Source: Oscillospiraceae bacterium (GTDB taxonomy: Bacteria; Bacillota; Clostridia; Oscillospirales; Oscillospiraceae). Taken from it: a stretch of 64,000 nt of DNA. The stretch is from assembly GCA_017538965.1 (NCBI GenBank), contig JAFYHU010000012.1, forward strand, positions 1-64,000, given 5' to 3'. Position numbers and translations under genes: made by a program. The stretch's first letter is position 1, and each line of letters opens with the position of its first letter. Under the pieces are notes generated by a model that ran no database searches, was not told the DNA's origin, and was given only the letters and a program-made list of their open reading frames with translations. Of this stretch, positions 1 to 64,000 are shown in pieces.

Positions 1-567
<567 letters not shown>

Positions 568-601
568 CTATAAACGGAATCTTTTCCGGTTATATACGTT
601 T

Positions 602-1243
602 TTAATTTGCCACCTTGACCATGGCAAAACGGACAACCTTGTCGCCGATCATGAAGCCCTTCTGGAACACCTCGACGATTTCATTCTCGCCCTTTTCCGC
701 ATCGTCCACATGCATCACGGCATTGTGGAGCGCGGGGTCAAACTTCTGTCCCAGACAGTCGATCTCCGTCACGCCCAGCTTCTCCATGGTGGCATTGAAC
801 TGGGTCATGATCATCTCGACGCCCTTGCGGTAGGCCTCGTCTTCGGTCCCCTGCTTCAGGGCCCGCTCGAGATTGTCATAGACGGGCAGGAACTTCGTGA
901 GGATGTCAGCCTTGATGTCGCCGTACAGGGCTTCTCGCTCCTTCTGACTGCGGCGCCGGAAGTTGTCATACTCGGCGCAGACACGCAGATAGCGGTCGTT
1001 CAGGACGGCGTTCTCTTCTTCGAGCTTCGCGATCTTTTCCTCTTCGGCCGAGGCTTTCCGGAAACGGTGCTTCTCCTTCTTCCCGGCGTCTTTGGCGTTC
1101 TTTTTGTCTTCTTCCTTTTCCGCGGCTTCCTCAGCGGCAGGCGCTTCGGCTTTCTCTTCCGCCGTCTGCGCTTCGGCTTCCGCTTTTTCTTCGACTGCCG
1201 GTTCTTCTTTCTCCGGCAGATCGGTCGTCTTTTCTTCGTTCAT
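602..1243 (-). CDS. grpE: GrpE nucleotide exchange factor
   Basis: Nucleotide exchange factor of DnaK, 213 aa. The N-terminal ~65 residues are an unusually long, low-complexity Glu/Lys/Ala tail. The conserved part begins with a long coiled coil (KIAKLEEENAVLNDRYLRVCAEYDNFRRR) and ends with the beta-domain signature DPALHNAVMHVD...EIVEVFQKGFMIGDKVVRFAMVKVAN. The start ATG overlaps the hrcA stop by 4 nt (ATGA), so the two are translationally coupled. Family length is typically 180-210 aa, so this one is full length. Confidence 0.96.
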   Translation of the reverse strand: MNEEKTTDLPEKEEPAVEEKAEAEAQTAEEKAEAPAAEEAAEKEEDKKNAKDAGKKEKHRFRKASAEEEKIAKLEEENAVLNDRYLRVCAEYDNFRRRSQKEREALYGDIKADILTKFLPVYDNLERALKQGTEDEAYRKGVEMIMTQFNATMEKLGVTEIDCLGQKFDPALHNAVMHVDDAEKGENEIVEVFQKGFMIGDKVVRFAMVKVAN

Positions 1244-2331
1244 TCTTCTCTATCCTCGCTCTTCTTGATAATCAGCTTGTTGTGCATGCCTTCCGGCGGC
1301 GCTTCGCCGCTTCCCAGCCTTCGGGAAAGGTTCGCTGCCAGGAAACGCAGCTTGGAGGCAACCGCGGAGTAGTCCATCCGTGTCGGGCCGACGATGCCGA
1401 TCAGACCGCGGGTGTTGTCGCCGGCATCGTAGCTGGCGATCACAACGCTGGAATCCTTCAGCTCCTCCGCAATGTTCTCCGGTCCGATCAGCACACGCAC
1501 CTCGCTGCTGTCCGGAAGGCCGTTCTCGGCCGGAGGCAGAATATAGCTGCCGCTGGACAGATAGCTCATCAGGCGGTGCGCCTTGTCGGGATCGCGGAAC
1601 TCCGGCTGGTTCAGCAGACGGTTCTCGCCCGAAACGAAGGCCATGGGCGCCGTCACTTCCGAAAGCGTCTCGATGGCGAAGGCCGCGATCACGGCCGTCA
1701 GACCCATGCTGTCATCCGCCGCACGCTCGCTCGAGTGAATCAGCAGCGGGGTGATCTGGTCTTCGGTGATCCCGGTGAAACCGGAATTGAACAGCGCGCT
1801 CAGGCGCTGTACCAGCGGCTGATCCACGGATACCGGAAGATGCACCAGTTTCGACTTGACGGTGTTGTTGGACAGCATCAGGACGATGATAAAGGTGTTA
1901 GCGTCGACATAGATCAGGTCAAAGCGCCGGATCGTCGTGGGGGCAGCCGCCGTCAGGGCCAGGGCCGGATAGTCGGTCAGCTGGGAGGCCAGCCGGCTGA
2001 TGCTGCCGATGGTGTCGTCCAGCTCCTGCAGCTTCTGGTTCAGACGGCGGTTGATCTCCTCCGTCTCTTCCAGCGAATACTTCTGCTTCTGCATCAGCTC
2101 GTTGACGTACATGCGGTAGCCCATCGGGGTCGGGACACGCCCGGCCGAGGTATGCGGCTGTTCCAGATAGCCGAGCGAAACCAGTTCGGCAAGCTCGTTG
2201 CGGATCGTGGCTGAGGAGCAGCCGAGGCCGGCGTTTTCGGCCAGATGCTTGCTGCCGACCGGTTCAGCCGTGCGGATGTACTCATCCACAACCGCGGCCA
2301 GAATTTTCTTTTTTCTGTCGCTTATGCTCAT
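1240..2331 (-). CDS. hrcA: HrcA heat-shock repressor
   Basis: DNA-binding repressor of class I heat-shock genes that recognises the CIRCE operator. The protein has an N-terminal winged helix (SATIRNELAELVSLGYLEQPHTSAGRVPT is the typical HrcA stretch) and a C-terminal GAF-like and dimerisation region ending in the IGPTRMDYSAVASKLRFLA motif. A longer ORF reaches 2409, but the start is placed at ATG 2331 (363 aa): the extension runs through the CIRCE element and promoter, an AAGGTGAG ribosome site lies just upstream, and MSISDRKKKILAAVVDEYI is the normal family N terminus. First gene of the operon and almost certainly autoregulated. Confidence 0.96.
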   Translation of the reverse strand: MSISDRKKKILAAVVDEYIRTAEPVGSKHLAENAGLGCSSATIRNELAELVSLGYLEQPHTSAGRVPTPMGYRMYVNELMQKQKYSLEETEEINRRLNQKLQELDDTIGSISRLASQLTDYPALALTAAAPTTIRRFDLIYVDANTFIIVLMLSNNTVKSKLVHLPVSVDQPLVQRLSALFNSGFTGITEDQITPLLIHSSERAADDSMGLTAVIAAFAIETLSEVTAPMAFVSGENRLLNQPEFRDPDKAHRLMSYLSSGSYILPPAENGLPDSSEVRVLIGPENIAEELKDSSVVIASYDAGDNTRGLIGIVGPTRMDYSAVASKLRFLAANLSRRLGSGEAPPEGMHNKLIIKKSEDREE

Positions 2332-2332
2332 G

Positions 2333-2382
2333 TTAGCACTCACCTTGCACGACTGTTGGCACTCTCGCCCTCCGAGTGCTAA
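2333..2382 (-). promoter_or_regulatory. CIRCE operator plus extra half-site
   Basis: TTGGCACTC-N9-GAGTGCTAA at 2356-2382 matches the CIRCE consensus TTAGCACTC-N9-GAGTGCTAA with one mismatch. A further perfect half-site TTAGCACTC sits at 2333-2341, 15 nt away, directly over the hrcA ribosome-binding region and one base from its ATG. The full element overlaps the -10 box (2381-2386), as expected for HrcA repression. Confidence 0.93.
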
Positions 2383-2409
2383 TATACCATTTCCCGGTCC
2401 GATTGTCAA
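2381..2409 (-). promoter_or_regulatory. Sigma-A promoter of hrcA-grpE-dnaK
   Basis: On the minus strand TTGACA (2404-2409) is separated by 17 nt from TATATT (2381-2386). The spacing is ideal and the -10 is overlapped by the CIRCE operator. Confidence 0.9.
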
Positions 2410-2486
2410 GCGCCGGAGCAGGCTTTTCCCGAGAATTCACATTTTGGTAATGAATAATTATTCCGCGAAAAACTTCACGGGCTTTG

Positions 2487-2515
2487 TTTACAAAACCGGG
2501 GCAAGAGTGTAGAAT
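2487..2515 (+). promoter_or_regulatory. Promoter of the MFS transporter gene
   Basis: TTTACA (2487-2492), 17-nt spacer, TAGAAT (2510-2515), 37 nt before the transporter ATG. It is divergent from the hrcA promoter. Confidence 0.75.
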
Positions 2516-2551
2516 AAAGGCATTCAAGAGAAAGACAGAGAGGTCCTACCC

Positions 2552-3991
2552 ATGGAAAACACATCCCCCGCTCCGCTGAAGCTGAACGTCCGCCGGACCG
2601 CCCTCATCGGTTTTGCCTTCTTCGGCATCCTGCTTCTCTGGCAGGTCTACGACTCGTGGTGTCCTACCTTCCTGACCGACATTTTCGCCCGGAACATCTA
2701 TGAGATGTCCTCGGCCGAACTGAAGGCCAGCGACCCGGGCAAGATTCTGAACGTCCAGTGGATCGTCGGCATCATCATGGCCTGCGACAATCTGGCCGCG
2801 CTGATCCTGCTGCCGATCTTCGGAAATCTGTCCGACAGAACCGTCACGCCTATCGGCAAGCGCATGCCCTATATTCTGGTCGGAACCTTCGTGTCGGCAA
2901 TCGCTTTTCCGTTCATTCCCCTCTTTTTCCACTACAACAACATTGTCGGCATGGTCATCACCATGGGCATTGTCCTGATCTTCATGATGATGTACCGCAA
3001 TCCGGCCGTCGCGCTGATGCCGGACATCACGCCCAAGCCCCTGCGCGCCAGGGCCAACGGCATCATCAACATCATGGGCTACTTCGGCGGCGCCTTTGCG
3101 ACGGTGCTCGGGATTTTTCTGGTCCTGAGCAGCTACATCAACGCCCCGGTCGCCGAGCGGAACATCTGGACCATCGAGCTCCCCTTCATCATCGCTTCGG
3201 TCCTGATGGTCATCTCCGCGCTGGTGCTCTTTGCGACGATCAAGGAAAATAAAATCGAGGAAGAGATCCGGGACGAGCTGGAACTCGGTGAAAAGCTCGC
3301 CGCGGTCGAGACGCCCATCGATGACGACAAGCCGATGTCCAAGGCCAACAAGACCATGCTGCTGGCCATTCTCGGCGCGGAATTCCTCTGGTTCATGTCC
3401 GACAACGCGCTGGGCACCTACATCGGCAACTATGTCATCTATCATCTTCAGTCGGTCTCGAGCGCAACCATGATCCTGACGATCCTCGGCGGTCTCGCTT
3501 CGGTCATCGGCTTCGCCATTGCCGGCGGCATCGCCGACCGTATCGGCCGCAAGTGGACAATCTCATCGGGTCTCGCGATCACCTTTGTCGGTCTGGTCGT
3601 CATGTGCTTTGTCGCACCGACCGGGAAGGTCGTCGGCGAGCGCGGCGAATTCGCCTTCCCCACGCTGCTCTATGCGGTGTGGGTGCTGAAAGGTTTCGGG
3701 ATGGCGCTGGTGCACAACTGCTCGTTCCCGATGGTCGTGGAGCTTTGCTCGTCCAAGAAGATCGGGAAATTCACCGGCTACTATTACACCGCCAGCATGT
3801 CCGCCCAGACCATCACGCCGGTTCTGCTCGGTCTGGTCCTGAACGCCACGCTGGCCTGGCGCACCCTGCCGGTCTATGCCGCGATCCTGACAGCGCTGAG
3901 CTTTGCGGTGTTCACCTTGCTCGTCAAGAATATCAAAGTATCGAAGGTCCCCACCGTGACCGGTCTGGAAGCGCTGGACGGCGGAGACTGA
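2552..3991 (+). CDS. MFS transporter (GPH/SLC45-like, probable sugar symporter)
   Basis: Integral membrane transporter, 479 aa, with about 12 hydrophobic segments in two six-helix halves separated by a charged cytoplasmic loop near residues 230-265. The first loop contains the GNLSDRTVTPIGKRMPYI stretch (G-[x]-LSD-R...GKR), typical of the GPH/SLC45-like branch of the major facilitator superfamily. The second half has a matching GGIADRIGRKW motif. The start ATG follows GAGAGG. It is followed 13 nt later by a glycerophosphodiesterase, so the two may be co-transcribed. The substrate cannot be read from the sequence; family members carry sugars or glycosides with H+ or Na+. Confidence 0.85.
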   Translation: MENTSPAPLKLNVRRTALIGFAFFGILLLWQVYDSWCPTFLTDIFARNIYEMSSAELKASDPGKILNVQWIVGIIMACDNLAALILLPIFGNLSDRTVTPIGKRMPYILVGTFVSAIAFPFIPLFFHYNNIVGMVITMGIVLIFMMMYRNPAVALMPDITPKPLRARANGIINIMGYFGGAFATVLGIFLVLSSYINAPVAERNIWTIELPFIIASVLMVISALVLFATIKENKIEEEIRDELELGEKLAAVETPIDDDKPMSKANKTMLLAILGAEFLWFMSDNALGTYIGNYVIYHLQSVSSATMILTILGGLASVIGFAIAGGIADRIGRKWTISSGLAITFVGLVVMCFVAPTGKVVGERGEFAFPTLLYAVWVLKGFGMALVHNCSFPMVVELCSSKKIGKFTGYYYTASMSAQTITPVLLGLVLNATLAWRTLPVYAAILTALSFAVFTLLVKNIKVSKVPTVTGLEALDGGD

Positions 3992-4004
3992 GAGGAGCCC
4001 TGCA

Positions 4005-4832
4005 ATGAATCGCAAACTGCTGAAACCGCTCCTCGGCCTGTCGGCTGCGGCCGTACTGCTGCCGCTGTATGCCGCAGCGCCCGGCCATGCCAGCCGCCGG
4101 CAGAAGGAGATCTTCCGCGGCGTTAACTATGCCCACCGCGGGCTGCATACGCGGGATAAAGCAATCCCGGAGAACTCGCTGGAGGCCTTTCGGCGGGCCG
4201 CCCGGGAGGGCTACGGCATCGAGTTGGACGTTCAACTCTCAAAGGACGGCGAAGTCGTGGTCTTCCATGACGACACGCTGGACCGCGTCTGCGGTGTGCA
4301 CGCGCGCGTGGACGAGCTGACCTGGAAGGAACTGCAGGAGCTCCGTCTCTGCGGAAGCGAAGAGGGTATCCCTCTGTTCTCGGAGGTGCTGAAAAACATC
4401 CGCGGCTGCGAAGCCCTGATCGTCGAACTGAAGAACGGACCGCGCAACCGCGAACTCTGTGAAAAGACCTACTCCCTGCTGACCGCCTATCACGGCAATG
4501 TGTGCATCGAAAGCTTCAACCCGCTGATCGTCGCGTGGTTCCGCTTCCACGCCCCGGATCTGATCCGCGGTCAGTTGGCCACTTCGATGAAGAACTACGC
4601 CGAAGACGGCATCACCGGGCTGAAGGCCTTTCTGCTGCACAACACCCTGCTGAACTTTCTGGCAAGACCGCAGTTCGTCGCCTACCGCATCGGCTATCGT
4701 CCGCCGCTGGTGCGGCTGTGCACGCGGCTCGGCGCGCTGAACATCTGCTGGACCTCGCATGAGCCGCGCAACGAAAAGGGACGCGACGCCGTCATTTTCG
4801 AATTCTACCGTCCCCGCCAGCGCTATCGCTGA
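4005..4832 (+). CDS. Glycerophosphodiester phosphodiesterase
   Basis: Hydrolyses glycerophosphodiesters to glycerol-3-phosphate and an alcohol. 275 aa with an N-terminal hydrophobic segment (about residues 7-25) that could be an uncleaved signal anchor. GDPD signatures are YAHRGLHTRD (catalytic His-Arg), ENSLEAFRRAAREGYGIELDVQLSKDG split into E-N-S and E-L-D, and VVFHDDTLDRVCG. The TIM-barrel continues through VELKNGP and ESFNPLIVAWFR. A ribosome site (GAGAGGAG) lies upstream. It follows the MFS gene closely and ends 24 nt before a strong terminator. Confidence 0.9.
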   Translation: MNRKLLKPLLGLSAAAVLLPLYAAAPGHASRRQKEIFRGVNYAHRGLHTRDKAIPENSLEAFRRAAREGYGIELDVQLSKDGEVVVFHDDTLDRVCGVHARVDELTWKELQELRLCGSEEGIPLFSEVLKNIRGCEALIVELKNGPRNRELCEKTYSLLTAYHGNVCIESFNPLIVAWFRFHAPDLIRGQLATSMKNYAEDGITGLKAFLLHNTLLNFLARPQFVAYRIGYRPPLVRLCTRLGALNICWTSHEPRNEKGRDAVIFEFYRPRQRYR

Positions 4833-4855
4833 AGGATTATCCCTCTGAAAACAAT

Positions 4856-4886
4856 GCACCCCGGAGAACTCCGGGGTGCGTTTTCT
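4856..4886. terminator. Bidirectional intrinsic terminator
   Basis: Hairpin GCACCCCGGAG-AA-CTCCGGGGTGC (4856-4879) followed by GTTTTCT on plus. The opposite strand has ATTGTTTTC after the stem. It separates two convergent genes. Confidence 0.88.
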
Positions 4887-4899
4887 ATCTCTCCAATTC

Positions 4900-7800
4900 T
4901 CAGGCAGAACCTTTCCTTTCAGACAGGAACTGTTCGAACTGGTCAGGGGGGAGGGGTCTGGAGAAGTAGTAGCCCTGGACCAGGTCGCAGCCCAGATCCC
5001 GGAGTTTCAGGTACTGTTCCTCGGTTTCGACGCCTTCCGCGACCAGCGGAACCTGAAGGTAGTCGGCAATGTCGATGATCAGCTCGATGATGCGAAAGTC
5101 GCGCGTTTCCCCGAAGGCGCTGCGAACAAAGCTCATGTCCAGCTTCAGGACGTCAATCGGCAGATTGGAGAGCATGCCGAGCGAGGAGTAGCCGGTGCCG
5201 AAGTCGTCCATCTCGATGCGGAAGCCCATGCCCGTGCCGCGCAGCTCGCGCGCAACGGCGATGACCTGGGAGGAGTCGCCGGTATAGGCGGACTCGGTAA
5301 TCTCGAGGATCAGGTCGGCAGTCGTGAGACACCGGGAATCGAGAATCTCGGTAAAGATGCTCTTGAGGTTCGGCATCAGCATGTCGATGCGCGAAACGTT
5401 CACCGAAACCGGAACCGAGAAGCCGAACTTGTCCTTCCACTCGCGGATGCGTCTGGCCGTCTCGCGCCAGACAAAGATGTCGAGCTCAAGAATCAGGCCG
5501 TTGTCCTCCAGCAGCGGAATGAAGACGCCGGGGCTGACCGGCCCGAGCACAGGATGGTTCCAGCGCACCAGCGCTTCGGCGCTGGCGAGGACCGGCTTTT
5601 CGGGACGGATGTCGAACTTCGGCTGGAAGACGACGGAGAAGCGCCCTTCGTCGAGCGAGCTGTGGAATCCCTCGAGCAGGGCTTCCCGGAAGAGAGCCGT
5701 GTCGTTCATCTTCTGGTCGAAGACGCCGACAGGCTGGACATAATTGTCCTTGACCGAGTCGGCCGCGAGCTTGGCGCGGTCGAAGCGGCGCTCGATGTCG
5801 AGTTCCTTGTCGACATTGGCGTAAACACCCATGCGCAGACGGATCCGGTCGTCGGAAGCATCCTCACCGGAGAGGCCTTTCGACGCCTCCTCAAGCAGAT
5901 CGGCATAGTCCGTGCGGTGCGGGCAGTAGATCAGGAAGGTGTCGGCGCCCTGACGGCAGCCGACGCCGCCGACCTCGCGGGCAAGATGGCGGATGCGCTC
6001 GCCTATGCGCATGAGGACGGTATCGCCGTACTGCTTGCCGTAGCGCTCGTTGACCAGATGGAAGTGATTGACATCGATGACGACCGCATCCATGTCCATG
6101 TCGACATAGTGCCGGTCGAAAATGCCGATATAGCGGAAGAAGTAGTCAATATTGAAGAGCTTGGTGAGATGGTCACGCTCGGTGGACTGGATGGTCTCAC
6201 GGCTTTCGGCGTATTCGATACTCTTCTTGACGCGGGCATGGACGACCTCCCATGCGGGATAGGGCTTGGAGATGAAGTCCATGGCCCCGATCTCGAGGCA
6301 CTCGACCTCGGACTGGTGGTCGGAGGTCATGACGATGACCGGGATGTGCTTGAGCTCGGGATCGGCCTTGATGCTGCGGAGGACCTCGGTGCCGCTCATT
6401 TTCGGAAGCAGCAGGTCCAGAAGAATCAGGTTCAGATCGTCTTTGTGCGCCCGGATCTCCTCCAGCGCCACAAGACCGTCGGAGGCATAGAGAATCTCGT
6501 ACTCGTCTTCCAGCGCCTTGCCGAGCATCATCTGGTTGACGACCTCGTCTTCGACGATCAGAATCTTCCGGCTGACGTTGAGGACGGCAGGGGCTTCGCC
6601 GCTGACGGTGAGCAGCGCAGATTCTTCCGACTCATCGTCGCGGGTGACGGCGCCGAAGCTCTTGAGAAGCTGCTTCTCCTCGTACATCTGCGCATCGGCG
6701 CGTTCAAAGACTTCGTGCACGTTGCCGTCTTCCGCGGGGATGAAATCCGCCATGCCGCCGGAAATCACCGCGCCGCCGGAGGCGATGTGTTCGACCGACT
6801 TTTCATGCAGGGCGGTCATCAGCTCCCGGCGGACCAGATGGTCACGCCCGGTCAGAATGACGACGAATTCGTCGCCGCCGACACGGTAGACCGGACTGTG
6901 CTGAAAGGTCTCGCAGACCATCCGGCAGGCGTCGCAGATATAGGCATCGCCGGCCTTGTGGCCGAGGGTGTCGTTGATCTTCTTCAGACCGTTGACATCG
7001 CAGACCACGATGGAGAAGTCGTTGGCGCGGGTTTCTTCGATCAGAGTGTTGAGCTCCTTCTCCCTGGCGAAATAGGCAAGCTTGCTCTTGACGCCGGTCA
7101 TCGGGTCGGTGTTGGCGAGCATCTCGCTCTCCTTCGAGCGTTTGTTCATGTACCGGTGGTTCGTCATCATGATCAAGAGTGCGAAGCCGAACATGCCGAT
7201 CGCCATCAGCATGGTCTGCGTGTCAGACTCTTCGAGCTCCAGCATCTGCTGTTCGATGTAGCGGGAATCCTCCAGGCGCTGGACGCCCAGGCTCTCGGAC
7301 TCGCCGTAGTAATTCCGGATGTTATCCAGCATCTCTTCGTTGGCATCGATCATGGACTGCCGCATCCAGATCAGGGAGACGAACAGCACGAGCGCCAGCA
7401 GCGCCACCCATACGGTCACGGAGCCGCCGAAGCGTTTTTCCTTGTCGTGATGCAGGATGCCGCGGAAGAAGAGAAAGCCCAGCACACTCCAGGCAATGAA
7501 GAGGAAGTAGGTCTCTTTCGCCATTGATCCGCGGCCGATGATGTTCGGCAGCAGGATATAAAGGCCGAAAGCGAACATGAGGCCAAGACCGATCCGGCCG
7601 AACCACATGTCCCGTCTGTCTTCCATCTCCCTGGCATAGCGGGCAGCCGCAGCCGACACATAGCCGTAGATCAGCGTGGCACCGATGGTAGTGACGTCGA
7701 CAATCCAGCCGATGGCCGTACGGCCGATCAGCGGAACCAGGCAGGAAACGCCGACCGTCAGGAGCAGCGCCTGCGCGGGAACGCCGTTTTCATTCAGCAC

Positions 7801-8823
7801 GGCGAAGCGCTCAGGCAGGATGCGCTCCTTTCCCAGAACCCAGAAAAGACGGGAGAGGGCGCTGATATTGCCGATCAGGCTGGTCAGAACCAGCGCAAGC
7901 AGAGAGAGCATCAGAAGCGTAACGCCGGCAGAGCCGAGATAACGGCCGGCCGCATAAAAGGCGGGCAGGGCTTCGAGCCCTTCGAGATTGTCCAGGTCGC
8001 GGATGTAGGAGAGCCAGCTGTCGTAACGGTCGGGATAGGCCGTGACGGACAGCAGGGTGACCATCCCATACAGCGCCAGCGCGGAGAGCACCGCAATCAA
8101 CAGCACGATGCGGATTTTGCCGCGGTCAAAGGAAAACTCTTCCGTCGCGTGTGAAATGCTCTCGAAGCCGATAAAGGCCCAGGGAGAAATTACCGCGATC
8201 TTCACGATCTGGGACAGGGCGGAGGAATCGGGAATATAGAAGGGCGTCAGAACCGGGTGTCCGAAGACGGCGCCGAAGAAGCAGACGGCGATGCCCAGGG
8301 TAAAGGTGCAGGCCAGGGCGATCATCACCTTGTCCATCACCCGGGCAAAGTGAGCGCAGAGCCAGCCGACCAGAATCAGCGCGGCAACAGACAGCAGCGC
8401 TTCGCCGGCAAACACGTCGTAACCGAAAATCGTGTACAGCTTTCCGAAACGGAAAACATCGCCGAGGAAAATGCGGCTGAAAAGGGGCAGCGAGGTGGCA
8501 TTCGCCCAGAGAATGGCAAAATAGGTCATCGCCAGGAACCAGGCGGTCAGGAAGCCCTGGTCGTGGCCGAAGACCTCGGTCGAGAACGAGAAGGCGCCGC
8601 CGGCTTCCGGGAAGCAGCGCATCAGGTATGCGTAGCAGCGGCTGATGATCAGCATGATCATTGCTCCGGCCGCCAGCCCGAATACGCTGCCCAGAGGACC
8701 TGCCTGGGCAAGATAGGTGCTGGCCGTCACCACCAGCGAGCCCCAGCCGACGCTGGTGCCGACGGAAAAAGCCCAGGCACCCATCGGCGAAAGATGCTGC
8801 CGCAGTTTTGTTTCCGAACTCAT
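4900..8823 (-). CDS. Amino-acid permease fused to GGDEF-REC-GGDEF-EAL cyclic-di-GMP module
   Basis: One 1307-aa ORF without a stop. Residues ~1-440 are an APC-superfamily permease (about 12 helices; N-terminal GTSVGWGSLVV matches the APC helix-1 glycine motif). A further helix (~455-475), a short extracytoplasmic stretch and a last helix (~545-562) lead to the cytoplasmic part. GGDEF-1 (~575-725) is intact (GGDEF at 649-653). The receiver domain (~750-870) has the acidic pair, a phosphoacceptor Asp (~802) in LLDLLLPKMSG and SKPY. GGDEF-2 (~890-1045) is degenerate (GADTF at 959-963). The EAL domain (~1055-1300) has EAL at 1083-1085, the DDFGTGYSS motif and EGVE, so it is probably an active phosphodiesterase. 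RBS GGAGGG and ATG are clear. It probably links amino-acid sensing or uptake to c-di-GMP turnover; whether transport is retained is unknown. Confidence 0.88.
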   Translation of the reverse strand: MSSETKLRQHLSPMGAWAFSVGTSVGWGSLVVTASTYLAQAGPLGSVFGLAAGAMIMLIISRCYAYLMRCFPEAGGAFSFSTEVFGHDQGFLTAWFLAMTYFAILWANATSLPLFSRIFLGDVFRFGKLYTIFGYDVFAGEALLSVAALILVGWLCAHFARVMDKVMIALACTFTLGIAVCFFGAVFGHPVLTPFYIPDSSALSQIVKIAVISPWAFIGFESISHATEEFSFDRGKIRIVLLIAVLSALALYGMVTLLSVTAYPDRYDSWLSYIRDLDNLEGLEALPAFYAAGRYLGSAGVTLLMLSLLALVLTSLIGNISALSRLFWVLGKERILPERFAVLNENGVPAQALLLTVGVSCLVPLIGRTAIGWIVDVTTIGATLIYGYVSAAAARYAREMEDRRDMWFGRIGLGLMFAFGLYILLPNIIGRGSMAKETYFLFIAWSVLGFLFFRGILHHDKEKRFGGSVTVWVALLALVLFVSLIWMRQSMIDANEEMLDNIRNYYGESESLGVQRLEDSRYIEQQMLELEESDTQTMLMAIGMFGFALLIMMTNHRYMNKRSKESEMLANTDPMTGVKSKLAYFAREKELNTLIEETRANDFSIVVCDVNGLKKINDTLGHKAGDAYICDACRMVCETFQHSPVYRVGGDEFVVILTGRDHLVRRELMTALHEKSVEHIASGGAVISGGMADFIPAEDGNVHEVFERADAQMYEEKQLLKSFGAVTRDDESEESALLTVSGEAPAVLNVSRKILIVEDEVVNQMMLGKALEDEYEILYASDGLVALEEIRAHKDDLNLILLDLLLPKMSGTEVLRSIKADPELKHIPVIVMTSDHQSEVECLEIGAMDFISKPYPAWEVVHARVKKSIEYAESRETIQSTERDHLTKLFNIDYFFRYIGIFDRHYVDMDMDAVVIDVNHFHLVNERYGKQYGDTVLMRIGERIRHLAREVGGVGCRQGADTFLIYCPHRTDYADLLEEASKGLSGEDASDDRIRLRMGVYANVDKELDIERRFDRAKLAADSVKDNYVQPVGVFDQKMNDTALFREALLEGFHSSLDEGRFSVVFQPKFDIRPEKPVLASAEALVRWNHPVLGPVSPGVFIPLLEDNGLILELDIFVWRETARRIREWKDKFGFSVPVSVNVSRIDMLMPNLKSIFTEILDSRCLTTADLILEITESAYTGDSSQVIAVARELRGTGMGFRIEMDDFGTGYSSLGMLSNLPIDVLKLDMSFVRSAFGETRDFRIIELIIDIADYLQVPLVAEGVETEEQYLKLRDLGCDLVQGYYFSRPLPPDQFEQFLSERKGSA

Positions 8824-8861
8824 AGAGAACCCTCCCGTAGGCTTTCAATGACACGACAGCC

Positions 8862-8890
8862 ATTTTATCACGGAAGTATCCAAACCACAA
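8862..8890 (-). promoter_or_regulatory. Promoter of the permease/c-di-GMP fusion gene
   Basis: Minus strand TTGTGG (8885-8890), 17-nt spacer, TAAAAT (8862-8867), about 40 nt upstream of the start codon. Confidence 0.65.
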
Positions 8891-8942
8891 CAGCCATCCG
8901 GTTTTTTTCTCAAAATCAGAGACCATCTTCCGGTTTTTCCTC

Positions 8943-8971
8943 TTGCATTCCGGAGAAAAAAAGCGCATAAT
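8943..8971 (+). promoter_or_regulatory. Promoter of the membrane diguanylate cyclase gene
   Basis: TTGCAT (8943-8948), 17-nt spacer, CATAAT (8966-8971), 49 nt before the ATG at 9020. It diverges from the fusion-gene promoter. Confidence 0.65.
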
Positions 8972-9019
8972 GAAATTACTAACTATTTTCACTCTATCTC
9001 CAGCATAGCGGGTGACGGC

Positions 9020-10096
9020 ATGAAGCAGATCATGGAATACCTTCATCAGAAGGTGCCGAAAGCCGGCAAGACTTTTCCGGCATACTTCCAACGGGCTCTG
9101 GCAACCAGCGAGATTGGCATTGCCCTGTATTTTGTGCTGACTTTTATCGTTCTTTACATGACAAAACACCGGATCGAGTGGACCGTGATCCTGGTGTTTG
9201 CCGCGATGCTCGCCTGCCGGTACTCCATCGGTCGGATCAATGTCCGGCTGAGTTTTTACGCTTTCGAAGCCGTCATCATCTTCTGGTGCGCCTGGCACAC
9301 GCAGCATGTCGGCTGGGAGTACGGCGCACAGCACCTGCTGATTCCGATGCTGATGCTCTGCTTCTTCAACATCTATGAACCACCGACCTGGAAGGTCCTT
9401 ACGTTTTTCGCGGTGCTCGCCTACCGCACCTTCCTGTTTTCGTATGCCCAGACGATTCCGACCGGTTATGAGCTTGGGCCGACAATGACGATTCTCTATC
9501 AGAGTCTGAATACCCTGGCCGTATTCAACACGCTCGCGATCTGCTTCGTCACCTTCAGTTCGAGCATTCAGGAAAACGAACGGCAGCTGCTGCTGAACAA
9601 CCAGGCGCTGCACAAGGAAGCCGGAACGGACGCTCTTACCCAGCTGCCGAACCGCCGCGCCCTGCTGGACGAGGTTACCCGCTTCCGGAAGGAGCAGCCG
9701 GACCAGGCTTTCAGCATTGCCATTGCCGATATCGACTTCTTCAAGAAGGTCAACGACACCTACGGACACAACTGCGGCGACTATACCCTGCAGACGCTGG
9801 CCGCGCTGTTCCGGGACTCCAGCGAAGGGAGATACACGGTCTGCCGCTGGGGCGGTGAGGAGTTCTGCTTCTTCCTGCCGGGGATGAACATCGATGAAGC
9901 CGGCGTCGTAATGCAGGATCTGAACTTTGCGGTCAAAAAGATGCCGCTGCACTTCGGGGATCTCGATTTCTCGATCACGATCACCGTCGGCGTGGAAGAA
10001 AACGATTTCCGATCGTCCATGGAAGAGCTTTTCGATCAGGCGGATCGAAAGCTGTATATGGGCAAGGCCAACGGCCGCAACCAGGTCGTCATATGA
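9020..10096 (+). CDS. Membrane-anchored diguanylate cyclase (GGDEF)
   Basis: Synthesises c-di-GMP from two GTP. 358 aa: about six hydrophobic helices in residues ~30-195 form a membrane sensor of unknown ligand. A short linker is followed by a GGDEF domain (~205-358) with the DALTQLPNRRALL start motif, the metal-binding ADIDFFKKVNDTYGH and an active site GGEEF at 278-282. The ATG follows a weak ribosome site (AGCGGGTGA). It is divergent from the permease fusion and 161 nt upstream of a GGDEF/EAL gene, so it belongs to a local c-di-GMP cluster. Confidence 0.9.
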   Translation: MKQIMEYLHQKVPKAGKTFPAYFQRALATSEIGIALYFVLTFIVLYMTKHRIEWTVILVFAAMLACRYSIGRINVRLSFYAFEAVIIFWCAWHTQHVGWEYGAQHLLIPMLMLCFFNIYEPPTWKVLTFFAVLAYRTFLFSYAQTIPTGYELGPTMTILYQSLNTLAVFNTLAICFVTFSSSIQENERQLLLNNQALHKEAGTDALTQLPNRRALLDEVTRFRKEQPDQAFSIAIADIDFFKKVNDTYGHNCGDYTLQTLAALFRDSSEGRYTVCRWGGEEFCFFLPGMNIDEAGVVMQDLNFAVKKMPLHFGDLDFSITITVGVEENDFRSSMEELFDQADRKLYMGKANGRNQVVI

Positions 10097-10104
10097 AACG
10101 CAAG

Positions 10105-10145
10105 CCCCCCTGCTCCGAGTGTGAGCAGGGGGGTCGTTCTTTCTT
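10105..10145 (+). terminator. Intrinsic terminator after the diguanylate cyclase
   Basis: Stem CCCCCCTGCTC / GAGCAGGGGGG (10105-10133) with a 7-nt loop, followed by a T-rich run (TCGTTCTTTCTTTCC). Confidence 0.85.
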
Positions 10146-10206
10146 TCCGTTTTTCCGTGTGGGAACGGTTTTTCGCGTTTTGGGGGTAGAAAGCCGGGCG
10201 CTCCTG

Positions 10207-10215
10207 TGTTATTAT
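10207..10215 (+). promoter_or_regulatory. Possible extended -10 promoter
   Basis: TGTTATTAT (TGn plus TATTAT), 43 nt before the start of the following gene. No good -35 box is visible. Confidence 0.45.
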
Positions 10216-10257
10216 GAAAGATACAAGGAAAACAGGCCGCGTCGATTGGAGAGGTGA

Positions 10258-13200
10258 ATGATGACAGAGCAGGATAAAGCCTTTGTGGAAGAGGTCTATT
10301 TCCAGATTGCCGAAAGTCTGGCGGAACAGTACGACACGCTGTACTACATTGATATTGCAACCAGCACCTATACGGAGATCTCTTCGACGGACGAATATAA
10401 GAAGCTGAACGTGCCGGCGACCGGAAAAGACTTCTTTGCCGAGAGCAGAAGGAGCATCCGGAAATATGTACACCCCGAGGACCAGGAAAAGGCCATGCGT
10501 CTGCATTATAAGGACGTGATGCTGAAAAACCTGAAGAACCGGAACTCTTTTTCGGCCTCCTGGCGCCTGGTTTTGGGGGGTGAGGTCCACCACATCCGGC
10601 ATACCGAGATCATGGCCAGGGACGGAAAGCACATCATCGTCTGCATTGAGAACATCGACGCCGAGGTGCAGGCAAAACAGGAGCAGGATCAGGATCACAG
10701 AAAGAACGTCACCTATACCAGAATTGCGGAGAGACTGGCATCCCATTATGATCTGATCTATTACATCAACTGTGAAAACTCCAGTTTCGCGGAATTTTCG
10801 ACAAGAAAGAAGTCCGGAGAGCTGAAGGTTCAGGATGAGGGAGACGATTTCTTCGCGGCTTCCAGAAAGAATCTGGAACGGCTCGTCTATTTCGAAGACA
10901 GAGACAGGATCCGGCTCTTCCTTGACAGGGACCATCTGATTTCCCAACTGGAAAACAGAAGACAGCTGACCGAGGATTACCGTCTGGTCGTCGAGGGCGG
11001 AAATATCCAGTATACGCGTATGGAGGTAACCTATTCCTCCGATCACAGTCATTTTATCATCTGCGTGGAAAATCGCGACAAGGAGGTCCAGGCGGAAAAG
11101 GAGTATCTGGCGGCGCTCTCCACGGCAAACCAGATGGCCAGGCGGGACGAACTGACCGGCACGAAGAACAAGACCGCCTACCGCGAAGCAGAGAAGGATC
11201 TGCAGAGTCTGATGGGAGAAGACTGCGACCCCTTCGGCATCGTGGTCTGCGATATCAACGGTCTGAAGGTGATCAACGACACGGAAGGGCACAAGGCGGG
11301 AGATGAATATATCCGCGCCTGCTGCAAGCTGATCTGCCGTATTTTCAGCCACAGCCCCGTATTCCGAATCGGCGGGGACGAATTCGCCGTCATTCTCAAA
11401 GGCCAGGATTTTGAAAACCGGGAAAGCCTGATCTCCATTCTGAGAAAGCAGGTAGAAGACAACGTCCGCATGGGCGAAGGGCCGGTCATCGCCTCGGGAA
11501 TGGCGGAATTTCAACAGGTAAAAGACCATCATGTCGAGGATGTGTTCAATCGTGCCGACAGCAGCATGTACGGGGAAAAGACGCATCTGAAAGAGCAGAA
11601 GCTTCTCCGGGAAAGCCATGTGTTCAAGGAGAAGGCAGAAGTCAAAATCATCAGCGAGGACAGGCGGAACATGCTGGATACCCTGTTCCGGGCCTTTGAG
11701 GTGGTTTCGGAAGGAAACTACGTATTCCTCTGCGATATGAAGTATGATTTCTCCCGCTGGTCGAAAACCGCGGTGGATCTTTTCGGCCTGCCGTCCGAGT
11801 ACATGTATGGGGCGGGCGATATCTGGGAGAATCGGATCCATCCGGACGACCGGGCAGCCTACCATCAGGGCATCGACGAGATCTTCGCCGGAAACGCAGC
11901 CGGTCATGACATGCAGTACCGCGCCAGACGCATCACGGGAGAATACGACGTGTGCACCTGCCGCGGCATCGTCATCCGGGATCCTTCCGGCGAGCCGGAC
12001 TACTTTGCCGGCAGCATCCGCAATCACGGCATGCAGGGGCATATCGACGAGCTGACCGGACTTCGAAATCAGTACGGGTTCTTCGAGGATCTGGACGGCT
12101 GGATCAAACGGAACTCGGCAGTCAGCGTGGCTCTGTTCGGAATCAGCAAATTCTCGGAGATCAACGAGATGTACGGCTATCATTTCGGAAACCGCGTGCT
12201 GCAGCTCTACGCCAGAAAAGCGTTCGAAACGGTCGGAAACACGGGGCATATCTACAGGATCGACGGGCCGAAGCTCGCCGTGATCAGCAACACGCTGTCC
12301 GTTGCGGAGATGCGGGAACAATACAATCAGTTCCGCTCCTATCTGCATGAACAGTTCCTGGTGGATGACAGGAAGATTCTGCTCGACGTGCACGGCGGCG
12401 CGCTGCGGGTGGATCATTTCGACATCGATTCGCAGACGGTCTTTGCCTGTCTGAATTTTGCCAATGAAGAGTCCAAGCATCGTCAGCAGGGCGAGCTGGT
12501 AGAGTTCCAGAACGATCTGAACGAGGAAAACCATCAGCGGCTGGAAAAACTGCACGCGATCCGGGCCTCCATCATGCACGGCTACAACGGCTTCTATCTG
12601 CTCTATCAGCCGGTGGTGGACGCCTCGACGGAGAAGCTGATCAGCGCAGAAGCTCTGCTTCGCTGGAAAAACGATGTCTACGGCATAGTTCCTCCGGATC
12701 TGTTTATTCCGCTGCTGGAATCGGACCCGCTGTTTCCGGAGCTCGGGGAATGGATCATTCGGGAATCCATCTTTTCGGCAAAGCAGATCCTGCATCAGAA
12801 TCCCGGATTTGTCATCAATGTCAACCTGTCGTATACACAGCTGGAAAAACCGGATTTCGTGGATATGGTGCTCCGTATCCTGAAGGAAATGGAATACCCG
12901 CCCGAGCATCTCTGCCTTGAGGTGACCGAGCGCTGCAGAATGCTGGATATGGATCTTCTGAAAAACGTGCTCTCAAGCCTGAAATCCAGAGGCGTCCTGA
13001 TTGCGCTGGATGATTTCGGGACCGGTTTTTCCTCCATCGGCATCCTCAAGGAGATTCCGTTTGACATTATCAAGATCGACCGCAGCTTTGTGAAGATGAT
13101 CGAGGAGAACGATCTTGACCGGCAGCTCATACGGAACATCGCCGACCTTGCCTCCATCTTCAGTGCGAAGGTCTGCGTCGAGGGCATCGAAACCGCGGGC

Positions 13201-13320
13201 ATGCGGGATATCCTGATGCGCTATCACGTGGAGAGCTTCCAGGGATACTATTACGCAAAGCCGCTTCTGCTGGATCAGTTTATGGAGTGGGAACAGAGCT
13301 CCCAGGCGGGCGTCAGATAA
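10258..13320 (+). CDS. PAS-GGDEF-PAS-GGDEF-EAL c-di-GMP protein
   Basis: Soluble 1020-aa protein with no membrane segment. Two related PAS-like units lie at ~10-140 and ~155-285; both start with a YDTLYYID/YDLIYYIN stretch. They are followed by GGDEF-1 (~295-455; RIGGDEF with GGDEF at 372-376, intact), a third PAS (~470-600, IHPDDRAAYHQG), a degenerate second GGDEF (~605-755; DGPKL replaces the active site) and an EAL domain (~765-1015) with EAL at 798-800, DDFGTGFSS (~918) and EGIE. The EAL residues look catalytically complete, so the protein may both make and degrade c-di-GMP. Two ATGs in tandem (10258, 10261) follow GGAGAGGTGA. Confidence 0.88.
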   Translation: MMTEQDKAFVEEVYFQIAESLAEQYDTLYYIDIATSTYTEISSTDEYKKLNVPATGKDFFAESRRSIRKYVHPEDQEKAMRLHYKDVMLKNLKNRNSFSASWRLVLGGEVHHIRHTEIMARDGKHIIVCIENIDAEVQAKQEQDQDHRKNVTYTRIAERLASHYDLIYYINCENSSFAEFSTRKKSGELKVQDEGDDFFAASRKNLERLVYFEDRDRIRLFLDRDHLISQLENRRQLTEDYRLVVEGGNIQYTRMEVTYSSDHSHFIICVENRDKEVQAEKEYLAALSTANQMARRDELTGTKNKTAYREAEKDLQSLMGEDCDPFGIVVCDINGLKVINDTEGHKAGDEYIRACCKLICRIFSHSPVFRIGGDEFAVILKGQDFENRESLISILRKQVEDNVRMGEGPVIASGMAEFQQVKDHHVEDVFNRADSSMYGEKTHLKEQKLLRESHVFKEKAEVKIISEDRRNMLDTLFRAFEVVSEGNYVFLCDMKYDFSRWSKTAVDLFGLPSEYMYGAGDIWENRIHPDDRAAYHQGIDEIFAGNAAGHDMQYRARRITGEYDVCTCRGIVIRDPSGEPDYFAGSIRNHGMQGHIDELTGLRNQYGFFEDLDGWIKRNSAVSVALFGISKFSEINEMYGYHFGNRVLQLYARKAFETVGNTGHIYRIDGPKLAVISNTLSVAEMREQYNQFRSYLHEQFLVDDRKILLDVHGGALRVDHFDIDSQTVFACLNFANEESKHRQQGELVEFQNDLNEENHQRLEKLHAIRASIMHGYNGFYLLYQPVVDASTEKLISAEALLRWKNDVYGIVPPDLFIPLLESDPLFPELGEWIIRESIFSAKQILHQNPGFVINVNLSYTQLEKPDFVDMVLRILKEMEYPPEHLCLEVTERCRMLDMDLLKNVLSSLKSRGVLIALDDFGTGFSSIGILKEIPFDIIKIDRSFVKMIEENDLDRQLIRNIADLASIFSAKVCVEGIETAGMRDILMRYHVESFQGYYYAKPLLLDQFMEWEQSSQAGVR

Positions 13321-13751
13321 ACGCTCTGCCGGGTGATAAGGGGCTGTATCATAATATCGAGTTTCGCTCCCAATCAGGTTATACTGTTTCGCGGCAAGGG
13401 CAACTGCAGCCCCTGACGTACCGGCTGCTGCCGCGAATGGATAGAATAGAGAGTTTATATCTCTATATAAAACGCGGCGGAGAAACCTGAGTGCGAGAAA
13501 CCAGTTCCTCTTCCGCGCAATTGCAGAAAGCCGAAGTCGGGCTTTTTGTCTGCAGGCGCAGAGATTGCGGAGCGATCTGGGGATCGCTCCCTACGAGATT
13601 CTCTAACAAAAAAAGCGCGGAAGAGAAATCTGAGTGCGAGAAACCAGTTCCTCTTCCGCGCAATTGCAGAAAGCCGAGAACGGGGTTGTCCAAAAGTTTT
13701 GAGACAGCCCCTTCTGCATTTTATGTTGTCAGTCCCTCTCCTGTCTCAAAC
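13321..13751. repeat. Gene-free spacer with a 54-nt direct repeat and hairpins
   Basis: No gene is seen in these 431 nt. A 54-nt sequence at 13481-13534 recurs at 13624-13677 with one mismatch (143 nt apart). The second copy forms, with GCGCGGAAGAG just upstream (13614-13624), a stem to CTCTTCCGCGC (13651-13661). On the minus strand this stem is followed by seven T and could terminate the Cas10-module transcript. Further pieces (GGGGCTG at 13341 with CAGCCCC near 13411; GGGGCTGTC/GACAACCCC near 13684-13713) resemble degraded ends of a small mobile element, but no transposase is present. Confidence 0.6.
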
Positions 13752-14171
13752 TCAGAAACTGATCCGGTAGTTGTCCGGCGTCATGGTATCGAAAGCGGTA
13801 TAACGGTAGCGATTTATGACCTTCAGCTTCTGAATGCCGATCTGTTCCGGGCGGTATTCCGGACGCACAAGCATCTCATCCTCGAACAGGAGATCCGGCT
13901 CCATCGCCTTCTCCTGTTCAGCATTGAGAACGAGCTCGACAAGCCGGTCTCCGTCATCCGTCACCAGCAGCCGATACTCCGTATCCCGGTCAAAACAGTG
14001 CAGCCGCAGCAGCTCTTCGGTTCGGATTTCTTCCGCACCCGGAAAGCAGAGCCCATCCGTCTCCTTCCGATAGCGCTCGAACAGAATACGGTTTTTGAAC
14101 ACGGCGATCAGATATCCCTCCGCGGGAATGCGGGGATAATACGACGATTTTTTCAGTTCCTCAAAGGTCAC
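13752..14171 (-). CDS. Small protein of the Cas10 module, Csx19-like candidate
   Basis: 139 aa if started at GTG 14171, which has GGGAGGTGG 8 nt upstream; the longer ORF to 14228 lies inside the preceding gene. The GTG overlaps the csx10-like stop, so it is translationally coupled. The C-terminal block LKVINRYRYTAFDTMTPDNYRI and an acidic LLRLHCFDRDTEYRLLVTDDGD stretch recall the small Csx19 (TIGR03984-type) subunit of type III-D CRISPR complexes. This is a resemblance recalled by eye, not a search result. No catalytic motif is visible. Position as the third gene after Cas10 and Csx10 supports the guess. Confidence 0.55.
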   Translation of the reverse strand: MTFEELKKSSYYPRIPAEGYLIAVFKNRILFERYRKETDGLCFPGAEEIRTEELLRLHCFDRDTEYRLLVTDDGDRLVELVLNAEQEKAMEPDLLFEDEMLVRPEYRPEQIGIQKLKVINRYRYTAFDTMTPDNYRISF

Positions 14172-15927
14172 GTTCCGCCACCTCCCTGTACATATCCAGA
14201 AGCTCCTCGTCGCTGACGGATGAAGCATAGCGGTCCCGCATGGTCTTCAGGACTTCCATTGAGGCTTCCGGATCGATCGGATGATCGCCCCGGTCCGAGA
14301 ACGCCAGCAGGGATACTTTCATCCTCAGCACGGTTTTCAGCACATCCTGAATAAACTGCGCCGCCACCTGGACCTCACGGACGCTGCCCGGTCTCGAGAG
14401 GCGGAAGGCCTCTGTCTCAACCTCTTCACAGTTGCGCATATAGGCATCCCCGGCGTGATACGCCATCACCTCGCCGTAGCCTTTGCGTCTGCGGTCGCCG
14501 ATGAAGCCATGATACAGCACGGCGATGTTGACCGGCTTCCCGTCCCGTGTCCGCAGGCGCAGAGAGCTGCCCATCTGGACGCACATGGTCTGCGCGGTAT
14601 CCTGCGGCAGGCGGCGGTCCAGACGGCAGCAGACCGCGCTCTGCATGAAGCTTTTGATAATCTCCAGTCTTCCTTCCGCGCCGAGCTGCTTTTCGATCGC
14701 CTGTTTCAGGCTCTCGGCGTCGTAGCGGGCCATGCCCGCATCGTCGTACAGAATGACCGGGGCCAGGCAGAAGACGTCAAACTCGTTGGCAAGCTCCCGC
14801 GGCAGATTCACCGGTTCCTGCAGCCGGAGGAAGCGGAACAGAACTTCGCCGTAACCCTCGGCCGAGCAGCTTCCCAGCGAGAACACAGGATGCTGAGAAA
14901 ACAGGCTCACAAGCGCGCGGATCTGCCGGTCGCTGCCGTTAATAAAGCCCTGAAGCACCTGGCCTTCGGCCAGGGCGCTGCGGTCGGCGCCGCTGCCCGC
15001 CAGATTGCTGTCGAGAATCAGCGGGTAGATCTTTACTTCCTCCGGTTCGAAGCGGAGAACCGTCTTTTCCTTCGGACGGGCCACAAACTGGCCGCCCATC
15101 TGCGAGATGGCTTCATATTCCTTGCCGGGGGGCACAGGAGCCAGGCGGTATTCCAGCGTGGATTTATCCAGCTTGTGCAGCACCATGGCGGCCGGCGCCG
15201 GAATCCCCCGCTTGTCCTGTGCGACCGGGTAGGCGTTGGAAACGCGGAGATCGCCGGACTCGAATTCGCCCTCAAAGTATTCCCCGATATGATCGCGGAT
15301 AAAATCCAGCAGAACCTCGCCGGGAAGATAGTTTTTGCACTTGCTGTTGGTGTCAAAGGGTGAGAAGACACAGAGCGGAGAAATCGTCTGCACCTGGTAG
15401 ATCAGGCGCGTATACTGCCTGTCCGGAGAAAGCTCGGGCATTGGCAGGGCCTGGGCTGTCTTCTCCGGCAGGTTACGCAGCACCGTGACCGACACCCGTC
15501 CGGAAATGTTATCATCCGTATAGCCGAGCGTCGTGATCCCGGCGAGAGCGGCACAGAAGTCCGGCAGCTGCTCTTCCTCCAGCCGGAAAGCGGCATAGAA
15601 GGTCTGGCCCTTTTTCAGAACTCTGTATTGCTCGCCCCGGGCGGTTGTACAGATTTCGGTGAAACAGTCCAGAACCAGCTGCGGCGAGATGCTTTCATAG
15701 CTGTTCAGCATGCGCATCCCGGCAATCAGGCCTTCATAATACGCCGGGCGGCCCAGGCCAAGCTGCAGCCCGTCCGGGAATTCGATCCGCCCCCGAAGAA
15801 GCCGATACAGCGGAAGATAGGGCAGGCCCAGCACGTCGCAGGTCACATTGAATTTCAGATAGTCGTGCTCGTTGCGGTCGATCCCGAGGCATACACGGTC
15901 CAGAGTTTCCAGTCGAAGAATCAGCAT
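14161..15927 (-). CDS. csx10: Csx10-like RAMP protein with extra RAMP-like regions
   Basis: 588 aa, soluble. The central part (~170-400) carries the pattern of type III-D Csx10 (Cas5-group RAMP): SPLCVFSPFD, NYLPGEVLLDFI, VSNAYPV...GIPAPAAMVLHK and the glycine-rich loop LGSCSAEGYGEVLF. An additional N-terminal ~165 residues and a C-terminal ~190 residues also look RAMP-like, the latter with a second glycine-rich loop RRRKGYGEV (~505). It is therefore longer than a normal Csx10 (about 400-500 aa) and may be a fusion of two RAMP units. The ATG overlaps the cas10-like stop by 7 nt (ATGCTGA) and is preceded by GGGGTGA. It would bind RNA; no catalytic His is assignable. No Cas7 backbone gene is nearby. 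Confidence 0.7.
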   Translation of the reverse strand: MLILRLETLDRVCLGIDRNEHDYLKFNVTCDVLGLPYLPLYRLLRGRIEFPDGLQLGLGRPAYYEGLIAGMRMLNSYESISPQLVLDCFTEICTTARGEQYRVLKKGQTFYAAFRLEEEQLPDFCAALAGITTLGYTDDNISGRVSVTVLRNLPEKTAQALPMPELSPDRQYTRLIYQVQTISPLCVFSPFDTNSKCKNYLPGEVLLDFIRDHIGEYFEGEFESGDLRVSNAYPVAQDKRGIPAPAAMVLHKLDKSTLEYRLAPVPPGKEYEAISQMGGQFVARPKEKTVLRFEPEEVKIYPLILDSNLAGSGADRSALAEGQVLQGFINGSDRQIRALVSLFSQHPVFSLGSCSAEGYGEVLFRFLRLQEPVNLPRELANEFDVFCLAPVILYDDAGMARYDAESLKQAIEKQLGAEGRLEIIKSFMQSAVCCRLDRRLPQDTAQTMCVQMGSSLRLRTRDGKPVNIAVLYHGFIGDRRRKGYGEVMAYHAGDAYMRNCEEVETEAFRLSRPGSVREVQVAAQFIQDVLKTVLRMKVSLLAFSDRGDHPIDPEASMEVLKTMRDRYASSVSDEELLDMYREVAERDL

Positions 15928-17483
15928 TTCCGTTCACCCCCCTGCTCTGTATCCGCGTTGAAATCCCGGAAGAAGGGACAGATCATGGCAATGTCGTACC
16001 AGCTGTTGCAGCGTGCCCCGCCAACTCTGGTCCACACGGATCCCAGCTGTTCGGTCAGCGGATAACCGCTCTTCTCAAGCGCTTTGACCAGCGCCTCAAA
16101 GTCGGCGGCGCCCATGAAGCAGGTCTGTTCCAGGAGCGACATGCCGTCTTCCGGAATCTGCATGCGGTTCAGTGCCGTCGCCCGCTCTTTCAGCAGGCGA
16201 TAATCCATCGGTCCGCCCGCCTGTTTTTCTTCAAAGGAATAGGGGCGCAGCATCAGGCGGATTCCCTCTCCGGTAAAGCCCATATTCCTGCGCTTCCATT
16301 CCAGGCTCTGCTGCTCTGAGCCGATCTGCACGTCAAAATCGATCCAGTTGCCCGCGAGGCCGTTCACCAGGTTGGGCTTGCTCTTCGCGACCTTTTTGGC
16401 GTTGGCGCAGCAGGCTTCCGCAACGTCCTGCCCGGCCAGATAGTCTGTATCCGGGTCGACGAAGGCAATGCCCGCGCACACGGCAATACCGGCCTGAATC
16501 CGCTCATCCTTCCAGATGTAAAAATTGGGAAGCAGCTCCGTAAAGTGTTCGACAAAGGGAAGAATCAGGTTCGGATGGGCAATGACATTCAGATCGTCAC
16601 CGCCCAGATCGACAACGTGGAAAAAGCGCCGGAATTCCTCATCGGATATGCCGTTCGGGAAAAAGCGCTGCCGCAGCCAGTCTGTCCCGTCCTGCACCAG
16701 CGCCGCAAAGCCGCGGCTAATGTTTTCATCGATCTGCCGGCGCATGCGGATGCTTGTCTCATAATCCGTGGCCGTAGAAAGCACTTTTCCGATCATGATG
16801 CCCATGTTGTTGCCGTCCAGATGCATCACGGCGCGGCAGACCCGGCCGCCGGGTCCGATCCCCGGATGGATATCCGCAAGGGAAGTCTCGCCCCGGATCC
16901 CCTCGGTGCGGATCAGCTCGCTCCGGGAGACCGGCGTCCCGTCTCCGCGGACCAGAACGGCCGGCTCGCCGGTGTTCGGCTCCACCAGCACGGCGGGCAG
17001 CGGCGGCAGAGGGTGCGAGCTGGGAAAGTCCGTCTTGCACGCATCCAGCCTGTCATACAGGCTGTTGATGTCGTCCGCAAGACTGTCGGTCTTCGCGGCG
17101 GCAGCAGCCGCAAAGTCAAGCCCGTAGCTGTGTTCCAGAACATAGCGGGAAACCTTGTGCAGGACTTTCTGACAAAGAGCGCCCGTGCGGAAAAGGAGCA
17201 TGGCGTTTCCGGCCACCGCGTCGATCATCTGGACCTGAATCCCGGGATCTGCAAACCACGGGATCGGCGCGTCCGATGCCTCGAAAGAAAGATCCACCTG
17301 CTCCTCCCTCAGCGGCGGGTCAACCGCTTTCACTGCCCAGGCCAGCGCGTCCGTCAGGATATTTTTGACCAGCCGGTCGCCGCCCTTGACGGCTTCCAGT
17401 GAATTGACCCGGAAAAGAAACGTCTGGATCTGCCGGATATCCATGATGCAGAGGACCTCGCGGTCCATCAGCGCTCTGTCCAA
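15921..17483 (-). CDS. cas10: Cas10-like palm-domain protein with GGDD, no HD domain
   Basis: 520 aa from TTG 17483, which has AAAGGGGAA 8-9 nt upstream; an ATG at 17513 gives 530 aa but lacks a ribosome site. The N terminus (DIRQIQTFLFRVNSLEAVKGGDRLV) matches the first palm entry of Cas10/Cmr2. MHLDGNNMGIMIG (~221) supplies the first metal Asp, and VVDLGGDDLNV (GGDD at 294-297) is the catalytic palm motif, so nucleotide polymerase/cyclase activity (cyclic oligoadenylate or similar) is plausible. There is no HD nuclease domain, and the protein is much shorter than a usual Cas10 (~700-900 aa). First gene of a tight three-gene operon, divergent from an ABC exporter. No CRISPR array, Cas6, Cas7, Cas1/2 or CARF protein lies nearby. 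Confidence 0.75.
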   Translation of the reverse strand: MDRALMDREVLCIMDIRQIQTFLFRVNSLEAVKGGDRLVKNILTDALAWAVKAVDPPLREEQVDLSFEASDAPIPWFADPGIQVQMIDAVAGNAMLLFRTGALCQKVLHKVSRYVLEHSYGLDFAAAAAAKTDSLADDINSLYDRLDACKTDFPSSHPLPPLPAVLVEPNTGEPAVLVRGDGTPVSRSELIRTEGIRGETSLADIHPGIGPGGRVCRAVMHLDGNNMGIMIGKVLSTATDYETSIRMRRQIDENISRGFAALVQDGTDWLRQRFFPNGISDEEFRRFFHVVDLGGDDLNVIAHPNLILPFVEHFTELLPNFYIWKDERIQAGIAVCAGIAFVDPDTDYLAGQDVAEACCANAKKVAKSKPNLVNGLAGNWIDFDVQIGSEQQSLEWKRRNMGFTGEGIRLMLRPYSFEEKQAGGPMDYRLLKERATALNRMQIPEDGMSLLEQTCFMGAADFEALVKALEKSGYPLTEQLGSVWTRVGGARCNSWYDIAMICPFFRDFNADTEQGGERKC

Positions 17484-17577
17484 TGTACATTTCCCCTTTC
17501 TGCTTTTTGTCATGCCTGTACCTTACCATATTCAACCCTTCTCCGCAAGATTGTTCGCCGGAGGTTTCTCCTTATTG

Positions 17578-17606
17578 TTGTAATTTTCGTGAATAACCCG
17601 TATAAT
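17578..17606 (+). promoter_or_regulatory. Promoter of the ABC exporter operon
   Basis: TTGTAA (17578-17583), 17-nt spacer, perfect TATAAT (17601-17606). It overlaps the in-frame GTG at 17589, so that codon cannot be the start of a protein made from this promoter. Confidence 0.85.
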
Positions 17607-17615
17607 AATCCACAG

Positions 17616-17630
17616 AGAAAGGATGTGATC
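17616..17630 (+). promoter_or_regulatory. Full-length Shine-Dalgarno, 14 of 15 matches to the anti-SD tail
   Basis: AGAAAGGATGTGATC differs at one base from AGAAAGGAGGTGATC, the complement of the 16S 3' end. It decides the start of the next gene but has no ATG, GTG or TTG at normal distance; CTG 17634 is 8 nt after its core. Confidence 0.7.
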
Positions 17631-19397
17631 GCCCTGTTATTCCTGCTGCGCTTCATCAAAAAATACTGGTTTACGGCGCTGCTGGCCATTCTCTTTCTGA
17701 TTGCCGAGATCGTGATCGATCTGTATCAGCCCCGCATGATGGCGCTGATCGTCAACGAGGGCATCCTCGGGCTTTCCAGCGGCGGCGTTTCCGATATGAA
17801 CCTGATCATCTCGACGGGGATCAGGATGCTGCTGCTCGTTCTGGCCTGCGGTGTCTGCGGGGTTCTGTCCGGCATCTTCACCAACATTACCGGTCAAGGC
17901 AGCACCAATGAGATCCGCAAGCTCTGCTTTGACCGGATCATGCATTTCTCCTTCGATCAGACCGACAACTTCAGCACCGGCTCTCTCATCACGCGCATCA
18001 CCAACGACGTTACCCAGGTGCAGCGACTCATCATCCAGCTGATCCGCGGTTTTACCCGCTGCATCATGTTCTTTCTCGGCGGCACCGCCGCGCTGCTTAC
18101 GCTGGATACCAGTTTCGGGGTGATCGTCGCCTGTGCGCTTCCGCTCATTCTGCTGGACATCATCTTTGTGGTCTGGCGCACCAATCCCCTTTTCACCGTT
18201 CTGCAGGAAAGCCTTGACCGTCTGAACATGATCATTCAGGAGGACGTCGCCGGCATCCGCGTCGTCAAGGCCTTTATTCAGGAGCCTCGCGAAGAAGAGC
18301 GTTTTGCCGAGGCCAACCGCCATCTTGTCGACACCCAGTTCAACGTCCAGATGCTGCTCGCGTGCATGCGCCCGGTTATGAACATCGTGCTGAACCTGGC
18401 GGCGGTCGGGATCATCTATGTCGGCGCGGTTCAGGTGAAGGCCGGCGACCTCGCGCCCGGCACCGTGATGGCGGCCATCACCTATCTCTCGCAGATTCTG
18501 ATCGGCATGATGATGCTGGCCATGATTTTCCAGACCATCTCCCGCGGCATGGCGTCCCTGCGCCGGGTGCAGGCCGTAGTCGAGACCGAATCGGAAATCA
18601 CCCGGGTTCCGGAGGCCGCCGACGGCGCTTCCGCGAAGGCGGAGGACGGCAGCCGCGGTACGGTCCGCTTTGAGAACGTGAGCTTTGCATACCCGGACAC
18701 CGGGACCGAGATTCTGCATGACATCAGCTTCCGCGTCGATCACGGCGAAACGCTGGCCATCATCGGCGCGACCGGCTGCGGCAAGACCTCGCTTGTCAGC
18801 CTGATTCCCCGCTTTTATGACGCAACAGAAGGCCGGGTCCTGGTTGACGGGATCGACGTACGCGCCTATGACCCGATCGCCCTGCGGGAGAAGGTCACCG
18901 TCTGCCTGCAGAAGAGCGAGCTGTTTTCCACCACCATCCGGGACAACATCCTGCTCGGCAGGCCCGACGCTTCGGAAGAAGAAGTCCGTGCTGCGGCAGA
19001 GAGCGCCCAGGCGGACGCCTTCATTCTGCAGCAGCCGGACGGCTATGACACCTCTGTGGCCGAACGGGGCATGAGTCTCTCCGGCGGTCAGCGCCAGCGC
19101 ATCGCCATCGCCCGCGCGCTGCTGAAGCGGGGCGAGATTTTGATTTTTGACGACAGCACCAGCGCTCTCGACCTCAAGACTGAGGCCGCCCTCTACGCGT
19201 CGCTGGACCGCAACTATGCGGATGTCACCCGCATCATCATCGCCCAGCGCATCGCGTCGGTCCGCAACGCCGACCGGATCCTGGTCCTTGACGGCGGTAC
19301 GATCGCCGCCAGCGGAACGCATGAAGAGCTGATGGCATCGAGCCCGGTTTACCGGGATATCTATGATTCCCAGCTGCGAGAGGAGGTCAGCGAATGA
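17625..19397 (+). CDS. ABC exporter half-transporter, degenerate ATPase site subunit
   Basis: About 590 aa: six-helix type I exporter membrane domain (residues ~5-310) plus nucleotide-binding domain (~350-590). Walker A is GATGCGKT, signature LSGGQRQRIAIARALL, Walker B ILIFDDSTSALD. Asp replaces the catalytic Glu and the switch His is Gln (IIIAQRIASV), as in the degenerate-site subunit of heterodimeric exporters (BmrC/TM287 type). The start is uncertain. GTG 17589 is inside the promoter, GTG 17625 is inside the Shine-Dalgarno, and CTG 17634 has the best spacing. The next gene overlaps by 4 nt and supplies the consensus site. Confidence 0.88.
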   Translation: MIALLFLLRFIKKYWFTALLAILFLIAEIVIDLYQPRMMALIVNEGILGLSSGGVSDMNLIISTGIRMLLLVLACGVCGVLSGIFTNITGQGSTNEIRKLCFDRIMHFSFDQTDNFSTGSLITRITNDVTQVQRLIIQLIRGFTRCIMFFLGGTAALLTLDTSFGVIVACALPLILLDIIFVVWRTNPLFTVLQESLDRLNMIIQEDVAGIRVVKAFIQEPREEERFAEANRHLVDTQFNVQMLLACMRPVMNIVLNLAAVGIIYVGAVQVKAGDLAPGTVMAAITYLSQILIGMMMLAMIFQTISRGMASLRRVQAVVETESEITRVPEAADGASAKAEDGSRGTVRFENVSFAYPDTGTEILHDISFRVDHGETLAIIGATGCGKTSLVSLIPRFYDATEGRVLVDGIDVRAYDPIALREKVTVCLQKSELFSTTIRDNILLGRPDASEEEVRAAAESAQADAFILQQPDGYDTSVAERGMSLSGGQRQRIAIARALLKRGEILIFDDSTSALDLKTEAALYASLDRNYADVTRIIIAQRIASVRNADRILVLDGGTIAASGTHEELMASSPVYRDIYDSQLREEVSE

Positions 19398-21217
19398 GTA
19401 CGAACTCCGCCCCCGCGTCCTCTGCCGTCTCTATGGGCTTCGGTCCGCGCGGCCGCGGGGCCCCCGGCGCGCCGGTTGAAAAGCCGAAAGAAGCAAAAGC
19501 GACGCTTTCCCGCCTCGCCGCGTACTTTGCGCCGGATCTGAAATATGTCGTTCTTCTCGCGCTTTCCGTTGTGCTCGGGGTGGTCGCCAGCGTGCTGGCG
19601 CCTAGTTTCCAGAGCAAAGCCATTGACAATCTGGTCGGCGCATCCTTTGACGCCATCCCGCCCATTCTGGGATGGATGCTGCTTCTGTATCTTCTGAACG
19701 GCGGGGCCGCCCTGCTGCAGGGCTATTTCTCGTCGCGGCTGACGCAGCGCGTCATCTATCGCCTGCGCTCCGATCTCTTCGGCAAGGTGCTTTCGCTGCC
19801 AATCCCCTATCTGGACAGCCATTCGCACGGCGACATGATGAGCCGCATGACCAACGACGCGGAAAACGTCTCGAACGTCATCTCATCCAGTCTCTCTTCC
19901 CTGTTCTCGGGCGTGCTGACGCTGATCGGCACGGTTGTCATGATGCTGCGCTACAGCGTTCCGCTGACGCTGCTGACCTGTGCGACGGTGCTGCTCTCGG
20001 TCGTGCTGACCAATGTCATATCAAAAGCGATGCGGAAGTACTATCTTCAGCGTCAGCAGCTTCTCGGCCGCCTTAACGGCATCGTAGAGGAAAAGGTCTC
20101 CGCCTGCAAGACCGTCACCGCCTATAACCTGCAGGACGAGGCCGTGACCGAGTTCAATGCCGCCAGCGACGAGTTTACCCGTATCGGCATCATCGGCGAC
20201 AGCATCGGCAATTCCATGGGGCCAATGATGAATATGATCAACAACCTGTCCTTTGTCATTGTGGCTGCCTTCGGCGGCTGGTTTACGCTGAAGGGAATGA
20301 TCTCGGTCGGCGTGATCTCGGCCTTCATCATCTATTCCAAGCAGTTCTCCCGTCCCATCAACGAGCTGGCCCAGCTCTACGGTCAGATTCAGACCGCTAT
20401 TGCCGGCGCCGAGCGCATCTTCGGCGTAATGGACGAAACGGCCGAGGACCACAGCGGTGACCGCAGCTTCGATGTCAGCGACGGCGTCATCGAATTTGAG
20501 CATGTCAACTTCAGCTATGTTCCCGGGCAGCAGGTGATCTATGATTTCAACCTCCGCGTGGAGGCCGGAAAGAAAATCGCCCTGGTCGGTTCCACCGGCT
20601 CCGGCAAGACCACCGTCGTCAATCTGCTGATGCGCTTTTATGACATTGACAGCGGTCGGATCACCGTCGACGGTGTCGATATCCGCGATATCTCGTCCGA
20701 CATCGTGCGCGATTCCATCGGCATTGTTCTGCAGGATACGGTGCTCTTTACCGATACGGTCCGCAACAATCTCAAGTACGCCGACCGAACCCTCACGGAC
20801 AAGGCCATGATCGAAGCAGCCGAGAGCTCATACTGCGACAAGGTGGTTGACGCGCTGCCGGACGGTTATGACACCGTCCTGACCGCCGCCGGCGCCAATC
20901 TCTCGCAGGGCCAGCGCCAGCTGCTGACCATCGGGCGCGCGTTTCTCAGCTATCCGAAGATTCTGATTCTCGACGAGGCCACCTCGTCCGTCGATACCCG
21001 AACGGAACAGCATATCCAGAACGCCATGGTCAAGCTCATGCACGACCGGACCAGCCTCATCATCGCGCACCGTCTCTCCACCATTCAGGACGCCGACCAG
21101 ATTGTCGTCATGGAGCAGGGCCATATCATCGAAACCGGCACGCACACAGAGCTGCTCGAAAAGGGCGGAAAATACTACACTCTCTACATGACCCAATTTG
21201 CAGGAAAAGAGACTTGA
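19394..21217 (+). CDS. ABC exporter half-transporter, consensus ATPase site subunit
   Basis: 607 aa: a ~35-residue Pro/Gly/Ala-rich N-terminal tail, six-helix membrane domain (~45-340), nucleotide-binding domain (~370-605). Walker A is GSTGSGKTT, signature LSQGQRQLLTIGRAFL, Walker B ILILDEATSSVD with the catalytic Glu, and the switch His is present (LIIAHRLSTI). Its ATG overlaps the preceding stop (ATGA) after GAGGAGG. Together the two form a heterodimeric exporter. The substrate (drug, lipid or peptide) is not readable. No regulator is adjacent; the divergent neighbour is the Cas10 module. Confidence 0.92.
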   Translation: MSTNSAPASSAVSMGFGPRGRGAPGAPVEKPKEAKATLSRLAAYFAPDLKYVVLLALSVVLGVVASVLAPSFQSKAIDNLVGASFDAIPPILGWMLLLYLLNGGAALLQGYFSSRLTQRVIYRLRSDLFGKVLSLPIPYLDSHSHGDMMSRMTNDAENVSNVISSSLSSLFSGVLTLIGTVVMMLRYSVPLTLLTCATVLLSVVLTNVISKAMRKYYLQRQQLLGRLNGIVEEKVSACKTVTAYNLQDEAVTEFNAASDEFTRIGIIGDSIGNSMGPMMNMINNLSFVIVAAFGGWFTLKGMISVGVISAFIIYSKQFSRPINELAQLYGQIQTAIAGAERIFGVMDETAEDHSGDRSFDVSDGVIEFEHVNFSYVPGQQVIYDFNLRVEAGKKIALVGSTGSGKTTVVNLLMRFYDIDSGRITVDGVDIRDISSDIVRDSIGIVLQDTVLFTDTVRNNLKYADRTLTDKAMIEAAESSYCDKVVDALPDGYDTVLTAAGANLSQGQRQLLTIGRAFLSYPKILILDEATSSVDTRTEQHIQNAMVKLMHDRTSLIIAHRLSTIQDADQIVVMEQGHIIETGTHTELLEKGGKYYTLYMTQFAGKET

Positions 21218-21242
21218 TCCTGAGAGCAATATTTCCTGTTTC

Positions 21243-21275
21243 ATGCCGGTGCTGTCATGCGCCGGCATATTTTAC
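21243..21275 (+). terminator. Terminator of the ABC exporter operon
   Basis: Stem ATGCCGG / CCGGCAT (21243-21268) with a 12-nt loop followed by ATTTTA, 26 nt after the stop codon. Confidence 0.6.
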
Positions 21276-21326
21276 GCTTTCCGGGAATCTGCGGGTTTTC
21301 AGTTTTCGGGAGGAAGGGCAGTTCCT

Positions 21327-22538
21327 TCACTCTTTCAGGAGAACGCGCTTTCCCAGATACAGCACCCGGTCCTCCGGGGATACCGGGCGGGCGGTCAGGG
21401 AAATCCGGATGTCCGGAGTAAGCGCCTGCAGGCGGGGAAACAGCGCTTCCGATGAAAAATCCCCGACCGTGAGGGCCGTGACCGTCAGTTCCCCGCCCAG
21501 GAGTTCATAGCGGCAGTCGACGATGCCGGCGTCGGAAAACAGCAGCTCGTCCAGCGCCTCCGCGGACAGCCCCGCGCCTCTGCGCCGTACCCGGTCCAGC
21601 CGCAGCACCTCGCTGCCGCAGGGGCAGGGTTCCGGAAGAATACGCGCAGTATCGCCGGTACGATAGCGGATGAGCGGCATGGCCTCCATGCCGATTGTCG
21701 TAATCACCAGTTCTCCCCACTCTCCCGGCGGCAGGACCCGGCCGCTTTCCTCCACGATCTCCGCGATGATGGTATTCTCCCGCAGATGCATGCCCTCATG
21801 GGCCTGACAGCAGATGGCACCGGCCATGCCCATCTCGCGCGAACCGTAATGCGGGAAGAGCCGGCTGCCCAGGAGCTCCTCGCAGCTGCGGATCACGCTG
21901 TCAGGGCAGGCGTCGCCGCTGACCAGCGCCCGGCGCAGACTGCCCCGGCCGCAGACGCGCAGCAGGGAGAGCAGCTGGACGGGCATGCCGACGAAGGTAT
22001 CCGGTTTCTCCTTCTCCAGCAGCGCAGCCGTCTCGCCGAAAGAAAGAAACGGGCCCGCTTTCAGCGGCCGGGCGCCGAGACGCCGCACAGCCTCCGCGAT
22101 CAGTTCGCCAAGGCCGAAGGGACCGGAAAAGGGAAAGCCGATCAGCGTGACGCTGCCGGGAAAAATGAGCTCGCCCAGCCCCGCCATGTACAGGCGGACG
22201 GTGTTTTCGAGATCGCCCTCGGTATAGAAGACGCGCTTAGCCGCGCCGGTCGTGCCCGAGGTGGCATCCGAGAGAATCCGCTGTACCCGACTCTGGGAGA
22301 CCAGAAGCAGGTCCGGGGCATGCCTTGCCAGGTCTTCTTCGGCCGTAAAAGGAAGCCGGGACAGTTCTTCCGGACTGTCCAGCTTTTCCGGCAGGCCGCA
22401 GTAAAACCCGCCGCGCTGTTTTTCACATGCCAGAAGGCGATTCAGCTTCTGAAGCTGAATCGCTTCGATTTCGCGCCGGCCCAGCCTGTCCAGCCCCTCG
22501 GCATTCATGATAAAGCTGTCAATTCTGCTTCTGTTCAT
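21327..22538 (-). CDS. AMP-dependent CoA ligase of the PaaK-like, Mo-hydroxylase-associated type
   Basis: Adenylate-forming enzyme, 403 aa. The ATP-binding loop DATSGTTGAAKRVFYT, the HYGSREMGMAGA region and RYRTGDTARILPEPCPCGSEVLRLDRVRRR are typical of the phenylacetate-CoA ligase branch; CPCG is a possible zinc site. I recall a family NCBI calls DVU_1553 AMP-dependent CoA ligase, which travels with an aldehyde molybdoenzyme. The partners of that group (C-GCAxxG-C-C protein, methyltransferase, small redox protein, dicluster protein, molybdoenzyme) occur at 26724-33012 in this window, which supports the call. The acid substrate is unknown. It is separated from the main cluster by metNIQ. Confidence 0.75.
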   Translation of the reverse strand: MNRSRIDSFIMNAEGLDRLGRREIEAIQLQKLNRLLACEKQRGGFYCGLPEKLDSPEELSRLPFTAEEDLARHAPDLLLVSQSRVQRILSDATSGTTGAAKRVFYTEGDLENTVRLYMAGLGELIFPGSVTLIGFPFSGPFGLGELIAEAVRRLGARPLKAGPFLSFGETAALLEKEKPDTFVGMPVQLLSLLRVCGRGSLRRALVSGDACPDSVIRSCEELLGSRLFPHYGSREMGMAGAICCQAHEGMHLRENTIIAEIVEESGRVLPPGEWGELVITTIGMEAMPLIRYRTGDTARILPEPCPCGSEVLRLDRVRRRGAGLSAEALDELLFSDAGIVDCRYELLGGELTVTALTVGDFSSEALFPRLQALTPDIRISLTARPVSPEDRVLYLGKRVLLKE

Positions 22539-22775
22539 CCTGCACCCTTACCAAAACGATTTCACGGTAAATGAGTATACCATAAAACCTGCTCGGAAAC
22601 TACTGTCCGAGCAGGTTTCTTTTACAGTTTTCGAACCATTCTCCGATCGATCAGGCGTCCGGCCTCCATGTCGGGGTAAAGAAGCCGGCGGGACGGCCGC
22701 ATTCTCATAATGCACAAAAAACAGATCCCGGCAGACCGGAAATTTCAGTTGCCTTCATGAAAAGCGGTTTTTCCG
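22539..22775. other. Intergenic spacer between CoA ligase and met leader
   Basis: Contains a strong hairpin at 22585-22625 (listed separately) and, on the minus strand, a 28-codon ORF at 22622-22708 (MRMRPSRRLLYPDMEAGRLI...) that ends at the foot of that hairpin. It has no ribosome site and I see no family, so I do not call it a gene. Confidence 0.4.
22585..22625. terminator. Strong bidirectional hairpin terminator
   Basis: 13-bp stem AAACCTGCTCGGA / TCCGAGCAGGTTT (22585-22618) followed by CTTTT on plus; on minus the stem is followed by TATGG. It lies between the 5' end of the CoA ligase gene (minus) and the met leader (plus), an odd position because no plus-strand gene precedes it closely. 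Confidence 0.75.
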
Positions 22776-22804
22776 TTGACAAAAAAATGACGGCAGGATA
22801 TAAT
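22776..22804 (+). promoter_or_regulatory. Consensus sigma-A promoter of the met leader/metNIQ
   Basis: Perfect TTGACA (22776-22781), 17-nt spacer, perfect TATAAT (22799-22804). Transcription should start near 22811. Confidence 0.95.
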
Positions 22805-22843
22805 CGCCGCAGATTCCGAAGCACGGAAGGAGAAGTCTTTTTC

Positions 22844-22954
22844 ATGCAGAGAAGCCGCCGCAGCGATATGATGATGCGCGAGATGCGCATGGCCATGGCC
22901 ATGTGCATGATGATGCACGCTCATTTTTCGGCTGCCCGGGGATGCAGAAGCTGA
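22844..22954 (+). CDS. Methionine-rich leader peptide upstream of metNIQ
   Basis: 36-codon ORF with 11 Met (positions 1, 9-11, 14, 16, 18, 20, 22-24), including two MMM runs, and an Arg-rich N terminus. GGAG at 22828-22831 is an 11-nt-spaced ribosome site. It begins about 33 nt after the predicted transcription start and ends 26 nt before an intrinsic terminator that precedes metN. This is the layout of an amino-acid biosynthesis attenuator. Ribosome stalling at the Met codons when Met-tRNA is scarce would expose 22930-22936 (GGCTGCC), which can pair with GGAGGCC of the terminator (22982-22988). The function is inferred from layout and composition, not from a known family. Confidence 0.75.
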   Translation: MQRSRRSDMMMREMRMAMAMCMMMHAHFSAARGCRS

Positions 22955-22979
22955 CTTCTGTATAAAATCTGCCCTACCA

Positions 22980-23008
22980 CCGGAGGCCGAAAGGCTTCCG
23001 GTTTTTTT
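22980..23008 (+). terminator. Attenuator terminator before metN
   Basis: CCGGAGGCC-GAAA-GGCTTCCGG (22980-23001, one G-U pair) followed by seven T, only 21 nt before the metN start. A constitutive terminator here would silence the operon, so conditional read-through is expected. Confidence 0.9.
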
Positions 23009-23028
23009 ATTTTGGAGGATGAGACGAA

Positions 23029-24087
23029 TTGATTGAACTGAAACACCTCTGCCGGGACTTCGGCGAGGGAAAGCTGACCATCCACGCGGTGAATGATGTT
23101 TCGCTGACCATCGAGAGCGGCGATGTTTTCGGCGTGATCGGCTTCTCGGGCGCCGGGAAGTCCACCCTGGTACGCTGCATCAATCTCCTGGAGAGACCGG
23201 ATTCGGGCACGGTGCTGATTGACGACGTCGAGATGACCGCCCTGAAATCGGGAGAGCTCCGCGAAGCACGCAAAAAGATCGGCATGATCTTTCAGCATTT
23301 CAACCTGATGCCCTCGCGCACGGTGGCCGAGAACATCGCCTACCCGCTGAAGGGAAGCGGGCTGAGCCGGCAGGAACGGGACGAAAAGGTGCGGGAGCTG
23401 CTGAAACTGGTCGAGCTGGAGGAGAAGGAAAAGGCATATCCCAGCCAGCTTTCAGGAGGACAGAAACAGCGCGTCGCCATTGCGCGGGCTCTGGCCAACG
23501 ACCCGAAGGTGCTGCTCTGCGACGAGGCGACCTCGGCGCTGGACCCGCAGACGACCAAACAGATTCTGAAGCTGCTGAAGACGCTGAACGAAAAGCTGGG
23601 GATTACGATCGTGCTGATCACGCACGAGATGGCCGTCGTCAAGGAGATCTGTTCGCATGTGGCAGTGATGGATCACGGCAGCGTGGTGGAACAGGGAGAC
23701 GTGTATTCGGTTTTCGCAAACCCGAAGATGCAGATCACCCGGAACTTCATCCGCACGACATCGAACCTGCACAAGATGGAGGAGCTGATCGAAGAGGGGG
23801 CACGCATCGCCGATCTGCAGCCCGGCGAACTGATCATCCGGCTTTCGTATGTGGAGCGCAACGTGGCGGAGGCGGTGATTTCGCAGGTCTCGCGCCGATA
23901 CAATGTGGATATCAACATTCTCTTTGCAAACGTCGAGATTCTGCAGGGCTCGCAGCTGGGCGGCACCGTGGCGATCATCAGCGGCGAGCGGGCGGATGTG
24001 ACCAAGGCGATCGAATACTTTATTGAGAAAAACGTGGAAGTGGAGGTGCTGAAAGATGGAAGAGTTTCTGATCCGGCTGATGCCTAA
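23029..24087 (+). CDS. metN: Methionine ABC transporter ATP-binding protein
   Basis: Cytoplasmic ATPase of the D/L-methionine uptake system, 352 aa. Walker A is GFSGAGKST (~45), Q-loop FQHFNLM, signature LSGGQKQRVAIARALA, Walker B VLLCDEATSALD, and the switch His is in LITHEMAV. The C-terminal ~100 residues form the NIL (methionine-sensing, ACT-like) domain typical of MetN, which mediates transinhibition by methionine. The TTG start at 23029 has GGAGG 11 nt upstream. It is followed by metI with a 32-nt overlap. Confidence 0.95.
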   Translation: MIELKHLCRDFGEGKLTIHAVNDVSLTIESGDVFGVIGFSGAGKSTLVRCINLLERPDSGTVLIDDVEMTALKSGELREARKKIGMIFQHFNLMPSRTVAENIAYPLKGSGLSRQERDEKVRELLKLVELEEKEKAYPSQLSGGQKQRVAIARALANDPKVLLCDEATSALDPQTTKQILKLLKTLNEKLGITIVLITHEMAVVKEICSHVAVMDHGSVVEQGDVYSVFANPKMQITRNFIRTTSNLHKMEELIEEGARIADLQPGELIIRLSYVERNVAEAVISQVSRRYNVDINILFANVEILQGSQLGGTVAIISGERADVTKAIEYFIEKNVEVEVLKDGRVSDPADA

Positions 24088-24736
24088 CGCGATGAAGGAT
24101 CTGAATATCCTCGGCAAAAGCATCATCGAGACCCTGCAGATGACGGCATGGGCGGGGATCATCTCCTTCGTGCTGGGGATGGTTTTCGGGACGGCGCTGG
24201 TGGTGACGCGGCCCGGCGGCATCATGCAGAACCGGGTAATCTATCAGATTCTGGACAAGATCATCAACATTCTGCGCTCGATTCCTTTCATCATTCTGCT
24301 GTTCTGCCTGCTGCCGCTGACCCGCCTCATTTCGGGCACGGCGATCGGCGTCAGGGGCGCGATCGTGCCCCTGGTTTTCGGGACGACCCCCTTCTTTTCA
24401 CGTCAGATTGAGGCCGCGCTGAGCGGGGTGGACGAAGGCCTGATCGAAGCGGCCCAGTCCATGGGCAACAGCAGCTGGGAGATTGTGTTTCGCATCTACT
24501 GGCGCGAGAGCATCGCCGCCATTGCGCGCGGCACCTCGATCACGCTGATCAACCTGGTCGGACTGACGGCGATGGCCGGAGCGGTCGGCGCGGGCGGCCT
24601 CGGAAACTTTGCCTACATCTACGGCCAGCAGCGCAACCACATGGACGACATCTATGTGACGGTCGTGATCCTGGTGGTGCTGGTCATGCTGATCCAGCTG
24701 GCCGGCAATCTCATTGTAAAACACAACACCCACTGA
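24056..24736 (+). CDS. metI: Methionine ABC transporter permease
   Basis: 226-aa inner-membrane permease with five hydrophobic segments. The EAA coupling motif is near residues 125-150 (EAAQSMGNSSWEIVFRIYWRE), followed by GLTAMAGAVGAGGLGNFAY, characteristic of MetI. The ATG lies inside the end of metN, 8 nt after GGAGGTG, implying coupled translation. Confidence 0.95.
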   Translation: MEEFLIRLMPNAMKDLNILGKSIIETLQMTAWAGIISFVLGMVFGTALVVTRPGGIMQNRVIYQILDKIINILRSIPFIILLFCLLPLTRLISGTAIGVRGAIVPLVFGTTPFFSRQIEAALSGVDEGLIEAAQSMGNSSWEIVFRIYWRESIAAIARGTSITLINLVGLTAMAGAVGAGGLGNFAYIYGQQRNHMDDIYVTVVILVVLVMLIQLAGNLIVKHNTH

Positions 24737-24780
24737 GGCTGTGTTTGAAATAGAAAAAACAAAAAACGGAGGATATGAAA

Positions 24781-25641
24781 ATGAAAAAAATTCTTGCTCT
24801 TCTTCTCGCCCTGATCAGCGTATTCGCCCTCGCCGCGTGCGGCAGCGAGGCTTCGGCACCGGCAGCGGCTCCCGCTGCATCGGAGGAGGCCGGACAGGCG
24901 GCCGAACCCGTCACCGTACGCATCGGCCTGACAGGCGCCGTCTACGAGCCCATCTGGGATGTCGTCAAGGAGAAGCTCGCTCCCGAAGGCATTCAGCTGG
25001 AATACGTACAGTTCAACAACTTCTCTCTGCCGAACAACGCGCTGAACAACGGCGAAATCGAGATCAACGCTTTCCAGCACCACGCCTTTTTCAACAACGA
25101 CACCAGCAGCAACGGCTATAACCTGACCGCGATCGGTGACACCTATATCGTGGCGATGGACATTTTCTCGGACAAGATCAAGGATCTGAGCGAACTGAAG
25201 GACGGAGATCTGGTCGCGGTACCGAACGACGTGACCAACGAGGGCCGCGCCCTGAAGCTTCTGGAATCGGCGGGCATCATCGAGATTGACCCCGCTGCAG
25301 GCAATTCGCCCACCATCAACGACATCACCGGTTATAAGGTACAGGTGAAGTTCCAGGAGGTGGATGCCAACCTCGTGCCTTCTATTCTGCCGGATGTGAC
25401 CATCGCGGTGGTGAACGGAAACTATGCTCTCGATGCCGGGCTGAAGGCCGAGGATGCCCTGTTCAAGGAGAGCGAATATGCCGACAACAGTTATTACTGC
25501 CTGATCGCCGTTCGCAGCGAGGATTCCGAAAACCCCGTCTATCAGAGGATCGTGGAAGCCTACCAGTGCGACGAAGTCATCGACGTTTATAACGGCCAGT
25601 TCGCCGGCTTCTTTACCCCGACATGGAAGCTGGAAGGCTGA
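24781..25641 (+). CDS. metQ: Methionine-binding lipoprotein
   Basis: NlpA/MetQ-type substrate-binding lipoprotein, 286 aa. The signal peptide (MKKILALLLALISVFALAAC) has its lipobox Cys at position 20, followed by an Ala/Pro-rich linker. The mature domain contains GLTGAVYEPIWDVVKEKL, NAFQHHAFFNN and VAVPNDVTNEGRALKLLE, hallmark MetQ segments. Two ATGs follow GGAGGATATGAAAATG; the second (24781) has the better 8-nt spacing. Third gene of the metNIQ operon. Confidence 0.95.
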   Translation: MKKILALLLALISVFALAACGSEASAPAAAPAASEEAGQAAEPVTVRIGLTGAVYEPIWDVVKEKLAPEGIQLEYVQFNNFSLPNNALNNGEIEINAFQHHAFFNNDTSSNGYNLTAIGDTYIVAMDIFSDKIKDLSELKDGDLVAVPNDVTNEGRALKLLESAGIIEIDPAAGNSPTINDITGYKVQVKFQEVDANLVPSILPDVTIAVVNGNYALDAGLKAEDALFKESEYADNSYYCLIAVRSEDSENPVYQRIVEAYQCDEVIDVYNGQFAGFFTPTWKLEG

Positions 25642-25686
25642 GCTCGGAGAAACTGTCATATACTTTCCAAAAAGGAGACGATTCTC

Positions 25687-26670
25687 ATGAAACTTGCCAT
25701 GTTCGGAGCCGGTGCCGCCGGCAGCGTCTTTGCCTCTTACCTGCGCAACGGAGGCGCCGACATCATTCTCATTGACCGCAACGAAAAGCTGATGAACGCC
25801 GTAAAGCAAAACGATATGACCTTCACCATTCACCTGCAGGAGGGCGGCGAATACCACGACATTACGAAGATTCTTCCCGGCTTTCGCGCCTACGCCTCCG
25901 CCCGGGAGGCCTTTGAGGCCGAGGGCATTGTGGATGCCGTGATCTATATGACCAAGGCCATGCAGCTCGAGCAGGCCATTGTTGACTCCGCCCCCGTCGT
26001 CGGCGAAAAGACCGTCGCGGTATCGCTCATCAACGGCCTCGGCAATGACGACAATCTGCTCAAGGTCTATCCGGCCGATCGCTGTGTCATCGGTTCGGGC
26101 GTGCTGGGCACCGCTCTGCGTGCTCCCGGACACTGCGTCTGCACGCCGGTCAGCGGGGTCCAGATGAACTTCGGCGCCATTGAGCGAAGCGCCCTGACCG
26201 ATGCCGTCTGTGAGGAGCTGCTCCTGCGCTACCGGGCCGGCGGCTGCAACGCCGAATGGCGGAAAGACGACATCTATAAGTATGTCTGGAAAAAGGTCAT
26301 TGTCAATTCCGTCGTCAACACGGTCTGCTTCGTCCTGCGCCTGAAGATCGGCGAGATCGAGGCCGACCCCTGGGGCCGGAAGCTCTTTCACGACGTTATT
26401 CGCGAGGCCTGCGCCGTCGCCACGGCCCGCGGTACCGCGCTGGATGCCGACGACTTCATCGCCCATGACCATCAGGATGTCGTCACCAACGTCGGCGACT
26501 ATTACCCCTCCATGTGCCAGGACGCCTTCAACAAACGCCAGACCGAAATCGACGTGCTGAACGGCAAAATTGCCGAGTACGGCAGAGAACTGGGCATTCC
26601 CACACCCACCTGCGATGTCCTCTCCACCGTCGTCCGCGCCATCCAGGGAAACTACGACCGGCAGTTCTGA
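25687..26670 (+). CDS. Ketopantoate-reductase-like (ApbA/PanE family) dehydrogenase
   Basis: NAD(P)-dependent 2-ketoacid reductase fold, 327 aa. The Rossmann motif FGAGAAGSVFASYL is at the N terminus, and TVAVSLINGLGNDDNL and KYVWKKVIVNSVVNTVCFVLR match the ketopantoate reductase family (catalytic Lys and Asn region). AAAAGGAGAC precedes the ATG. It lies 45 nt after metQ on the same strand and ends at a terminator, so it may be read from the met operon. No other pantothenate gene is nearby, so the substrate may be another 2-ketoacid. Confidence 0.82.
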   Translation: MKLAMFGAGAAGSVFASYLRNGGADIILIDRNEKLMNAVKQNDMTFTIHLQEGGEYHDITKILPGFRAYASAREAFEAEGIVDAVIYMTKAMQLEQAIVDSAPVVGEKTVAVSLINGLGNDDNLLKVYPADRCVIGSGVLGTALRAPGHCVCTPVSGVQMNFGAIERSALTDAVCEELLLRYRAGGCNAEWRKDDIYKYVWKKVIVNSVVNTVCFVLRLKIGEIEADPWGRKLFHDVIREACAVATARGTALDADDFIAHDHQDVVTNVGDYYPSMCQDAFNKRQTEIDVLNGKIAEYGRELGIPTPTCDVLSTVVRAIQGNYDRQF

Positions 26671-26687
26671 CATCATAAAAAAATCGA

Positions 26688-26720
26688 CGGGGCTGTCCAA
26701 AAAGGGACAGCCCCGTTTTT
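26688..26720. terminator. Bidirectional terminator
   Basis: CGGGGCTGTCC / GGACAGCCCCG (26688-26715) followed by TTTTT on plus. It separates the convergent reductase and molybdoenzyme operons. Confidence 0.92.
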
Positions 26721-26723
26721 CGT

Positions 26724-27149
26724 TTACAGCAGGCCTTTTTCTTCCAGAATTTCCATGCACTTTGAGAAACTTGCGGCGATGATCTGCGGGCAATATTCCA
26801 CGCGCTTGGCGGGATTGGTGCCGATGATGTCCTCGCAGTTGATGCCGCCGTAATCGGCGGTCATCTCATCCTGGAACCAGCGGGTAAATTCGCCCAGCGC
26901 CGGTTTGTGCTCGGGGCTTTCCACCTCGAGGTCGCCGCTTTTCCCGGTAAAGTACGAGAGCATGCAGGCACCGCCGGTCATGCATCCACAGTTGTTCTTG
27001 GAATAGCCGACGCCTCCGTCCAGACCGCCCAGCGCCTGCACTAGCTTCGGATTCTCCTCTCCGGCGGCTTCCAGGATCAGAATGGCCATGATCTGGCTGC
27101 AGAAGTAGCCGTAACGGCTCAGTTCCATAATCCGGTCAAGTAAATCCAT
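26724..27149 (-). CDS. C-GCAxxG-C-C family protein (Mo-hydroxylase cluster)
   Basis: 141 aa redox or metal-binding protein of the C_GCAxxG_C_C family. The cysteine pattern is YFCSQ, NNCGCMTGGACMLSYF, INCEDI and EYCPQI. I recall the subgroup DVU_1555 in NCBI naming, which co-occurs with a molybdopterin aldehyde oxidoreductase. The start ATG overlaps the methyltransferase stop region by 14 nt and has GAGGAGGAAAA upstream. It is the last gene of the minus-strand operon 33012 to 26724. The role is unknown, possibly electron transfer or cofactor sulfuration. Confidence 0.82.
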   Translation of the reverse strand: MDLLDRIMELSRYGYFCSQIMAILILEAAGEENPKLVQALGGLDGGVGYSKNNCGCMTGGACMLSYFTGKSGDLEVESPEHKPALGEFTRWFQDEMTADYGGINCEDIIGTNPAKRVEYCPQIIAASFSKCMEILEEKGLL

Positions 27150-27660
27150 TTTGATTTTCCTCCTCTTTCACGGCAATCAGGCTCAGATAGCGGCACTTCC
27201 CGCGGGGAAGGCAGTTTTCTCCGCAGTCTTCGCGCCACAGCGCTTCCAGAACATAGTCCCGCCAGACGGGCGTCATGTCTTCGCAGCTAAGCATTCGAAA
27301 ACCCGGAAGCGCCGGGTCTTCAAAAAAGACGTCCGAAAGCATCAGGACCCCTCCCGGCTTCAGCAGGCGACGCGCCTCGCGGACTGCGCCGACCGGGTTC
27401 CCGCTGAGGGCAAAGGCGCACTGACTCAGGACGCCGTCAAAGCTGCCGTCGGGGAATCCCGTTTGCAGAAAATCACCCTTCAGGACCGCTTCCGAGCGCG
27501 GATGAAGGTCGATGCCGAGCGCGTCATAGCCTGCCGCTCTCATCTGCTGCAGCGCCTCTCCCGCTCCGGCACCCATGTCCAGAATTTTTGTTCCCTTCGG
27601 AAGAGCGGACAATTCGAGCAGATGCCGGGTGTGTTCTTCGCCTCCCGGATGGCGGTTCAT
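27136..27660 (-). CDS. Class I SAM-dependent methyltransferase
   Basis: 174 aa. Motif I is KILDMGAGAGEALQQM, motif II GIDLHPRSEAV, motif IV DGVLSQCAFAL, post-I LLKPGGVLMLSDVFFE. It belongs to the methyltransferase group that accompanies this molybdoenzyme cluster (recalled as DVU_1556 family). Its ATG overlaps the preceding stop (ATGA). The substrate is unknown. Confidence 0.82.
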   Translation of the reverse strand: MNRHPGGEEHTRHLLELSALPKGTKILDMGAGAGEALQQMRAAGYDALGIDLHPRSEAVLKGDFLQTGFPDGSFDGVLSQCAFALSGNPVGAVREARRLLKPGGVLMLSDVFFEDPALPGFRMLSCEDMTPVWRDYVLEALWREDCGENCLPRGKCRYLSLIAVKEEENQNGFT

Positions 27661-27878
27661 TTATCCTCCAGGGCTTTCTCGACCGAAAGCACTTTGCCCA
27701 GCGCCAGCTCCTCCGGCACGTAGACAAAGCCGCAGACCGGACAGACGGGCAGTTCCACCGGGAAGCCGTTGTCCAGGTACAGGAACTTGGCCTTGCCTTT
27801 GATGAGCGGCACGCCGCACTTGAAGCACTTCAGCTTTCCCTGGGGGTCGATGGTATAGTAGTTTTTCTCGATGGCCAT
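27657..27878 (-). CDS. Small double-CxxC redox/zinc protein
   Basis: 73 aa with CFKCGVP (~18-24) and CPVCGFVYVPEE (~46-57), a rubredoxin- or zinc-ribbon-like four-cysteine site. It is four-nt coupled to the methyltransferase and 3 nt after the dicluster protein. I recall it as the DVU_1557 redox protein of the molybdoenzyme set. It may carry electrons or act in maturation. Confidence 0.78.
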   Translation of the reverse strand: MAIEKNYYTIDPQGKLKCFKCGVPLIKGKAKFLYLDNGFPVELPVCPVCGFVYVPEELALGKVLSVEKALEDK

Positions 27879-27881
27879 GCT

Positions 27882-30173
27882 TCAGCCCTCCCGCTTGACA
27901 ACGTTCATGCGATGACTCCAGGCGCGGTGCACCAGGTAGGCGTTTTCCCCTTCGATGCTGAACTTGACCCAGAAGGTGGCATTGCCCATCCGGCGCCGGG
28001 CCACCAGCAGGCCGTCCTCGTCCTCGATGGCCTCGCCGGTTTCCCGGAAAGCGTCCATGACGGCGATCACGTCATCCGTGAGGATCATGCGGCCGTCCAT
28101 CAGCTTTCTGGCCTCGTCCGTATAGCGCAGTTCGTAATTCAGTTTCATTTCCTTCGGTTCCTCCTGCCAGAGTTCCTGCAGCAGTTCGTTTTTCAGGGTC
28201 AGCCGGTTCCATCGCTTTTCACTGATGTCCGGCGGCGAGCCCGCGTCGGTGCCGTAGACCAGTTCGAGAAGATGGCGCGATTCGCGCCCCTGGCGGGCAA
28301 AACGGTCGCGGCAGGCCATGCAGTAGGAAACGTAGGGCGCATCTGACCGCTCGAGAGCCTTCTGCGTAATCTCGTCCGCCACTTCGGGGTTGGCATAGGC
28401 GGTGAGACCGCCGTAGCCGCAGCAGGGCGCGCGGTCACCCGAATAAGGCGTCTCCGTCAGGGTCACGCCGAGCTTTTCCGCCAGACGCCGGACAGTCTCC
28501 TGCGTGCGGGCGTCTCCCCGGGCACCGCAGGCGTCGTGCAGGGCGGCAGGGCGGTCCAGCCCCTTCGCCCCTTCCGGCAGCCCGATCTCGTCCAGCAGTT
28601 CCCAGATGCCGAGGACCTCTCGCTCTGTGAGCTCGGCCAGTTCCTTCCGGCAGGTCGGGCAGCCGGCGATGATCACGGGATCTCCCAGCTTGCTGAGTTC
28701 CGAGAGCAGGAACTCCCGGGTGCTCTCCTGCATCTCATAGCGCCCGGCCCAGTCGCAGATCGCCCCGCAGCAGCCCAGCATCAGAGCAACGCCGCCGTCC
28801 ACGCGTTCGCACAGATCCAGATAGGCGGCCTTCACGGTCGCGGGAGCGACGGCGGACGCCTGGCAGCCCGGGAAGAAGACATAGCGGCAGGCATCCTGTC
28901 CCGGCTGCTTCCGGCTGAGAAAGGCATCTCCGTTGGAAAACAGCATGTCCATCAGGGCAAACTCGTGCGGAGCCAGCGGCATCTTGTCCGTCGAGACCAT
29001 GTTCCGCCGCGCCGAGGCACAGACCTGCGCCATGTCAAAGCCGTTCGGGCAGACCACGGTGCACTGACCGCAGAGCGTACAGGCGTTCATCGGCTTGTTC
29101 AGCTGGTGGTCGCCCATGATAATCTGGGTGTTGTTGTAGATCTCTTTCGCCAGCAGGCCCGGGTATTTCTTATAGTGCTTCAGATAGGCGCAGCTCTTCA
29201 TGCACTCTTCGCAGTGGCATTGGATGCAGCGCTTCGCTTCCTCCGCCGCTTCGGCCTCGGTATAGGCTGCTCCGCTCCGGGGGACGCGCGTCAATGCCTG
29301 CGCTTCGTCCAGATCGGTATAGAGCCGGCTTTCAAAGGGATCCTCGCTGCCGCGCATATTGCGCGGGTCCAGATTCTGCGCGAGACGGTCGACGGTCAGG
29401 GCGGCTTTTTTTGCACCGAAGGCCGCTGCCATCACGCCTTCTCCCCGGCAGGATACGAGCTTTTCTTCCTCGCAGAACATGAGCTCGCCAATCACCGCAG
29501 CGCCCGGGACAAGGCGGTCAAGGACAGCTTCCGAAACACAGACCACGTCAAAGGCCTGCCGCTTCTCTTCCAGAAACGCCGCGTCAATCCGACAGTCGAA
29601 GGCAAACTCGATGTCCTTCCCTTTCAGCCGGCTCAGCTCCGTCCGGAAGGCTTCCTCATCCAGAAAAGCGGCCGCGCTGCGCAGAAAGCCCTCCGGGTCC
29701 TCCTGCTCGCAGAACACGCTGAGGGGATAAGCCTTTTTCTCAATCTCGCCCGCGAGAAAGAGCGGAAACAGCCCGGAGCCCAGAATCGCCACGGATTTTT
29801 TCTTTCTGGTGCGGAAGATGGTGCCCAGCCTGCTCTGCTTTCCGTAGCGGGAAACAGCGGCTTCGATGTCGCGGATGGCGACGGCGTCGCCGCGCTCCGC
29901 CAGCCGGCATTTCTGTTCGCAGGGCGCTTCGCAGCCCGCAGAGACGATCAGCGGGAACGGAGCCGCCTTTTCATACAGCAGCAGCGCTTTCTTGAAATCC
30001 CCCGCTGCCGCCGCCTTGAGCATGGCGCGCACATCCAGCTTCAGCGGGCAGGCGGCATTGCAGAACGGCGCTTCCTCGTAAACGCAGCGCGTCACCATGC
30101 TCTCCATCTCTTCCTTGGAGATCTTGTTTACCTTATAGACGTGCGTCGAACCGCGTTCCTGAATCTGAGACAT
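27882..30173 (-). CDS. FeS/flavin dicluster oxidoreductase with CCG domains
   Basis: 763 aa, soluble. The N-terminal GltD-like FeS region (CVYEEAPFCNAACPLKLDV, CEAPCEQKCRL) is followed by a nucleotide-binding region that is poorly conserved (SVAILGSGLFPLFLAGE), then an 8Fe ferredoxin-like pair (CIQCHCEECMKSC, CTLCGQCTVVCPNGFD) at ~330-375. A HdrB-like double CCG region follows (MLGCCGAICDWAG, DRAPCCGYGG), and the tail is ~85 residues. It resembles the pyridine-nucleotide oxidoreductase/dicluster protein that partners the molybdoenzyme (DVU_1558-like by recollection). It probably passes electrons from aldehyde oxidation to an unknown acceptor. Confidence 0.8.
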   Translation of the reverse strand: MSQIQERGSTHVYKVNKISKEEMESMVTRCVYEEAPFCNAACPLKLDVRAMLKAAAAGDFKKALLLYEKAAPFPLIVSAGCEAPCEQKCRLAERGDAVAIRDIEAAVSRYGKQSRLGTIFRTRKKKSVAILGSGLFPLFLAGEIEKKAYPLSVFCEQEDPEGFLRSAAAFLDEEAFRTELSRLKGKDIEFAFDCRIDAAFLEEKRQAFDVVCVSEAVLDRLVPGAAVIGELMFCEEEKLVSCRGEGVMAAAFGAKKAALTVDRLAQNLDPRNMRGSEDPFESRLYTDLDEAQALTRVPRSGAAYTEAEAAEEAKRCIQCHCEECMKSCAYLKHYKKYPGLLAKEIYNNTQIIMGDHQLNKPMNACTLCGQCTVVCPNGFDMAQVCASARRNMVSTDKMPLAPHEFALMDMLFSNGDAFLSRKQPGQDACRYVFFPGCQASAVAPATVKAAYLDLCERVDGGVALMLGCCGAICDWAGRYEMQESTREFLLSELSKLGDPVIIAGCPTCRKELAELTEREVLGIWELLDEIGLPEGAKGLDRPAALHDACGARGDARTQETVRRLAEKLGVTLTETPYSGDRAPCCGYGGLTAYANPEVADEITQKALERSDAPYVSYCMACRDRFARQGRESRHLLELVYGTDAGSPPDISEKRWNRLTLKNELLQELWQEEPKEMKLNYELRYTDEARKLMDGRMILTDDVIAVMDAFRETGEAIEDEDGLLVARRRMGNATFWVKFSIEGENAYLVHRAWSHRMNVVKREG

Positions 30174-30258
30174 GCGGCATACTCCTTTCTGAACACAGAG
30201 AGGCCCCGAAGGGCCTCTCCATTATAGCATTGCGATTGCGTTTTGAAAAGGGATTTGC
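30174..30258 (-). terminator. Hairpin after the molybdoenzyme gene
   Basis: GAGAGGCCC-CGAA-GGGCCTCTC at 30198-30219. On the minus strand the loop reads TTCG; no U-tract follows, so it may be an mRNA-stabilising or processing hairpin rather than a terminator. Confidence 0.45.
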
Positions 30259-33012
30259 TTACAGCGCCTTGAGGGCCGCGAGCACCTTGTCCGGGGTGGC
30301 CGGGATGCGGGTGACGCGGGCACCGGTGGCGTTGAAGATGGCGTTCAGGACGGCCGGGTGCGGAGCATCCAGCGGGGCCTCGCCGCAGCCGGCGGCACCG
30401 TAAGGTCCGTTCGGACGGTAGGTCTCGTTGAAGTGCAGCTCGATGTCATCGGGGATGTCCTTGATGTACGGGATACCGCACTTGAGCAGGCTGGTGTGCT
30501 TCGACAGATCTTCGAAGTCCTCAGTCAGCGCAAGGCCGATGCCCTGGGCCAGGCCGCCGTAGAAGTTGCCTTCGACCAGCAGTCTGTTCATGATGGTACC
30601 GACATCCGCCACGCAGGTGAACTTCTCAACCTTGACCTTGCCGGTCTGGGTGTCAACGCAGACTTCGGGCAGGAAGATGGTGTACATGTAGGTGGCGAAG
30701 GGTTCGCCCTGGGCGGTATCCTGATCGACCGGATGATCGGCGCAGTAGGTGGTAACCCAGTTGCCTTCGACCTTCAGCTTCTTGCCGTCGGCGACCATCT
30801 CGTCATAGGTTCTCCAGGAACCGTCGTCCTTCTTCATCTCGGCAAGCAGGGCCTCGGCCGCGAGACGGCAGGCGTTGCCGGACATGACCTGCGAGCGGGA
30901 GCCGCCGGCAGGGCCGGAGTTCGGGGTGACCTTGGTGTCGTTCATGACCAGGCGGATCTGCTCGGGCTTGAAGCCGGCCTGACGCAGGGTCTCATGCGCG
31001 GAGGTGATGATACCCATATCGGCGCCCTGTCCGTGATCCTCCCAGGAGGCATACATGGTGACCGTGCCGTCCGGATTCAGCTCGGCATAGGCAGAGGACG
31101 AGTCAACACCGTCCAGGCCGCAGCCGTAGACACCCAGGGACACGCCGATGCCGTACTTGTAGCGGCCGTCGGAGGCGGCATTCTTCTCGGCGCAGCGTTT
31201 CTTGCCTGCCTCATACAGCGGGCGGGCCTTGTTGAAGAGGTCCTCTTCGCAGTACACATCAGGCGCATAGCCGGTCGGGATGGTGGTCGCTTCAGAAGCC
31301 TTGTAGCAGTTCATCGCGCGCATCTCGAAGGGATCGATGCCCATCTTGGCGGCCAGGCAGTCAATGGCGATCTCAGAGCCCATGAAGGACTGCGGCGAGC
31401 CGTAGGCACGGAAGGCGGAGCCCCAGGCATGGTTCGTGAAGACGGTCTGGCTCTTGTTGCGGATGCTGTTGATGCCGTAGCCGGCGCCGGTGAACTGGCT
31501 CAGACGCATGGTCAGCAGATCGCCGAACTCGGAGTACGGGCCGTGGTCGACATAGTTGTCGCCCCACAGAGCAAGCAGCTTGCCCTTCTCGTCGGCGGCC
31601 AGCTTGATGTGCATGAAGGCCGGGGAGCGCTTACCGGTGTAGGTGATGTTCTGGAACTGGTTGAAGTTCAGGCTGACGGGCACGCCGAGAATCTTGGCGG
31701 CGGCGCCGATCAGAGCCTCGTTGGTGGGCGAGAACTTGTAGCCGAAGGTACCGCCGGCGTGGTTCTGGACCAGGCGGAGGTTCTCCATCGGAACGCCGAT
31801 ACCGGCGGCGATCATCGGCATATGCAGGTGGATACCGATGGACTTGGAGTGCACGGTGACCATGCCGTCCTCGTCAATGTATCCGTAGCCGTTGTCCGGC
31901 TCGAGGTGCAGGTGCGGCTGACGCGAGCAGTAGCTCTCGATCTCGACCTGCTGGCCGTCGGGAATGCTGTCCCAATCGAAGTCCGGCCCCTTGATGCAGT
32001 TGGTCTCATAGAAGACGTTCGGGGTGCCCGGGTGAATCTCGATGGCGTCGGGAGCCATGGCATCCAGCGCGCTCATGTAGGCGGGCAGCTCTTCGATGTC
32101 GACCTTGACGGCCTCGGCAGCGGCGCGGGCATGCTCTTCAGTGTCGGCGGCGACGATGGCGATGGCATCACCGAACTGGAAGATCTTGTCGGAGCAGAGA
32201 ACCGGACGCTCGAAACCGTCGGTCTTGTTGTGCTTCGGAAGCATGACCAGACCGTTGATCTGGTTGGTGCCGCCGGCAGCAAGGATGTCCTTGTAGGTGA
32301 TGACCTTCACGACGCCGGGCATCTTCTCGGCTTCGGAAATGTCAATGTTCTTGATGTTGGCGTGGGAGACCTTCGCCTGGGTCAGGGCCAGACGCAGGCA
32401 GCCGGGCATCTTCAGGGCGTCGTCAGCGCCGAAGTCCCAGGTACCGGTGACTTTCTGTGCGGCGGACGGACGGATGTACTTCGTGCCCTTGATGCTGTCG
32501 CCGGTGGGCTTGAAGATCAGGTCTTCCTTGCTCATCTCGCCGCGCATGACGGCAGCGGCGGCCATGACGGCGTCAACGATGGGCTTGTAGCCGGTGCAGC
32601 GGCAGAGGTTGCGGGTCTTGTTGAACCAGTCGCGGACCTCTTCGCGGGTGGGGTTCGGATTCTGCTCGAGCAGAACCTTGGCGCTGATGATGAAGCCCGG
32701 GGTGCAGAAGCCGCACTGCGCGCAGCCGAAGGCCATCCAGGCAACCTGCAGGGGATGCATGTCGCTGAGGGTGCCGACACCCTCGATGGTGGTGATCTCG
32801 GCGTTGTCGGGAACCTTGCTCATCTTCACGATGCAGGCCTTGGTGACCTTGCCGTTCATGATGACGTTGCAGGCGCCGCAGTGACCCTCGCCGCAGCCGA
32901 TCTTGCAGCCGGTGAGCAGCAGGTGCTCACGCAGCACGGTTGCCAGCGTCTCGTCCTGACACAGGACCAGATTGCGGGTCACGCCATTGATGACAAGTGT
33001 TTTCTTTACCAT
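30259..33012 (-). CDS. Molybdopterin-dependent aldehyde oxidoreductase (xanthine oxidase family)
   Basis: 917 aa, close to the ~907 of the Desulfovibrio gigas enzyme. Residues ~1-165 carry two [2Fe-2S] clusters: CKIGCGEGHCGAC...C (plant-type) and CAQCGFCTPG...CRCTGY. Residues ~180-915 are the molybdenum-binding part, with QPHLHLEPDNGYGY, NHAGGTFGYKFSP, AFRAYGSPQ and the active-site Glu region GAAGCGEAPLDAP. It has no FAD domain, again like the D. gigas type. It hydroxylates an aldehyde or N-heterocycle to acid. ATG follows GGAGGCAAAC. It heads the minus-strand operon with the dicluster, redox, methyltransferase and C-GCAxxG-C-C genes. Confidence 0.93.
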   Translation of the reverse strand: MVKKTLVINGVTRNLVLCQDETLATVLREHLLLTGCKIGCGEGHCGACNVIMNGKVTKACIVKMSKVPDNAEITTIEGVGTLSDMHPLQVAWMAFGCAQCGFCTPGFIISAKVLLEQNPNPTREEVRDWFNKTRNLCRCTGYKPIVDAVMAAAAVMRGEMSKEDLIFKPTGDSIKGTKYIRPSAAQKVTGTWDFGADDALKMPGCLRLALTQAKVSHANIKNIDISEAEKMPGVVKVITYKDILAAGGTNQINGLVMLPKHNKTDGFERPVLCSDKIFQFGDAIAIVAADTEEHARAAAEAVKVDIEELPAYMSALDAMAPDAIEIHPGTPNVFYETNCIKGPDFDWDSIPDGQQVEIESYCSRQPHLHLEPDNGYGYIDEDGMVTVHSKSIGIHLHMPMIAAGIGVPMENLRLVQNHAGGTFGYKFSPTNEALIGAAAKILGVPVSLNFNQFQNITYTGKRSPAFMHIKLAADEKGKLLALWGDNYVDHGPYSEFGDLLTMRLSQFTGAGYGINSIRNKSQTVFTNHAWGSAFRAYGSPQSFMGSEIAIDCLAAKMGIDPFEMRAMNCYKASEATTIPTGYAPDVYCEEDLFNKARPLYEAGKKRCAEKNAASDGRYKYGIGVSLGVYGCGLDGVDSSSAYAELNPDGTVTMYASWEDHGQGADMGIITSAHETLRQAGFKPEQIRLVMNDTKVTPNSGPAGGSRSQVMSGNACRLAAEALLAEMKKDDGSWRTYDEMVADGKKLKVEGNWVTTYCADHPVDQDTAQGEPFATYMYTIFLPEVCVDTQTGKVKVEKFTCVADVGTIMNRLLVEGNFYGGLAQGIGLALTEDFEDLSKHTSLLKCGIPYIKDIPDDIELHFNETYRPNGPYGAAGCGEAPLDAPHPAVLNAIFNATGARVTRIPATPDKVLAALKAL

Positions 33013-33072
33013 GTTTGCCTCCTGAAAAAATTAATTTCTTTATATATTGCTCCCAAAATCGGGGTTATGCGC

Positions 33073-33342
33073 TTATTCGTGACCGTGACCGTGGTCATGG
33101 TCATGCTCCCGGCCGTGGTCGGCGCCTTTGCCGGTAATATCCTGGACGCGCTCTATGCCGCGGGGGGTAAAGAAGACAATCTGCGAAACGCTTCCGTCCA
33201 TGTTCTCGCCGCTCAGCTTCAGGAAGTTCGCGGTTTCGTAATAGTCAATCGGGAGCTCGCGGCGATAAACCTTGCCGGTTCTGTCGTCCTTGACCTCTAC
33301 CGTAATCATGGTCGCGCTCAGTTCAAATACTTCTTCGTCCAT
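33073..33342 (-). CDS. Small unknown protein with His-rich tail (Mo cluster)
   Basis: 89 aa. The first ~65 residues form a beta-rich domain of unknown family (MDEEVFELSATMITVEVKDD...). The last ~17 residues contain HDHDHGHGH, a likely metal-binding tail. The gene lies 60 nt upstream of the molybdoenzyme on the same strand and is divergent from the CobW-like GTPase at 33581. A metal-handling or metallochaperone-partner role is suggested only by the tail and neighbours. Confidence 0.65.
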   Translation of the reverse strand: MDEEVFELSATMITVEVKDDRTGKVYRRELPIDYYETANFLKLSGENMDGSVSQIVFFTPRGIERVQDITGKGADHGREHDHDHGHGHE

Positions 33343-33580
33343 TCCAGCTCTCTTCCTCCATACGTTCGGATCATATATATTTTACCGCAGAGGGTGCCGC
33401 TTTTCAAATTACATCCAAAAACAATTCGTAGAAAATACAGAAGAAATTTGTTCAAGCTGCACAAATCATGTCCTGCAATTCAGTCAATTTGTCAAAAGAC
33501 CCGGGAAAGAAAAATATGGTATACTGAGGAGAAAAAAGGGCAGGCCGGGAGGCAACGTCAGGAAGGAAGGACAGAGAAGC

Positions 33581-34642
33581 ATGAAAAAATTCGCCGTATT
33601 CAGCGGCTTTCTCGGCGCAGGCAAGACCACGGCCATGATGGCCCTGATCGACTATTACAGCGCGCATTACGCAAAAGCAGCCATGATCTCCAACGATTTG
33701 GGTACGGGCGTAACGCTGGCGGATCACCGGCTGGCGCAGCTGAGAGGCTGCGAAGCCTTCCAGATCACCGGCGAATGCATCTGCTTCTGTCACGATGTGC
33801 TGATCGAGCGTCTGAACGCCTGCTTCGACGATGGCTGTGAGCTCGTGGTCTCCGACATTCCCGGTTTTGGTGTCGGCGCGCAGGAGCATGTCTACCACGG
33901 CCTGAGTGAGAACCGTTTCGACGGCTTTTCCCTCGCGCCCTTCACCGTGCTGATCGAGCCCCGGAATCTGGCACTGCTGCGGAGCGGTCAGGCCGGAGAG
34001 ATGGGTACTATCCTGGATGCCCAGCTCCGGGAAGCGGATCTCATCGTGCTCAGCAAATGCGAGCTGCTGGATGCCGGGGAGCGCGACGCCGCTCTGCAGT
34101 GGCTGGCAGAACGGTATCCCCGGACGGAGCAGCTCGCGATCAGCGCCGCGACGGGGCTGGGGCTGGACGCACTGTCCCGCGCCCTGCGCGAGGAGGCGGC
34201 TTCGCTCCGCCGTCCGGAGATCGACTATGACGACGCCGATCTTCAGAACGCGATGGACAGCCTGAGCGAATACTATCTTCAATACCGTGCCGTGGTCTGC
34301 TGCAACAGCTTTGACGGCAGCGCCTACCTGCTCACGCTGGCAGAGGCGCTGCGATCCGCAATCCAGGATGCCGGCGGGGAAATTCCGCACCTCAAGCTTC
34401 TGGCCTGGGGTCCGGAGGGCGATTACGGCAAGGCGGATCTGCTGGGCACGGATCGGCCGATCGAGCTCCCGCACCGCTTCACGGAGCCCTGCACCGATCT
34501 GGCAGTCATCCTCAACGCCAGCGCCGTCTGTCCGGACGAGACGCTGGACCGGCTGATCGGCGAGACGGTAAAAGCAGTATCCGAGCGCTTTCAGCTCGAG
34601 CTGACGCTGTTCAGAAAAGACCACTTCGGATTGGGGGAATAG
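33581..34642 (+). CDS. CobW/HypB-like P-loop GTPase
   Basis: 353 aa. P-loop FSGFLGAGKTTAMM at residues ~6-19, switch-like SNDLGTG, a CICFC motif around residue 67 (metal-binding cysteines like the CxCC of CobW/Nha1 metallochaperones), DIPGFGVG as Walker B, and LSKCEL as the base-specific NKxD-like motif. The start ATG 33581 follows GGAAGGAAGG; the longer ORF to 33272 is antisense to the His-tail gene and lacks a start signal. It overlaps or abuts the radical SAM gene. It probably delivers metal or activates the cofactor of the molybdoenzyme. Confidence 0.8.
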   Translation: MKKFAVFSGFLGAGKTTAMMALIDYYSAHYAKAAMISNDLGTGVTLADHRLAQLRGCEAFQITGECICFCHDVLIERLNACFDDGCELVVSDIPGFGVGAQEHVYHGLSENRFDGFSLAPFTVLIEPRNLALLRSGQAGEMGTILDAQLREADLIVLSKCELLDAGERDAALQWLAERYPRTEQLAISAATGLGLDALSRALREEAASLRRPEIDYDDADLQNAMDSLSEYYLQYRAVVCCNSFDGSAYLLTLAEALRSAIQDAGGEIPHLKLLAWGPEGDYGKADLLGTDRPIELPHRFTEPCTDLAVILNASAVCPDETLDRLIGETVKAVSERFQLELTLFRKDHFGLGE

Positions 34643-34643
34643 G

Positions 34644-35927
34644 ATGGAGACGCCGATTCGGGAGATCCGCTCCGTCTGCCCGGTCTGTCTGAAAAACCTG
34701 CCTGCCGTGCTTCTGCGGGACGGGACGGGACGCGTAAGCCTGGAGAAGAGCTGTCCGAAACACGGACGCTTCCGCGTACCTGTCTGGGAGGGTCTGCTGG
34801 ACTGGGACGCATGGACTGCGGGCAGGCTGCCGCTGGGCGCGGACGAGGGGCTTTGCTGCCCGGAAAACTGCGGCATCTGCGCCGAGCACGAGATCGGCAC
34901 GTGTTGCGCCCTGCTGGAGGTGACGAAGCGCTGCAACCTGCACTGCCGCTTCTGCTTTGCCGACGGCGGCGCATCGGAGGATGAGCCGTCTCTTAACGAG
35001 CTCAAGACCGCGATCCGCGATATCGTACGGCAGTGCGGACAGCCGCTTCTGCAACTCTCCGGCGGAGAACCCACGCTGCGCGACGACCTCGACGAGCTGG
35101 TGCGCTTTGCGAAGGAGGCAGGCTGCAGCTATGTGCAGCTCAACACCAACGGTCTGCGTCTCGCGCGGGAGCCGGACTACGCCCGGAGGCTGGCGGACGC
35201 CGGGCTGGACATTGTCTTCCTGCAGTTTGACGGCACGCGGAACGAGATTTATGAAACGCTGCGCGGCGCGCCCCTGCTGGAAGTCAAAGAGGAGGCGATC
35301 CGCGTCTGCTCTGAGCTGCGCATCGGCGTCACGCTGGTGCCGACGGTGGTCCGGGGCGTCAACGACGGCAATCTGGGCGAGCTGATCCGGCTGGCCTGCA
35401 AGCTTGCCCCGGGCGTGCGCGGCATTCATTTCCAGCCCGTGTCCTGGTTCGGCCGCTGCCCCGGGACGCCCGGAGAAGAGGACCGCTACACCCTCGACCG
35501 GCTCATGGCGGATATCAGCAACCAGGCAGGCATCCCTGTCGAGAGCTTCATGCCCTCGCGCTGCGACCATCCGCTCTGCGGCTTTCACGCCGACTTTCTC
35601 ATCAACCCGAAAGGCGGCCTGCGTCCGCTTAGTTCGATCACGCACTCGTCCCGCAGCCGCGGCTGCGCCAGGGACAACCGGGAGTATGTCGCCCGGCACT
35701 GGCGGCGTGCGTCGGAGGAACCTGCGCCGGCGGAGGACTTCTCGGAGGAGATGGATTTTGACACCTTCCTGTACCGCCTGCGTCACGAGAGTCTGAGCCT
35801 GTCGGCCATGGCCTTCCAGGATGCCATGAACCTGAACATCGAGCGTCTGCACAGCTGCAGCCTGCACGTCTACGACCGGGGGAAAATCAAACCCTTCTGC
35901 GCCAAATACCTCACGGCGATAAAGTAA
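34644..35927 (+). CDS. Radical SAM protein of the molybdoenzyme cluster (TrsS-like)
   Basis: 427 aa. The N-terminal zinc-like region has CPVC (~12-15), CPKHGR, CCPENCGIC and a run of cysteines. The radical SAM core CNLHCRFC (CxxxCxxC) is at ~98-105, followed by the LQLSGGEPTLRDDLDELV (GGE) motif. The C-terminal part has CDHPLCGF and CARDN, probably a further FeS site. It has the look of the heme-D1/MoaA/TrsS group; TrsS is the name I recall for the member found in this cluster, which in some genomes is a selenoprotein. It starts one nt after the GTPase stop. Confidence 0.8.
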   Translation: METPIREIRSVCPVCLKNLPAVLLRDGTGRVSLEKSCPKHGRFRVPVWEGLLDWDAWTAGRLPLGADEGLCCPENCGICAEHEIGTCCALLEVTKRCNLHCRFCFADGGASEDEPSLNELKTAIRDIVRQCGQPLLQLSGGEPTLRDDLDELVRFAKEAGCSYVQLNTNGLRLAREPDYARRLADAGLDIVFLQFDGTRNEIYETLRGAPLLEVKEEAIRVCSELRIGVTLVPTVVRGVNDGNLGELIRLACKLAPGVRGIHFQPVSWFGRCPGTPGEEDRYTLDRLMADISNQAGIPVESFMPSRCDHPLCGFHADFLINPKGGLRPLSSITHSSRSRGCARDNREYVARHWRRASEEPAPAEDFSEEMDFDTFLYRLRHESLSLSAMAFQDAMNLNIERLHSCSLHVYDRGKIKPFCAKYLTAIK

Positions 35928-35949
35928 GCGGATGCCGCCTTTTGCCGAC

Positions 35950-35990
35950 AAGAAACCGGAAACCCTTTCGGACCTCCGGTTTCTTATTTC
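35950..35990. terminator. Bidirectional terminator
   Basis: AAGAAACCGGA / TCCGGTTTCTT (35950-35985) followed by ATTTC. Convergent genes end on both sides. Confidence 0.8.
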
Positions 35991-36012
35991 GGCTGACGGG
36001 GAATTTCTCCCG

Positions 36013-36774
36013 TTATTTGGAATATACGATCCTTCTGCCGCCGCGGAAAATCTCGCGGTGTGCGGCCTGCGCAACAAGCGCTCTCGTCAGATTCCGATCC
36101 GTCACGTAAAAGCCGGCGATCGAGTCCACACCGTACCGGAACAGCAGCGGCGTGATTGGCGAGGACGGCCCGACCAGGATCGACTTTGCGTTCTCCGTGA
36201 GCGTCAGCAGGCGCGGGAGAGTCTTGTTCGTCAGCGTCATGCCGGTGATGAAGACGAAGTCCTGCTCCGGAAGCAGGTACTCACAGGCGGAGTCCAGATA
36301 GTCGTCGCCCTCCGGTTCCCGCTCCAGAATCGAGAGCTCGCATTTTCCGCTGAGCTGTTTCTCAACATAGGGGAAGTGCCCGATCACCGCGACCTTTTTC
36401 CCGAGCAGGCTCTCCAGCGGCTCGTCGAAGATGCTCTCCCCTGCGCCGCCTTTGGCATCTTCTGCCGTCTGCGCAAGCCCGAGTCCGGCCATCTTATCCG
36501 GCGAATTGAACCAGGCATTCACTGCCGCCATACCCACAGACGCACGCAGCATGTCCCAGGACCTGACCCCGGCGGCCACGTCCCGCAGACTCCTGCCGAT
36601 ATACGGTCCGTCCGTGAGGCCGCTCGCGCTGCTCCCCTGAAAGGTCACGGCGATCCCCGCGTATTCTCCCGCGCGCACATAGGTCCAGTTCAGGCCAATG
36701 ATGCAGTCCTCAACGACGGGCTCCGCCGGGATGCTCTCAATCAACGCATCGTACAGGTCCCAGGCCTTGCTCAT
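36013..36774 (-). CDS. DUF4213/DUF364 Rossmann-like protein
   Basis: 253 aa. The N-terminal DUF4213-like part (SIPAEPVVEDCIIGLNWTYV..., ~10-95) is followed by DUF364 (putative heavy-metal chelation domain) with GKKVAVIGHFPYVE, LSILEREPEGDDY and ILVGPSSPITPLLFRYGVD. The start ATG 36774 has GGGAGGAA 8 nt upstream; the longer ORF starts without a ribosome site. The family is often next to molybdenum/tungsten or metal-cofactor genes, consistent with the neighbours. Biochemical role unknown. Confidence 0.82.
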   Translation of the reverse strand: MSKAWDLYDALIESIPAEPVVEDCIIGLNWTYVRAGEYAGIAVTFQGSSASGLTDGPYIGRSLRDVAAGVRSWDMLRASVGMAAVNAWFNSPDKMAGLGLAQTAEDAKGGAGESIFDEPLESLLGKKVAVIGHFPYVEKQLSGKCELSILEREPEGDDYLDSACEYLLPEQDFVFITGMTLTNKTLPRLLTLTENAKSILVGPSSPITPLLFRYGVDSIAGFYVTDRNLTRALVAQAAHREIFRGGRRIVYSK

Positions 36775-36850
36775 GGAATATTCCTCCCGTTTCAAAAGAT
36801 CATCTGTTCAGGTACGTCGGATTTTTTCGAACGCCCGGTCACAGCAAACT

Positions 36851-37675
36851 TCAAAATACACAGGTGAACCCGGCGGAGATCTGCCGGATCTGCTCTCCCA
36901 GCCGCTGCCGGAGGAAAGCGAAGGCGTGCTCGCCCGTGCAGTGCCCCGTCAGGATCTGCGAGATGCCGCTGTCGGCAAGCTCATCGGCGAGCACGGACAA
37001 CTCTGCATCCGTCAGTTTATAAAGATGCAGGCCGCCCACATAGGCGTACACGTTTCTCTCTCCCAGCATTTCCCGCACATCCGTCAGGATGTTTTTCACG
37101 CCGGTATGGGAACAGCTGTTAAATACGACCAGCCCTTTTTCCGTTTCTATGACCAGGCTTTGCTCATGGGCAAAATCCTCCGGGCGAACGCGGCCGTTCT
37201 CCATGACGAACAGCTCGCTTCGCCGCGCGATCTGCGTATAGTCGGCCGCGCGGTGCGGCAGCAGCCAGATTCCCTCGTCCACTTGAAAGACGCCGCTCAC
37301 AAAACGAATCCGGTCGGCAAAGCGCGAAAGCGTTCCCTCGCGGATCCCGTTGTAGCGGAGAACGCCGTCCCTGATGCCGAAGCAGTTCTCCCGGCAGCCC
37401 TTGCGAAGAAGGAATTCCGCGCGGTCGTTACAGGCAAAAAAGGCCTCCATCCCGTCCGCGTGATCATAATGAGCATGGGACAGAATTCCGACGTCGACCT
37501 CCGGAAGATCTGTCTGCAGCGTCGCGGCGTTTCGGACAAACTGCCCGCTTTCGCCGGTGTCCAGCAGGATCTTCCGGCCGTCCGCCTCGATCAGGATGCT
37601 CAGCCCCCACTCGCAGATCAGTCCTTCCGGCGCAATGTTGTCGATCAGCACCGTTATTTTCAGGTTCTTAATCAC
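36851..37675 (-). CDS. MBL-fold metallo-hydrolase (COG1237 type)
   Basis: 274 aa metallo-beta-lactamase fold. The metal motif SHAHYDHADGME (HxHxDH) is at ~66-77, followed by NSCSHTGVKN and GGLHLYKL, and TGHCTGEHAF carries the last His. Sequence style matches the COG1237 group that includes methanopterin-biosynthesis-like enzymes; the substrate is unknown. It lies 76 nt upstream of the DUF364 gene on the same strand, so both are probably co-transcribed. Confidence 0.82.
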   Translation of the reverse strand: MIKNLKITVLIDNIAPEGLICEWGLSILIEADGRKILLDTGESGQFVRNAATLQTDLPEVDVGILSHAHYDHADGMEAFFACNDRAEFLLRKGCRENCFGIRDGVLRYNGIREGTLSRFADRIRFVSGVFQVDEGIWLLPHRAADYTQIARRSELFVMENGRVRPEDFAHEQSLVIETEKGLVVFNSCSHTGVKNILTDVREMLGERNVYAYVGGLHLYKLTDAELSVLADELADSGISQILTGHCTGEHAFAFLRQRLGEQIRQISAGFTCVF

Positions 37676-37765
37676 AGTTTCCTCTCCTCATGAGATTCGT
37701 TCGCTTCATCCCGCTTTTCCGCTGTGTCTGCGGTTTCCCGGTCACTGTCGCGGCTGTTTTTTCAA

Positions 37766-38632
37766 CTATCTGCCGTTCAGTCCCTCCGTTATCTGCTTGA
37801 AGAAATCCGCGCTCCACAAAGCAAGTGAAGCGGTATCTTTGATAAACGGGCGGACATCCTCTTTTGCCTGCGTGTAGTCGATCTCGTCAAAGCGGGCGCA
37901 GAGCAGCCTCCTGGCGTCTACAATGGTGAAGGGATTCTCTTCCTTCCACGCATCCGATTGCACCAGCCGTGCTTTCAAGTGCTCTGTATTGAGCGCTGCG
38001 CCGCGGGAAAGATAAAACACGTAATCGTACAGGTCTCTGCCTTTTACACGGCGTTTCCATGCGCGGCAAATCACCGCATGTGCCTTTCCTGCAAACAGGG
38101 ATGGCATATCGTAGAGGGCAATATCATACGGAGCGGGAAGCAGCCGGTATTTATGGTCGAAAGAAGCTCCGGCCGGGGGATTGGTATCTACCTCAAACTT
38201 GATCTTGATCTTCTCGCTTTCCGGAATCCCTGCCGCTGCCGGGTCAGAGGCATAGAACAGCAGCATGTGTTCTTTCGTGTTTCCCTTCAAAAAGGCAGAT
38301 CGTATTGCGGACTCCTTCGTTTTCTCTTTTTCTGCGATCTCCACATTCAGTCCGTAGGATGCCACTTCTTTTCTCAATGTCGGGAAATAGTCCGCCAATT
38401 CAAACGTGGGGTCCGGCGTCACCAGCGAGAAATCCAAATCCTCGGAAAATCGATCCAGACCATAAAAAATCCGCAGCGCAGTTCCGCCATAGAAGGCGGC
38501 TTTCTGGAAGAATCCTGCGCGGGACAGCCCGCAGAGAACGATCTCCTGCATGATCTCCTTCACTGCGTTTTTCTTGTCGGTCAGCCCGTCGGCATGATAT
38601 TGGTTCAGCATTTCCGTGAGAACACTATTCAT
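37766..38632 (-). CDS. abiEii: AbiEii-type nucleotidyltransferase toxin
   Basis: 288 aa. The nucleotidyltransferase signature FYGGTALRIFYGLDRFSEDLDFSL (GG...S...DLD) at ~46-69 is diagnostic for the AbiEii/AbiGii toxin family of type IV toxin-antitoxin and abortive-infection systems. Its ATG overlaps the antitoxin stop (ATGA), so it is translationally coupled. It sits directly outside the prophage integrase; it may be a host defence or part of the integrated element. Confidence 0.9.
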   Translation of the reverse strand: MNSVLTEMLNQYHADGLTDKKNAVKEIMQEIVLCGLSRAGFFQKAAFYGGTALRIFYGLDRFSEDLDFSLVTPDPTFELADYFPTLRKEVASYGLNVEIAEKEKTKESAIRSAFLKGNTKEHMLLFYASDPAAAGIPESEKIKIKFEVDTNPPAGASFDHKYRLLPAPYDIALYDMPSLFAGKAHAVICRAWKRRVKGRDLYDYVFYLSRGAALNTEHLKARLVQSDAWKEENPFTIVDARRLLCARFDEIDYTQAKEDVRPFIKDTASLALWSADFFKQITEGLNGR

Positions 38633-39216
38633 CTCATATTCCTCCGCAGGTACTTCATCAGATACTTCAGATTATTGCTGTGGTACTTGTCTCCGATCTG
38701 CAGTATGCCATTTGTATCGAGCTTTGCAAACTCTTCGCTGTCGATCCGCAGATCTTCAAAGAGCATTCTTTCGATCTCTCGCTGGCTTGTCACCGGCGGC
38801 ATTGTGTAGAGCTTATCGCACAGCGCCTTTTCCGGGTTCGCAATCCGGTATATATAGCCGTTTTCTTTCTTGAGCACAACACCGAAGGGATAAGCATCGG
38901 GAGGCACATCGCGGTAGGTGAATCGGCCGAAATGGTTTTCCACTTCCTTCGCCTTTTTCTTGTCGAACGTGGCGGATGCATACGTGTAAACCGCTTCGGG
39001 TATCAGCCCATAGACCGACAGAGCATACTCGAACGACAGATACGACGGTCCGAATATTGCTCCCGCAAGGCAGTATCCCGGTACATTTCCGTCTGTCTCA
39101 TAGACGCCGCGGGTAAGCGGGTACAGTTCGCCGCATCTCTTCATTCTCAATATCTTGCCCGCCGGATCGCTGTACTTGCGGAGCTGATCCATGAGCATCG
39201 ATGTTGAAACAATCAT
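38629..39216 (-). CDS. abiEi: AbiEi-type antitoxin/transcriptional repressor
   Basis: 195 aa from ATG 39216, with GGAGG 8 nt upstream; a TTG-started extension overlaps the operator. The N-terminal winged-helix region is followed by the AbiEi core (AGAIFGPSYLSFEYALSVYGLIPE and NPEKALCDKLY). It neutralises the toxin by repressing the operon. The promoter upstream lies within a 33-nt inverted repeat, its likely binding site. Confidence 0.88.
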   Translation of the reverse strand: MIVSTSMLMDQLRKYSDPAGKILRMKRCGELYPLTRGVYETDGNVPGYCLAGAIFGPSYLSFEYALSVYGLIPEAVYTYASATFDKKKAKEVENHFGRFTYRDVPPDAYPFGVVLKKENGYIYRIANPEKALCDKLYTMPPVTSQREIERMLFEDLRIDSEEFAKLDTNGILQIGDKYHSNNLKYLMKYLRRNMR

Positions 39217-39223
39217 TATAATC

Positions 39224-39265
39224 GCCTCCAACTTGGATTATATCCAATTTGGAGGCAAATATCAA
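39224..39265 (-). promoter_or_regulatory. AbiE promoter inside an inverted-repeat operator
   Basis: Minus strand TTGATA (39260-39265), 17-nt spacer, TATAAT (39237-39242). An inverted repeat at 39224-39256 (16-nt arms, 14 matches, arms containing CCTCCAA and TTGGAGG) covers the -10, the start site and the Shine-Dalgarno of the antitoxin gene. Confidence 0.88.
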
Positions 39266-39564
39266 TAGCATAATGTCGTTTCTTTTCCGCTGCCAAGCAA
39301 AAGCAATAGAAGAAAGGATCAATCACGCGGAGGATTTTTCTTTTTTCTTATATTTTGTTCACATGCGATTGGGATTCCCCGCCTGCGGGTGGGCCCCCTC
39401 GCGGCTCTGAGGTCTCCGCCTTGCGGTACCCGAAGAATCGTTTGGGCTGACGCTGATTCTTCGACCGCTGCGGTAATCCCACAATGCCTTCATCTGCCAC
39501 CGGCAGCGGCATTGCGCGATTCCACCGGCGCCTCATTCACTACCGCTCGGCACGAATCCCGTCT
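39266..39564. other. Gene-free spacer at the prophage boundary
   Basis: About 300 nt between the AbiE promoter and the integrase stop. I see no convincing gene; a 62-codon minus-strand ORF has no ribosome site and arginine/proline-rich composition. Short palindromes are present (CCCGCCTGCGGG near 39379). The left attachment site should lie here or in the integrase 3' end, but its core cannot be defined without the other end. Confidence 0.5.
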
Positions 39565-41112
39565 TTAGGCGCAGGAAACCGGAAGCCCTTTTGGGCTTCC
39601 GGTTTCCTGGTACCCCTTAACTGACTGTTCACGAACAACAGGGCCGGGGTCTTTTTTCAGCAGTGGCGCTTCTTTTTCCTTCCCGTAATTGAATCTTATC
39701 TTGATGTGATCGTCATAGACGAACACCGCCTGCACAAAGGTCTGGATGATGGTCTTAACCACATCCGGGTTGCTCAGATCGCCGTCTCTGTACTCATACA
39801 TTTTGGTCCGTAGCGCTTCCGGAGAGAAGGTTTTCAGCGCTTCGTTCTCCAGCGCAAGGGCCTGTTCCAAATCCTTCTTGCTCTCGGCCAGCTCATTCAT
39901 GCGCTTTATGGCGACGTCATTGAACAGGCCGTTCTCCATCGCCTTCATCAGGTTGCCGAGGATCTTCTCCGTTTCCTGAAGCTGCACCTGCAGAGTGTTC
40001 GCCTTGGACTCTTCCCGGATTCTCTGAATCAGCTTTTCATACCCGTTGAGAAGCCAGTTGATGAATTCCTCGTCCATCAGAATCTCGACCACGGCCTTGG
40101 CAACCGAGTATTCCAGATCGTCGCGCGGTACATTTTTCTTATCGCACGTGTGATCATAGTGGTGCGCGTTGCACATGTAATAGCTGTACAGCTTTCCGTT
40201 CCTGCTGGTTCCGGATATTCCGCTCATGGGCGCACCGCATAGGCCGCAGAATGCTTTCCCGACCAGAAAGTATTCCGTGTCGTTCCGCTTATGCCCTCTC
40301 GGCCGGTTTTTTTCTTTCAAGATCTTCTGCACCTCCGCAAATACCGCCTTGTCCAGGATCGGCGGGATTCCGTCCTCAATCCGGACATCTCCGAATTTAT
40401 ACACGCCGATATATTGCTCGTTCTGCAGCAGCGTCTGGAAGCTCTGGAACGTCCATGGTCTTCCGCTCTTGGTGGTAATCCCCCGGCTGTTCAGATCGGC
40501 CATAATGTCGGCGATGATCCATCCGGAACGCATCCTGTTATAGATTTCCCGGACAATGGCAGCTTCCTTTTCCTCGATGGCGTACTTCCCTTCCGGCGAT
40601 TTCTTAAACCCGAACGAGATTTTCCCGTTGACCATGCACTTCTGCGCATTGTCCAGCATTCCGCGCTTGACATCCTCGGCCAGGTTCTCGGAATAGAACT
40701 GATTGACGTTCATCATGTTCCGGAGGGCAAAGCGTCCGGAGGCCGTGTTGTCGAAATCTTCTTCCACGTAAAGGCACTCGACACCATACTCGGCCAGCTT
40801 GGCCATGTTTGTGAGGGCCTGCGTCATGTTGCGCCCGATCCGGTTTGATTTCCAGGCAATGATGTAATCGAACTGTTCCTTTTTAGCGTCCTTCATCATC
40901 CGCTGGAAATCCGGCCGGTCATCCGTCCTGCCGGAGATCGCCGCGTCCTGATAGACCGCGACAACCGGGATGTTGTTCCTTTCGGCATACTTCCTGCACT
41001 CGGCCACCTGCTGCTCCAGTGAGGCCTCGCGCTGGTTCGCCGAGGAATACCGCGCATAGATGACCGCCTTGCCCTCTGTCTGTCTCTTCTGTCTCTTGGC
41101 CAGAGGCGTCAC
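39565..41112 (-). CDS. Large serine recombinase (phage integrase)
   Basis: 515 aa. The catalytic domain (~15-150) has IYARYSSANQREASLEQQ with the nucleophile Ser, then SGRTDDRPDFQRM and WKSNRIGRNM. The recombinase domain (~160-270) and a zinc-ribbon domain (CGLCGAPM ... CNAHHYDHTC) follow, then a coiled coil (~365-430) typical of large serine integrases. GTG 41112 overlaps the preceding stop (GTGA). The last ~13 codons form a perfect 17-bp inverted repeat (39572-39609). It catalyses site-specific integration of the prophage. Confidence 0.95.
   Translation of the reverse strand: MTPLAKRQKRQTEGKAVIYARYSSANQREASLEQQVAECRKYAERNNIPVVAVYQDAAISGRTDDRPDFQRMMKDAKKEQFDYIIAWKSNRIGRNMTQALTNMAKLAEYGVECLYVEEDFDNTASGRFALRNMMNVNQFYSENLAEDVKRGMLDNAQKCMVNGKISFGFKKSPEGKYAIEEKEAAIVREIYNRMRSGWIIADIMADLNSRGITTKSGRPWTFQSFQTLLQNEQYIGVYKFGDVRIEDGIPPILDKAVFAEVQKILKEKNRPRGHKRNDTEYFLVGKAFCGLCGAPMSGISGTSRNGKLYSYYMCNAHHYDHTCDKKNVPRDDLEYSVAKAVVEILMDEEFINWLLNGYEKLIQRIREESKANTLQVQLQETEKILGNLMKAMENGLFNDVAIKRMNELAESKKDLEQALALENEALKTFSPEALRTKMYEYRDGDLSNPDVVKTIIQTFVQAVFVYDDHIKIRFNYGKEKEAPLLKKDPGPVVREQSVKGYQETGSPKGLPVSCA
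39572..39609. repeat. Perfect 17-bp hairpin in the integrase 3' end
   Basis: CAGGAAACCGGAAGCCC-TTTT-GGGCTTCCGGTTTCCTG. No U-tract on either side. Being within the last codons of the integrase, it could be a terminator stem or part of the attachment site. Confidence 0.75.
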
Positions 41113-41918
41113 CGTCCCTTCCGCACATACAGGTCGATCCGGATGCCGAATGACAGATCTACCTTTTCCATTTTCTCCTCGATCTCATCATACCGCTTCA
41201 GCGGACCGCCGACAATCCGCCCGTCCATGTCCGCTATCCGGTCGGCTTCCATCATATCGTGGACATACTCGGCATCCTCGGCCGGGATGAACCCGACATG
41301 CTCGTCATTCAGGAACACCTTGACCGCGTTCGGGTCCACCTCATTGTCCGGGTCCAGTTCCAGCCTGAGATCAACGGTGCCGAAATTATACTTCGGGATA
41401 TCATCGTAAAGCAGGCCTTCCTCTTCCAGCCGCTTCACCGACAGAGAGTATTCGTCATTCAGATAGCCAGCCTTCCGGAACACGTCCTGATGCCGCGAGA
41501 CACCGGCAACGGAAAACTCGCGTTTGACGGTTCCTTCCCGCTTGTTCTCCACCGTTTCCTTTTCAGGCTCCGGCAGCCGTTCCGCCTCCTTGGCCTCCAC
41601 TTCCCGGGCCTCGGCCTCCTGGATCTCCGGCTCGTCAACCACGTAATGCGTCACCTTGACGAACTGCGTCTGATTCCCGGCTATGTTCTGGTTGCTTTCA
41701 TAGAACTGGTTCCGAACTTCCCTGTCGTGCTGGTATTCCTTATAGGCCTTGTACCGGCTGTACCCGGAGAATCCGAGGATAATGGCAAACAGCCCGTACA
41801 TGCCCGTCTGCATGGTGGTGTCTACGTAAGGATTGAAATTGCCCTGATAGACGGATTCCATCGCCATCAGGAAAAACACACCCGCAGCGATCCACCATCC
41901 GATGTATGTTTTCCGCAT
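41109..41918 (-). CDS. Membrane protein with C-terminal HIRAN-like domain
   Basis: 269 aa. Two N-terminal hydrophobic helices (~5-20, ~38-52), then a charged Glu-rich linker (~95-125), then a region from ~140 with GVSRHQDV...LRLELDPDNEVDPNAVKVFLNDEHVGFIPAEDAEYV, which matches the HIRAN fold (DNA-end or damaged-DNA binding domain). It lies between integrase and repressor, a common place for superinfection-exclusion or lysogenic-conversion genes. Function unknown. Confidence 0.72.
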   Translation of the reverse strand: MRKTYIGWWIAAGVFFLMAMESVYQGNFNPYVDTTMQTGMYGLFAIILGFSGYSRYKAYKEYQHDREVRNQFYESNQNIAGNQTQFVKVTHYVVDEPEIQEAEAREVEAKEAERLPEPEKETVENKREGTVKREFSVAGVSRHQDVFRKAGYLNDEYSLSVKRLEEEGLLYDDIPKYNFGTVDLRLELDPDNEVDPNAVKVFLNDEHVGFIPAEDAEYVHDMMEADRIADMDGRIVGGPLKRYDEIEEKMEKVDLSFGIRIDLYVRKGR

Positions 41919-42024
41919 TCCCTTCTCCCCCTTACGCCTTCCCGGAATATTTGTTGCAATTTGTTTCCGCTGTGTTACAATGTTGATACTGTCGGCAGAA
42001 TACTACATAACCGAGGTGGCTAAT

Positions 42025-42165
42025 ATGACCGATGAGCAATGGGAAGATGTCATCCGTCATCTTCCCCTGACTGACCTTGCCCGGCTTGAGCAGATTGTGT
42101 CGGGCCTTGAAGCAGGACTTCCAGTGACTTCTTTTGTTCCGGCGGGAGCTGATGAATCCTCTTGA
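42025..42165 (+). CDS. Possible 46-aa ORF antisense to the repressor 3' end
   Basis: MTDEQWEDVIRHLPLTDLARLEQ... with GAGGTGG upstream and a weak promoter (TTGATA near 41982, 17 nt, CATAAC). Its 3' half overlaps the repressor gene on the other strand. Evidence is limited to start signals and an amphipathic sequence. Confidence 0.3.
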   Translation: MTDEQWEDVIRHLPLTDLARLEQIVSGLEAGLPVTSFVPAGADESS

Positions 42166-42466
42166 GCAGCCGCTTTTCTCTATCATCCAATTTACTAATA
42201 ATCTCCGAGAGCTCGTCCGAATTGTCGGCGGGCTCTTTTTCTGTGACCGCAACAATGCTTGCATCCATGTTCAGAAACTGGACGATTGCATTCAGATTGC
42301 CGAAGCTCGTAGTCTTTCCGTCACCTTTCTCGATTCGGTAATAGGTAGACCGCTTTATGTTGCATTTTTCGGCAACCTCATCGGCAGACAGTCCAAGTTC
42401 TTTTCTCCTGTTTCTGATTCTGTTTCCAATCTCTTTTGCATCAAACAGAAATTCCGGCACTTCCAT
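42050..42466 (-). CDS. Phage repressor (Xre/CI-like HTH)
   Basis: 138 aa from ATG 42466. The promoter at 42486-42514 puts the transcript start near 42479, so the longer ORFs are excluded. HTH_3 domain at ~10-70: IGNRIRNRRKELGLSADEVAEKCNIKRSTYYRIEKGD. The C-terminal part is acidic with a helical KLDDREKRLLKRIHQLPPEQKKSLEVLL segment. It is divergent from a Cro-like gene, with repeated operator sequences between them. No peptidase motif for RecA-type self-cleavage is visible. Confidence 0.88.
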   Translation of the reverse strand: MEVPEFLFDAKEIGNRIRNRRKELGLSADEVAEKCNIKRSTYYRIEKGDGKTTSFGNLNAIVQFLNMDASIVAVTEKEPADNSDELSEIISKLDDREKRLLKRIHQLPPEQKKSLEVLLQGPTQSAQAGQGQSGEDDG

Positions 42467-42485
42467 CACCACCTTTTGTGGCATG

Positions 42486-42514
42486 ATTCTATCATGCATT
42501 TCCCAAAATTTCAA
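42486..42514 (-). promoter_or_regulatory. Repressor promoter
   Basis: Minus strand TTGAAA (42509-42514), 17-nt spacer, TAGAAT (42486-42491). The -35 is inside an operator-like TTGAAATTTTGGGAA. Confidence 0.8.
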
Positions 42515-42615
42515 TATGTTTTTGCTTTCTGCGCTAACTTTTTCGCAAATTTTGGGATTTGTGTTGACTTTTGCGGGATTTGTGGTATTATTGCGATAGT
42601 CCCATATTTTGGGAC
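42501..42615. promoter_or_regulatory. Lysogeny-switch operators
   Basis: Copies of a GTCCCAAATTTTGGGAC-like palindrome: 42501-42514 (half conserved), 42546-42558, a weak one near 42573-42584, and 42599-42615 (GTCCCATATTTTGGGAC). They flank or overlap both divergent promoters. A further copy lies at 42855-42871. Confidence 0.8.
42564..42591 (+). promoter_or_regulatory. Early (Cro-side) promoter
   Basis: TTGACT (42564-42569), 16-nt spacer, TATTAT (42586-42591), followed by an operator at 42599-42615 at the expected start site. Confidence 0.78.
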
Positions 42616-42638
42616 ATTCGAGAAAGGAGGCACAAGAG

Positions 42639-42884
42639 ATGGGAACCGTAAACATTCGGAAGCTGAAAGCGAAGCTCACAGAACTGGGTCTCAATGTGGA
42701 GGCGCTTGGAAAGATGATCGGCTACGACCGCTCCGCTATTTACCGGCGCTTTGCCGACAACGGTGCCGCGATGACGATTGATGACGCAAACAAGATCATC
42801 AAGGCGCTGCGGCTGACCGCAGACGAAGCTGTGGCTATTTTTTTCGGCCAGCTTGTCCCAAATTTTGGGATTTGTGAGGGTTAA
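42639..42884 (+). CDS. Cro-like HTH regulator
   Basis: 81 aa from ATG 42639, which has AAAGGAGG 8 nt upstream. HTH at ~8-60: IRKLKAKLTELGLNVEALGKMIGYDRSAIYRRFADNGAAMTIDDANKII (recognition helix about DRSAIYRRF). First gene of the early operon, controlled by the switch operators. Its last codons contain another operator copy. Confidence 0.82.
   Translation: MGTVNIRKLKAKLTELGLNVEALGKMIGYDRSAIYRRFADNGAAMTIDDANKIIKALRLTADEAVAIFFGQLVPNFGICEG
42855..42871. promoter_or_regulatory. Operator copy inside the cro-like gene
   Basis: GTCCCAAATTTTGGGAT, almost identical to the site at 42599-42615. It lies just before the next gene (42888) and may act as a roadblock or secondary repressor site. Confidence 0.7.
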
Positions 42885-42887
42885 GGC

Positions 42888-43061
42888 ATGAGCATACTCG
42901 ACCTATCCCAAGTCCCCTTGACCGCAAGGGATGATCTGCTGATGGCGATCTACCGGGATCTGGAGAAAGACATGTCCACCCCGGAAGGCCGTGAGCGGAT
43001 CGAAAGAAAAACCGCCGAGCGGCTGGCTCTGCAGACTAACGAAAGGAGGCGAGAAGAATGA
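42888..43061 (+). CDS. Small phage protein, unknown
   Basis: 57 aa (MSILDLSQVPLTARDDLLMA...), helical and charged, possibly a DNA-mimic or regulator. It follows the cro-like gene by 3 nt and overlaps the next gene by ATGA. No family recognised. Confidence 0.6.
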   Translation: MSILDLSQVPLTARDDLLMAIYRDLEKDMSTPEGRERIERKTAERLALQTNERRREE

Positions 43062-43288
43062 CAGTCAGAACCACTGAGGAACGGATGTCCGAGACGCTGG
43101 CCGACCTCGTCGGCATCGTCCAGAGCCTCACTTCCGAAATTCAGAGCTCCGACGATGACCAGCGGATCGTGAACCTGACCTGCATCATGGCCAAAGCGAA
43201 CCGGGCAATGCGCATCCTGTCGGAAGCCCGGATGTGCTACAGGGCTCTCGACGAGGGCGAATATCTGGGAGGTGATGCCGACGACTGA
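43058..43288 (+). CDS. Small phage protein, unknown
   Basis: 76 aa, predicted helical (MTVRTTEERMSETLADLVGI...), ending in a GGDADD acidic tail. AAAGGAGG precedes the start, and the 4-nt overlap with the gene before supports translation. No family recognised. Confidence 0.65.
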   Translation: MTVRTTEERMSETLADLVGIVQSLTSEIQSSDDDQRIVNLTCIMAKANRAMRILSEARMCYRALDEGEYLGGDADD

Positions 43289-43332
43289 CAGATCCCGCGC
43301 GAACCGACCGACAAACAGAAAGGAGTTGAACC

Positions 43333-43491
43333 ATGAAAGATCCCAAAACCATGAGCGTTCCCGATCTGCAGCGCAACCTGATGGACTGCCGCAACGAGCT
43401 CTGCCTCCGCTGCGGTGATTACCAGATGGCCCACAAGGGCGCCTGCGACGGCTGCCGCTGGAGGATGGAGGCATCCGATGAGCAGAAATGA
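43333..43491 (+). CDS. Small four-Cys phage protein
   Basis: 52 aa with CRNELCLRCGDYQ and GACDGCRW, a probable zinc finger. Start ATG 43333 follows AGGAGTTGAACC. It overlaps the next small ORF. Confidence 0.6.
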   Translation: MKDPKTMSVPDLQRNLMDCRNELCLRCGDYQMAHKGACDGCRWRMEASDEQK

Positions 43492-43615
43492 AAAAGGCCG
43501 CACCCCGATGTGCAAGATCAGGATGCGGCGAAAGGTGGACAACCAGAACACGATTACCCAAGCTGGAGCATATCAGAATTTCCGGCAGTTGTCAACGGAG
43601 GTTTCTCATGGGTAA
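43478..43615 (+). CDS. Small phage ORF, unknown
   Basis: 45 aa, basic N terminus (MSRNEKGRTPMCKIRMRRKV...). GGATGGAGG precedes ATG 43478. It overlaps both neighbours by a few nt. No family recognised. Confidence 0.45.
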   Translation: MSRNEKGRTPMCKIRMRRKVDNQNTITQAGAYQNFRQLSTEVSHG

Positions 43616-43982
43616 TCGACTGAGAGACCTCCGTTTGTCGTGCGGCGCCACCCCGCAGGAGCTGGTGGACGCCGTGCGCGAGACCTATCCGAAGTATGAC
43701 AAGCCCCTGCAAAGCAAGTGCGAGCATACCGATCTGTACGCGGTGGAGCTGACCTATCCCGCCTTCCGGGATCTGTACCGGCGCTTTGACCCGGAAGGCT
43801 GGGCCAAGTACAAGCGGCACACGGACGGCCACCGTCTGACCTGCCGGATCTACGGCAGGCTGTCGCAGGAGATCTACCGCCGCTTTCTGGCACAGATCCA
43901 CCAGGACGGATTCGCCTCCGTGCAGGAGTGGCTCGCCGATGCGATTCTCGCCTATATCAACGCAAGGAGTGACGATCCGTGA
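43608..43982 (+). CDS. Phage protein, unknown (basic, helical)
   Basis: 124 aa from ATG 43608, with GGAGG 7 nt upstream; a longer ORF to 43488 has no ribosome site. The text MGNRLRDLRLSCGATPQELVDAVRETYPKYDK looks like an N-terminal HTH-type helix pair, then a basic region (YRRFDPEGWAKYKRHTDGHRLTCRIYGRL). It could be a small DNA-binding protein; no family recognised. Confidence 0.65.
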   Translation: MGNRLRDLRLSCGATPQELVDAVRETYPKYDKPLQSKCEHTDLYAVELTYPAFRDLYRRFDPEGWAKYKRHTDGHRLTCRIYGRLSQEIYRRFLAQIHQDGFASVQEWLADAILAYINARSDDP

Positions 43983-44131
43983 AAGAAGTCTATCCGCACT
44001 GCCCGGTATGCGGCGAGGAATGCGAGCACGTTTACCGAGAATCCGGAACCGACACCTATCTCGGCTGTGAAAACTGTCTTGAGGAAGAGGATGCGTGGAA
44101 CTGCGCCGCCTGCTTCCCGGACGATGAATGA
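43979..44131 (+). CDS. Small Cys-rich phage protein
   Basis: 50 aa, GTG start overlapping the preceding stop (GTGA). CPVCGEEC, CENC and CAAC suggest two zinc knuckles. Confidence 0.6.
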   Translation: MKEVYPHCPVCGEECEHVYRESGTDTYLGCENCLEEEDAWNCAACFPDDE

Positions 44132-44142
44132 AAGGAGCACCC

Positions 44143-44352
44143 ATGGAAGAAAAGAAACCAATCAAGGTATTCCCCCGCCGTCTCGCCAGAAAGATGGCCA
44201 AATCCTATCTGGACCGGCAGGGCGTCACTGGCTACAACAAGCCGACCGCGGTCATGGGCCGCGGGATGGTCGGTCCGTCCAAGTTCTCCGTTCTCTGGCG
44301 GCACTTCGCTGTTGAGGCGGGGAGCCAGACCGGAAAGAAGGGACGCAAATGA
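44143..44352 (+). CDS. Small basic phage protein
   Basis: 69 aa from ATG 44143, with AAAGGAG 6-7 nt upstream. Lys/Arg-rich (PIKVFPRRLARKMAKSYLDR). No family recognised. It is coupled to the next gene by ATGA. Confidence 0.6.
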   Translation: MEEKKPIKVFPRRLARKMAKSYLDRQGVTGYNKPTAVMGRGMVGPSKFSVLWRHFAVEAGSQTGKKGRK

Positions 44353-44732
44353 AGGGAATCGTTGTCAGCACCGACAACCGGCTCACGGTTCAGGATTTCG
44401 AAGCGCCGCTGTACAGGACGGTCGGCAAAGCCGTTGGCGGATGGATTGAGATTGTCCGGCCGGGCGGCCTGAAGAAGCCCTACGTCATGGTTGTCAATGA
44501 GGAAGGCCTGATCAAGGGACTTCCCGCAAACCTTACCGGCTGCCTTCTCTACGGCACGCCGGCCCACGGTTCCCCGATTGTCGGAAACATCGTGATCATG
44601 AAAGAAGGCTGGACCGATGAAGGCATGGACCTTCTCGGCCTCGCCGATGAAGAGATCACGGTCATCACACAGGATCTGGTCGCGCTGTTCGAGCGCGCCG
44701 GCAAAGTTAAGAAAGGAGCAAAACGCAAATGA
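44349..44732 (+). CDS. DUF3846-like phage protein
   Basis: 127 aa. The central block YRTVGKAVGGWIEIVRP, VVNEEGLIKGLPANLTGCLLYGT and GSPIVGNIVIMKEGW is the pattern of the DUF3846 family found in phage early regions. Function unknown. It overlaps the ATPase gene by 4 nt. Confidence 0.78.
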   Translation: MKGIVVSTDNRLTVQDFEAPLYRTVGKAVGGWIEIVRPGGLKKPYVMVVNEEGLIKGLPANLTGCLLYGTPAHGSPIVGNIVIMKEGWTDEGMDLLGLADEEITVITQDLVALFERAGKVKKGAKRK

Positions 44733-45682
44733 TAGTCACCCCCGAGAACATGTCCTTTGACAACAAGAAGTTCAGCATGATCCTCTACGGCAGCCCCGGC
44801 GTCGGCAAGACCACGCTGGCCTTGTCCGCCCCTGATCCCGTCCTGATCGACTTCGACCGCGGCATGTCCCGCGTCAAGTCCCAGCACCGCAAGCCCGCAA
44901 TCTTCTGCAGCACCTACGAGGAAGTTCTCCGGGATCTGGATTCCCCGGATATGAAGAACTTTCAGACCGTCGTGGTCGATACCGGCGGCAGCTTCATTAC
45001 CTTCCTTCAGGACTGGGCTATGCGCTCCGATCCCAAGGTAAACCGGCAGAAGAACGGCGCTATCTCCCTGAAAGGTTTCGGCGCCGTCAAGCAGGAGTTC
45101 ATCCGTTTCACCAACTACGTCAAGGACACGCTGGACAAGAATCTGATCTACGTCTTTCACTCCCAGGAGCAGAGCGACAAGGACGGAAACGCCACCCAGC
45201 GCCTGATGTGTGAAGGCGCTGCCAAGAACATTGTCTGGACGCCCTGCGACTTCGGCGGCTATGTCCAGATGATCGGCAACCAGCGCGTGATCTGCTTCAC
45301 CCCGGATCAAGAGTATTTCGCGAAAGGCTGCCACGGCATCGTCGGTCAGATCCCCGTTCCGGAGCTCGGCCCGACCACGCCGAACGACTTCATCACGAAG
45401 ATCTTCGAGCAGGCCAAGGCGAACATCGCCGCCGAATCCGAGGCTTATGCCCCGATCAAGGAACAGTACGACCGCGTCATGGAGACCGCCCGCGTCATGA
45501 TCGAGAAGATCACTGACGCCGACAGCGCCCTGCAGGTCATGACCGACATTCAGGCCCTCGACCATGCGTCCACCAGCAAGAAGGAGTGCAGCAAGATGAT
45601 CAAGGACAAGGCGGCCTCCATCGGCCTGAAGTACAGCCCGGCCGTCAAGCGCTTCATTGAGATTTCCAAGAAGGAGGGCTGA
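44729..45682 (+). CDS. Sak4-like RecA-fold ATPase (phage nucleotide-binding protein)
   Basis: 317 aa. Walker A is YGSPGVGKTTLAL (~22-34), Walker B-like TVVVDTGGSF, then FHSQEQSDKDG. The short RecA/Rad51-like core without added domains is the Sak4 type of phage single-strand annealing recombinase ATPase. It is followed at once by a PD-(D/E)XK nuclease and SSB, which fits a phage recombination module. Confidence 0.85.
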   Translation: MIVTPENMSFDNKKFSMILYGSPGVGKTTLALSAPDPVLIDFDRGMSRVKSQHRKPAIFCSTYEEVLRDLDSPDMKNFQTVVVDTGGSFITFLQDWAMRSDPKVNRQKNGAISLKGFGAVKQEFIRFTNYVKDTLDKNLIYVFHSQEQSDKDGNATQRLMCEGAAKNIVWTPCDFGGYVQMIGNQRVICFTPDQEYFAKGCHGIVGQIPVPELGPTTPNDFITKIFEQAKANIAAESEAYAPIKEQYDRVMETARVMIEKITDADSALQVMTDIQALDHASTSKKECSKMIKDKAASIGLKYSPAVKRFIEISKKEG

Positions 45683-45684
45683 CC

Positions 45685-46368
45685 GTGCCCCGCTATGAAA
45701 TCACCAAATCTCTGATCGAATCCTGGTACTACGTGCAGGACTGCTGGGAAGGCGGCGAGGAGGAGGCCATGAATGCGTTCATGACCGCTCTCCGCCGCGA
45801 GAAGGAAGATCTGACTGAGGAACAGCAGCAGAACATCAACAACGGCTTTGAATTCGAAAAGCTGGTCACCGACATTGCGACTGGCGCGTTTGTTCCGGAA
45901 TTTGTGGATTCCGGAGGAACGAATCCGAAAACCGGCGAGGTCATGGGCTATGACAGATACCCAAGATGGCACTGGGCGGCAAATGAATTCGCCCAACTGC
46001 TCCGGGGCGCGCAGTTTCAGGTCCGCATCCACAAGCCGATCACCGTGCGCGGCATCGACTTTGAGATCCACGGCGTCCTCGACGCGCTCCGGGAGGGCAC
46101 GATCTTCGATATCAAGTTCAAGAACAAATCCTTCGGGAGCCTCGACCTCCCCGGCAGTTATCTCGACAGCGCGCAGCACCCGTTCTATTTCTACCTCGTT
46201 CCGGAGGCGCGCCGCTTCCTGTATCTGGTCTCGGACGGAACGGACGTTTACATTGAGCAGTACACCCCGGAGGAATCACGGGACGCCTACGATGTGATTG
46301 CCGAATTTGTGGACTTCCTGCAGAGCGCCGGCCTCATGGATCTGTACAAGGAGCACTGGGCCGTATGA
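45685..46368 (+). CDS. PD-(D/E)XK exonuclease
   Basis: 227 aa, GTG start after AAGGAGGG. The nuclease core is FEIHGVLDALREGTIFDIKFKNKS (D...D-x-K) around ~130-155, with an upstream EFEKLV acidic residue and a downstream SAQHPFYFYLV Gln/His segment, as in RecB/Cas4-like phage exonucleases. It is the expected partner of the annealing module. Confidence 0.8.
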   Translation: MPRYEITKSLIESWYYVQDCWEGGEEEAMNAFMTALRREKEDLTEEQQQNINNGFEFEKLVTDIATGAFVPEFVDSGGTNPKTGEVMGYDRYPRWHWAANEFAQLLRGAQFQVRIHKPITVRGIDFEIHGVLDALREGTIFDIKFKNKSFGSLDLPGSYLDSAQHPFYFYLVPEARRFLYLVSDGTDVYIEQYTPEESRDAYDVIAEFVDFLQSAGLMDLYKEHWAV

Positions 46369-46904
46369 AAGGCCGGATCATTGACTACTCCATGAGCATG
46401 GACGGCAGGCAGCGCGTCACGCTCGAGATCGACACCGACTTCCGCGAGGGCTATGAAGCCCTCAAGGAAGCCGAGCTGGAAATCAGCATCAAAAAGTGGC
46501 GTGCAAAGCGCAGCAAGGACGCAAACGCCTATTTTCACGTTCTGGTCAATCAGATCGCCGTCGCCCGCGGCCTGTCGGATGATGAGGTCAAGCGGGATCT
46601 GGTCGTGCAGTACGGCACAGCCGCCCGGGACGAGGAAGGCATGCGGATCGCGTTCAAGCTGCCAGCCGCCGTGGATGTGGAGAAGATCTACCCATACACC
46701 CGCATGTACAAAGAAGTTGAGGAAGACGGCAAGACCTTCAAGTGCTACCTCGTCTTCAAGCAGACCCGCGACATGGACACCAAGGAGATGTCGCACCTGA
46801 TCGAAGGGGCGATCACCGTCGCCCAGGAACTGAACATCGACACCGACACGCCCGAGCGGGCCAGTTGGTGGAAATCACTGAAAGGAGAAAACAATGGACG
46901 ATAA
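46365..46904 (+). CDS. NinB-like recombination protein (tentative)
   Basis: 179 aa. The segment KKWRAKRSKDANAYFHVLVNQIAVARGLSDDEVKRDLVVQYG resembles the NinB/YopX-neighbour pattern R-S-x-x-A-N-A-Y in phage recombination genes. It overlaps the nuclease stop by ATGA and lies upstream of SSB. Function inferred only from position and that motif. Confidence 0.6.
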   Translation: MKGRIIDYSMSMDGRQRVTLEIDTDFREGYEALKEAELEISIKKWRAKRSKDANAYFHVLVNQIAVARGLSDDEVKRDLVVQYGTAARDEEGMRIAFKLPAAVDVEKIYPYTRMYKEVEEDGKTFKCYLVFKQTRDMDTKEMSHLIEGAITVAQELNIDTDTPERASWWKSLKGENNGR

Positions 46905-47223
46905 CAACAGACTGGCAAGCCAGATTCTGGAAAAGAAGACTGGCGGCTATGGCACCGACTACAAGAACTTCATTGCTCCCCAGGAGATCACTGTAACGAT
47001 CACGCTGGAAGAGTACCGCACGCTCGTGGCCAACAACGCCACAAGGCAGAAAGATATCGACGCTGCCACCAACGACAAGTTTGTCAGGGAACAGCAGATC
47101 AAGGATGTCACCGCCGCCAATGACAAACTGAAGGGCGAGAACTACGATCTGAAAACCCAGATCGATGAGCTAAAGGCGCAGATCGCCAAGCTTACAGGAA
47201 AGGACTGCCCGAAAGATGCTTAA
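46894..47223 (+). CDS. Coiled-coil phage protein
   Basis: 109 aa. The C-terminal ~65 residues form a heptad-repeat coiled coil (VREQQIKDVTAANDKLKGEN, DLKTQIDELKAQIAKL). GGAGAAAACA precedes ATG. It overlaps ssb by 8 nt. Function unknown. Confidence 0.65.
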   Translation: MDDNNRLASQILEKKTGGYGTDYKNFIAPQEITVTITLEEYRTLVANNATRQKDIDAATNDKFVREQQIKDVTAANDKLKGENYDLKTQIDELKAQIAKLTGKDCPKDA

Positions 47224-47698
47224 CACAATCTCAATCGCCGGCAGGCTGACCAAGGACCCAGAGCTGCGCTACACGCAGAACCAGATTGCTGTCTGTTCCT
47301 ACTCCGTCGCGGTCGAGCGGGACTATGCCGGGCAGGGCCAGCAACGGGAAACGGATTTCTTCGACTGCGTTGCATGGCGTCAGGGCGGCGAATTTGTCAG
47401 CAGGTACTTTCACAAGGGCGACATGATCATCGTCACAGGCCGGATGCAGGCGAGAGACTGGACCGACAACAACGGCAACAAGCGCCGGAGCTGGGAGATT
47501 CAGGTCGATCACAACTACTTCGGCGGCAACAAGACCGACAGCCAGAGCAGCCAGGGCGGCGGTCAGAGCGCGGCAGACTATTACGCCCAGCATGGCCAGT
47601 ATGGCGCCCAGAGCGCCCCGGCCTCAGCCCCTGCACATCCGCAGTACACGCAGCAGCAGTTCACCGAGGAAGAGGATGACGGAGAACTGCCGTTCTGA
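47216..47698 (+). CDS. ssb: Single-stranded DNA-binding protein
   Basis: 160 aa. The OB-fold (~1-105) starts MLNTISIAGRLTKDPELRYTQNQ and contains DFFDCVAWRQ and KGDMIIVTGRMQARDW. The Gln/Ser/Gly/Ala-rich linker ends in the acidic tip EEEDDGELPF, the SSB protein-interaction tail. Phage-encoded, next to the replisome organizer. Confidence 0.93.
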   Translation: MLNTISIAGRLTKDPELRYTQNQIAVCSYSVAVERDYAGQGQQRETDFFDCVAWRQGGEFVSRYFHKGDMIIVTGRMQARDWTDNNGNKRRSWEIQVDHNYFGGNKTDSQSSQGGGQSAADYYAQHGQYGAQSAPASAPAHPQYTQQQFTEEEDDGELPF

Positions 47699-47711
47699 GG
47701 AGGTGTGACGG

Positions 47712-48644
47712 ATGGCAACCGGAAAGCGCTATTACTGGATCAAGCTCAAGGAATCGTTCCTGGCTTCTGATGCAGTGGACTTTCTGATGAGCCAGAAGCC
47801 AGACGGAACCGGCGCCAACTATGTTGTCCTCTATCAGATGCTCTGCCTCAAAACCATCAACACGGGTGGGCGGCTGGAACGCCATATCGGAGAAGTGGTC
47901 ATTCCCTACGACGAAGCGAAGATCCAGCGAGACACAAAGTGGTTTTCCATCGACACCATCCGTGTTGCTCTGAATCTCTACAAAGCCCTCGGCCTCGTAT
48001 ATGTGGACAAAGACGGCACCCTCGCTCTGACGGATCACGAGAACCTTGTCGGCAGCGAGACAGACTGGGCGGCTCAGAAAAAGACGCAGCGACAAGGCCA
48101 GCTTTCCCTGCCAAGTGTGGACAATGTCCACAACGATGTCCGCGAAAATGTCCATACAGAGATAGAGAATAGAGATAAAGAGATTAGAGATAGAGATCAG
48201 ATATTAGAGAAAGAGGTTTTAACAGAACCTGTCGGTTCTGTTTGTCGGACAAAAGATGTCCGACGTGTCGTGGATGAGTGGAACAAACTCGGATTGCAGC
48301 AGGTTCAGAAGGTGACCTCCGATTCCAAACGCGGCGGAATGCTCCGGGCAAGGGTGAACGAGTACGGTGTCGAAAAGGTGATCGAGGCCATAGGCAAGGT
48401 CCGGGAAAGCGATTTTCTGAAAGGGCAGAACGATAACGGATGGGTGATCACCTTCGAATGGTTTGTGAAACCCAACAATTTCGTGAAGATCCTCGAAGGC
48501 AACTATGACAACCGTACTTCCTCGAAGAGGCCGCGCAGCCGCTACTATACCACCGCCGAGGAATACGAGCGTCCGGCAAAGATAGACACCGAAAAGCTGG
48601 CCATGCTCGAGGAAAACATGAAAAGAAACAAAAAGACTGACTGA
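47712..48644 (+). CDS. Phage replisome organizer/DnaD-like initiator
   Basis: 310 aa. The N-terminal winged-helix of the phage_rep_org_N family is clear: KRYYWIKLKESFLASDAVDFLMSQKPDGTGANYVVLYQMLCLKTINTGG and IPYDEAKIQRDTKWFSIDTIRVALNLYKALGLV. The C-terminal ~100 residues resemble a DnaD-like tail (EWFVKPNNFVKILEGNY). GAGGAGGTG precedes ATG. It probably nucleates replication at a phage origin. A repetitive AGAGATAGAGA stretch at 48163-48200 lies inside the gene. Confidence 0.85.
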   Translation: MATGKRYYWIKLKESFLASDAVDFLMSQKPDGTGANYVVLYQMLCLKTINTGGRLERHIGEVVIPYDEAKIQRDTKWFSIDTIRVALNLYKALGLVYVDKDGTLALTDHENLVGSETDWAAQKKTQRQGQLSLPSVDNVHNDVRENVHTEIENRDKEIRDRDQILEKEVLTEPVGSVCRTKDVRRVVDEWNKLGLQQVQKVTSDSKRGGMLRARVNEYGVEKVIEAIGKVRESDFLKGQNDNGWVITFEWFVKPNNFVKILEGNYDNRTSSKRPRSRYYTTAEEYERPAKIDTEKLAMLEENMKRNKKTD

Positions 48645-48666
48645 TTTACAGAAAGGACTGACTGAA

Positions 48667-49359
48667 ATGGAAGAAAACCTTATTCGCACAAACGGCATGA
48701 TCCACTACAACGACTGGCAGCCGAGTCTGCCGGAACCGGAAAAGAGAAAGGCAGGCAAACACATGGGAGGAACGAAGAACGTCTTCTGGAGGAAGTACGC
48801 GGTGGTCATTATCGGGGCTGCCGTCTTTACGCTGTACTCCATCGGCCTGTCCGCATGGGTGAACTGGAAAGCGGAAACGCGGGTCCGGGCCGAGGAGGAA
48901 GCGAAATACCAGCAGCAGCTGGCGGACTACCACGAGGAAAGGCAGAAGGAACAGGCAGCGCAGTATTTTCTTAGCGGCGAGGCCAGCCGTGAAGCCTTCA
49001 TCAATCAGGAGACCGACGCGGTGGCACAGGTGATCTCCAAGCTCAATCTGGACGCGCAGAAGTATACAGAGGCGTGCTGCATGCTGGCGAGAGTCATGAA
49101 CAAGACCTATCCGAACAGCTTTCAGGAAGTGGCAGCACAGCCGCAGCAATGGATGTTCTATGACGGGACGGATACCACCTTCAGCCCGCACGACCGCGAG
49201 ATCGCCGAAAGCATCGTGAGACCGTATATCGAAGACGGCATCATCCCAAACGGTCTGACGGCCGACATGGTATACGGCAGCTGGAGCCAGAACGACTTTG
49301 TTCTGAGGGACGACTACAAAGGAAGCGGCACCATGAACACATGGAGATATCAGGGATGA
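48667..49359 (+). CDS. Phage membrane-anchored protein, unknown
   Basis: 230 aa. One transmembrane helix at ~42-60 (VVIIGAAVFTLYSIGLSAWV), then a coiled coil (~62-92) and an extracytoplasmic or cytoplasmic domain with no recognised motif. It overlaps the next gene by ATGA. Confidence 0.6.
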   Translation: MEENLIRTNGMIHYNDWQPSLPEPEKRKAGKHMGGTKNVFWRKYAVVIIGAAVFTLYSIGLSAWVNWKAETRVRAEEEAKYQQQLADYHEERQKEQAAQYFLSGEASREAFINQETDAVAQVISKLNLDAQKYTEACCMLARVMNKTYPNSFQEVAAQPQQWMFYDGTDTTFSPHDREIAESIVRPYIEDGIIPNGLTADMVYGSWSQNDFVLRDDYKGSGTMNTWRYQG

Positions 49360-49574
49360 AACCGGCATACAACCTCGGAAGCCTCTGCGGTACAGGCGTC
49401 TATGCAAAAGTCACCTGCTCATGCTGCGGAAAGGTTTTTCCTCTTCCCTGTGCGAAAAAGGACTACCGCTTTCACGTCTGTGACCGTTACTTTTGCGGCT
49501 GGACATGCAAGCGGGAGTGGGAACGCAAACACCCGAAAAAGCGCGGCAACATCTATCTGGATTATCTGATTTGA
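49356..49574 (+). CDS. Small zinc-finger-like phage protein
   Basis: 72 aa from ATG 49356 (ATGA overlap with the gene before; the ORF opens 15 nt earlier). CSCCGKVFPLPC and CDRYFCGWTCKREW provide seven cysteines, probably two zinc sites. Confidence 0.6.
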   Translation: MKPAYNLGSLCGTGVYAKVTCSCCGKVFPLPCAKKDYRFHVCDRYFCGWTCKREWERKHPKKRGNIYLDYLI

Positions 49575-49588
49575 AGGAGGAATGCACA

Positions 49589-49822
49589 TTGAAAATCGTA
49601 AGAAGTCAGGACCTGCACTACAGCGTCCCGATCAACCGGATCGCGCGGACCACGGTTGAGTACAAAGCAGAAGACCACCGCTATATCGTGACGGCCACCT
49701 GCGACCGCCCCCTGGTCCTCGGACGCTACACCAGCGAGGAGGAGGCCATCGCTGCCGACACCCTCATGTGGCTCAGTGAGGACCCGGTCTACACCTTCCC
49801 CGCCCCGGGCGAGAAAAGCTGA
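49589..49822 (+). CDS. Small phage protein, unknown
   Basis: 77 aa. The start is TTG 49589 because AAGGAGG lies 8-9 nt upstream; the ORF opens earlier without a signal. Beta-rich (VEYKAEDHRYIVTATCDRPLVLGRY). Coupled to the methylase-like gene (TGATG). Confidence 0.55.
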   Translation: MKIVRSQDLHYSVPINRIARTTVEYKAEDHRYIVTATCDRPLVLGRYTSEEEAIAADTLMWLSEDPVYTFPAPGEKS

Positions 49823-50754
49823 TGGCCAGAGATGCGCGGCTGGTCCGCGATCCGCACCAGAAGGAAATCGTCCGGCTGTTCTCGGCCTTCGACGGGAGCA
49901 AAAACAGGCGGCAGATCTTCGATGACTTTCTGGTCATGACGGCCTGCATGCTGTCGAACCTCGGCGATCCGGTCCACTATGAGGAGCGGGAAAAGCGGTA
50001 CATGCAGCACGCGAACCAGTATAAACCGCAGGAGCTCGAAATCTTCTCCAAGATGATCGCCGAGATCGTCTGCGGGCTGGATGACAGGCCCGATCAGGAT
50101 TTCCTCGGCGAAATGTACATGGCGCTGGATTTCGGAAGCGCGGCAGCCGGGCAGTTCTTCACCCCGTATTCCGTCTGCCAGTGCATGGCGGCAATCAGCT
50201 CGGATTTTGAGAAACTCAATTTTCAGATTGCCGACAAGGGGTTCATCGGCGTGATGGACCCCGCCTGCGGGGCAGGGGCGTTGCTGGTGGCTTTCGCGAA
50301 CGAGTGCCGCAGGCAGAACATCAATCCGCAGACGCAATGCCTGTTCGTCGCCCAGGACATCGACTTCACGGTCGGCTGCATGTGCTACATTGCCATGTCC
50401 TACATGGGCCTTGCCGGATATGTCGTGATCGGTGATACCCTGTGCAATCCTAATACCACTTATGACAGCCGGGGCCTGCTTCCGGTGGACAATGACAGCC
50501 GGATTTGGTATACGCCGATGTTCATGACGAGGGACATTTGGGTCGGCAGGCGGATAGCCGCCGGTATGGATCTGATGCTTTCCGGATGCCGCAAAGAAAC
50601 CGCCGCCGTTCCCGCTGAGGGCCCGTTGCAATCGCTTCCAGAGACCGTGACGGTCACGCCCCCTGTTGTTATATCCCCCGAACCCAAAAAGTCCGTGGAG
50701 GCCGAGGAAACGGCCTATGCGGACAACGGATTCGGACAATTATCATTTTTCTGA
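49822..50754 (+). CDS. N-6 DNA methylase-like protein lacking NPPY
   Basis: 310 aa. An HsdM-like N-terminal helical part (~1-100) leads to TPYSVCQCMAAI and SAM motif I MDPACGAGALLVAFANE (~152-168), then VAQDID and VVIGDTLCNP. The catalytic motif IV (N/D-P-P-Y/F) is not found; NPNTTYD and WYTP stand near its place. This is a known style of phage methylase-like proteins that may be inactive or anti-restriction. Last ~60 residues are a Pro/Glu-rich tail ending GFGQLSFF, a PIP-like motif that could bind the sliding clamp. Confidence 0.7.
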   Translation: MARDARLVRDPHQKEIVRLFSAFDGSKNRRQIFDDFLVMTACMLSNLGDPVHYEEREKRYMQHANQYKPQELEIFSKMIAEIVCGLDDRPDQDFLGEMYMALDFGSAAAGQFFTPYSVCQCMAAISSDFEKLNFQIADKGFIGVMDPACGAGALLVAFANECRRQNINPQTQCLFVAQDIDFTVGCMCYIAMSYMGLAGYVVIGDTLCNPNTTYDSRGLLPVDNDSRIWYTPMFMTRDIWVGRRIAAGMDLMLSGCRKETAAVPAEGPLQSLPETVTVTPPVVISPEPKKSVEAEETAYADNGFGQLSFF

Positions 50755-50767
50755 AAGGAGAAAACAA

Positions 50768-51214
50768 ATGGCAGAAACTAAGAACCTGATGGGATTGAAC
50801 CTGAATGTTGACAGCGAGCTCATGGCCGAGGCCGCGAAGGAGGCAATCATTGCCGGCGTCGCATCAGGCCTTGAAATGAAGGAGGCGCTTATCGCTGAAT
50901 TCGTGAAGTCGATGCTGTCTGAGCAGGTCCGCATAGATGACGGGCGCCGCAAAGAATATAGCAGCGACAAGTGCTGCTCCCGCATGGAATATCTGATCCG
51001 GAAAGCGTTCTCTGAGATCGTCCGGGAGGAATTGGCAGCAATGCTGGAGGAGCAGAAGCCGGTGATGCGAGAGCTGATCCGGAAGGAATTTCAGAAAAAG
51101 CCTGTTCAGAGCAAGTTCGTGGAAATGTTTATGGAGTCTCTCACCGAAAGCCTCACCAATCAGTACAAAACCACGATCAATCTGGAGTTCGCAGAAAAGA
51201 GGGATAGGTACTGA
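50768..51214 (+). CDS. Phage protein, unknown (helical)
   Basis: 148 aa from ATG 50768 after GAAAGGAG. Almost wholly helical and charged (LMAEAAKEAIIAGVASGLEMKEALI; VREELAAMLEEQKPVMRELIRKEF), possibly an oligomeric or coiled-coil protein. No family recognised. Confidence 0.6.
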   Translation: MAETKNLMGLNLNVDSELMAEAAKEAIIAGVASGLEMKEALIAEFVKSMLSEQVRIDDGRRKEYSSDKCCSRMEYLIRKAFSEIVREELAAMLEEQKPVMRELIRKEFQKKPVQSKFVEMFMESLTESLTNQYKTTINLEFAEKRDRY

Positions 51215-51582
51215 TGCCGCCAAAAGAAAAATCGTGCACCGGTTCGATGAAATATCAGGTCTCAGACGGTGTGTGGGTTGATCTTCCTGATACGATTCCG
51301 GCAGTTGGTTTTGACCCTGCTCCGGGAGAAGACTTCACCAACATCGGGATCTTGCTTCGCGGCGACGACAGTTTTGAGATCATCGGAACGTTCACACTCT
51401 CACAGTTTGCCGGCAAGCAGTTCAGCCGAAAGCGGATAAAGAAGCTGATGATGTCGTTCGGCGTACCAAGAAACGAGGCAGAATGGCAGAGCCGTGACTG
51501 CGTCAGGAGACACTCACCATCTGATCGCGCGGCGCTCCTCTCGGGCTTGTTTTTCGACTGTGTGTTTGGAGGCAGGCGATGA
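51214..51582 (+). CDS. Phage protein, unknown
   Basis: 122 aa (MPPKEKSCTGSMKYQVSDGVW...), mixed alpha/beta. It overlaps both neighbours by 1-4 nt within the early operon. No family recognised. Confidence 0.6.
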   Translation: MPPKEKSCTGSMKYQVSDGVWVDLPDTIPAVGFDPAPGEDFTNIGILLRGDDSFEIIGTFTLSQFAGKQFSRKRIKKLMMSFGVPRNEAEWQSRDCVRRHSPSDRAALLSGLFFDCVFGGRR

Positions 51583-52100
51583 ATAAACTACCCCCACTCC
51601 CAAAACCGGAGAACCAGAAGAAAGGAAAGCAAAACCGCGAGGAAGGCCGCGCCTTCGAGGAACGCCTCGACGCATCCTTCGCCTATTATGCCTCCCGCGG
51701 CTATGCCCTGATCGACAAGACCCCTGAGCCGTTCAAGATCATCAAGCGCCTCGAGAACACCCGGTTCATCTGCTGCTTCGTGAAGCGGGCCCAGCCGGAC
51801 TACAAGGGTACCATCAAGGGCGGTCGCTCGGTGATCTTCGAGGCGAAATACACCAGCACCGACCGGATCGCCCAGGACCGCGTCAGCAACGCCCAGTCAA
51901 CCTATCTGAATCAGGCCGAAGCCCTCGGCGCCCGATGCTTTGTGATCGTCGGCTTCCGGAGCGGCAAGGCCTACAAGGTGCCCTGGCACATCTGGCGGGA
52001 CATGAAAGAACACTTCGGCCACAAATATCTGACCGAAAAGGAACTGGCAATCTATGAAATCGCGGGCAGCTGGAACAGCCTGCTGCTCGTACTGGATTAA
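51579..52100 (+). CDS. recU: RecU-like Holliday junction resolvase
   Basis: 173 aa. The PD-(D/E)XK core of RecU is visible: NREEGRAFEERLDASFAYY, QPDYKGTIKGGRSVIFEAKYT (D, E-x-K) and YLNQAEALGARCFVIVGF, then KVPWHIWRDM. Resolves recombination or replication junctions of phage DNA. It replaces the RusA-type resolvase seen in many phages. Confidence 0.88.
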   Translation: MNKLPPLPKPENQKKGKQNREEGRAFEERLDASFAYYASRGYALIDKTPEPFKIIKRLENTRFICCFVKRAQPDYKGTIKGGRSVIFEAKYTSTDRIAQDRVSNAQSTYLNQAEALGARCFVIVGFRSGKAYKVPWHIWRDMKEHFGHKYLTEKELAIYEIAGSWNSLLLVLD

Positions 52101-52117
52101 CGAAAGGAGTAAAAACC

Positions 52118-52813
52118 ATGAGCGATATCAGCAAGTATGAAGCCCAGAAAAAGAAACTCGAAGGCCTGTGCGAGGAGCACGATTTCACCTTCCGGATGCG
52201 GAAGGAAGAATGGCCCATCACCCTGACCATCAGCCCCCTGCAGGGCATGGCCGATCAGATGTCCATGCTCGAGGAAGCGGACGGAAGCGACTACATCAGT
52301 CCGAACGCCTCCCTGACGTGGATCTTCGACGACGGCGACGTGACCAGCCGCGTGGAAGGCGGCACCTTCACCATGCCGAAGACGCTGGAATCCAAATTTG
52401 TCAACATCTTCAAGAAGATGGTCGCCTTCTGGCAGATGTATTTCTTCCGGTATCTGGTTCAGAACCAGATCGTGTTCCGCGGCCGCAACATGCCGATCAT
52501 CGACGAGGCTGACGCCGCGGATGACGAGGACGAACAGGCGCAACCGGAGGAACCGGAAAACATGGAGGCCCTGCCGGCCGGAGAGGAGGAAGGAGAAGTG
52601 ATCCCCGTGAACGAAGATCTGTTCAAGGCCGCGACCCAGCTGGTCCGACACGAGAACAAGGCAACTATCACCCTGCTGCAGCGCCGCCTGCAGATCGGCT
52701 TTGCCGAAGCTGGCCGCGTGATGCAGAAGCTGTATGACGAAGGCGTCGTGGGCCCCTACAACGGCAACAAGCCCCGCGAGGTTCTGCCCTACGACGTCCC
52801 CGAGGAGGAATAA
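52118..52813 (+). CDS. Phage protein with FtsK-gamma-like winged helix
   Basis: 231 aa. The N-terminal ~115 residues are of unknown family, then an acidic Pro/Glu linker (~125-160). The C-terminal ~60 residues (DLFKAATQLVRHENKATITL, LQRRLQIGFAEAGRVMQKLY, DEGVVGP) match the FtsK gamma/winged-helix domain that reads KOPS-type sequences in chromosome translocases. No ATPase domain is present. It is 3 nt upstream of the ParB-like gene and may give sequence-specific DNA binding in replication or partition. Confidence 0.75.
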   Translation: MSDISKYEAQKKKLEGLCEEHDFTFRMRKEEWPITLTISPLQGMADQMSMLEEADGSDYISPNASLTWIFDDGDVTSRVEGGTFTMPKTLESKFVNIFKKMVAFWQMYFFRYLVQNQIVFRGRNMPIIDEADAADDEDEQAQPEEPENMEALPAGEEEGEVIPVNEDLFKAATQLVRHENKATITLLQRRLQIGFAEAGRVMQKLYDEGVVGPYNGNKPREVLPYDVPEEE

Positions 52814-52816
52814 AGC

Positions 52817-54310
52817 ATGGACAGCATCGTAAAGATCCCGATTGACCAGCTGTACCCGCACCCGGACAATCCCCGAAAAAACCTCGGGGATCTGTCCGAG
52901 CTGGCAGAGAGCATCCGGGCAAAAGGCATCATGCAGAACCTGACCGTCATCCGTGGCCGACGCGGCACGGACGAGGAGATCGCGCAAATCGTGAAGCTGG
53001 CAGGCACGCTTTCGGATGACAACGAGCTCGAACGCAACGCCTTAGCGGAGATACAGCAACAGATCGAAAACCGCTGGGTGGCCACCGGCTACACGATCAT
53101 CATCGGCCACCGTCGCCACGCCGCCGCAAAGCTCGCCGGCCTGACCGAGCTTCCCTGCGTGATCGTGGACATGGACCCCCGCGAGCAGATGCAGACCATG
53201 CTGATCGAGAACATGCAACGCTCCGACCTCACCAAGTTCGAGGAAGCGCAGGGTTTCCAGATGATGCTGGATCTCGGAACGCCCGTGGAAGAGATCGCGG
53301 AGAAGACAGGCTTTTCAGAAACCACCGTCCGGCGCCGTCTGAAGTGGATGGAGCTGGACCCGGCAAAATTCAAAAAGGCCACGGAGGATCACCAGATTTC
53401 CCTCGGCGATCTGGACCGCCTCTCCCAGATTGAGGATCTCAATTCCCGGAACGAATGCCTGGACAAGATCGGTACCAACGATTTTGACATGGCCGTTCAG
53501 AAAGCCATACAGAAGCAGGAGGTAGACCGGAATCTGCCGAAGGTGAAGGAGTGGCTGAAGAAGATCCACGCGAAGAAGTTGAAGGACAGCGAGCGCTGGA
53601 GCAGCAGTTATGACCAGATCGGCGGCACCCTCTATCTGGAAAAATGGGGCGAGCCCGGCAACCTGCCGAAGGAGGGCATCGCGGAAGAGCCCGTGTTCTA
53701 CTGGCTGGGTTCCAACTCCTACGAGTTCAATCAGCTCCGCCTTTACCACGAGCACAAGAAAGCGCCTCCGGTGAAGCGATCGCAGGAAGAGATCGAAAAG
53801 GACAAGGCGGTCAAGGCCGCGTGGGGAAAAATTGAAAGCATGGCCTCCGACGCGCACAGTCTCCGAAAAAAGTTTATCGATGGCTTCAAGGTCACCCGAA
53901 AGAACGAACCGCAGGTCATGTACGGCGCGGTGCTTGCCGGATGCTACAACGGCATCAACTACAACGCCCCAGACAGAATGGAGTTTTATCGACTGGCTGG
54001 CATGACAGACACGGGCTATATTCCGGACCGCGAGGAAAAGTTCTTTACGGGGTTGACCAAGATCCCCGAGGAGGATATGGCAAAGCTGGTATATGCCATG
54101 TTCGGCGATAATCCGATCTCCTCCGCTTGGGGCACCAGATCGAGCTTTCCCGGCTTTCAGAAAAACTGGAAGCTGGAAATAATTTACAAGTGGTTCTCAC
54201 TGCTCGGCTACAAAATTAGCACTGAGGAGGCCAAGCTGCTGAAGGAAGATTCCGGGCTGTACGGAGATCCCGAACTGTACGGAAGGGGTGAGGAAGATGG
54301 CGAAGTGTAG
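52817..54310 (+). CDS. ParB/Spo0J-like nuclease-partition protein
   Basis: 497 aa. ParB N-terminal domain: IPIDQLYPHPDNPRKNLGDLSELAESIRAKGIMQNLTVI and YTIIIGHRRHAAAKLAGLTELPCVI (GxRRxxA box). The middle HTH (~130-190) reads TKFEEAQGFQMMLDLGTPVEEIAEKTGFSETTVRRRLKWM. The C-terminal ~250 residues are phage-specific. No ParA gene is nearby, so a plasmid-like partition role is doubtful. Confidence 0.88.
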   Translation: MDSIVKIPIDQLYPHPDNPRKNLGDLSELAESIRAKGIMQNLTVIRGRRGTDEEIAQIVKLAGTLSDDNELERNALAEIQQQIENRWVATGYTIIIGHRRHAAAKLAGLTELPCVIVDMDPREQMQTMLIENMQRSDLTKFEEAQGFQMMLDLGTPVEEIAEKTGFSETTVRRRLKWMELDPAKFKKATEDHQISLGDLDRLSQIEDLNSRNECLDKIGTNDFDMAVQKAIQKQEVDRNLPKVKEWLKKIHAKKLKDSERWSSSYDQIGGTLYLEKWGEPGNLPKEGIAEEPVFYWLGSNSYEFNQLRLYHEHKKAPPVKRSQEEIEKDKAVKAAWGKIESMASDAHSLRKKFIDGFKVTRKNEPQVMYGAVLAGCYNGINYNAPDRMEFYRLAGMTDTGYIPDREEKFFTGLTKIPEEDMAKLVYAMFGDNPISSAWGTRSSFPGFQKNWKLEIIYKWFSLLGYKISTEEAKLLKEDSGLYGDPELYGRGEEDGEV

Positions 54311-54551
54311 GTCCTGCGGTGCGGAGATTCTCTTCGTTCCGCTACCGTCCGGAAACAGCATGCCCTGCAATCCCGAGCTCGTCCAGTTCTGGGCGAACCC
54401 GAACGCGAAGGGCAAGGTGGTCATGCAGACAGGCGAGATCGTCAGCTGCGACTTTGACGGTCCCCTCGAGGAAATGACGGATGTCGGCTACATCTCGCAT
54501 TTCGCCACCTGCCCATTTGCCAACAGCCACAGAAAGAAGAGAAAGCCATGA
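54297..54551 (+). CDS. Small zinc-finger phage protein
   Basis: 84 aa from ATG 54297. MAKCRSCGAEI at the N terminus, later CNPEL and CDFDGP; HFATCPFAN at the end suggests a zinc-bound fold common in phage early operons. It overlaps the ParB-like stop. Confidence 0.65.
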   Translation: MAKCRSCGAEILFVPLPSGNSMPCNPELVQFWANPNAKGKVVMQTGEIVSCDFDGPLEEMTDVGYISHFATCPFANSHRKKRKP

Positions 54552-54832
54552 AGGATGAAAAGAAGCTCGTCGCGGACGAGGAAAAGGCCAAGGAAGAACG
54601 CAAATCCAAACGGGAGAACAAAGCGCCGTGCACATACAGGGCACCTGATCCTCGCACCGGGAGGATGCGCGATTATTATCCCGCTGTCATTTGCGCCTGC
54701 GACTGTGCAGCCTGCGGATGGAATCCTGAGGTCAAGGAAAAGCGCGTGTCAAAGATGATGGCAGAGGTCGAGGCCCGACGCGCGGCGGAAGCCGCGGAAA
54801 AGAGGAAAGCAAAGAAAGGAGGCCGGAAATGA
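54548..54832 (+). CDS. Small basic Cys-containing phage protein
   Basis: 94 aa. Charged Lys/Glu-rich ends flank a CACDCAACGWNP core. Coupled by ATGA to both neighbours. No family recognised. Confidence 0.6.
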   Translation: MKDEKKLVADEEKAKEERKSKRENKAPCTYRAPDPRTGRMRDYYPAVICACDCAACGWNPEVKEKRVSKMMAEVEARRAAEAAEKRKAKKGGRK

Positions 54833-55014
54833 ATACTCAGATTGTTACTCTGTGCGATGCATGCCGGCGCCAGTACGAGGAGGGCTTCCACGTGAAGCCC
54901 TACCCCGGAAAGCCGACTACCGAGAAACGAGCCAGCTGCGAACAGTGCCGCAGACGACTCCGCGCAGACTGCCTGAAGCAGTACATTGTGACTGCGAAGG
55001 GAGGCAGAAAATGA
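54829..55014 (+). CDS. Small four-Cys phage protein
   Basis: 61 aa with CDACRRQY and CEQCRRRLRADC, likely zinc-binding. ATGA overlaps on both sides, AAAGGAGG upstream. Confidence 0.62.
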   Translation: MNTQIVTLCDACRRQYEEGFHVKPYPGKPTTEKRASCEQCRRRLRADCLKQYIVTAKGGRK

Positions 55015-55226
55015 GTGTTGTAGATAAGACCTACCGGCCGAAGGAACGTTGCTGCGCCTGGTGCGGCGGGCTGGTCATCTGCAGAGATGCGAACAACTGG
55101 GGCTTCAAGTGCCGGGACTACCGGAACCCGAAAAGCAGCAAAAAAGTCGTCTTCTGCAGCTGGCCCTGCCTGCAGGCCTTCCGCTCCGAATACGGCCCCG
55201 AGAAAGAAAGGATGGTGCTGAAATGA
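55011..55226 (+). CDS. Small zinc-finger phage protein
   Basis: 71 aa with CCAWCGGLVIC and VFCSWPCLQAF, a treble-clef-like cysteine spacing. ATGA overlaps. Confidence 0.62.
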   Translation: MSVVDKTYRPKERCCAWCGGLVICRDANNWGFKCRDYRNPKSSKKVVFCSWPCLQAFRSEYGPEKERMVLK

Positions 55227-55396
55227 GTGCTCTGAAACCTTGCCCGTTCTGCGGGCGTAAAGCAAAACTGATAAAGACAGGGAAATCCTGGTGGACGTGT
55301 TGCATCGGGTGCGGGGCAAGAACATACGGCGGGCTTTATCCAACAGACAGCGCAAAAGAAAGCGCCATCGAAGCATGGAACAGGAGGGCTGAGTGA
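55223..55396 (+). CDS. Lar-like restriction alleviation protein
   Basis: 57 aa. MSALKPCPFCGRKAKLIK ... WWTCCIGCGART and AIEAWNRRAE is the Lar/restriction-alleviation pattern (CPFCG, C-x2-C, AxxxWNxR). Phages use it to reduce type I restriction; in many prophages the function is only inferred. Confidence 0.8.
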   Translation: MSALKPCPFCGRKAKLIKTGKSWWTCCIGCGARTYGGLYPTDSAKESAIEAWNRRAE

Positions 55397-55695
55397 TGGC
55401 AAAGATATTTTTGACCGAACAGCAAGCCATTGAATTGCTTCCAGAGGGGGAACAGATACATACATTCCTCAATTCTCCAATGGCTTTGATCGGCTGCGAC
55501 TGGGACAGAGATGAAGTGATCGACAAGATTCGAAGATCAGATTACAGAGAGGTTTCTGGAAGCGGAGCAAGGGCATTAAAACACGGTATGGCTGTTTACA
55601 ACAAGGGTGCAACAGCGTTGGATGTTGTGTTTATTGAGACGGATTCAGAAAAGCTTGATGCGCTGTATCCGGCAGAAGCAGAGGAGGGCGAGTGA
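55396..55695 (+). CDS. Small phage protein, unknown
   Basis: 99 aa (MAKIFLTEQQAIELLPEGEQ...). Composition is visibly richer in A/T than neighbours, as for the next two genes. Coupled by TGATG on both sides. No family recognised. Confidence 0.58.
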   Translation: MAKIFLTEQQAIELLPEGEQIHTFLNSPMALIGCDWDRDEVIDKIRRSDYREVSGSGARALKHGMAVYNKGATALDVVFIETDSEKLDALYPAEAEEGE

Positions 55696-55985
55696 TGGGC
55701 GGAATCTATATCCACAATTTCACAAAAGAGCGCTATGAGGAATTGCTCATGTGGGCAAGGGTCGGTGCTAACAACTGCATGATCGGAGAGCACACGGAAA
55801 TAACAGTTGTCCCCGACCACGGGCGGCTGATTGATGCGGATGTGCTTGTCAGAGAGCTGAATTCTATTCGGGTATCTTTTGGAAGTACAAACGGATTGGT
55901 AGAAGGTGGGCTAAACATAGCGGTTTCGACAGTGAATGGGATGCCCACCATCATCCCGGCAGATAAGGAGGTAGACAATGGATAA
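55695..55985 (+). CDS. Small phage protein with HGRLIDAD motif
   Basis: 96 aa. VPDHGRLIDADVLVRELNSI matches a short motif common in small phage early proteins of unknown function. It overlaps the next gene by 8 nt. Confidence 0.62.
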   Translation: MGGIYIHNFTKERYEELLMWARVGANNCMIGEHTEITVVPDHGRLIDADVLVRELNSIRVSFGSTNGLVEGGLNIAVSTVNGMPTIIPADKEVDNG

Positions 55986-56433
55986 TGAAAAGCTGTTTCT
56001 GGCTGAGGCGGTAACTGATTTCATCCGGGAATCGAACTGGCTGAACGGGAGGGATATCCGTACCCTTGCTCAATTAAGAGATTCCGTCGTGTGCAAAAAC
56101 AGCCAGATTGGAGAGTTCAAATGCTATGTGGAACTGATTGAGAGCCGCGGCCCCGGATACGACCCGAAAATAATCTGCGTTGACACTTGCCTACAACACG
56201 AAATTTTTGAATTGAGGAGAATCGGCATAAACACAATCGGCTGTTGTTGTGGTCACGGGCGAAAAGAAGCCTATATTCAAGTATCACCTCAGTCTGTGAA
56301 AAAAATGCACGAACTTGGATATGAACAACTTCCTGAACATGATGACGGTCAAGGAAAGTGGTGTTTTAAGCCAAAGACCTATTTGCTTGAGCCTGTAAGA
56401 AAAACTTACAAGTTCGATAAGGCGGAAACATGA
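55978..56433 (+). CDS. Phage protein, unknown, Cys-rich core
   Basis: 151 aa. The N-terminal block (LFLAEAVTDFIRESNWLNGRDI) is helical; INTIGCCCGHGRKEAYIQV in the middle is a possible metal site. A/T-richer than neighbours. ATGA overlap with the next ORF. Confidence 0.6.
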   Translation: MDNEKLFLAEAVTDFIRESNWLNGRDIRTLAQLRDSVVCKNSQIGEFKCYVELIESRGPGYDPKIICVDTCLQHEIFELRRIGINTIGCCCGHGRKEAYIQVSPQSVKKMHELGYEQLPEHDDGQGKWCFKPKTYLLEPVRKTYKFDKAET

Positions 56434-56573
56434 TCGACAAAAGCTGTTTGAACTATGACGGGGATGAGGACTGCAACAAGTGCTGCGTCCATGGGTACAT
56501 CTTCAGCTGCTCGGTTCCCTGTCCGGATTACAAGGGATTCATCCCTGACAGGAAAGAACAGGAGGAAAAGTAA
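56430..56573 (+). CDS. Small Cys-rich phage peptide
   Basis: 47 aa (MIDKSCLNYDGDEDCNKCCV...), six cysteines in CNKCCVHGYIFSCSVPC. ATGA overlap before and immediate TAA-GTG junction after support translation. Confidence 0.55.
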   Translation: MIDKSCLNYDGDEDCNKCCVHGYIFSCSVPCPDYKGFIPDRKEQEEK

Positions 56574-57223
56574 GTGGCAAGATACGTAGACTTAGACAAG
56601 GTCATTGACCATCTCGAGGACGTGTGGGGTTATGAAGGGATGCGGGAGGAACTGTATGATGATCTGCTGATTCCGGCCGCAGATGTGTTCGAGCGTCCGA
56701 AGTGGGTCAGCGTTGAGGATGCGCTCCCGGCCTCGTTCGATGAGGAAACCTGGGTCATGGATGAGGACGGGAGCATCAGCACAGACACCTGGCAGGCGGA
56801 TAGAGGGGAACCCGGGAGAATCGTTTTCCCGTCCGGCCATGTATGTGAATTCACACAAAGTGGGTGGTACCGCTGGGATGCCCATAAAATCATCAAATGG
56901 GCGCCGCTGGTAATTCCGGAACCAAAAGAGGACGAGGCGGATTGTGAAAACAAAATCCTGCGGGAAGCCATCAGCCGCTACGGAAAAGATGCTCAGCTGA
57001 AAATGGTCCTCGAAGAAATGAGCGAGCTTCAGAAAGAGATTTGCAAACACTGGCGCGGAGCGGAAAACCTCGGCTGTATTGCGGAAGAGATCGCGGACGT
57101 TGAAATCATGCTTGAGCAGGCGAAGATGATCTTCTGCTGCACGGGCTCAGTGGAGTGTATCCGCGAGCGCAAGATAAAACGCCTGTCGAAAGGCTGGGAG
57201 AGAAAAGCGAGGATGCCGAATGA
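56574..57223 (+). pseudogene. MazG-like phage protein with a probable 1-nt frameshift near its end
   Basis: The GTG-started frame reads without a stop to 57710, giving an apparent 378-aa fusion, but from about 57190 it runs out of frame through the next gene. Residues ~1-115 are a phage domain of unknown family (ending KIIKWAPLVIPEPKED). Residues ~118-205 look MazG-like (EDEADCENKILREAIS, MVLEEMSELQKEICKHWRGAENLGCIAEEIADVEIMLEQ). Adding one A to the AAA run at 57189-57191 makes the end read RLSKRLGEKSEDAE and stop at 57221-57223, overlapping the next ATG in the ATGA manner of this operon. So a one-base loss (real or sequencing) is likely. The product would be a nucleotide pyrophosphohydrolase-like protein. 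Confidence 0.7.
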
Positions 57224-57453
57224 GCGTTTCCAAGTATGCCTACACGCCGGAGTTCTGCGACGGCGTCCCCTGTTCCGGCGATTGCGACAACTGCGGAAAG
57301 CGCGACCAGCAGGTGCGCGTCCTCGCTCTGCAGGCCGGCATCTGTCCGTGGTGCAAGCGGAATCTTTCCGAGATTCGCGAAGACAGCGACGGAAAACACC
57401 GTTACTGCTACGGGTGTTTTTCCAATTTCTACATTCACGAGGATTCCCCATGA
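57220..57453 (+). CDS. Small zinc-ribbon phage protein
   Basis: 77 aa, ATG 57220. FCDGVPCSGDCDNCGK, ICPWCKRNL and RYCYGCFSNF provide eight cysteines, two zinc sites. The next gene overlaps by ATGA. Its coding text is clean, which is why the overlapping long frame is judged spurious. Confidence 0.72.
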   Translation: MSVSKYAYTPEFCDGVPCSGDCDNCGKRDQQVRVLALQAGICPWCKRNLSEIREDSDGKHRYCYGCFSNFYIHEDSP

Positions 57454-57710
57454 GCCGGGCATTCGCGTTTCCGGAGAAGGAACCGGAAGCCCCCGATCTG
57501 ATCCTCACCGCCGAGCAGGTGCTCGACCTCCCGATCGGCAGCCGCGTAGCCATCTGCGGGAAGAACGGACACGGCGAGGATCAGGAGACGGTCTGCATCG
57601 TGGCCGGGCATCCGACACGGAAGTTCCTGACCTATCGGACCGAGGGCGGCATGATCCGACGCTGCGCGATCAGCGACTATCCCGGCAAGTACTACAGGAA
57701 GGTGGTGTGA
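57450..57710 (+). CDS. Small phage protein, unknown
   Basis: 86 aa from ATG 57450 (ATGA overlap). LTAEQVLDLPIGSRVAICGKNGHGEDQETVCIVAGHPTRKFLTYRTEGG is beta-rich, SH3-like in appearance. No family recognised. Confidence 0.65.
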   Translation: MSRAFAFPEKEPEAPDLILTAEQVLDLPIGSRVAICGKNGHGEDQETVCIVAGHPTRKFLTYRTEGGMIRRCAISDYPGKYYRKVV

Positions 57711-57713
57711 ACC

Positions 57714-57899
57714 ATGATGAATTACAGCATCAAGACGGTTGACGGCAACCGTTACGATTACTACCGACAGGACGGAGCGCCGGCGTTTGACAAGGAGGAC
57801 GAGGACTGGATCGAGATCATTGACAAACACGGCACCCGCCGAATGTTCCTGCGCAGGAACATCGTGAGCGTGACCGCCCGAAGAGAGGACAATGCATGA
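57714..57899 (+). CDS. Small phage protein, unknown
   Basis: 61 aa, tandem ATGs at 57714 and 57717 after GGTGGTGTGAACC. YDYYRQDGAPAFDKEDEDWIEI, beta-rich, no family recognised. Last gene of the long early run. Confidence 0.6.
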   Translation: MMNYSIKTVDGNRYDYYRQDGAPAFDKEDEDWIEIIDKHGTRRMFLRRNIVSVTARREDNA

Positions 57900-57915
57900 C
57901 CTCCCCGCGCGCCCC

Positions 57916-57944
57916 TTGCCCCGCTTGCGAGGCTGCGGTATAAT
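57916..57944 (+). promoter_or_regulatory. Promoter of the late-regulator gene
   Basis: TTGCCC (57916-57921), 17-nt spacer, perfect TATAAT (57939-57944), then GAAAGGAGG before the ATG at 57968. The separate promoter suggests independent timing from the early operon. Confidence 0.8.
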
Positions 57945-57967
57945 AGGCACGAAAGGAGGATAGACGC

Positions 57968-58372
57968 ATGACGCTTGCTGAGCTGAACGGACACCTTGAT
58001 ATGGTCACCCAACTCCACAGCGCAAGAGAAGACCTCCAGACGCTGCAGGACCGCATCCTCGGCGCGCAGCAGTTCGACGGCATGCCCCACGGCCACGACG
58101 CGGCCCGGAAGGTCGAGAACCTGTCTATCCTCCTGAAGGAGAAATCCGACGACGTGGACAGGCTGGAACGGATCGTGGACCGCTCCGAGAAGACCGTCCG
58201 CAGATGGGTCACTTCCGTGCCGGACACCAGAGCCAGAACCGCGCTCAGTCTCCGCTTCCTCTGCGGGATGAAGTGGGATGACGTGACGGACTACGTGGGC
58301 GGCGAAAAGAGCGTGGAATCCGTCAAGGCCATGTGCTACCGATGGTTGAAGGAGACGAAAGCCCCGGAATAG
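57968..58372 (+). CDS. Phage sigma-like / DUF1492-type regulator
   Basis: 134 aa. N-terminal coiled coil (~1-75), then a sigma-70 region-4-like HTH: ARTALSLRFLCGMKWDDVTDYVGGEKSVESVKAMCYRWLKE. This layout is the DUF1492/ArpU-like group of late transcription regulators in Firmicutes phages. It faces the minus-strand late genes and has its own consensus promoter, so it is the likely late-gene activator. Confidence 0.82.
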   Translation: MTLAELNGHLDMVTQLHSAREDLQTLQDRILGAQQFDGMPHGHDAARKVENLSILLKEKSDDVDRLERIVDRSEKTVRRWVTSVPDTRARTALSLRFLCGMKWDDVTDYVGGEKSVESVKAMCYRWLKETKAPE

Positions 58373-58489
58373 CATCTGCCGCCGCCGGAATGTCCCGAAT
58401 TTCGCGTTTACCGGCCCGACCCCCTGTAGATACATCCCCTGACCGCAAAACGCGAGGGAAGCGAAAAGAACGGCCAATTTCGGCAAAAC

Positions 58490-58540
58490 AAAAAAGAGCC
58501 CCTGCCAGATCGGGAACGATCCCGAAAAGGCAGGGGCTTT
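58490..58540. terminator. Strong bidirectional terminator between early and late genes
   Basis: AGCCCCTGCC / GGCAGGGGCT (58497-58538) with an inner TCGGGA/TCCCGA stem. On minus it is followed by CTTTTTTG, on plus by TTCTC. Both transcription units end here. Confidence 0.92.
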
Positions 58541-58549
58541 CTCAGTTAT

Positions 58550-58906
58550 TCAGTGTTTGCCGGTGTATTCGTCTTCCTCGCCAAGCACGGAAGGAACATC
58601 GTCTTTCTGTCCCGTTCCCTGTTTCTCAGCCTGCGGAATCTTGATGGTGACGTTCTTGATCGTCTCATAGACGCCGCATGAGGCCCATCCGGACACGATG
58701 CCTACCGCGATGGCGGTCAGGATATCGTGGGCGGGAAATTCTGGCATGAACTTCATGGCGACCACGCCGAGGGCGCCGCCGCACAGCCCGCAGATGACGG
58801 GAATCCAGTCCCGGTTGATCGGCGCCAGCTTCACGGCCTCGCCGACCAGGAAGCAGATAACGGCAATGACGGGGACAGACACGATCCCCCAGTCAGAAAT
58901 ACTCAT
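58550..58906 (-). CDS. Phage holin-like membrane protein
   Basis: 118 aa with about three hydrophobic helices (VPVIAVICFLVGEAVKL; IPVICGLCGGALGVVAMKF; ILTAIAVGIVSGWASCGVYE) and a charged C-terminal tail. Size and position next to a lysozyme fit a phage_holin-type protein releasing the endolysin. Last gene of the late operon. Confidence 0.8.
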   Translation of the reverse strand: MSISDWGIVSVPVIAVICFLVGEAVKLAPINRDWIPVICGLCGGALGVVAMKFMPEFPAHDILTAIAVGIVSGWASCGVYETIKNVTIKIPQAEKQGTGQKDDVPSVLGEEDEYTGKH

Positions 58907-58922
58907 AGGTCATTCTCCTTTC

Positions 58923-59099
58923 TCAGCCGGGGATGTCGATGATCTGGAAGATGTCGGCCGGGTCGACATACTCCGGGTCATTCTTCGGCAGCTTGGTGCC
59001 CATCTTCAGTTTGTCGCAGGCGTCAAAGAAGTCTTTCGCTTCGATGTTCGCCCGCTTGCCGCTGTAAAATACGGCCATCCAGACTTTGTTTTCTTCCAT
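58923..59099 (-). CDS. Small phage protein between holin and lysozyme
   Basis: 58 aa (MEENKVWMAVFYSGKRANIEAKDFFDACDK...). AGGAGGAAAGAATC precedes ATG 59099. No family recognised. Confidence 0.6.
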   Translation of the reverse strand: MEENKVWMAVFYSGKRANIEAKDFFDACDKLKMGTKLPKNDPEYVDPADIFQIIDIPG

Positions 59100-59112
59100 G
59101 ATTCTTTCCTCC

Positions 59113-59934
59113 TCATAAAGATTTGATTTTCAGCAATTCGCCCCACGTAAGCGGGCCGACAATGCCATCCGGTTTCAGACCCTTGTCGGTCTGGTATGCC
59201 TTGACGCGCTCGGTCAGGAAGGTGCCGAAGTAGCTGTCGGTGTAGTGCACACCGTACTCCTGCGCCTTCAGCAGCGAGCTGAGCACTTCCACGTCCGGTC
59301 CCTTCATTCCCTCGCAGATGACGCGCGGAGGCCAGTACTCGTGCGTCGGCATGATCGCCGGGGTGATCACCGCCGAGGCGCTGCCGCCCTGATCGGGCGT
59401 AGCCGTCGCGATCTCCGAGGCGTCAACCGCCGTACCGGCAAGCTCGCCCTGCAGACGCTGCGCGGACTTGTACCGGGCGTCGACATTGTTGTACGTGGGG
59501 CGCTCGTACTGCTTGCACACCGCCTCGGTGCAGGCATACAGATTGTCCGAGGTCTTGAGCATCTGGAACAGGCCGGCATACTCGCCCTCGGTCTTGAGCT
59601 CCTGCAGAGCGAACCGCGTCTGCATGATCTCGCTGTCCAGCGTCAGCCCCGACGCCTTCCAGAACTCCCACAGCTTCCGTTTTCGATAGGCCAGCGTCCA
59701 CTGGGCCAGACCGAAGCCCTTGCTGTCCGCGGCGAAACTCTCCTTGCTCAGCGCCCCGGAGGTCGCCCGCGCCACATAGTCCTTGCTCGATGTGCGGTTC
59801 TGGCCGAAATCCCCCTGCAGCCGTCCCGGCTCCAGATTGGATTCGCAGTCCCAGTTCCCCATCATGCCAAAGGCACCGGCATCGGTCAGGCCGCCCTGCC
59901 GGAGCAGCGCGTAGATCTTCTCGTTTCTGGTCAT
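59113..59934 (-). CDS. Phage tail-type lysozyme / endolysin with peptidoglycan-binding domain
   Basis: 273 aa. The N-terminal phage-tail-lysozyme domain (~1-150) has IYALLRQGGLTDAGAFGMMGNWDCESNLEPGRLQGD and GFGLAQWTLAYRKRKLWEFW. The C-terminal ~65 residues are a PG_binding_1 domain (PDVEVLSSLLKAQEYGVHYTDSYFGTFLTERVKAYQTDKGLKPDGIVGPLTW). Hydrolyses peptidoglycan at host lysis. It overlaps the upstream membrane-protein gene by ATGA. Confidence 0.9.
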   Translation of the reverse strand: MTRNEKIYALLRQGGLTDAGAFGMMGNWDCESNLEPGRLQGDFGQNRTSSKDYVARATSGALSKESFAADSKGFGLAQWTLAYRKRKLWEFWKASGLTLDSEIMQTRFALQELKTEGEYAGLFQMLKTSDNLYACTEAVCKQYERPTYNNVDARYKSAQRLQGELAGTAVDASEIATATPDQGGSASAVITPAIMPTHEYWPPRVICEGMKGPDVEVLSSLLKAQEYGVHYTDSYFGTFLTERVKAYQTDKGLKPDGIVGPLTWGELLKIKSL

Positions 59935-60404
59935 GCGACACTCTCCTTCTTCTTCGGGTCTGTCTTCAGCGGCAGATTCCCCACGTCGCGCATGATGTCG
60001 TCCGCGTCGCCGTTGCCGCCCAGCCCGTTGTGATAGCAGTCGTGCATCTCCCGGAGAATCCTTCGCTCGTCAAAGGTGACCGCCCCGTGATTGATGTATG
60101 ACTGGCCGATGTACCGGATGCGGTCGAGAAGGACGTATTTCAGAGCCGTCGTCTGGTTTTTGTCCTTCTCTTCCATATCCGCGAAGCGCTTTTCTGCCTG
60201 CTGGTTGAACTGTTCCTGTTTCTTCACGTATTCGTCCAGCTTCCTGCTGATCTGGCTGAGCTGATCGGTCCGATCCTCAGCCCGGTCCTCTTTTTTGGCC
60301 TTGCGCTCCTGCTTCCACTTCCAGCGCTCCTGGATGATGTTGATGATCGCAAGGCCTCCCGCCCCGCAGATGAAGGCGAGAATTACATTCCACAGCGCGT
60401 CCAT
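59931..60404 (-). CDS. Phage membrane protein with coiled coil
   Basis: 157 aa. N-terminal helix (~5-22, WNVILAFICGAGGLAIINI), then a Lys/Glu coiled coil (~28-85), then a domain with RDVGNLPLKTDP. Located between XkdX-like and lysozyme genes; a small spanin-like or accessory lysis role is possible but unproven. Confidence 0.65.
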   Translation of the reverse strand: MDALWNVILAFICGAGGLAIINIIQERWKWKQERKAKKEDRAEDRTDQLSQISRKLDEYVKKQEQFNQQAEKRFADMEEKDKNQTTALKYVLLDRIRYIGQSYINHGAVTFDERRILREMHDCYHNGLGGNGDADDIMRDVGNLPLKTDPKKKESVA

Positions 60405-60420
60405 AGCGGTTTTCCTCCAT

Positions 60421-60450
60421 AAGAAAACCCGCCCCCTTTCGGGAACGGGT
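60421..60450 (-). terminator. Intrinsic terminator in the late operon
   Basis: On minus, ACCCGTTCCC-GAAA-GGGGGCGGGT (60427-60450) followed by TTTCTT. It lies between the small ORF at 60474 and the membrane protein, so part of the late transcripts may stop before the lysis genes. Confidence 0.75.
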
Positions 60451-60473
60451 CCGGTTGTGTTGTGTGTGAATGT

Positions 60474-60650
60474 TCAGGGAGCCAGCTCCCTGGCGATGTC
60501 TTCCTGCTCCTTGTCCGTCATGTACAGGCGGTCCGCGATTTCGTCCGAAAGGGCGTTCTGCTGCTTCAGCTCGAACACCAGATCGCGGATCAGCTCGTCC
60601 TGCCGCACGACAATATCCAGCAGGGATTCGATAATCTGTAGGTCGGTCAT
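60474..60650 (-). CDS. Small phage protein, unknown
   Basis: 58 aa, helical (MTDLQIIESLLDIVVRQDEL...). Located between XkdX-like and the terminator; typical of small tail-region ORFs. No clear ribosome site. Confidence 0.5.
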   Translation of the reverse strand: MTDLQIIESLLDIVVRQDELIRDLVFELKQQNALSDEIADRLYMTDKEQEDIARELAP

Positions 60651-60670
60651 GTTCCGGTCTGCCCTCTCTG

Positions 60671-60835
60671 TCAGTCGTTCTCGGGAACGTAGGGCTCGCC
60701 GGTGATCTGCTCATACTCCGCTGCCGTGATGCCGGTTCTCGGCACCCCGACCAGCGCGTACACCTGATCCTTGCTGAACAGGCCGGCCTCATAGTTCCGC
60801 TTGACCATCAGAAAGTTTTTGCTGTGCAGCGCCAT
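60671..60835 (-). CDS. XkdX-like phage protein
   Basis: 54 aa. KNFLMVKRNYEAGLFSKDQVYALV...ITAAEYEQITGEPYV is the short XkdX-type pattern (KxYYxxGLxxxxxV...ITxEEYxxITG) seen in PBSX-like tail regions. GGAGGTGTGAG precedes ATG. Confidence 0.75.
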   Translation of the reverse strand: MALHSKNFLMVKRNYEAGLFSKDQVYALVGVPRTGITAAEYEQITGEPYVPEND

Positions 60836-60836
60836 C

Positions 60837-61157
60837 TCACACCTCCAGATCCACGCCGGTCATGGCGGCGATGTACTCGATGTCCGCCTGCAGCTGCGCC
60901 ACGCTTTTCACGCGGGGCGGCTGCCATTCGGCGGCATACTCGAACCACGATTCGAAATCTTCCTCGATCTCTTCCTCATCGGGGGCGTCGCTGTCTGGGC
61001 ATTCCATGAACGCCTCGCTGCACTCCCAGTGCGTGCTTTCCTCTTCCGGATCGGGTACCTCCTGATGATCGCTGCGGAGAAAGATCCGCGCGATGCCGTT
61101 TCGGATGTCGATCTCAATGTCCCGCTGTTTTTCTGCTGACTGACTTACGCAGAGCAT
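60837..61157 (-). CDS. Acidic phage protein adjacent to DGR reverse transcriptase
   Basis: 106 aa from ATG 61157, 12 nt into the RT 3' end, with GGAGGGATTTACT upstream. Strongly acidic in the middle (PDSDAPDEEEIEEDFESW), with a short beta-like N terminus. It is not the basic four-helix Avd protein expected of a DGR. Role unknown; XkdW/tail-assembly-like proteins have similar composition. Confidence 0.65.
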   Translation of the reverse strand: MLCVSQSAEKQRDIEIDIRNGIARIFLRSDHQEVPDPEEESTHWECSEAFMECPDSDAPDEEEIEEDFESWFEYAAEWQPPRVKSVAQLQADIEYIAAMTGVDLEV

Positions 61158-62329
61158 AGTAAATCCCTCCTCGCCTCCTGGGCTGTCAAAATGGATGCTT
61201 TCTTCTGGATTGCCTGTATGCTGATGACCGTTCCCTTTTCTGCTTCTGCTTCCTTCACCCTCCGCAGCTGACGGATGCCCGCCGCCTTGAAGAATCCGTA
61301 ATAGGCCGAAACCCTGCGCTGGATCTTCATGCGGTCGTCTCCTGCCGCCGAGCGCATGAACGCCCGCCGTGCCCGGATGAAGACGCGCGGCCGGATTCTG
61401 ATTCTGCCCCTCGCTGTGACCACATAGCCCATCATGTCGATGCCGCAGTCCGTGTGCTTCCGGATATGCCAGTCGGGCTTGACGTCCAGACTGAACGATG
61501 CCTTCATGAACCGGATCAGCTTCCGGACCGCCATCAGCAGGTTGCGCCGGTCGGTTCCGCACAGCAGGATATCGTCCATGTAGAACAGGGCGCAGCTGCA
61601 CAGCTGGACCGTCTTTCCGCGCCGCTCCTTGTGCAGGCCCATGACGTACCGGTAGGCGTAGCTCATGAAGTAGTTGCACAGGAACTGCGAGAGCAGGCTG
61701 CCGATGATCAGGCCGTCGCCGTGCATGCTGAGCAGGGAATCGACATACCAGAGCATGAGCTTGTTCTTGCCGATGTCCCGCCGCAGCCACTTCATGGCCG
61801 TTTCCCGGCTGAGGCTCTGAAAGCATTTCCGGATATCCAGCTTGACGAAGTATTTTGTCTTCCCGGCCTTGGTCCATTTCTGGATAGCCTTGACGCCCTT
61901 CAGCTGGCCCTTGCCCTTCAGGCTGGCGTACTGATGGTATTCGTACTTGGCGTCCCACAGATCTTTCATGCACCCGACCGCAACATGCTCCATGAGCTGC
62001 TGCATGACGGATTCGATGCCGATGATCCGGGTTTTCTTGCTGAGCCCGTCCGTCCGGACGGAGTAGCGGACCTCCTGCAGATCGAGGTCGCGGTTCCGGA
62101 TACGCAGGGAGATGTCCTGAGCGATCCGGTGCAGAGCTTGTTCCATTTCCTTGTACAGGCCGAGGCCCTCGTGCGCGCGCTTCCGGATTTCCCGTGCGTC
62201 CAGATCGCAGTACCGCGAGGCGAACGCGCTGTAATCCTTCCGGTTCAGCTTCGAGGACAGGGCCTCCCACAGAAAGGGTTCGATGGTCTTTACGTCAGAA
62301 GGGTCGACACTTCTGCAGTATGTTTTCAT
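61145..62329 (-). CDS. Diversity-generating retroelement reverse transcriptase
   Basis: 394 aa. Motifs: KYFVKLDIRKCF (Asp 165), IGSLLSQ at 209-215 (the DGR form of the usual QGxxxSP), FYMDDILL (YMDD at 250-253) and DMMGYVVT. The N-terminal ~90 residues form a basic RT-0-like region; the C-terminal end is basic. No maturase X/En domain, so it is not a group II intron RT. GGAGGGA precedes ATG. It lies 210 nt downstream of the template repeat on the same strand and would make mutagenised cDNA for VR. Confidence 0.93.
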   Translation of the reverse strand: MKTYCRSVDPSDVKTIEPFLWEALSSKLNRKDYSAFASRYCDLDAREIRKRAHEGLGLYKEMEQALHRIAQDISLRIRNRDLDLQEVRYSVRTDGLSKKTRIIGIESVMQQLMEHVAVGCMKDLWDAKYEYHQYASLKGKGQLKGVKAIQKWTKAGKTKYFVKLDIRKCFQSLSRETAMKWLRRDIGKNKLMLWYVDSLLSMHGDGLIIGSLLSQFLCNYFMSYAYRYVMGLHKERRGKTVQLCSCALFYMDDILLCGTDRRNLLMAVRKLIRFMKASFSLDVKPDWHIRKHTDCGIDMMGYVVTARGRIRIRPRVFIRARRAFMRSAAGDDRMKIQRRVSAYYGFFKAAGIRQLRRVKEAEAEKGTVISIQAIQKKASILTAQEARRDLLCSA

Positions 62330-62538
62330 GCCTTCCCTCCTGACGGCCGAAGTCTTTTTGAATCTCAGGGCCTTTCGGTTTTCTACTGAGCCCGCGCATG
62401 GCCTCCGCCATACGCCCGGAGAGCAGCTTCAATTCTCAGGGCTGTCCCCGGTGCCGGTACGACACATTTTCGCCGCAGCGGGGAACTGGTCAAGCGTGGG
62501 GCGACCCGCCCCTCTTCTTTGTGTGTCAGTCTGTTCAT
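62330..62538. other. Gene-free spacer between template repeat and RT
   Basis: About 210 nt, part of the TR RNA or its 3' flank, since DGR priming usually needs sequence between TR and RT. I see no ORF or promoter. Confidence 0.5.
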
Positions 62539-62584
62539 AAATCCGCCCGCCGATGTTCCAGTTCGCGTTCGAGAGCCCGTTGTT
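62539..62584 (-). other. DGR template repeat, 3' exon (46 nt)
   Basis: Second part of TR. On the minus strand it begins AACAACGGGCTC and ends in ATCGGCGGGCGG plus ATTT. It aligns to VR 63002-63047; all differences are at TR adenines. The GC-rich end is the presumed IMH-like end of the repeat. Confidence 0.9.
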
Positions 62585-62767
62585 CCTTGATACCCACGGT
62601 TTCCCGGGGGAGTAGACTGTATCACCGTCTCAGAGAGACGCTCCTTGTCAGTCGTTCGGGCGTACTGTCAGTTGACGCCACGGGATTGCCCTGCCTCTTT
62701 CGAGGTTTAGGTTTCCCCCGTTATTCGGAGTTCAATCATATGTCGCCATATGAAGGGGCAATTGCTT
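62585..62767 (-). ncRNA. Group I intron (183 nt) interrupting the DGR template repeat
   Basis: The insertion splits TR exactly between GGT and AACAAC; joining the flanks gives an in-register match to VR. The 5' exon ends in U and the insert ends in G, the group I rule. Pairings visible by eye on the minus strand, in order: P2 (TCATAT/ATATGA), P3 (CTCC 62730-62727 with GGAG 62644-62641), P4 (ACGGG/CCCGT), J4/5 GGAAACCTAA, P5 (CCTC-GAAA-GAGG), J5/4 with GCAA, P6 (GGCGT/ACGCC), P7 (GACTG 62653-62649 with CAGTC 62619-62615), P8 (CGTCTC-TCT-GAGACG), J8/7 GTGATA, P9 with a GAAA tetraloop. P1 is weak (GGU with GCC). No ORF inside. Confidence 0.85.
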
Positions 62768-62830
62768 ACCGTTGCCGCAGGAGAGCCCGGCATTCGCGAC
62801 GCCGTTGTTCAGGTTGCCGAAGCGCTGCCA
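62768..62830 (-). other. DGR template repeat, 5' exon (63 nt)
   Basis: First part of TR, from TGG CAG CGC TTC to GGC AAC GGT on the minus strand. It aligns to VR 63048-63110. Adenine-rich AAC codons occupy the variable positions. Confidence 0.93.
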
Positions 62831-62960
62831 CCACGGACAGGCACACCAGCGGATGCATGACCAATCCCCACCCGGTCGGATGACCGGGATTTTTTCAAAA
62901 TTTCGCGACCGGCTTACGCCGGTATGGAAAGGGGACGTGCGTCCCCTCTTTCAGCCCTTG
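62831..62960. other. Gene-free spacer between TR and the VR-bearing gene
   Basis: 130 nt containing a plus-oriented terminator-like hairpin (62871-62897) and a stem-loop (62931-62946) just downstream of the target gene. No ORF is supported. Confidence 0.5.
62871..62897 (+). terminator. Plus-oriented terminator-like hairpin antisense to the DGR
   Basis: CCCGGTC-GGAT-GACCGGG followed by ATTTTTT. It would stop transcription running antisense to TR, or form a structure in the minus transcript. Confidence 0.55.
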
Positions 62961-62976
62961 CTACGCGGCGGGCTGA
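62931..62976. repeat. Two inverted repeats just downstream of VR
   Basis: GGGGACG-TG-CGTCCCC (62931-62946) and TCAGCCC-N12-GGGCTGA (62951-62976, containing the stop codon of the target gene). DGR targets in other systems need a hairpin just after the repeat; these are candidates. Confidence 0.65.
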
Positions 62977-64000
62977 AATTCACCCCTGTTTCCGGTGACT
63001 GAAAGCCGCCCGCCGATGCCCCAGTACGCGTACGAGAGCCCGCTGTAACCGCGGCCGCAGGAGAGCCCGGCATTCGCGACGCCGACGTCCAGGGCGCCGA
63101 AGCGCGGCCACTCTCGTGTGCCGGTGGCGCTCTGCGCTTCCAGATAGAAGCCGTCACGCGGTCCGGCCGAGGAGCTGCCGACGATGTCGATCGGATAGAT
63201 CAGCTCCGGCAGGCCGCCGTCCTCGCGCATCTGCTTCGGATATTGCCATCCGGCGCTGCCCGGTTTCGGAACGCCGAAGCTCGCACCGATGTAATCTGAC
63301 GTGATGCTTTCTGCGATCTTTGAGGCGTCCCGGCAGATGTGCGCGGCCTCCACCGCCACACTGTTGATCGTCTCGTGATTGAGGATGGTGTCGCCGATAA
63401 CCTCGTAGCACCCGACCATATACTCGATGCCCTGTAGCCTGACGGGATATTTGCCATTCGACGGATTGATGCCGCCATCGCTGCCGAGGACGCCATCGGT
63501 CGAGCCGGTGTACCACTGCATGGTACAGAGATGGTTGCTGGTTGCGGTGTTGAAGGTCGTGCCGCCGTTGTCTACGTATACGGCGCCATAATCGGTACCG
63601 CCTACGTTCACGGTTTCCACCTTCTTGACCTTCACGCGATCAACAATGGCGGTGCCGCCTCTCGCGGATGTGCTCAGGTGTACGGTGCTTCCGACCAGAA
63701 TGTTCGCCGCCTGCGCTGTGGTGAGCAGAATGCGCTCCACGCCGGTTTCGGCTACGGCCGGTGTGTAGTCGTAATTGTAGTCGCAGCAGCCTACAAGGAT
63801 GCGGTCAGAATCCAGCCGACCATATTTCAGATATAGCATAAGCTGAAGGAACGCGCTGTCCGCACTGGTAAATCCGCAGTACCGGTTGCCCCACGCCGAA
63901 CGGATGCCGCTCCGGCAGGTGTTGTGGCTGACGTTGAAGACTTTCACCTTCTGGTTGCTGCAGCAGGTCCAGCCTTCCCCGGCGCTGTACTTCCCGTGCA
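62961..64000 (-). CDS. DGR target: phage tail/receptor-binding protein, C-terminal part
   Basis: The frame is open to the window edge, so the 5' end is missing; at least 346 residues are visible. The last ~50 residues hold the variable repeat (TREWPRFGALDVGVANAGLS, CGRGYSGLSYAYWGIGGR), with W-x-R-F and YWGIGGR typical of the C-type-lectin/FGE-like fold used by DGR variable proteins. The part before it (GPRDGFYLEAQSATG) is the usual fold lead-in. Presumably a tail-tip adhesin whose ligand site is diversified. Confidence 0.85.
   Translation of the reverse strand, partial: HGKYSAGEGWTCCSNQKVKVFNVSHNTCRSGIRSAWGNRYCGFTSADSAFLQLMLYLKYGRLDSDRILVGCCDYNYDYTPAVAETGVERILLTTAQAANILVGSTVHLSTSARGGTAIVDRVKVKKVETVNVGGTDYGAVYVDNGGTTFNTATSNHLCTMQWYTGSTDGVLGSDGGINPSNGKYPVRLQGIEYMVGCYEVIGDTILNHETINSVAVEAAHICRDASKIAESITSDYIGASFGVPKPGSAGWQYPKQMREDGGLPELIYPIDIVGSSSAGPRDGFYLEAQSATGTREWPRFGALDVGVANAGLSCGRGYSGLSYAYWGIGGRLSVTGNRGEFQPAA
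63002..63110 (-). other. DGR variable repeat (VR)
   Basis: 109 nt, the same length as the spliced TR (63 + 46). It differs from TR at 15 positions, every one an adenine in TR: for example AAC to GCC, GAC, GTC, CGC, TAC, AGC and GGC, and CAG to CCG. Eleven codons are changed. Confidence 0.95.

Follow-up and report, generated by a model that had tools for sequence, protein, structure and literature searches.

A putative group I intron that naturally interrupts a DGR template repeat and is absent from the VR

The DGR and the boundaries of the insert

How can the variable repeat (VR) of a diversity-generating retroelement (DGR) lack an insert of 183 nt that interrupts its template repeat (TR)? 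This question was raised by a DGR located at the right-hand end of the window, i.e., the whole stretch of 64,000 nt that was analyzed, which comprises a target gene with the VR, the TR, and an RT. The DGR and all other features of the window described below are on the minus strand. The RT (394 aa, 61145..62329) matched PF00078 and PHROG 1423, and it contains YMDD as well as the motif IGSLLSQ, which is invariant across 11 RT sequences (alignment A1) and fits the DGR RT motif (I/V/L)GxxxSQ given in the accessible part of PMC3521204. The C-terminal part of the VR-bearing target gene occupies 62961..64000 (phrog_17147 and phrog_5302 tail, stop at 62961), and its ORF extends beyond the window to contig position 64652. 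The VR at 63110-63002 is located at the C-terminal end of this ORF, as expected for a DGR. No Avd was named among the five ORFs that were compared with Pfam. An endolysin gene (59934..59113) adjoins the DGR, and because of this neighbor and the tail-type target gene the setting suggests that the DGR resides in a prophage.

The initial annotation had described 183 nt that interrupt the TR and are missing from the VR, and this was verified for 62767..62585. The 5' exon of the TR has 63 nt and ends with ...GGCAACGGT (62768..62830), the 3' exon has 46 nt and begins with AACAACGGG (62539..62584), both according to the TR/VR alignment, and the TR thus totals 109 nt and spans 62830..62539 including the insert. 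The insert itself (62585..62767) has the ends AAGCAATTGCCCC...GTATCAAGG, also written AAGCAATTG...GTATCAAGG, with the omega G of a group I intron at 62585. The VR (63002..63110) also has 109 nt, contains no intron, and has GGT at the junction. When the insert was omitted, the TR could be aligned with the VR over all 109 nt without a gap, and the colinearity that had been noted for excision of 62585-62767 was indeed found. The two repeats differ at 14 positions within the first 105 nt, each of them a TR adenine, eight before and six after the junction.

By reading, the joined product would remain the same if the junction were shifted by 0 to 2 nt in the 3' direction; the junctions were placed at 62768/62767 and 62585/62584 because of the U^/G^ rule. 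The exon end U and the intron end G that had been noted for the insert are present as the U of a U-G pair in P1 and as the terminal omega G. Also as described, the insert of 183 nt has no endonuclease ORF (HEG). Neither the insert nor the TR was found a second time in its own genome (91 contigs, 93.9% complete; the contig with the DGR has 94,173 nt), and a second, intron-free TR was found neither in this genome nor in the records of the three related loci with inserts, L004, L010, and L012, which may be fragments.

Occupied and empty TR sites in related DGRs

The same site was compared in 25 RT loci, i.e., the window, 19 IMG/VR (viral) loci, and five loci in GTDB genomes. The IMG/VR relatives stem from metagenomes, presumably mostly of the rumen, judging by sample numbers and RUG names. 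The TR site was visible in 23 of the 25 loci; the contigs fetched for L011 and L019 do not contain a TR. Homologous inserts are present in four of these 23 TRs (window, L004, L010, and L012), and the other 19 TRs are uninterrupted. The search for related TRs with and without the insert that had been suggested at the outset therefore yielded three occupied and 19 empty sites besides the window. The inserts of the three relatives are at a position identical to that in the window and have lengths of 187 nt (L004) and 193 nt (L010 and L012, mutually identical), compared to 183 nt in the window, and the occupied TRs thus represent only three distinct intron alleles.

In the RT tree, L004 clusters with the empty L013 and L023 (100/100), and L010, L012, and L011 cluster with the empty L014 (100/100). 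The RT of the window has no definite place in this tree. Because occupied and empty TRs intermix, the intron must have been gained or lost repeatedly, and the starred branches require at least three such gains or losses.

Further occupied sites were searched for with the pattern of an insert ending in G at the TR site. It recovered 12 stretches, three of which are the known intron-bearing contigs. The other nine are repeat-like, have differing codons at the site, and did not match model R1, and they were rejected. For nine further DGR loci, the RTs of which are distant (L064-L072), the screen was made with model R1 alone. A comparison of the insert DNA with 50,697 phage records resulted in one match of 24 nt. 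As DNA, the insert was found among 99 genomes only in its own genome, and the same was true for model R1 with stricter filters in 394 genomes of the order and in 102 genomes of the genus. The RT was detected in 400 genomes of the family (E <= 1e-80) only in its own and one other genome.

Two loci of the comparison showed peculiarities. L018 has at the TR position a repeat (3688-3796) with only 10 adenines in the first 105 nt, which resembles the TR of L017 after mutation at adenines, and the RTs of L017 and L018 are identical. This looks like a TR that has overwritten itself or like a chimeric assembly. In L007 (1515-1620) the alignment of VR and TR has a gap of 3 nt near the equivalent of the intron site; the TR of L007 is uninterrupted.

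TR markers in intron-free VRs

The TR could be compared with a full VR in 18 DGRs, including L018 though its TR looks mutated. L005, L007, L009, L021, and L027 were excluded because their fetched loci contain no VR, an incomplete one, or one with gaps; L021 also has a partial TR of 100 nt. Immediately upstream of the splice site, all four occupied TRs have a T and all 19 empty TRs have a C (GGT versus GGC). In all 18 DGRs the VR matches its own TR at the junction, with GGT in the four occupied and GGC in the 14 empty cases. As the four occupied cases are three TR alleles, the link of GGT to the intron does not represent many independent events.

A comparison with a near twin, the empty L023, was possible for L004. 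The two differ at five TR positions (-18, -16, -13, -7, and -1), which are all in the 5' exon beside the intron, and each of the five differences is mirrored in the respective VR. The VR of L004 is intron-free. Between VR and TR, L004 and L023 have three differences in about 166 nt (own count). The pattern resembles retrohoming, because the VR and TR tracts changed together and the sequence between them hardly changed; ordinary recombination at both tracts would, strictly speaking, be an alternative. Relative to L013, the VR of L004 has the letter of the L004 TR at all seven differences, and the VR of L013 has the letter of its own TR at six of the seven, the seventh being a template adenine. 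L004 has a single TR/VR difference at a position other than adenine.

L010 and L012 have identical TRs with identical introns of 193 nt, and the two loci are 98.65% identical over 6303 aligned nt. Their VRs differ at 13 positions, all of which correspond to TR adenines, five before and eight after the junction. Also the three distinct intron-bearing TR alleles, which have 10, 8, and 14 pairwise non-adenine differences, have each of these differences mirrored in their own VRs.

These results bear on the possibility that the intron entered the TR recently, that the VR was last written before this event, and that the insert has made the DGR defective. The intron-free VR of the window alone would be compatible with such a history, and the mixture of occupied and empty TRs in the RT tree, with its minimum of three changes, speaks for repeated gains or losses. 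However, the intron-linked GGT is found in the VR of each of the four occupied DGRs, the 5'-exon markers of L004 are present in its VR, and the VRs of L010 and L012 differ at 13 adenine positions behind an identical TR and intron. These marker data would be difficult to reconcile with a DGR that is dead or with a VR that predates the intron, and a recent entry is considered very improbable. The L004 marker transfer and the VR differences behind an identical TR and intron in L010 and L012 agree with the initial proposal that splicing precedes the replacement of the VR. They support the view that the VR is written from cDNA of spliced TR RNA, and splicing as a required step appears to be well supported by the repeats.

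Structure of the intron and compensatory changes

The predicted structure of the insert begins with P1, in which the IGS GCC (62757..62759) pairs with the exon GGU and forms the U-G pair at the splice site (by eye). P2 with a GCGA loop (62737..62752) is followed by the 5' strand of P3, CTCC (62727..62730, partner 62641-62644), the P4-P5 domain with ACGGG/CCCGT, CCT/GGG, and P5a CCTC GAAA GAGG (62680..62721), and P6/P6a, GGCGT...ACGCC (62659..62679), and P3, P4-P5, and P6 were supported by pair counts. The 5' strand of P7, A[C]GACTG (62649..62655), pairs with CAGTCT (62614-62619). P8, CGTCTC TCT GAGACG (62626..62640), is followed by J8/7, GTGATA (62620..62625, by reading), and P9 with a GAAA loop (62593..62610, by eye and without a pair count). 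P1 has only 3 bp, and P10 of the TR introns has, by reading, about 2 bp. Each of the three TR intron alleles terminates in GG^. An alternative P1, in which the exon GGCAA pairs with UUGCC, was rejected, as by reading this pairing is disrupted in both L004 and L010.

The pairs were counted in an alignment of five introns (A4), which contained the three TR introns and two relatives after removal of their endonuclease ORF. P2-P8, with the P3/P7 pseudoknot counted, comprise 39 pairs, which are standard in 195 of 195 cells, compared to 32-47% of cells paired in slid controls; the percentage of paired cells is biased towards the structure because it was drawn from these same sequences. The two-sided changes are the stronger evidence: They occur at 14 of the 39 pairs, compared to a mean of 4.9 after shuffling, and none of 500 shuffles was as high. 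The result of 0 of 500 shuffles was obtained on two measures, paired cells and two-sided changes. The number of further pair types was unexceptional, because 87 of 500 shuffles were as high. The two-sided changes affect five of the six pairs of P2 and three of the six pairs of P8, and P3 covaries at one pair.

In a comparison of ten introns, P3 changed from CTCC/GGAG to CTTC/GAAG and CACC/GGTG, P4 changed from ACGGG/CCCGT to TCGGG/CCCGA, and P6 and P8 changed repeatedly with compensation. P3 of L046 was cut at 3 bp by the script. Three mismatches were seen, one in P4 of L045 and one each in L044 and L046, where the script's delimitation of P8 left the innermost pair mismatched. Covariation does not support P7, because it is invariant in every intron seen, and its identity in L043-L046 and L048 is partly due to selection, because these introns were found with a pattern including P7. 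The invariant A[C]GACUG/CAGUCU resembles the canonical G-binding site.

By eye, the initial annotation had assigned P2 to P9 in canonical order. For P2 to P8 this was borne out by the pair counts; P9, J8/7, and the GAAA loops of P5 and P9 agree with it by reading only. The claimed P3/P7 pseudoknot withstood the comparison, as P3 and P7 form in all five aligned introns, with an invariant P7. The GCGA loop of P2 was an addition, and J4/5 had to be revised, because GGAAA is a better assignment than GAAACCTAA. The folding energy of the insert is moderately low (z -2.55), and by reading the minimum-energy fold includes the pairings of P2, P8, P9, and P7 and lacks P4.

The intron family in other phage genes and the class assignment

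More members of the intron family were found in phage contigs with patterns derived from the core. A tight core pattern had no match, and looser patterns recovered the family. In L033, the intron splits a phage gene that is RNAP-like (Pfam RdRP, E 1.6e-5; PHROG 8308 across both halves). The gene with L041 has similar residues, and L043, L044, and L048 have similar flanking codons, which we read as the same RNAP-like gene. L046 is located between ORFs that match domains of the DNA polymerase III alpha subunit, and L045 adjoins an ORF that matches a phage minor tail protein. By reading, the RNAP-like gene remains in frame when the cuts are made after U and after GG, and this rule is common to the TR. 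By eye, the TR introns, L033, L043, L044, and L048 form P1 with GGU/GCC, and L041, the exon of which differs, forms it with GCU/GGC.

L033 and L041 contain GIY-YIG ORFs in the P5 region, which extend into the 3' core. Relatives of the L033 endonuclease were detected in five of ten records, i.e., those of L033, L032/L041, L043, L048, and L045. The relative in L043 has one internal TAG, and those in L045 are weak (E 9e-6 and 6e-4) and are found elsewhere in the record. No relative was found in the records of L044 or L046, nor in the window's own genome or the L010/L012 records (E <= 0.001).

Additional elements were observed in three of these records. At 433-1430 of L041, upstream and in what is apparently the same RNAP-like gene, there is another group I-like element, which is more divergent and has an ORF of 239 aa without a Pfam match; its match to R1 is weak (20 bits). 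L045 has two R1 matches about 130 nt apart (3899-4092 and 4226-4379) beside the ORF for the minor tail protein, and neither contains an ORF of at least 110 aa. The P5 region of the L044 family intron (3030-3294, minus strand) is extended by a long stretch, in which a tRNA was suspected; ARAGORN detected none.

The search with the Rfam model Intron_gpI, which had been proposed as a check, yielded no match for the insert, neither at the gathering threshold nor at E values up to 10, and no match for L033 at E values up to 1. As a positive control, the model (RF00028) found the T4 nrdD intron with 105 bits. Because the control matched, the miss is a property of the model and of this intron family. 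In the accessible part of PMC11878797 the Rfam group I model is described as clearly incomplete, with a seed that lacks the subgroups ID and IE, and it is stated there that phage variants may be missed by models trained on group I databases. Despite the Rfam result, the initial assignment of the insert to the group I introns is supported by the covariation, by the P1/omega-G rule for the junctions, and by endonuclease-bearing homologues in other genes of phages, and the insert may be regarded as a group I intron.

Discussion

What can be read directly from the DNA comprises the anatomy of the locus, the intron family, its structural conservation, and the occurrence of exon markers linked to the intron in VRs that lack it. 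Very probably, the TR of this prophage DGR contains an ORF-less, compact group I intron of a phage family, which self-splices before reverse transcription and is hence missing from the VR. In such a pathway, the TR RNA would be transcribed with the intron included. The ribozyme would then excise itself and join the exons, making use of P1 (exon GGU and IGS GCC) and of the terminal G. The DGR RT would copy the spliced TR of 109 nt with randomization at the adenines, and the cDNA would replace the VR and leave no intron. Because adenine mutagenesis hits the cDNA and not the TR DNA, the exon sequences required by the intron would stay intact.

We infer that the insert is removed by self-splicing of the RNA rather than by another route, and that splicing comes before reverse transcription. 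The RT might instead copy unspliced RNA, and the intron might be lost by template jumping or by recombination between cDNA and VR. The insert is highly structured, and the flanking homology between TR and VR could conceivably loop it out. But the junctions are exact in all four VRs, the U^/G^ junctions by reading also fit the relatives in protein genes, for which splicing is the expected route, and the structure is maintained by compensation, which would be needless for a passive insert. Loss during or after copying is thus judged to be as improbable as the recent entry of the intron. It is hardly conceivable that the insert is another structured mobile element, for which the missing Rfam match might speak, in view of the pseudoknotted P3-P8 architecture, the U^/omega G ends, the IGS pairing that by reading varies with the site (GCU/GGC in L041), the GIY-YIG ORF that two relatives have within their P5 region, and the incompleteness of the Rfam model, by which phage variants may be missed (PMC11878797, accessible part).

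A further step would be that the self-splicing intron is a working part of the DGR, and that the efficiency of splicing or a signal gates the hypermutation of the tail-type protein. This is a speculative and rather unlikely extension. If it were true, the GGU change of the exon in template and target would be a mark of co-evolution of DGR and intron.

An intron in a DGR template has an experimental precedent. Guo et al. (2008) reportedly engineered the td intron into the template of the Bordetella BPP-1 DGR and thereby proved an RNA intermediate. Common to both cases are a group I intron in the TR and a VR that receives only the spliced sequence together with exon markers. In contrast to the engineered case, the intron described here is natural, belongs to another intron family, is found in several phage lineages, and is accompanied by a change of the exon. 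The native TR of BPP-1 is said to be uninterrupted, unlike the TR of the window. According to the accessible part of PMC3240598, the BPP-1 DGR contains an RT, a TR, and a VR at the 3' end of the target gene, and the changes are adenine-specific. The window DGR has the same layout of RT, TR, and VR and also adenine-specific changes.

The T4 td intron is a phage group I intron with a GIY-YIG endonuclease, and the T4 nrdD intron is annotated with I-TevII. Bastillevirinae phages also have group I introns with GIY-YIG endonucleases (PMC11878797, accessible part). The introns described here share with these the ribozyme core plan, the phage host, and the presence of family members with endonuclease ORFs; in contrast, the TR introns have no ORF, are only 183-193 nt long, reside in a non-coding retroelement template, and are missed by RF00028. 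An ORF-less group I intron of Clostridioides difficile responds to c-di-GMP (accessible part of PMC8987985). It is likewise HEG-less, and the regulatory role belongs to the C. difficile intron.

No natural intron in a DGR TR was found in the open literature, which is weak evidence of absence because most subscription papers are outside of it. An intron in a TR is not described in the accessible parts of PMC3240598, PMC7517822, PMC4372165, PMC3521204, PMC8867640, PMC8144416, PMC12386605, PMC11054128, and PMC10612066.

Taken together, there is good evidence at the sequence level that a group I intron occurs naturally in the template of a DGR and is removed before homing. More phage group I introns were uncovered, and the Rfam model is blind to the two cases tested, the insert and L033. 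Repeat searches that assume uninterrupted TRs may mis-annotate such loci. The lineages with and without the template intron, with exon markers that report the transfer, are a natural counterpart of the RNA-intermediate experiment and would offer a natural reporter for the step from TR transcript to cDNA. If splicing is confirmed, the template of a retroelement can host a ribozyme, the removal of which has to precede mutagenic homing.
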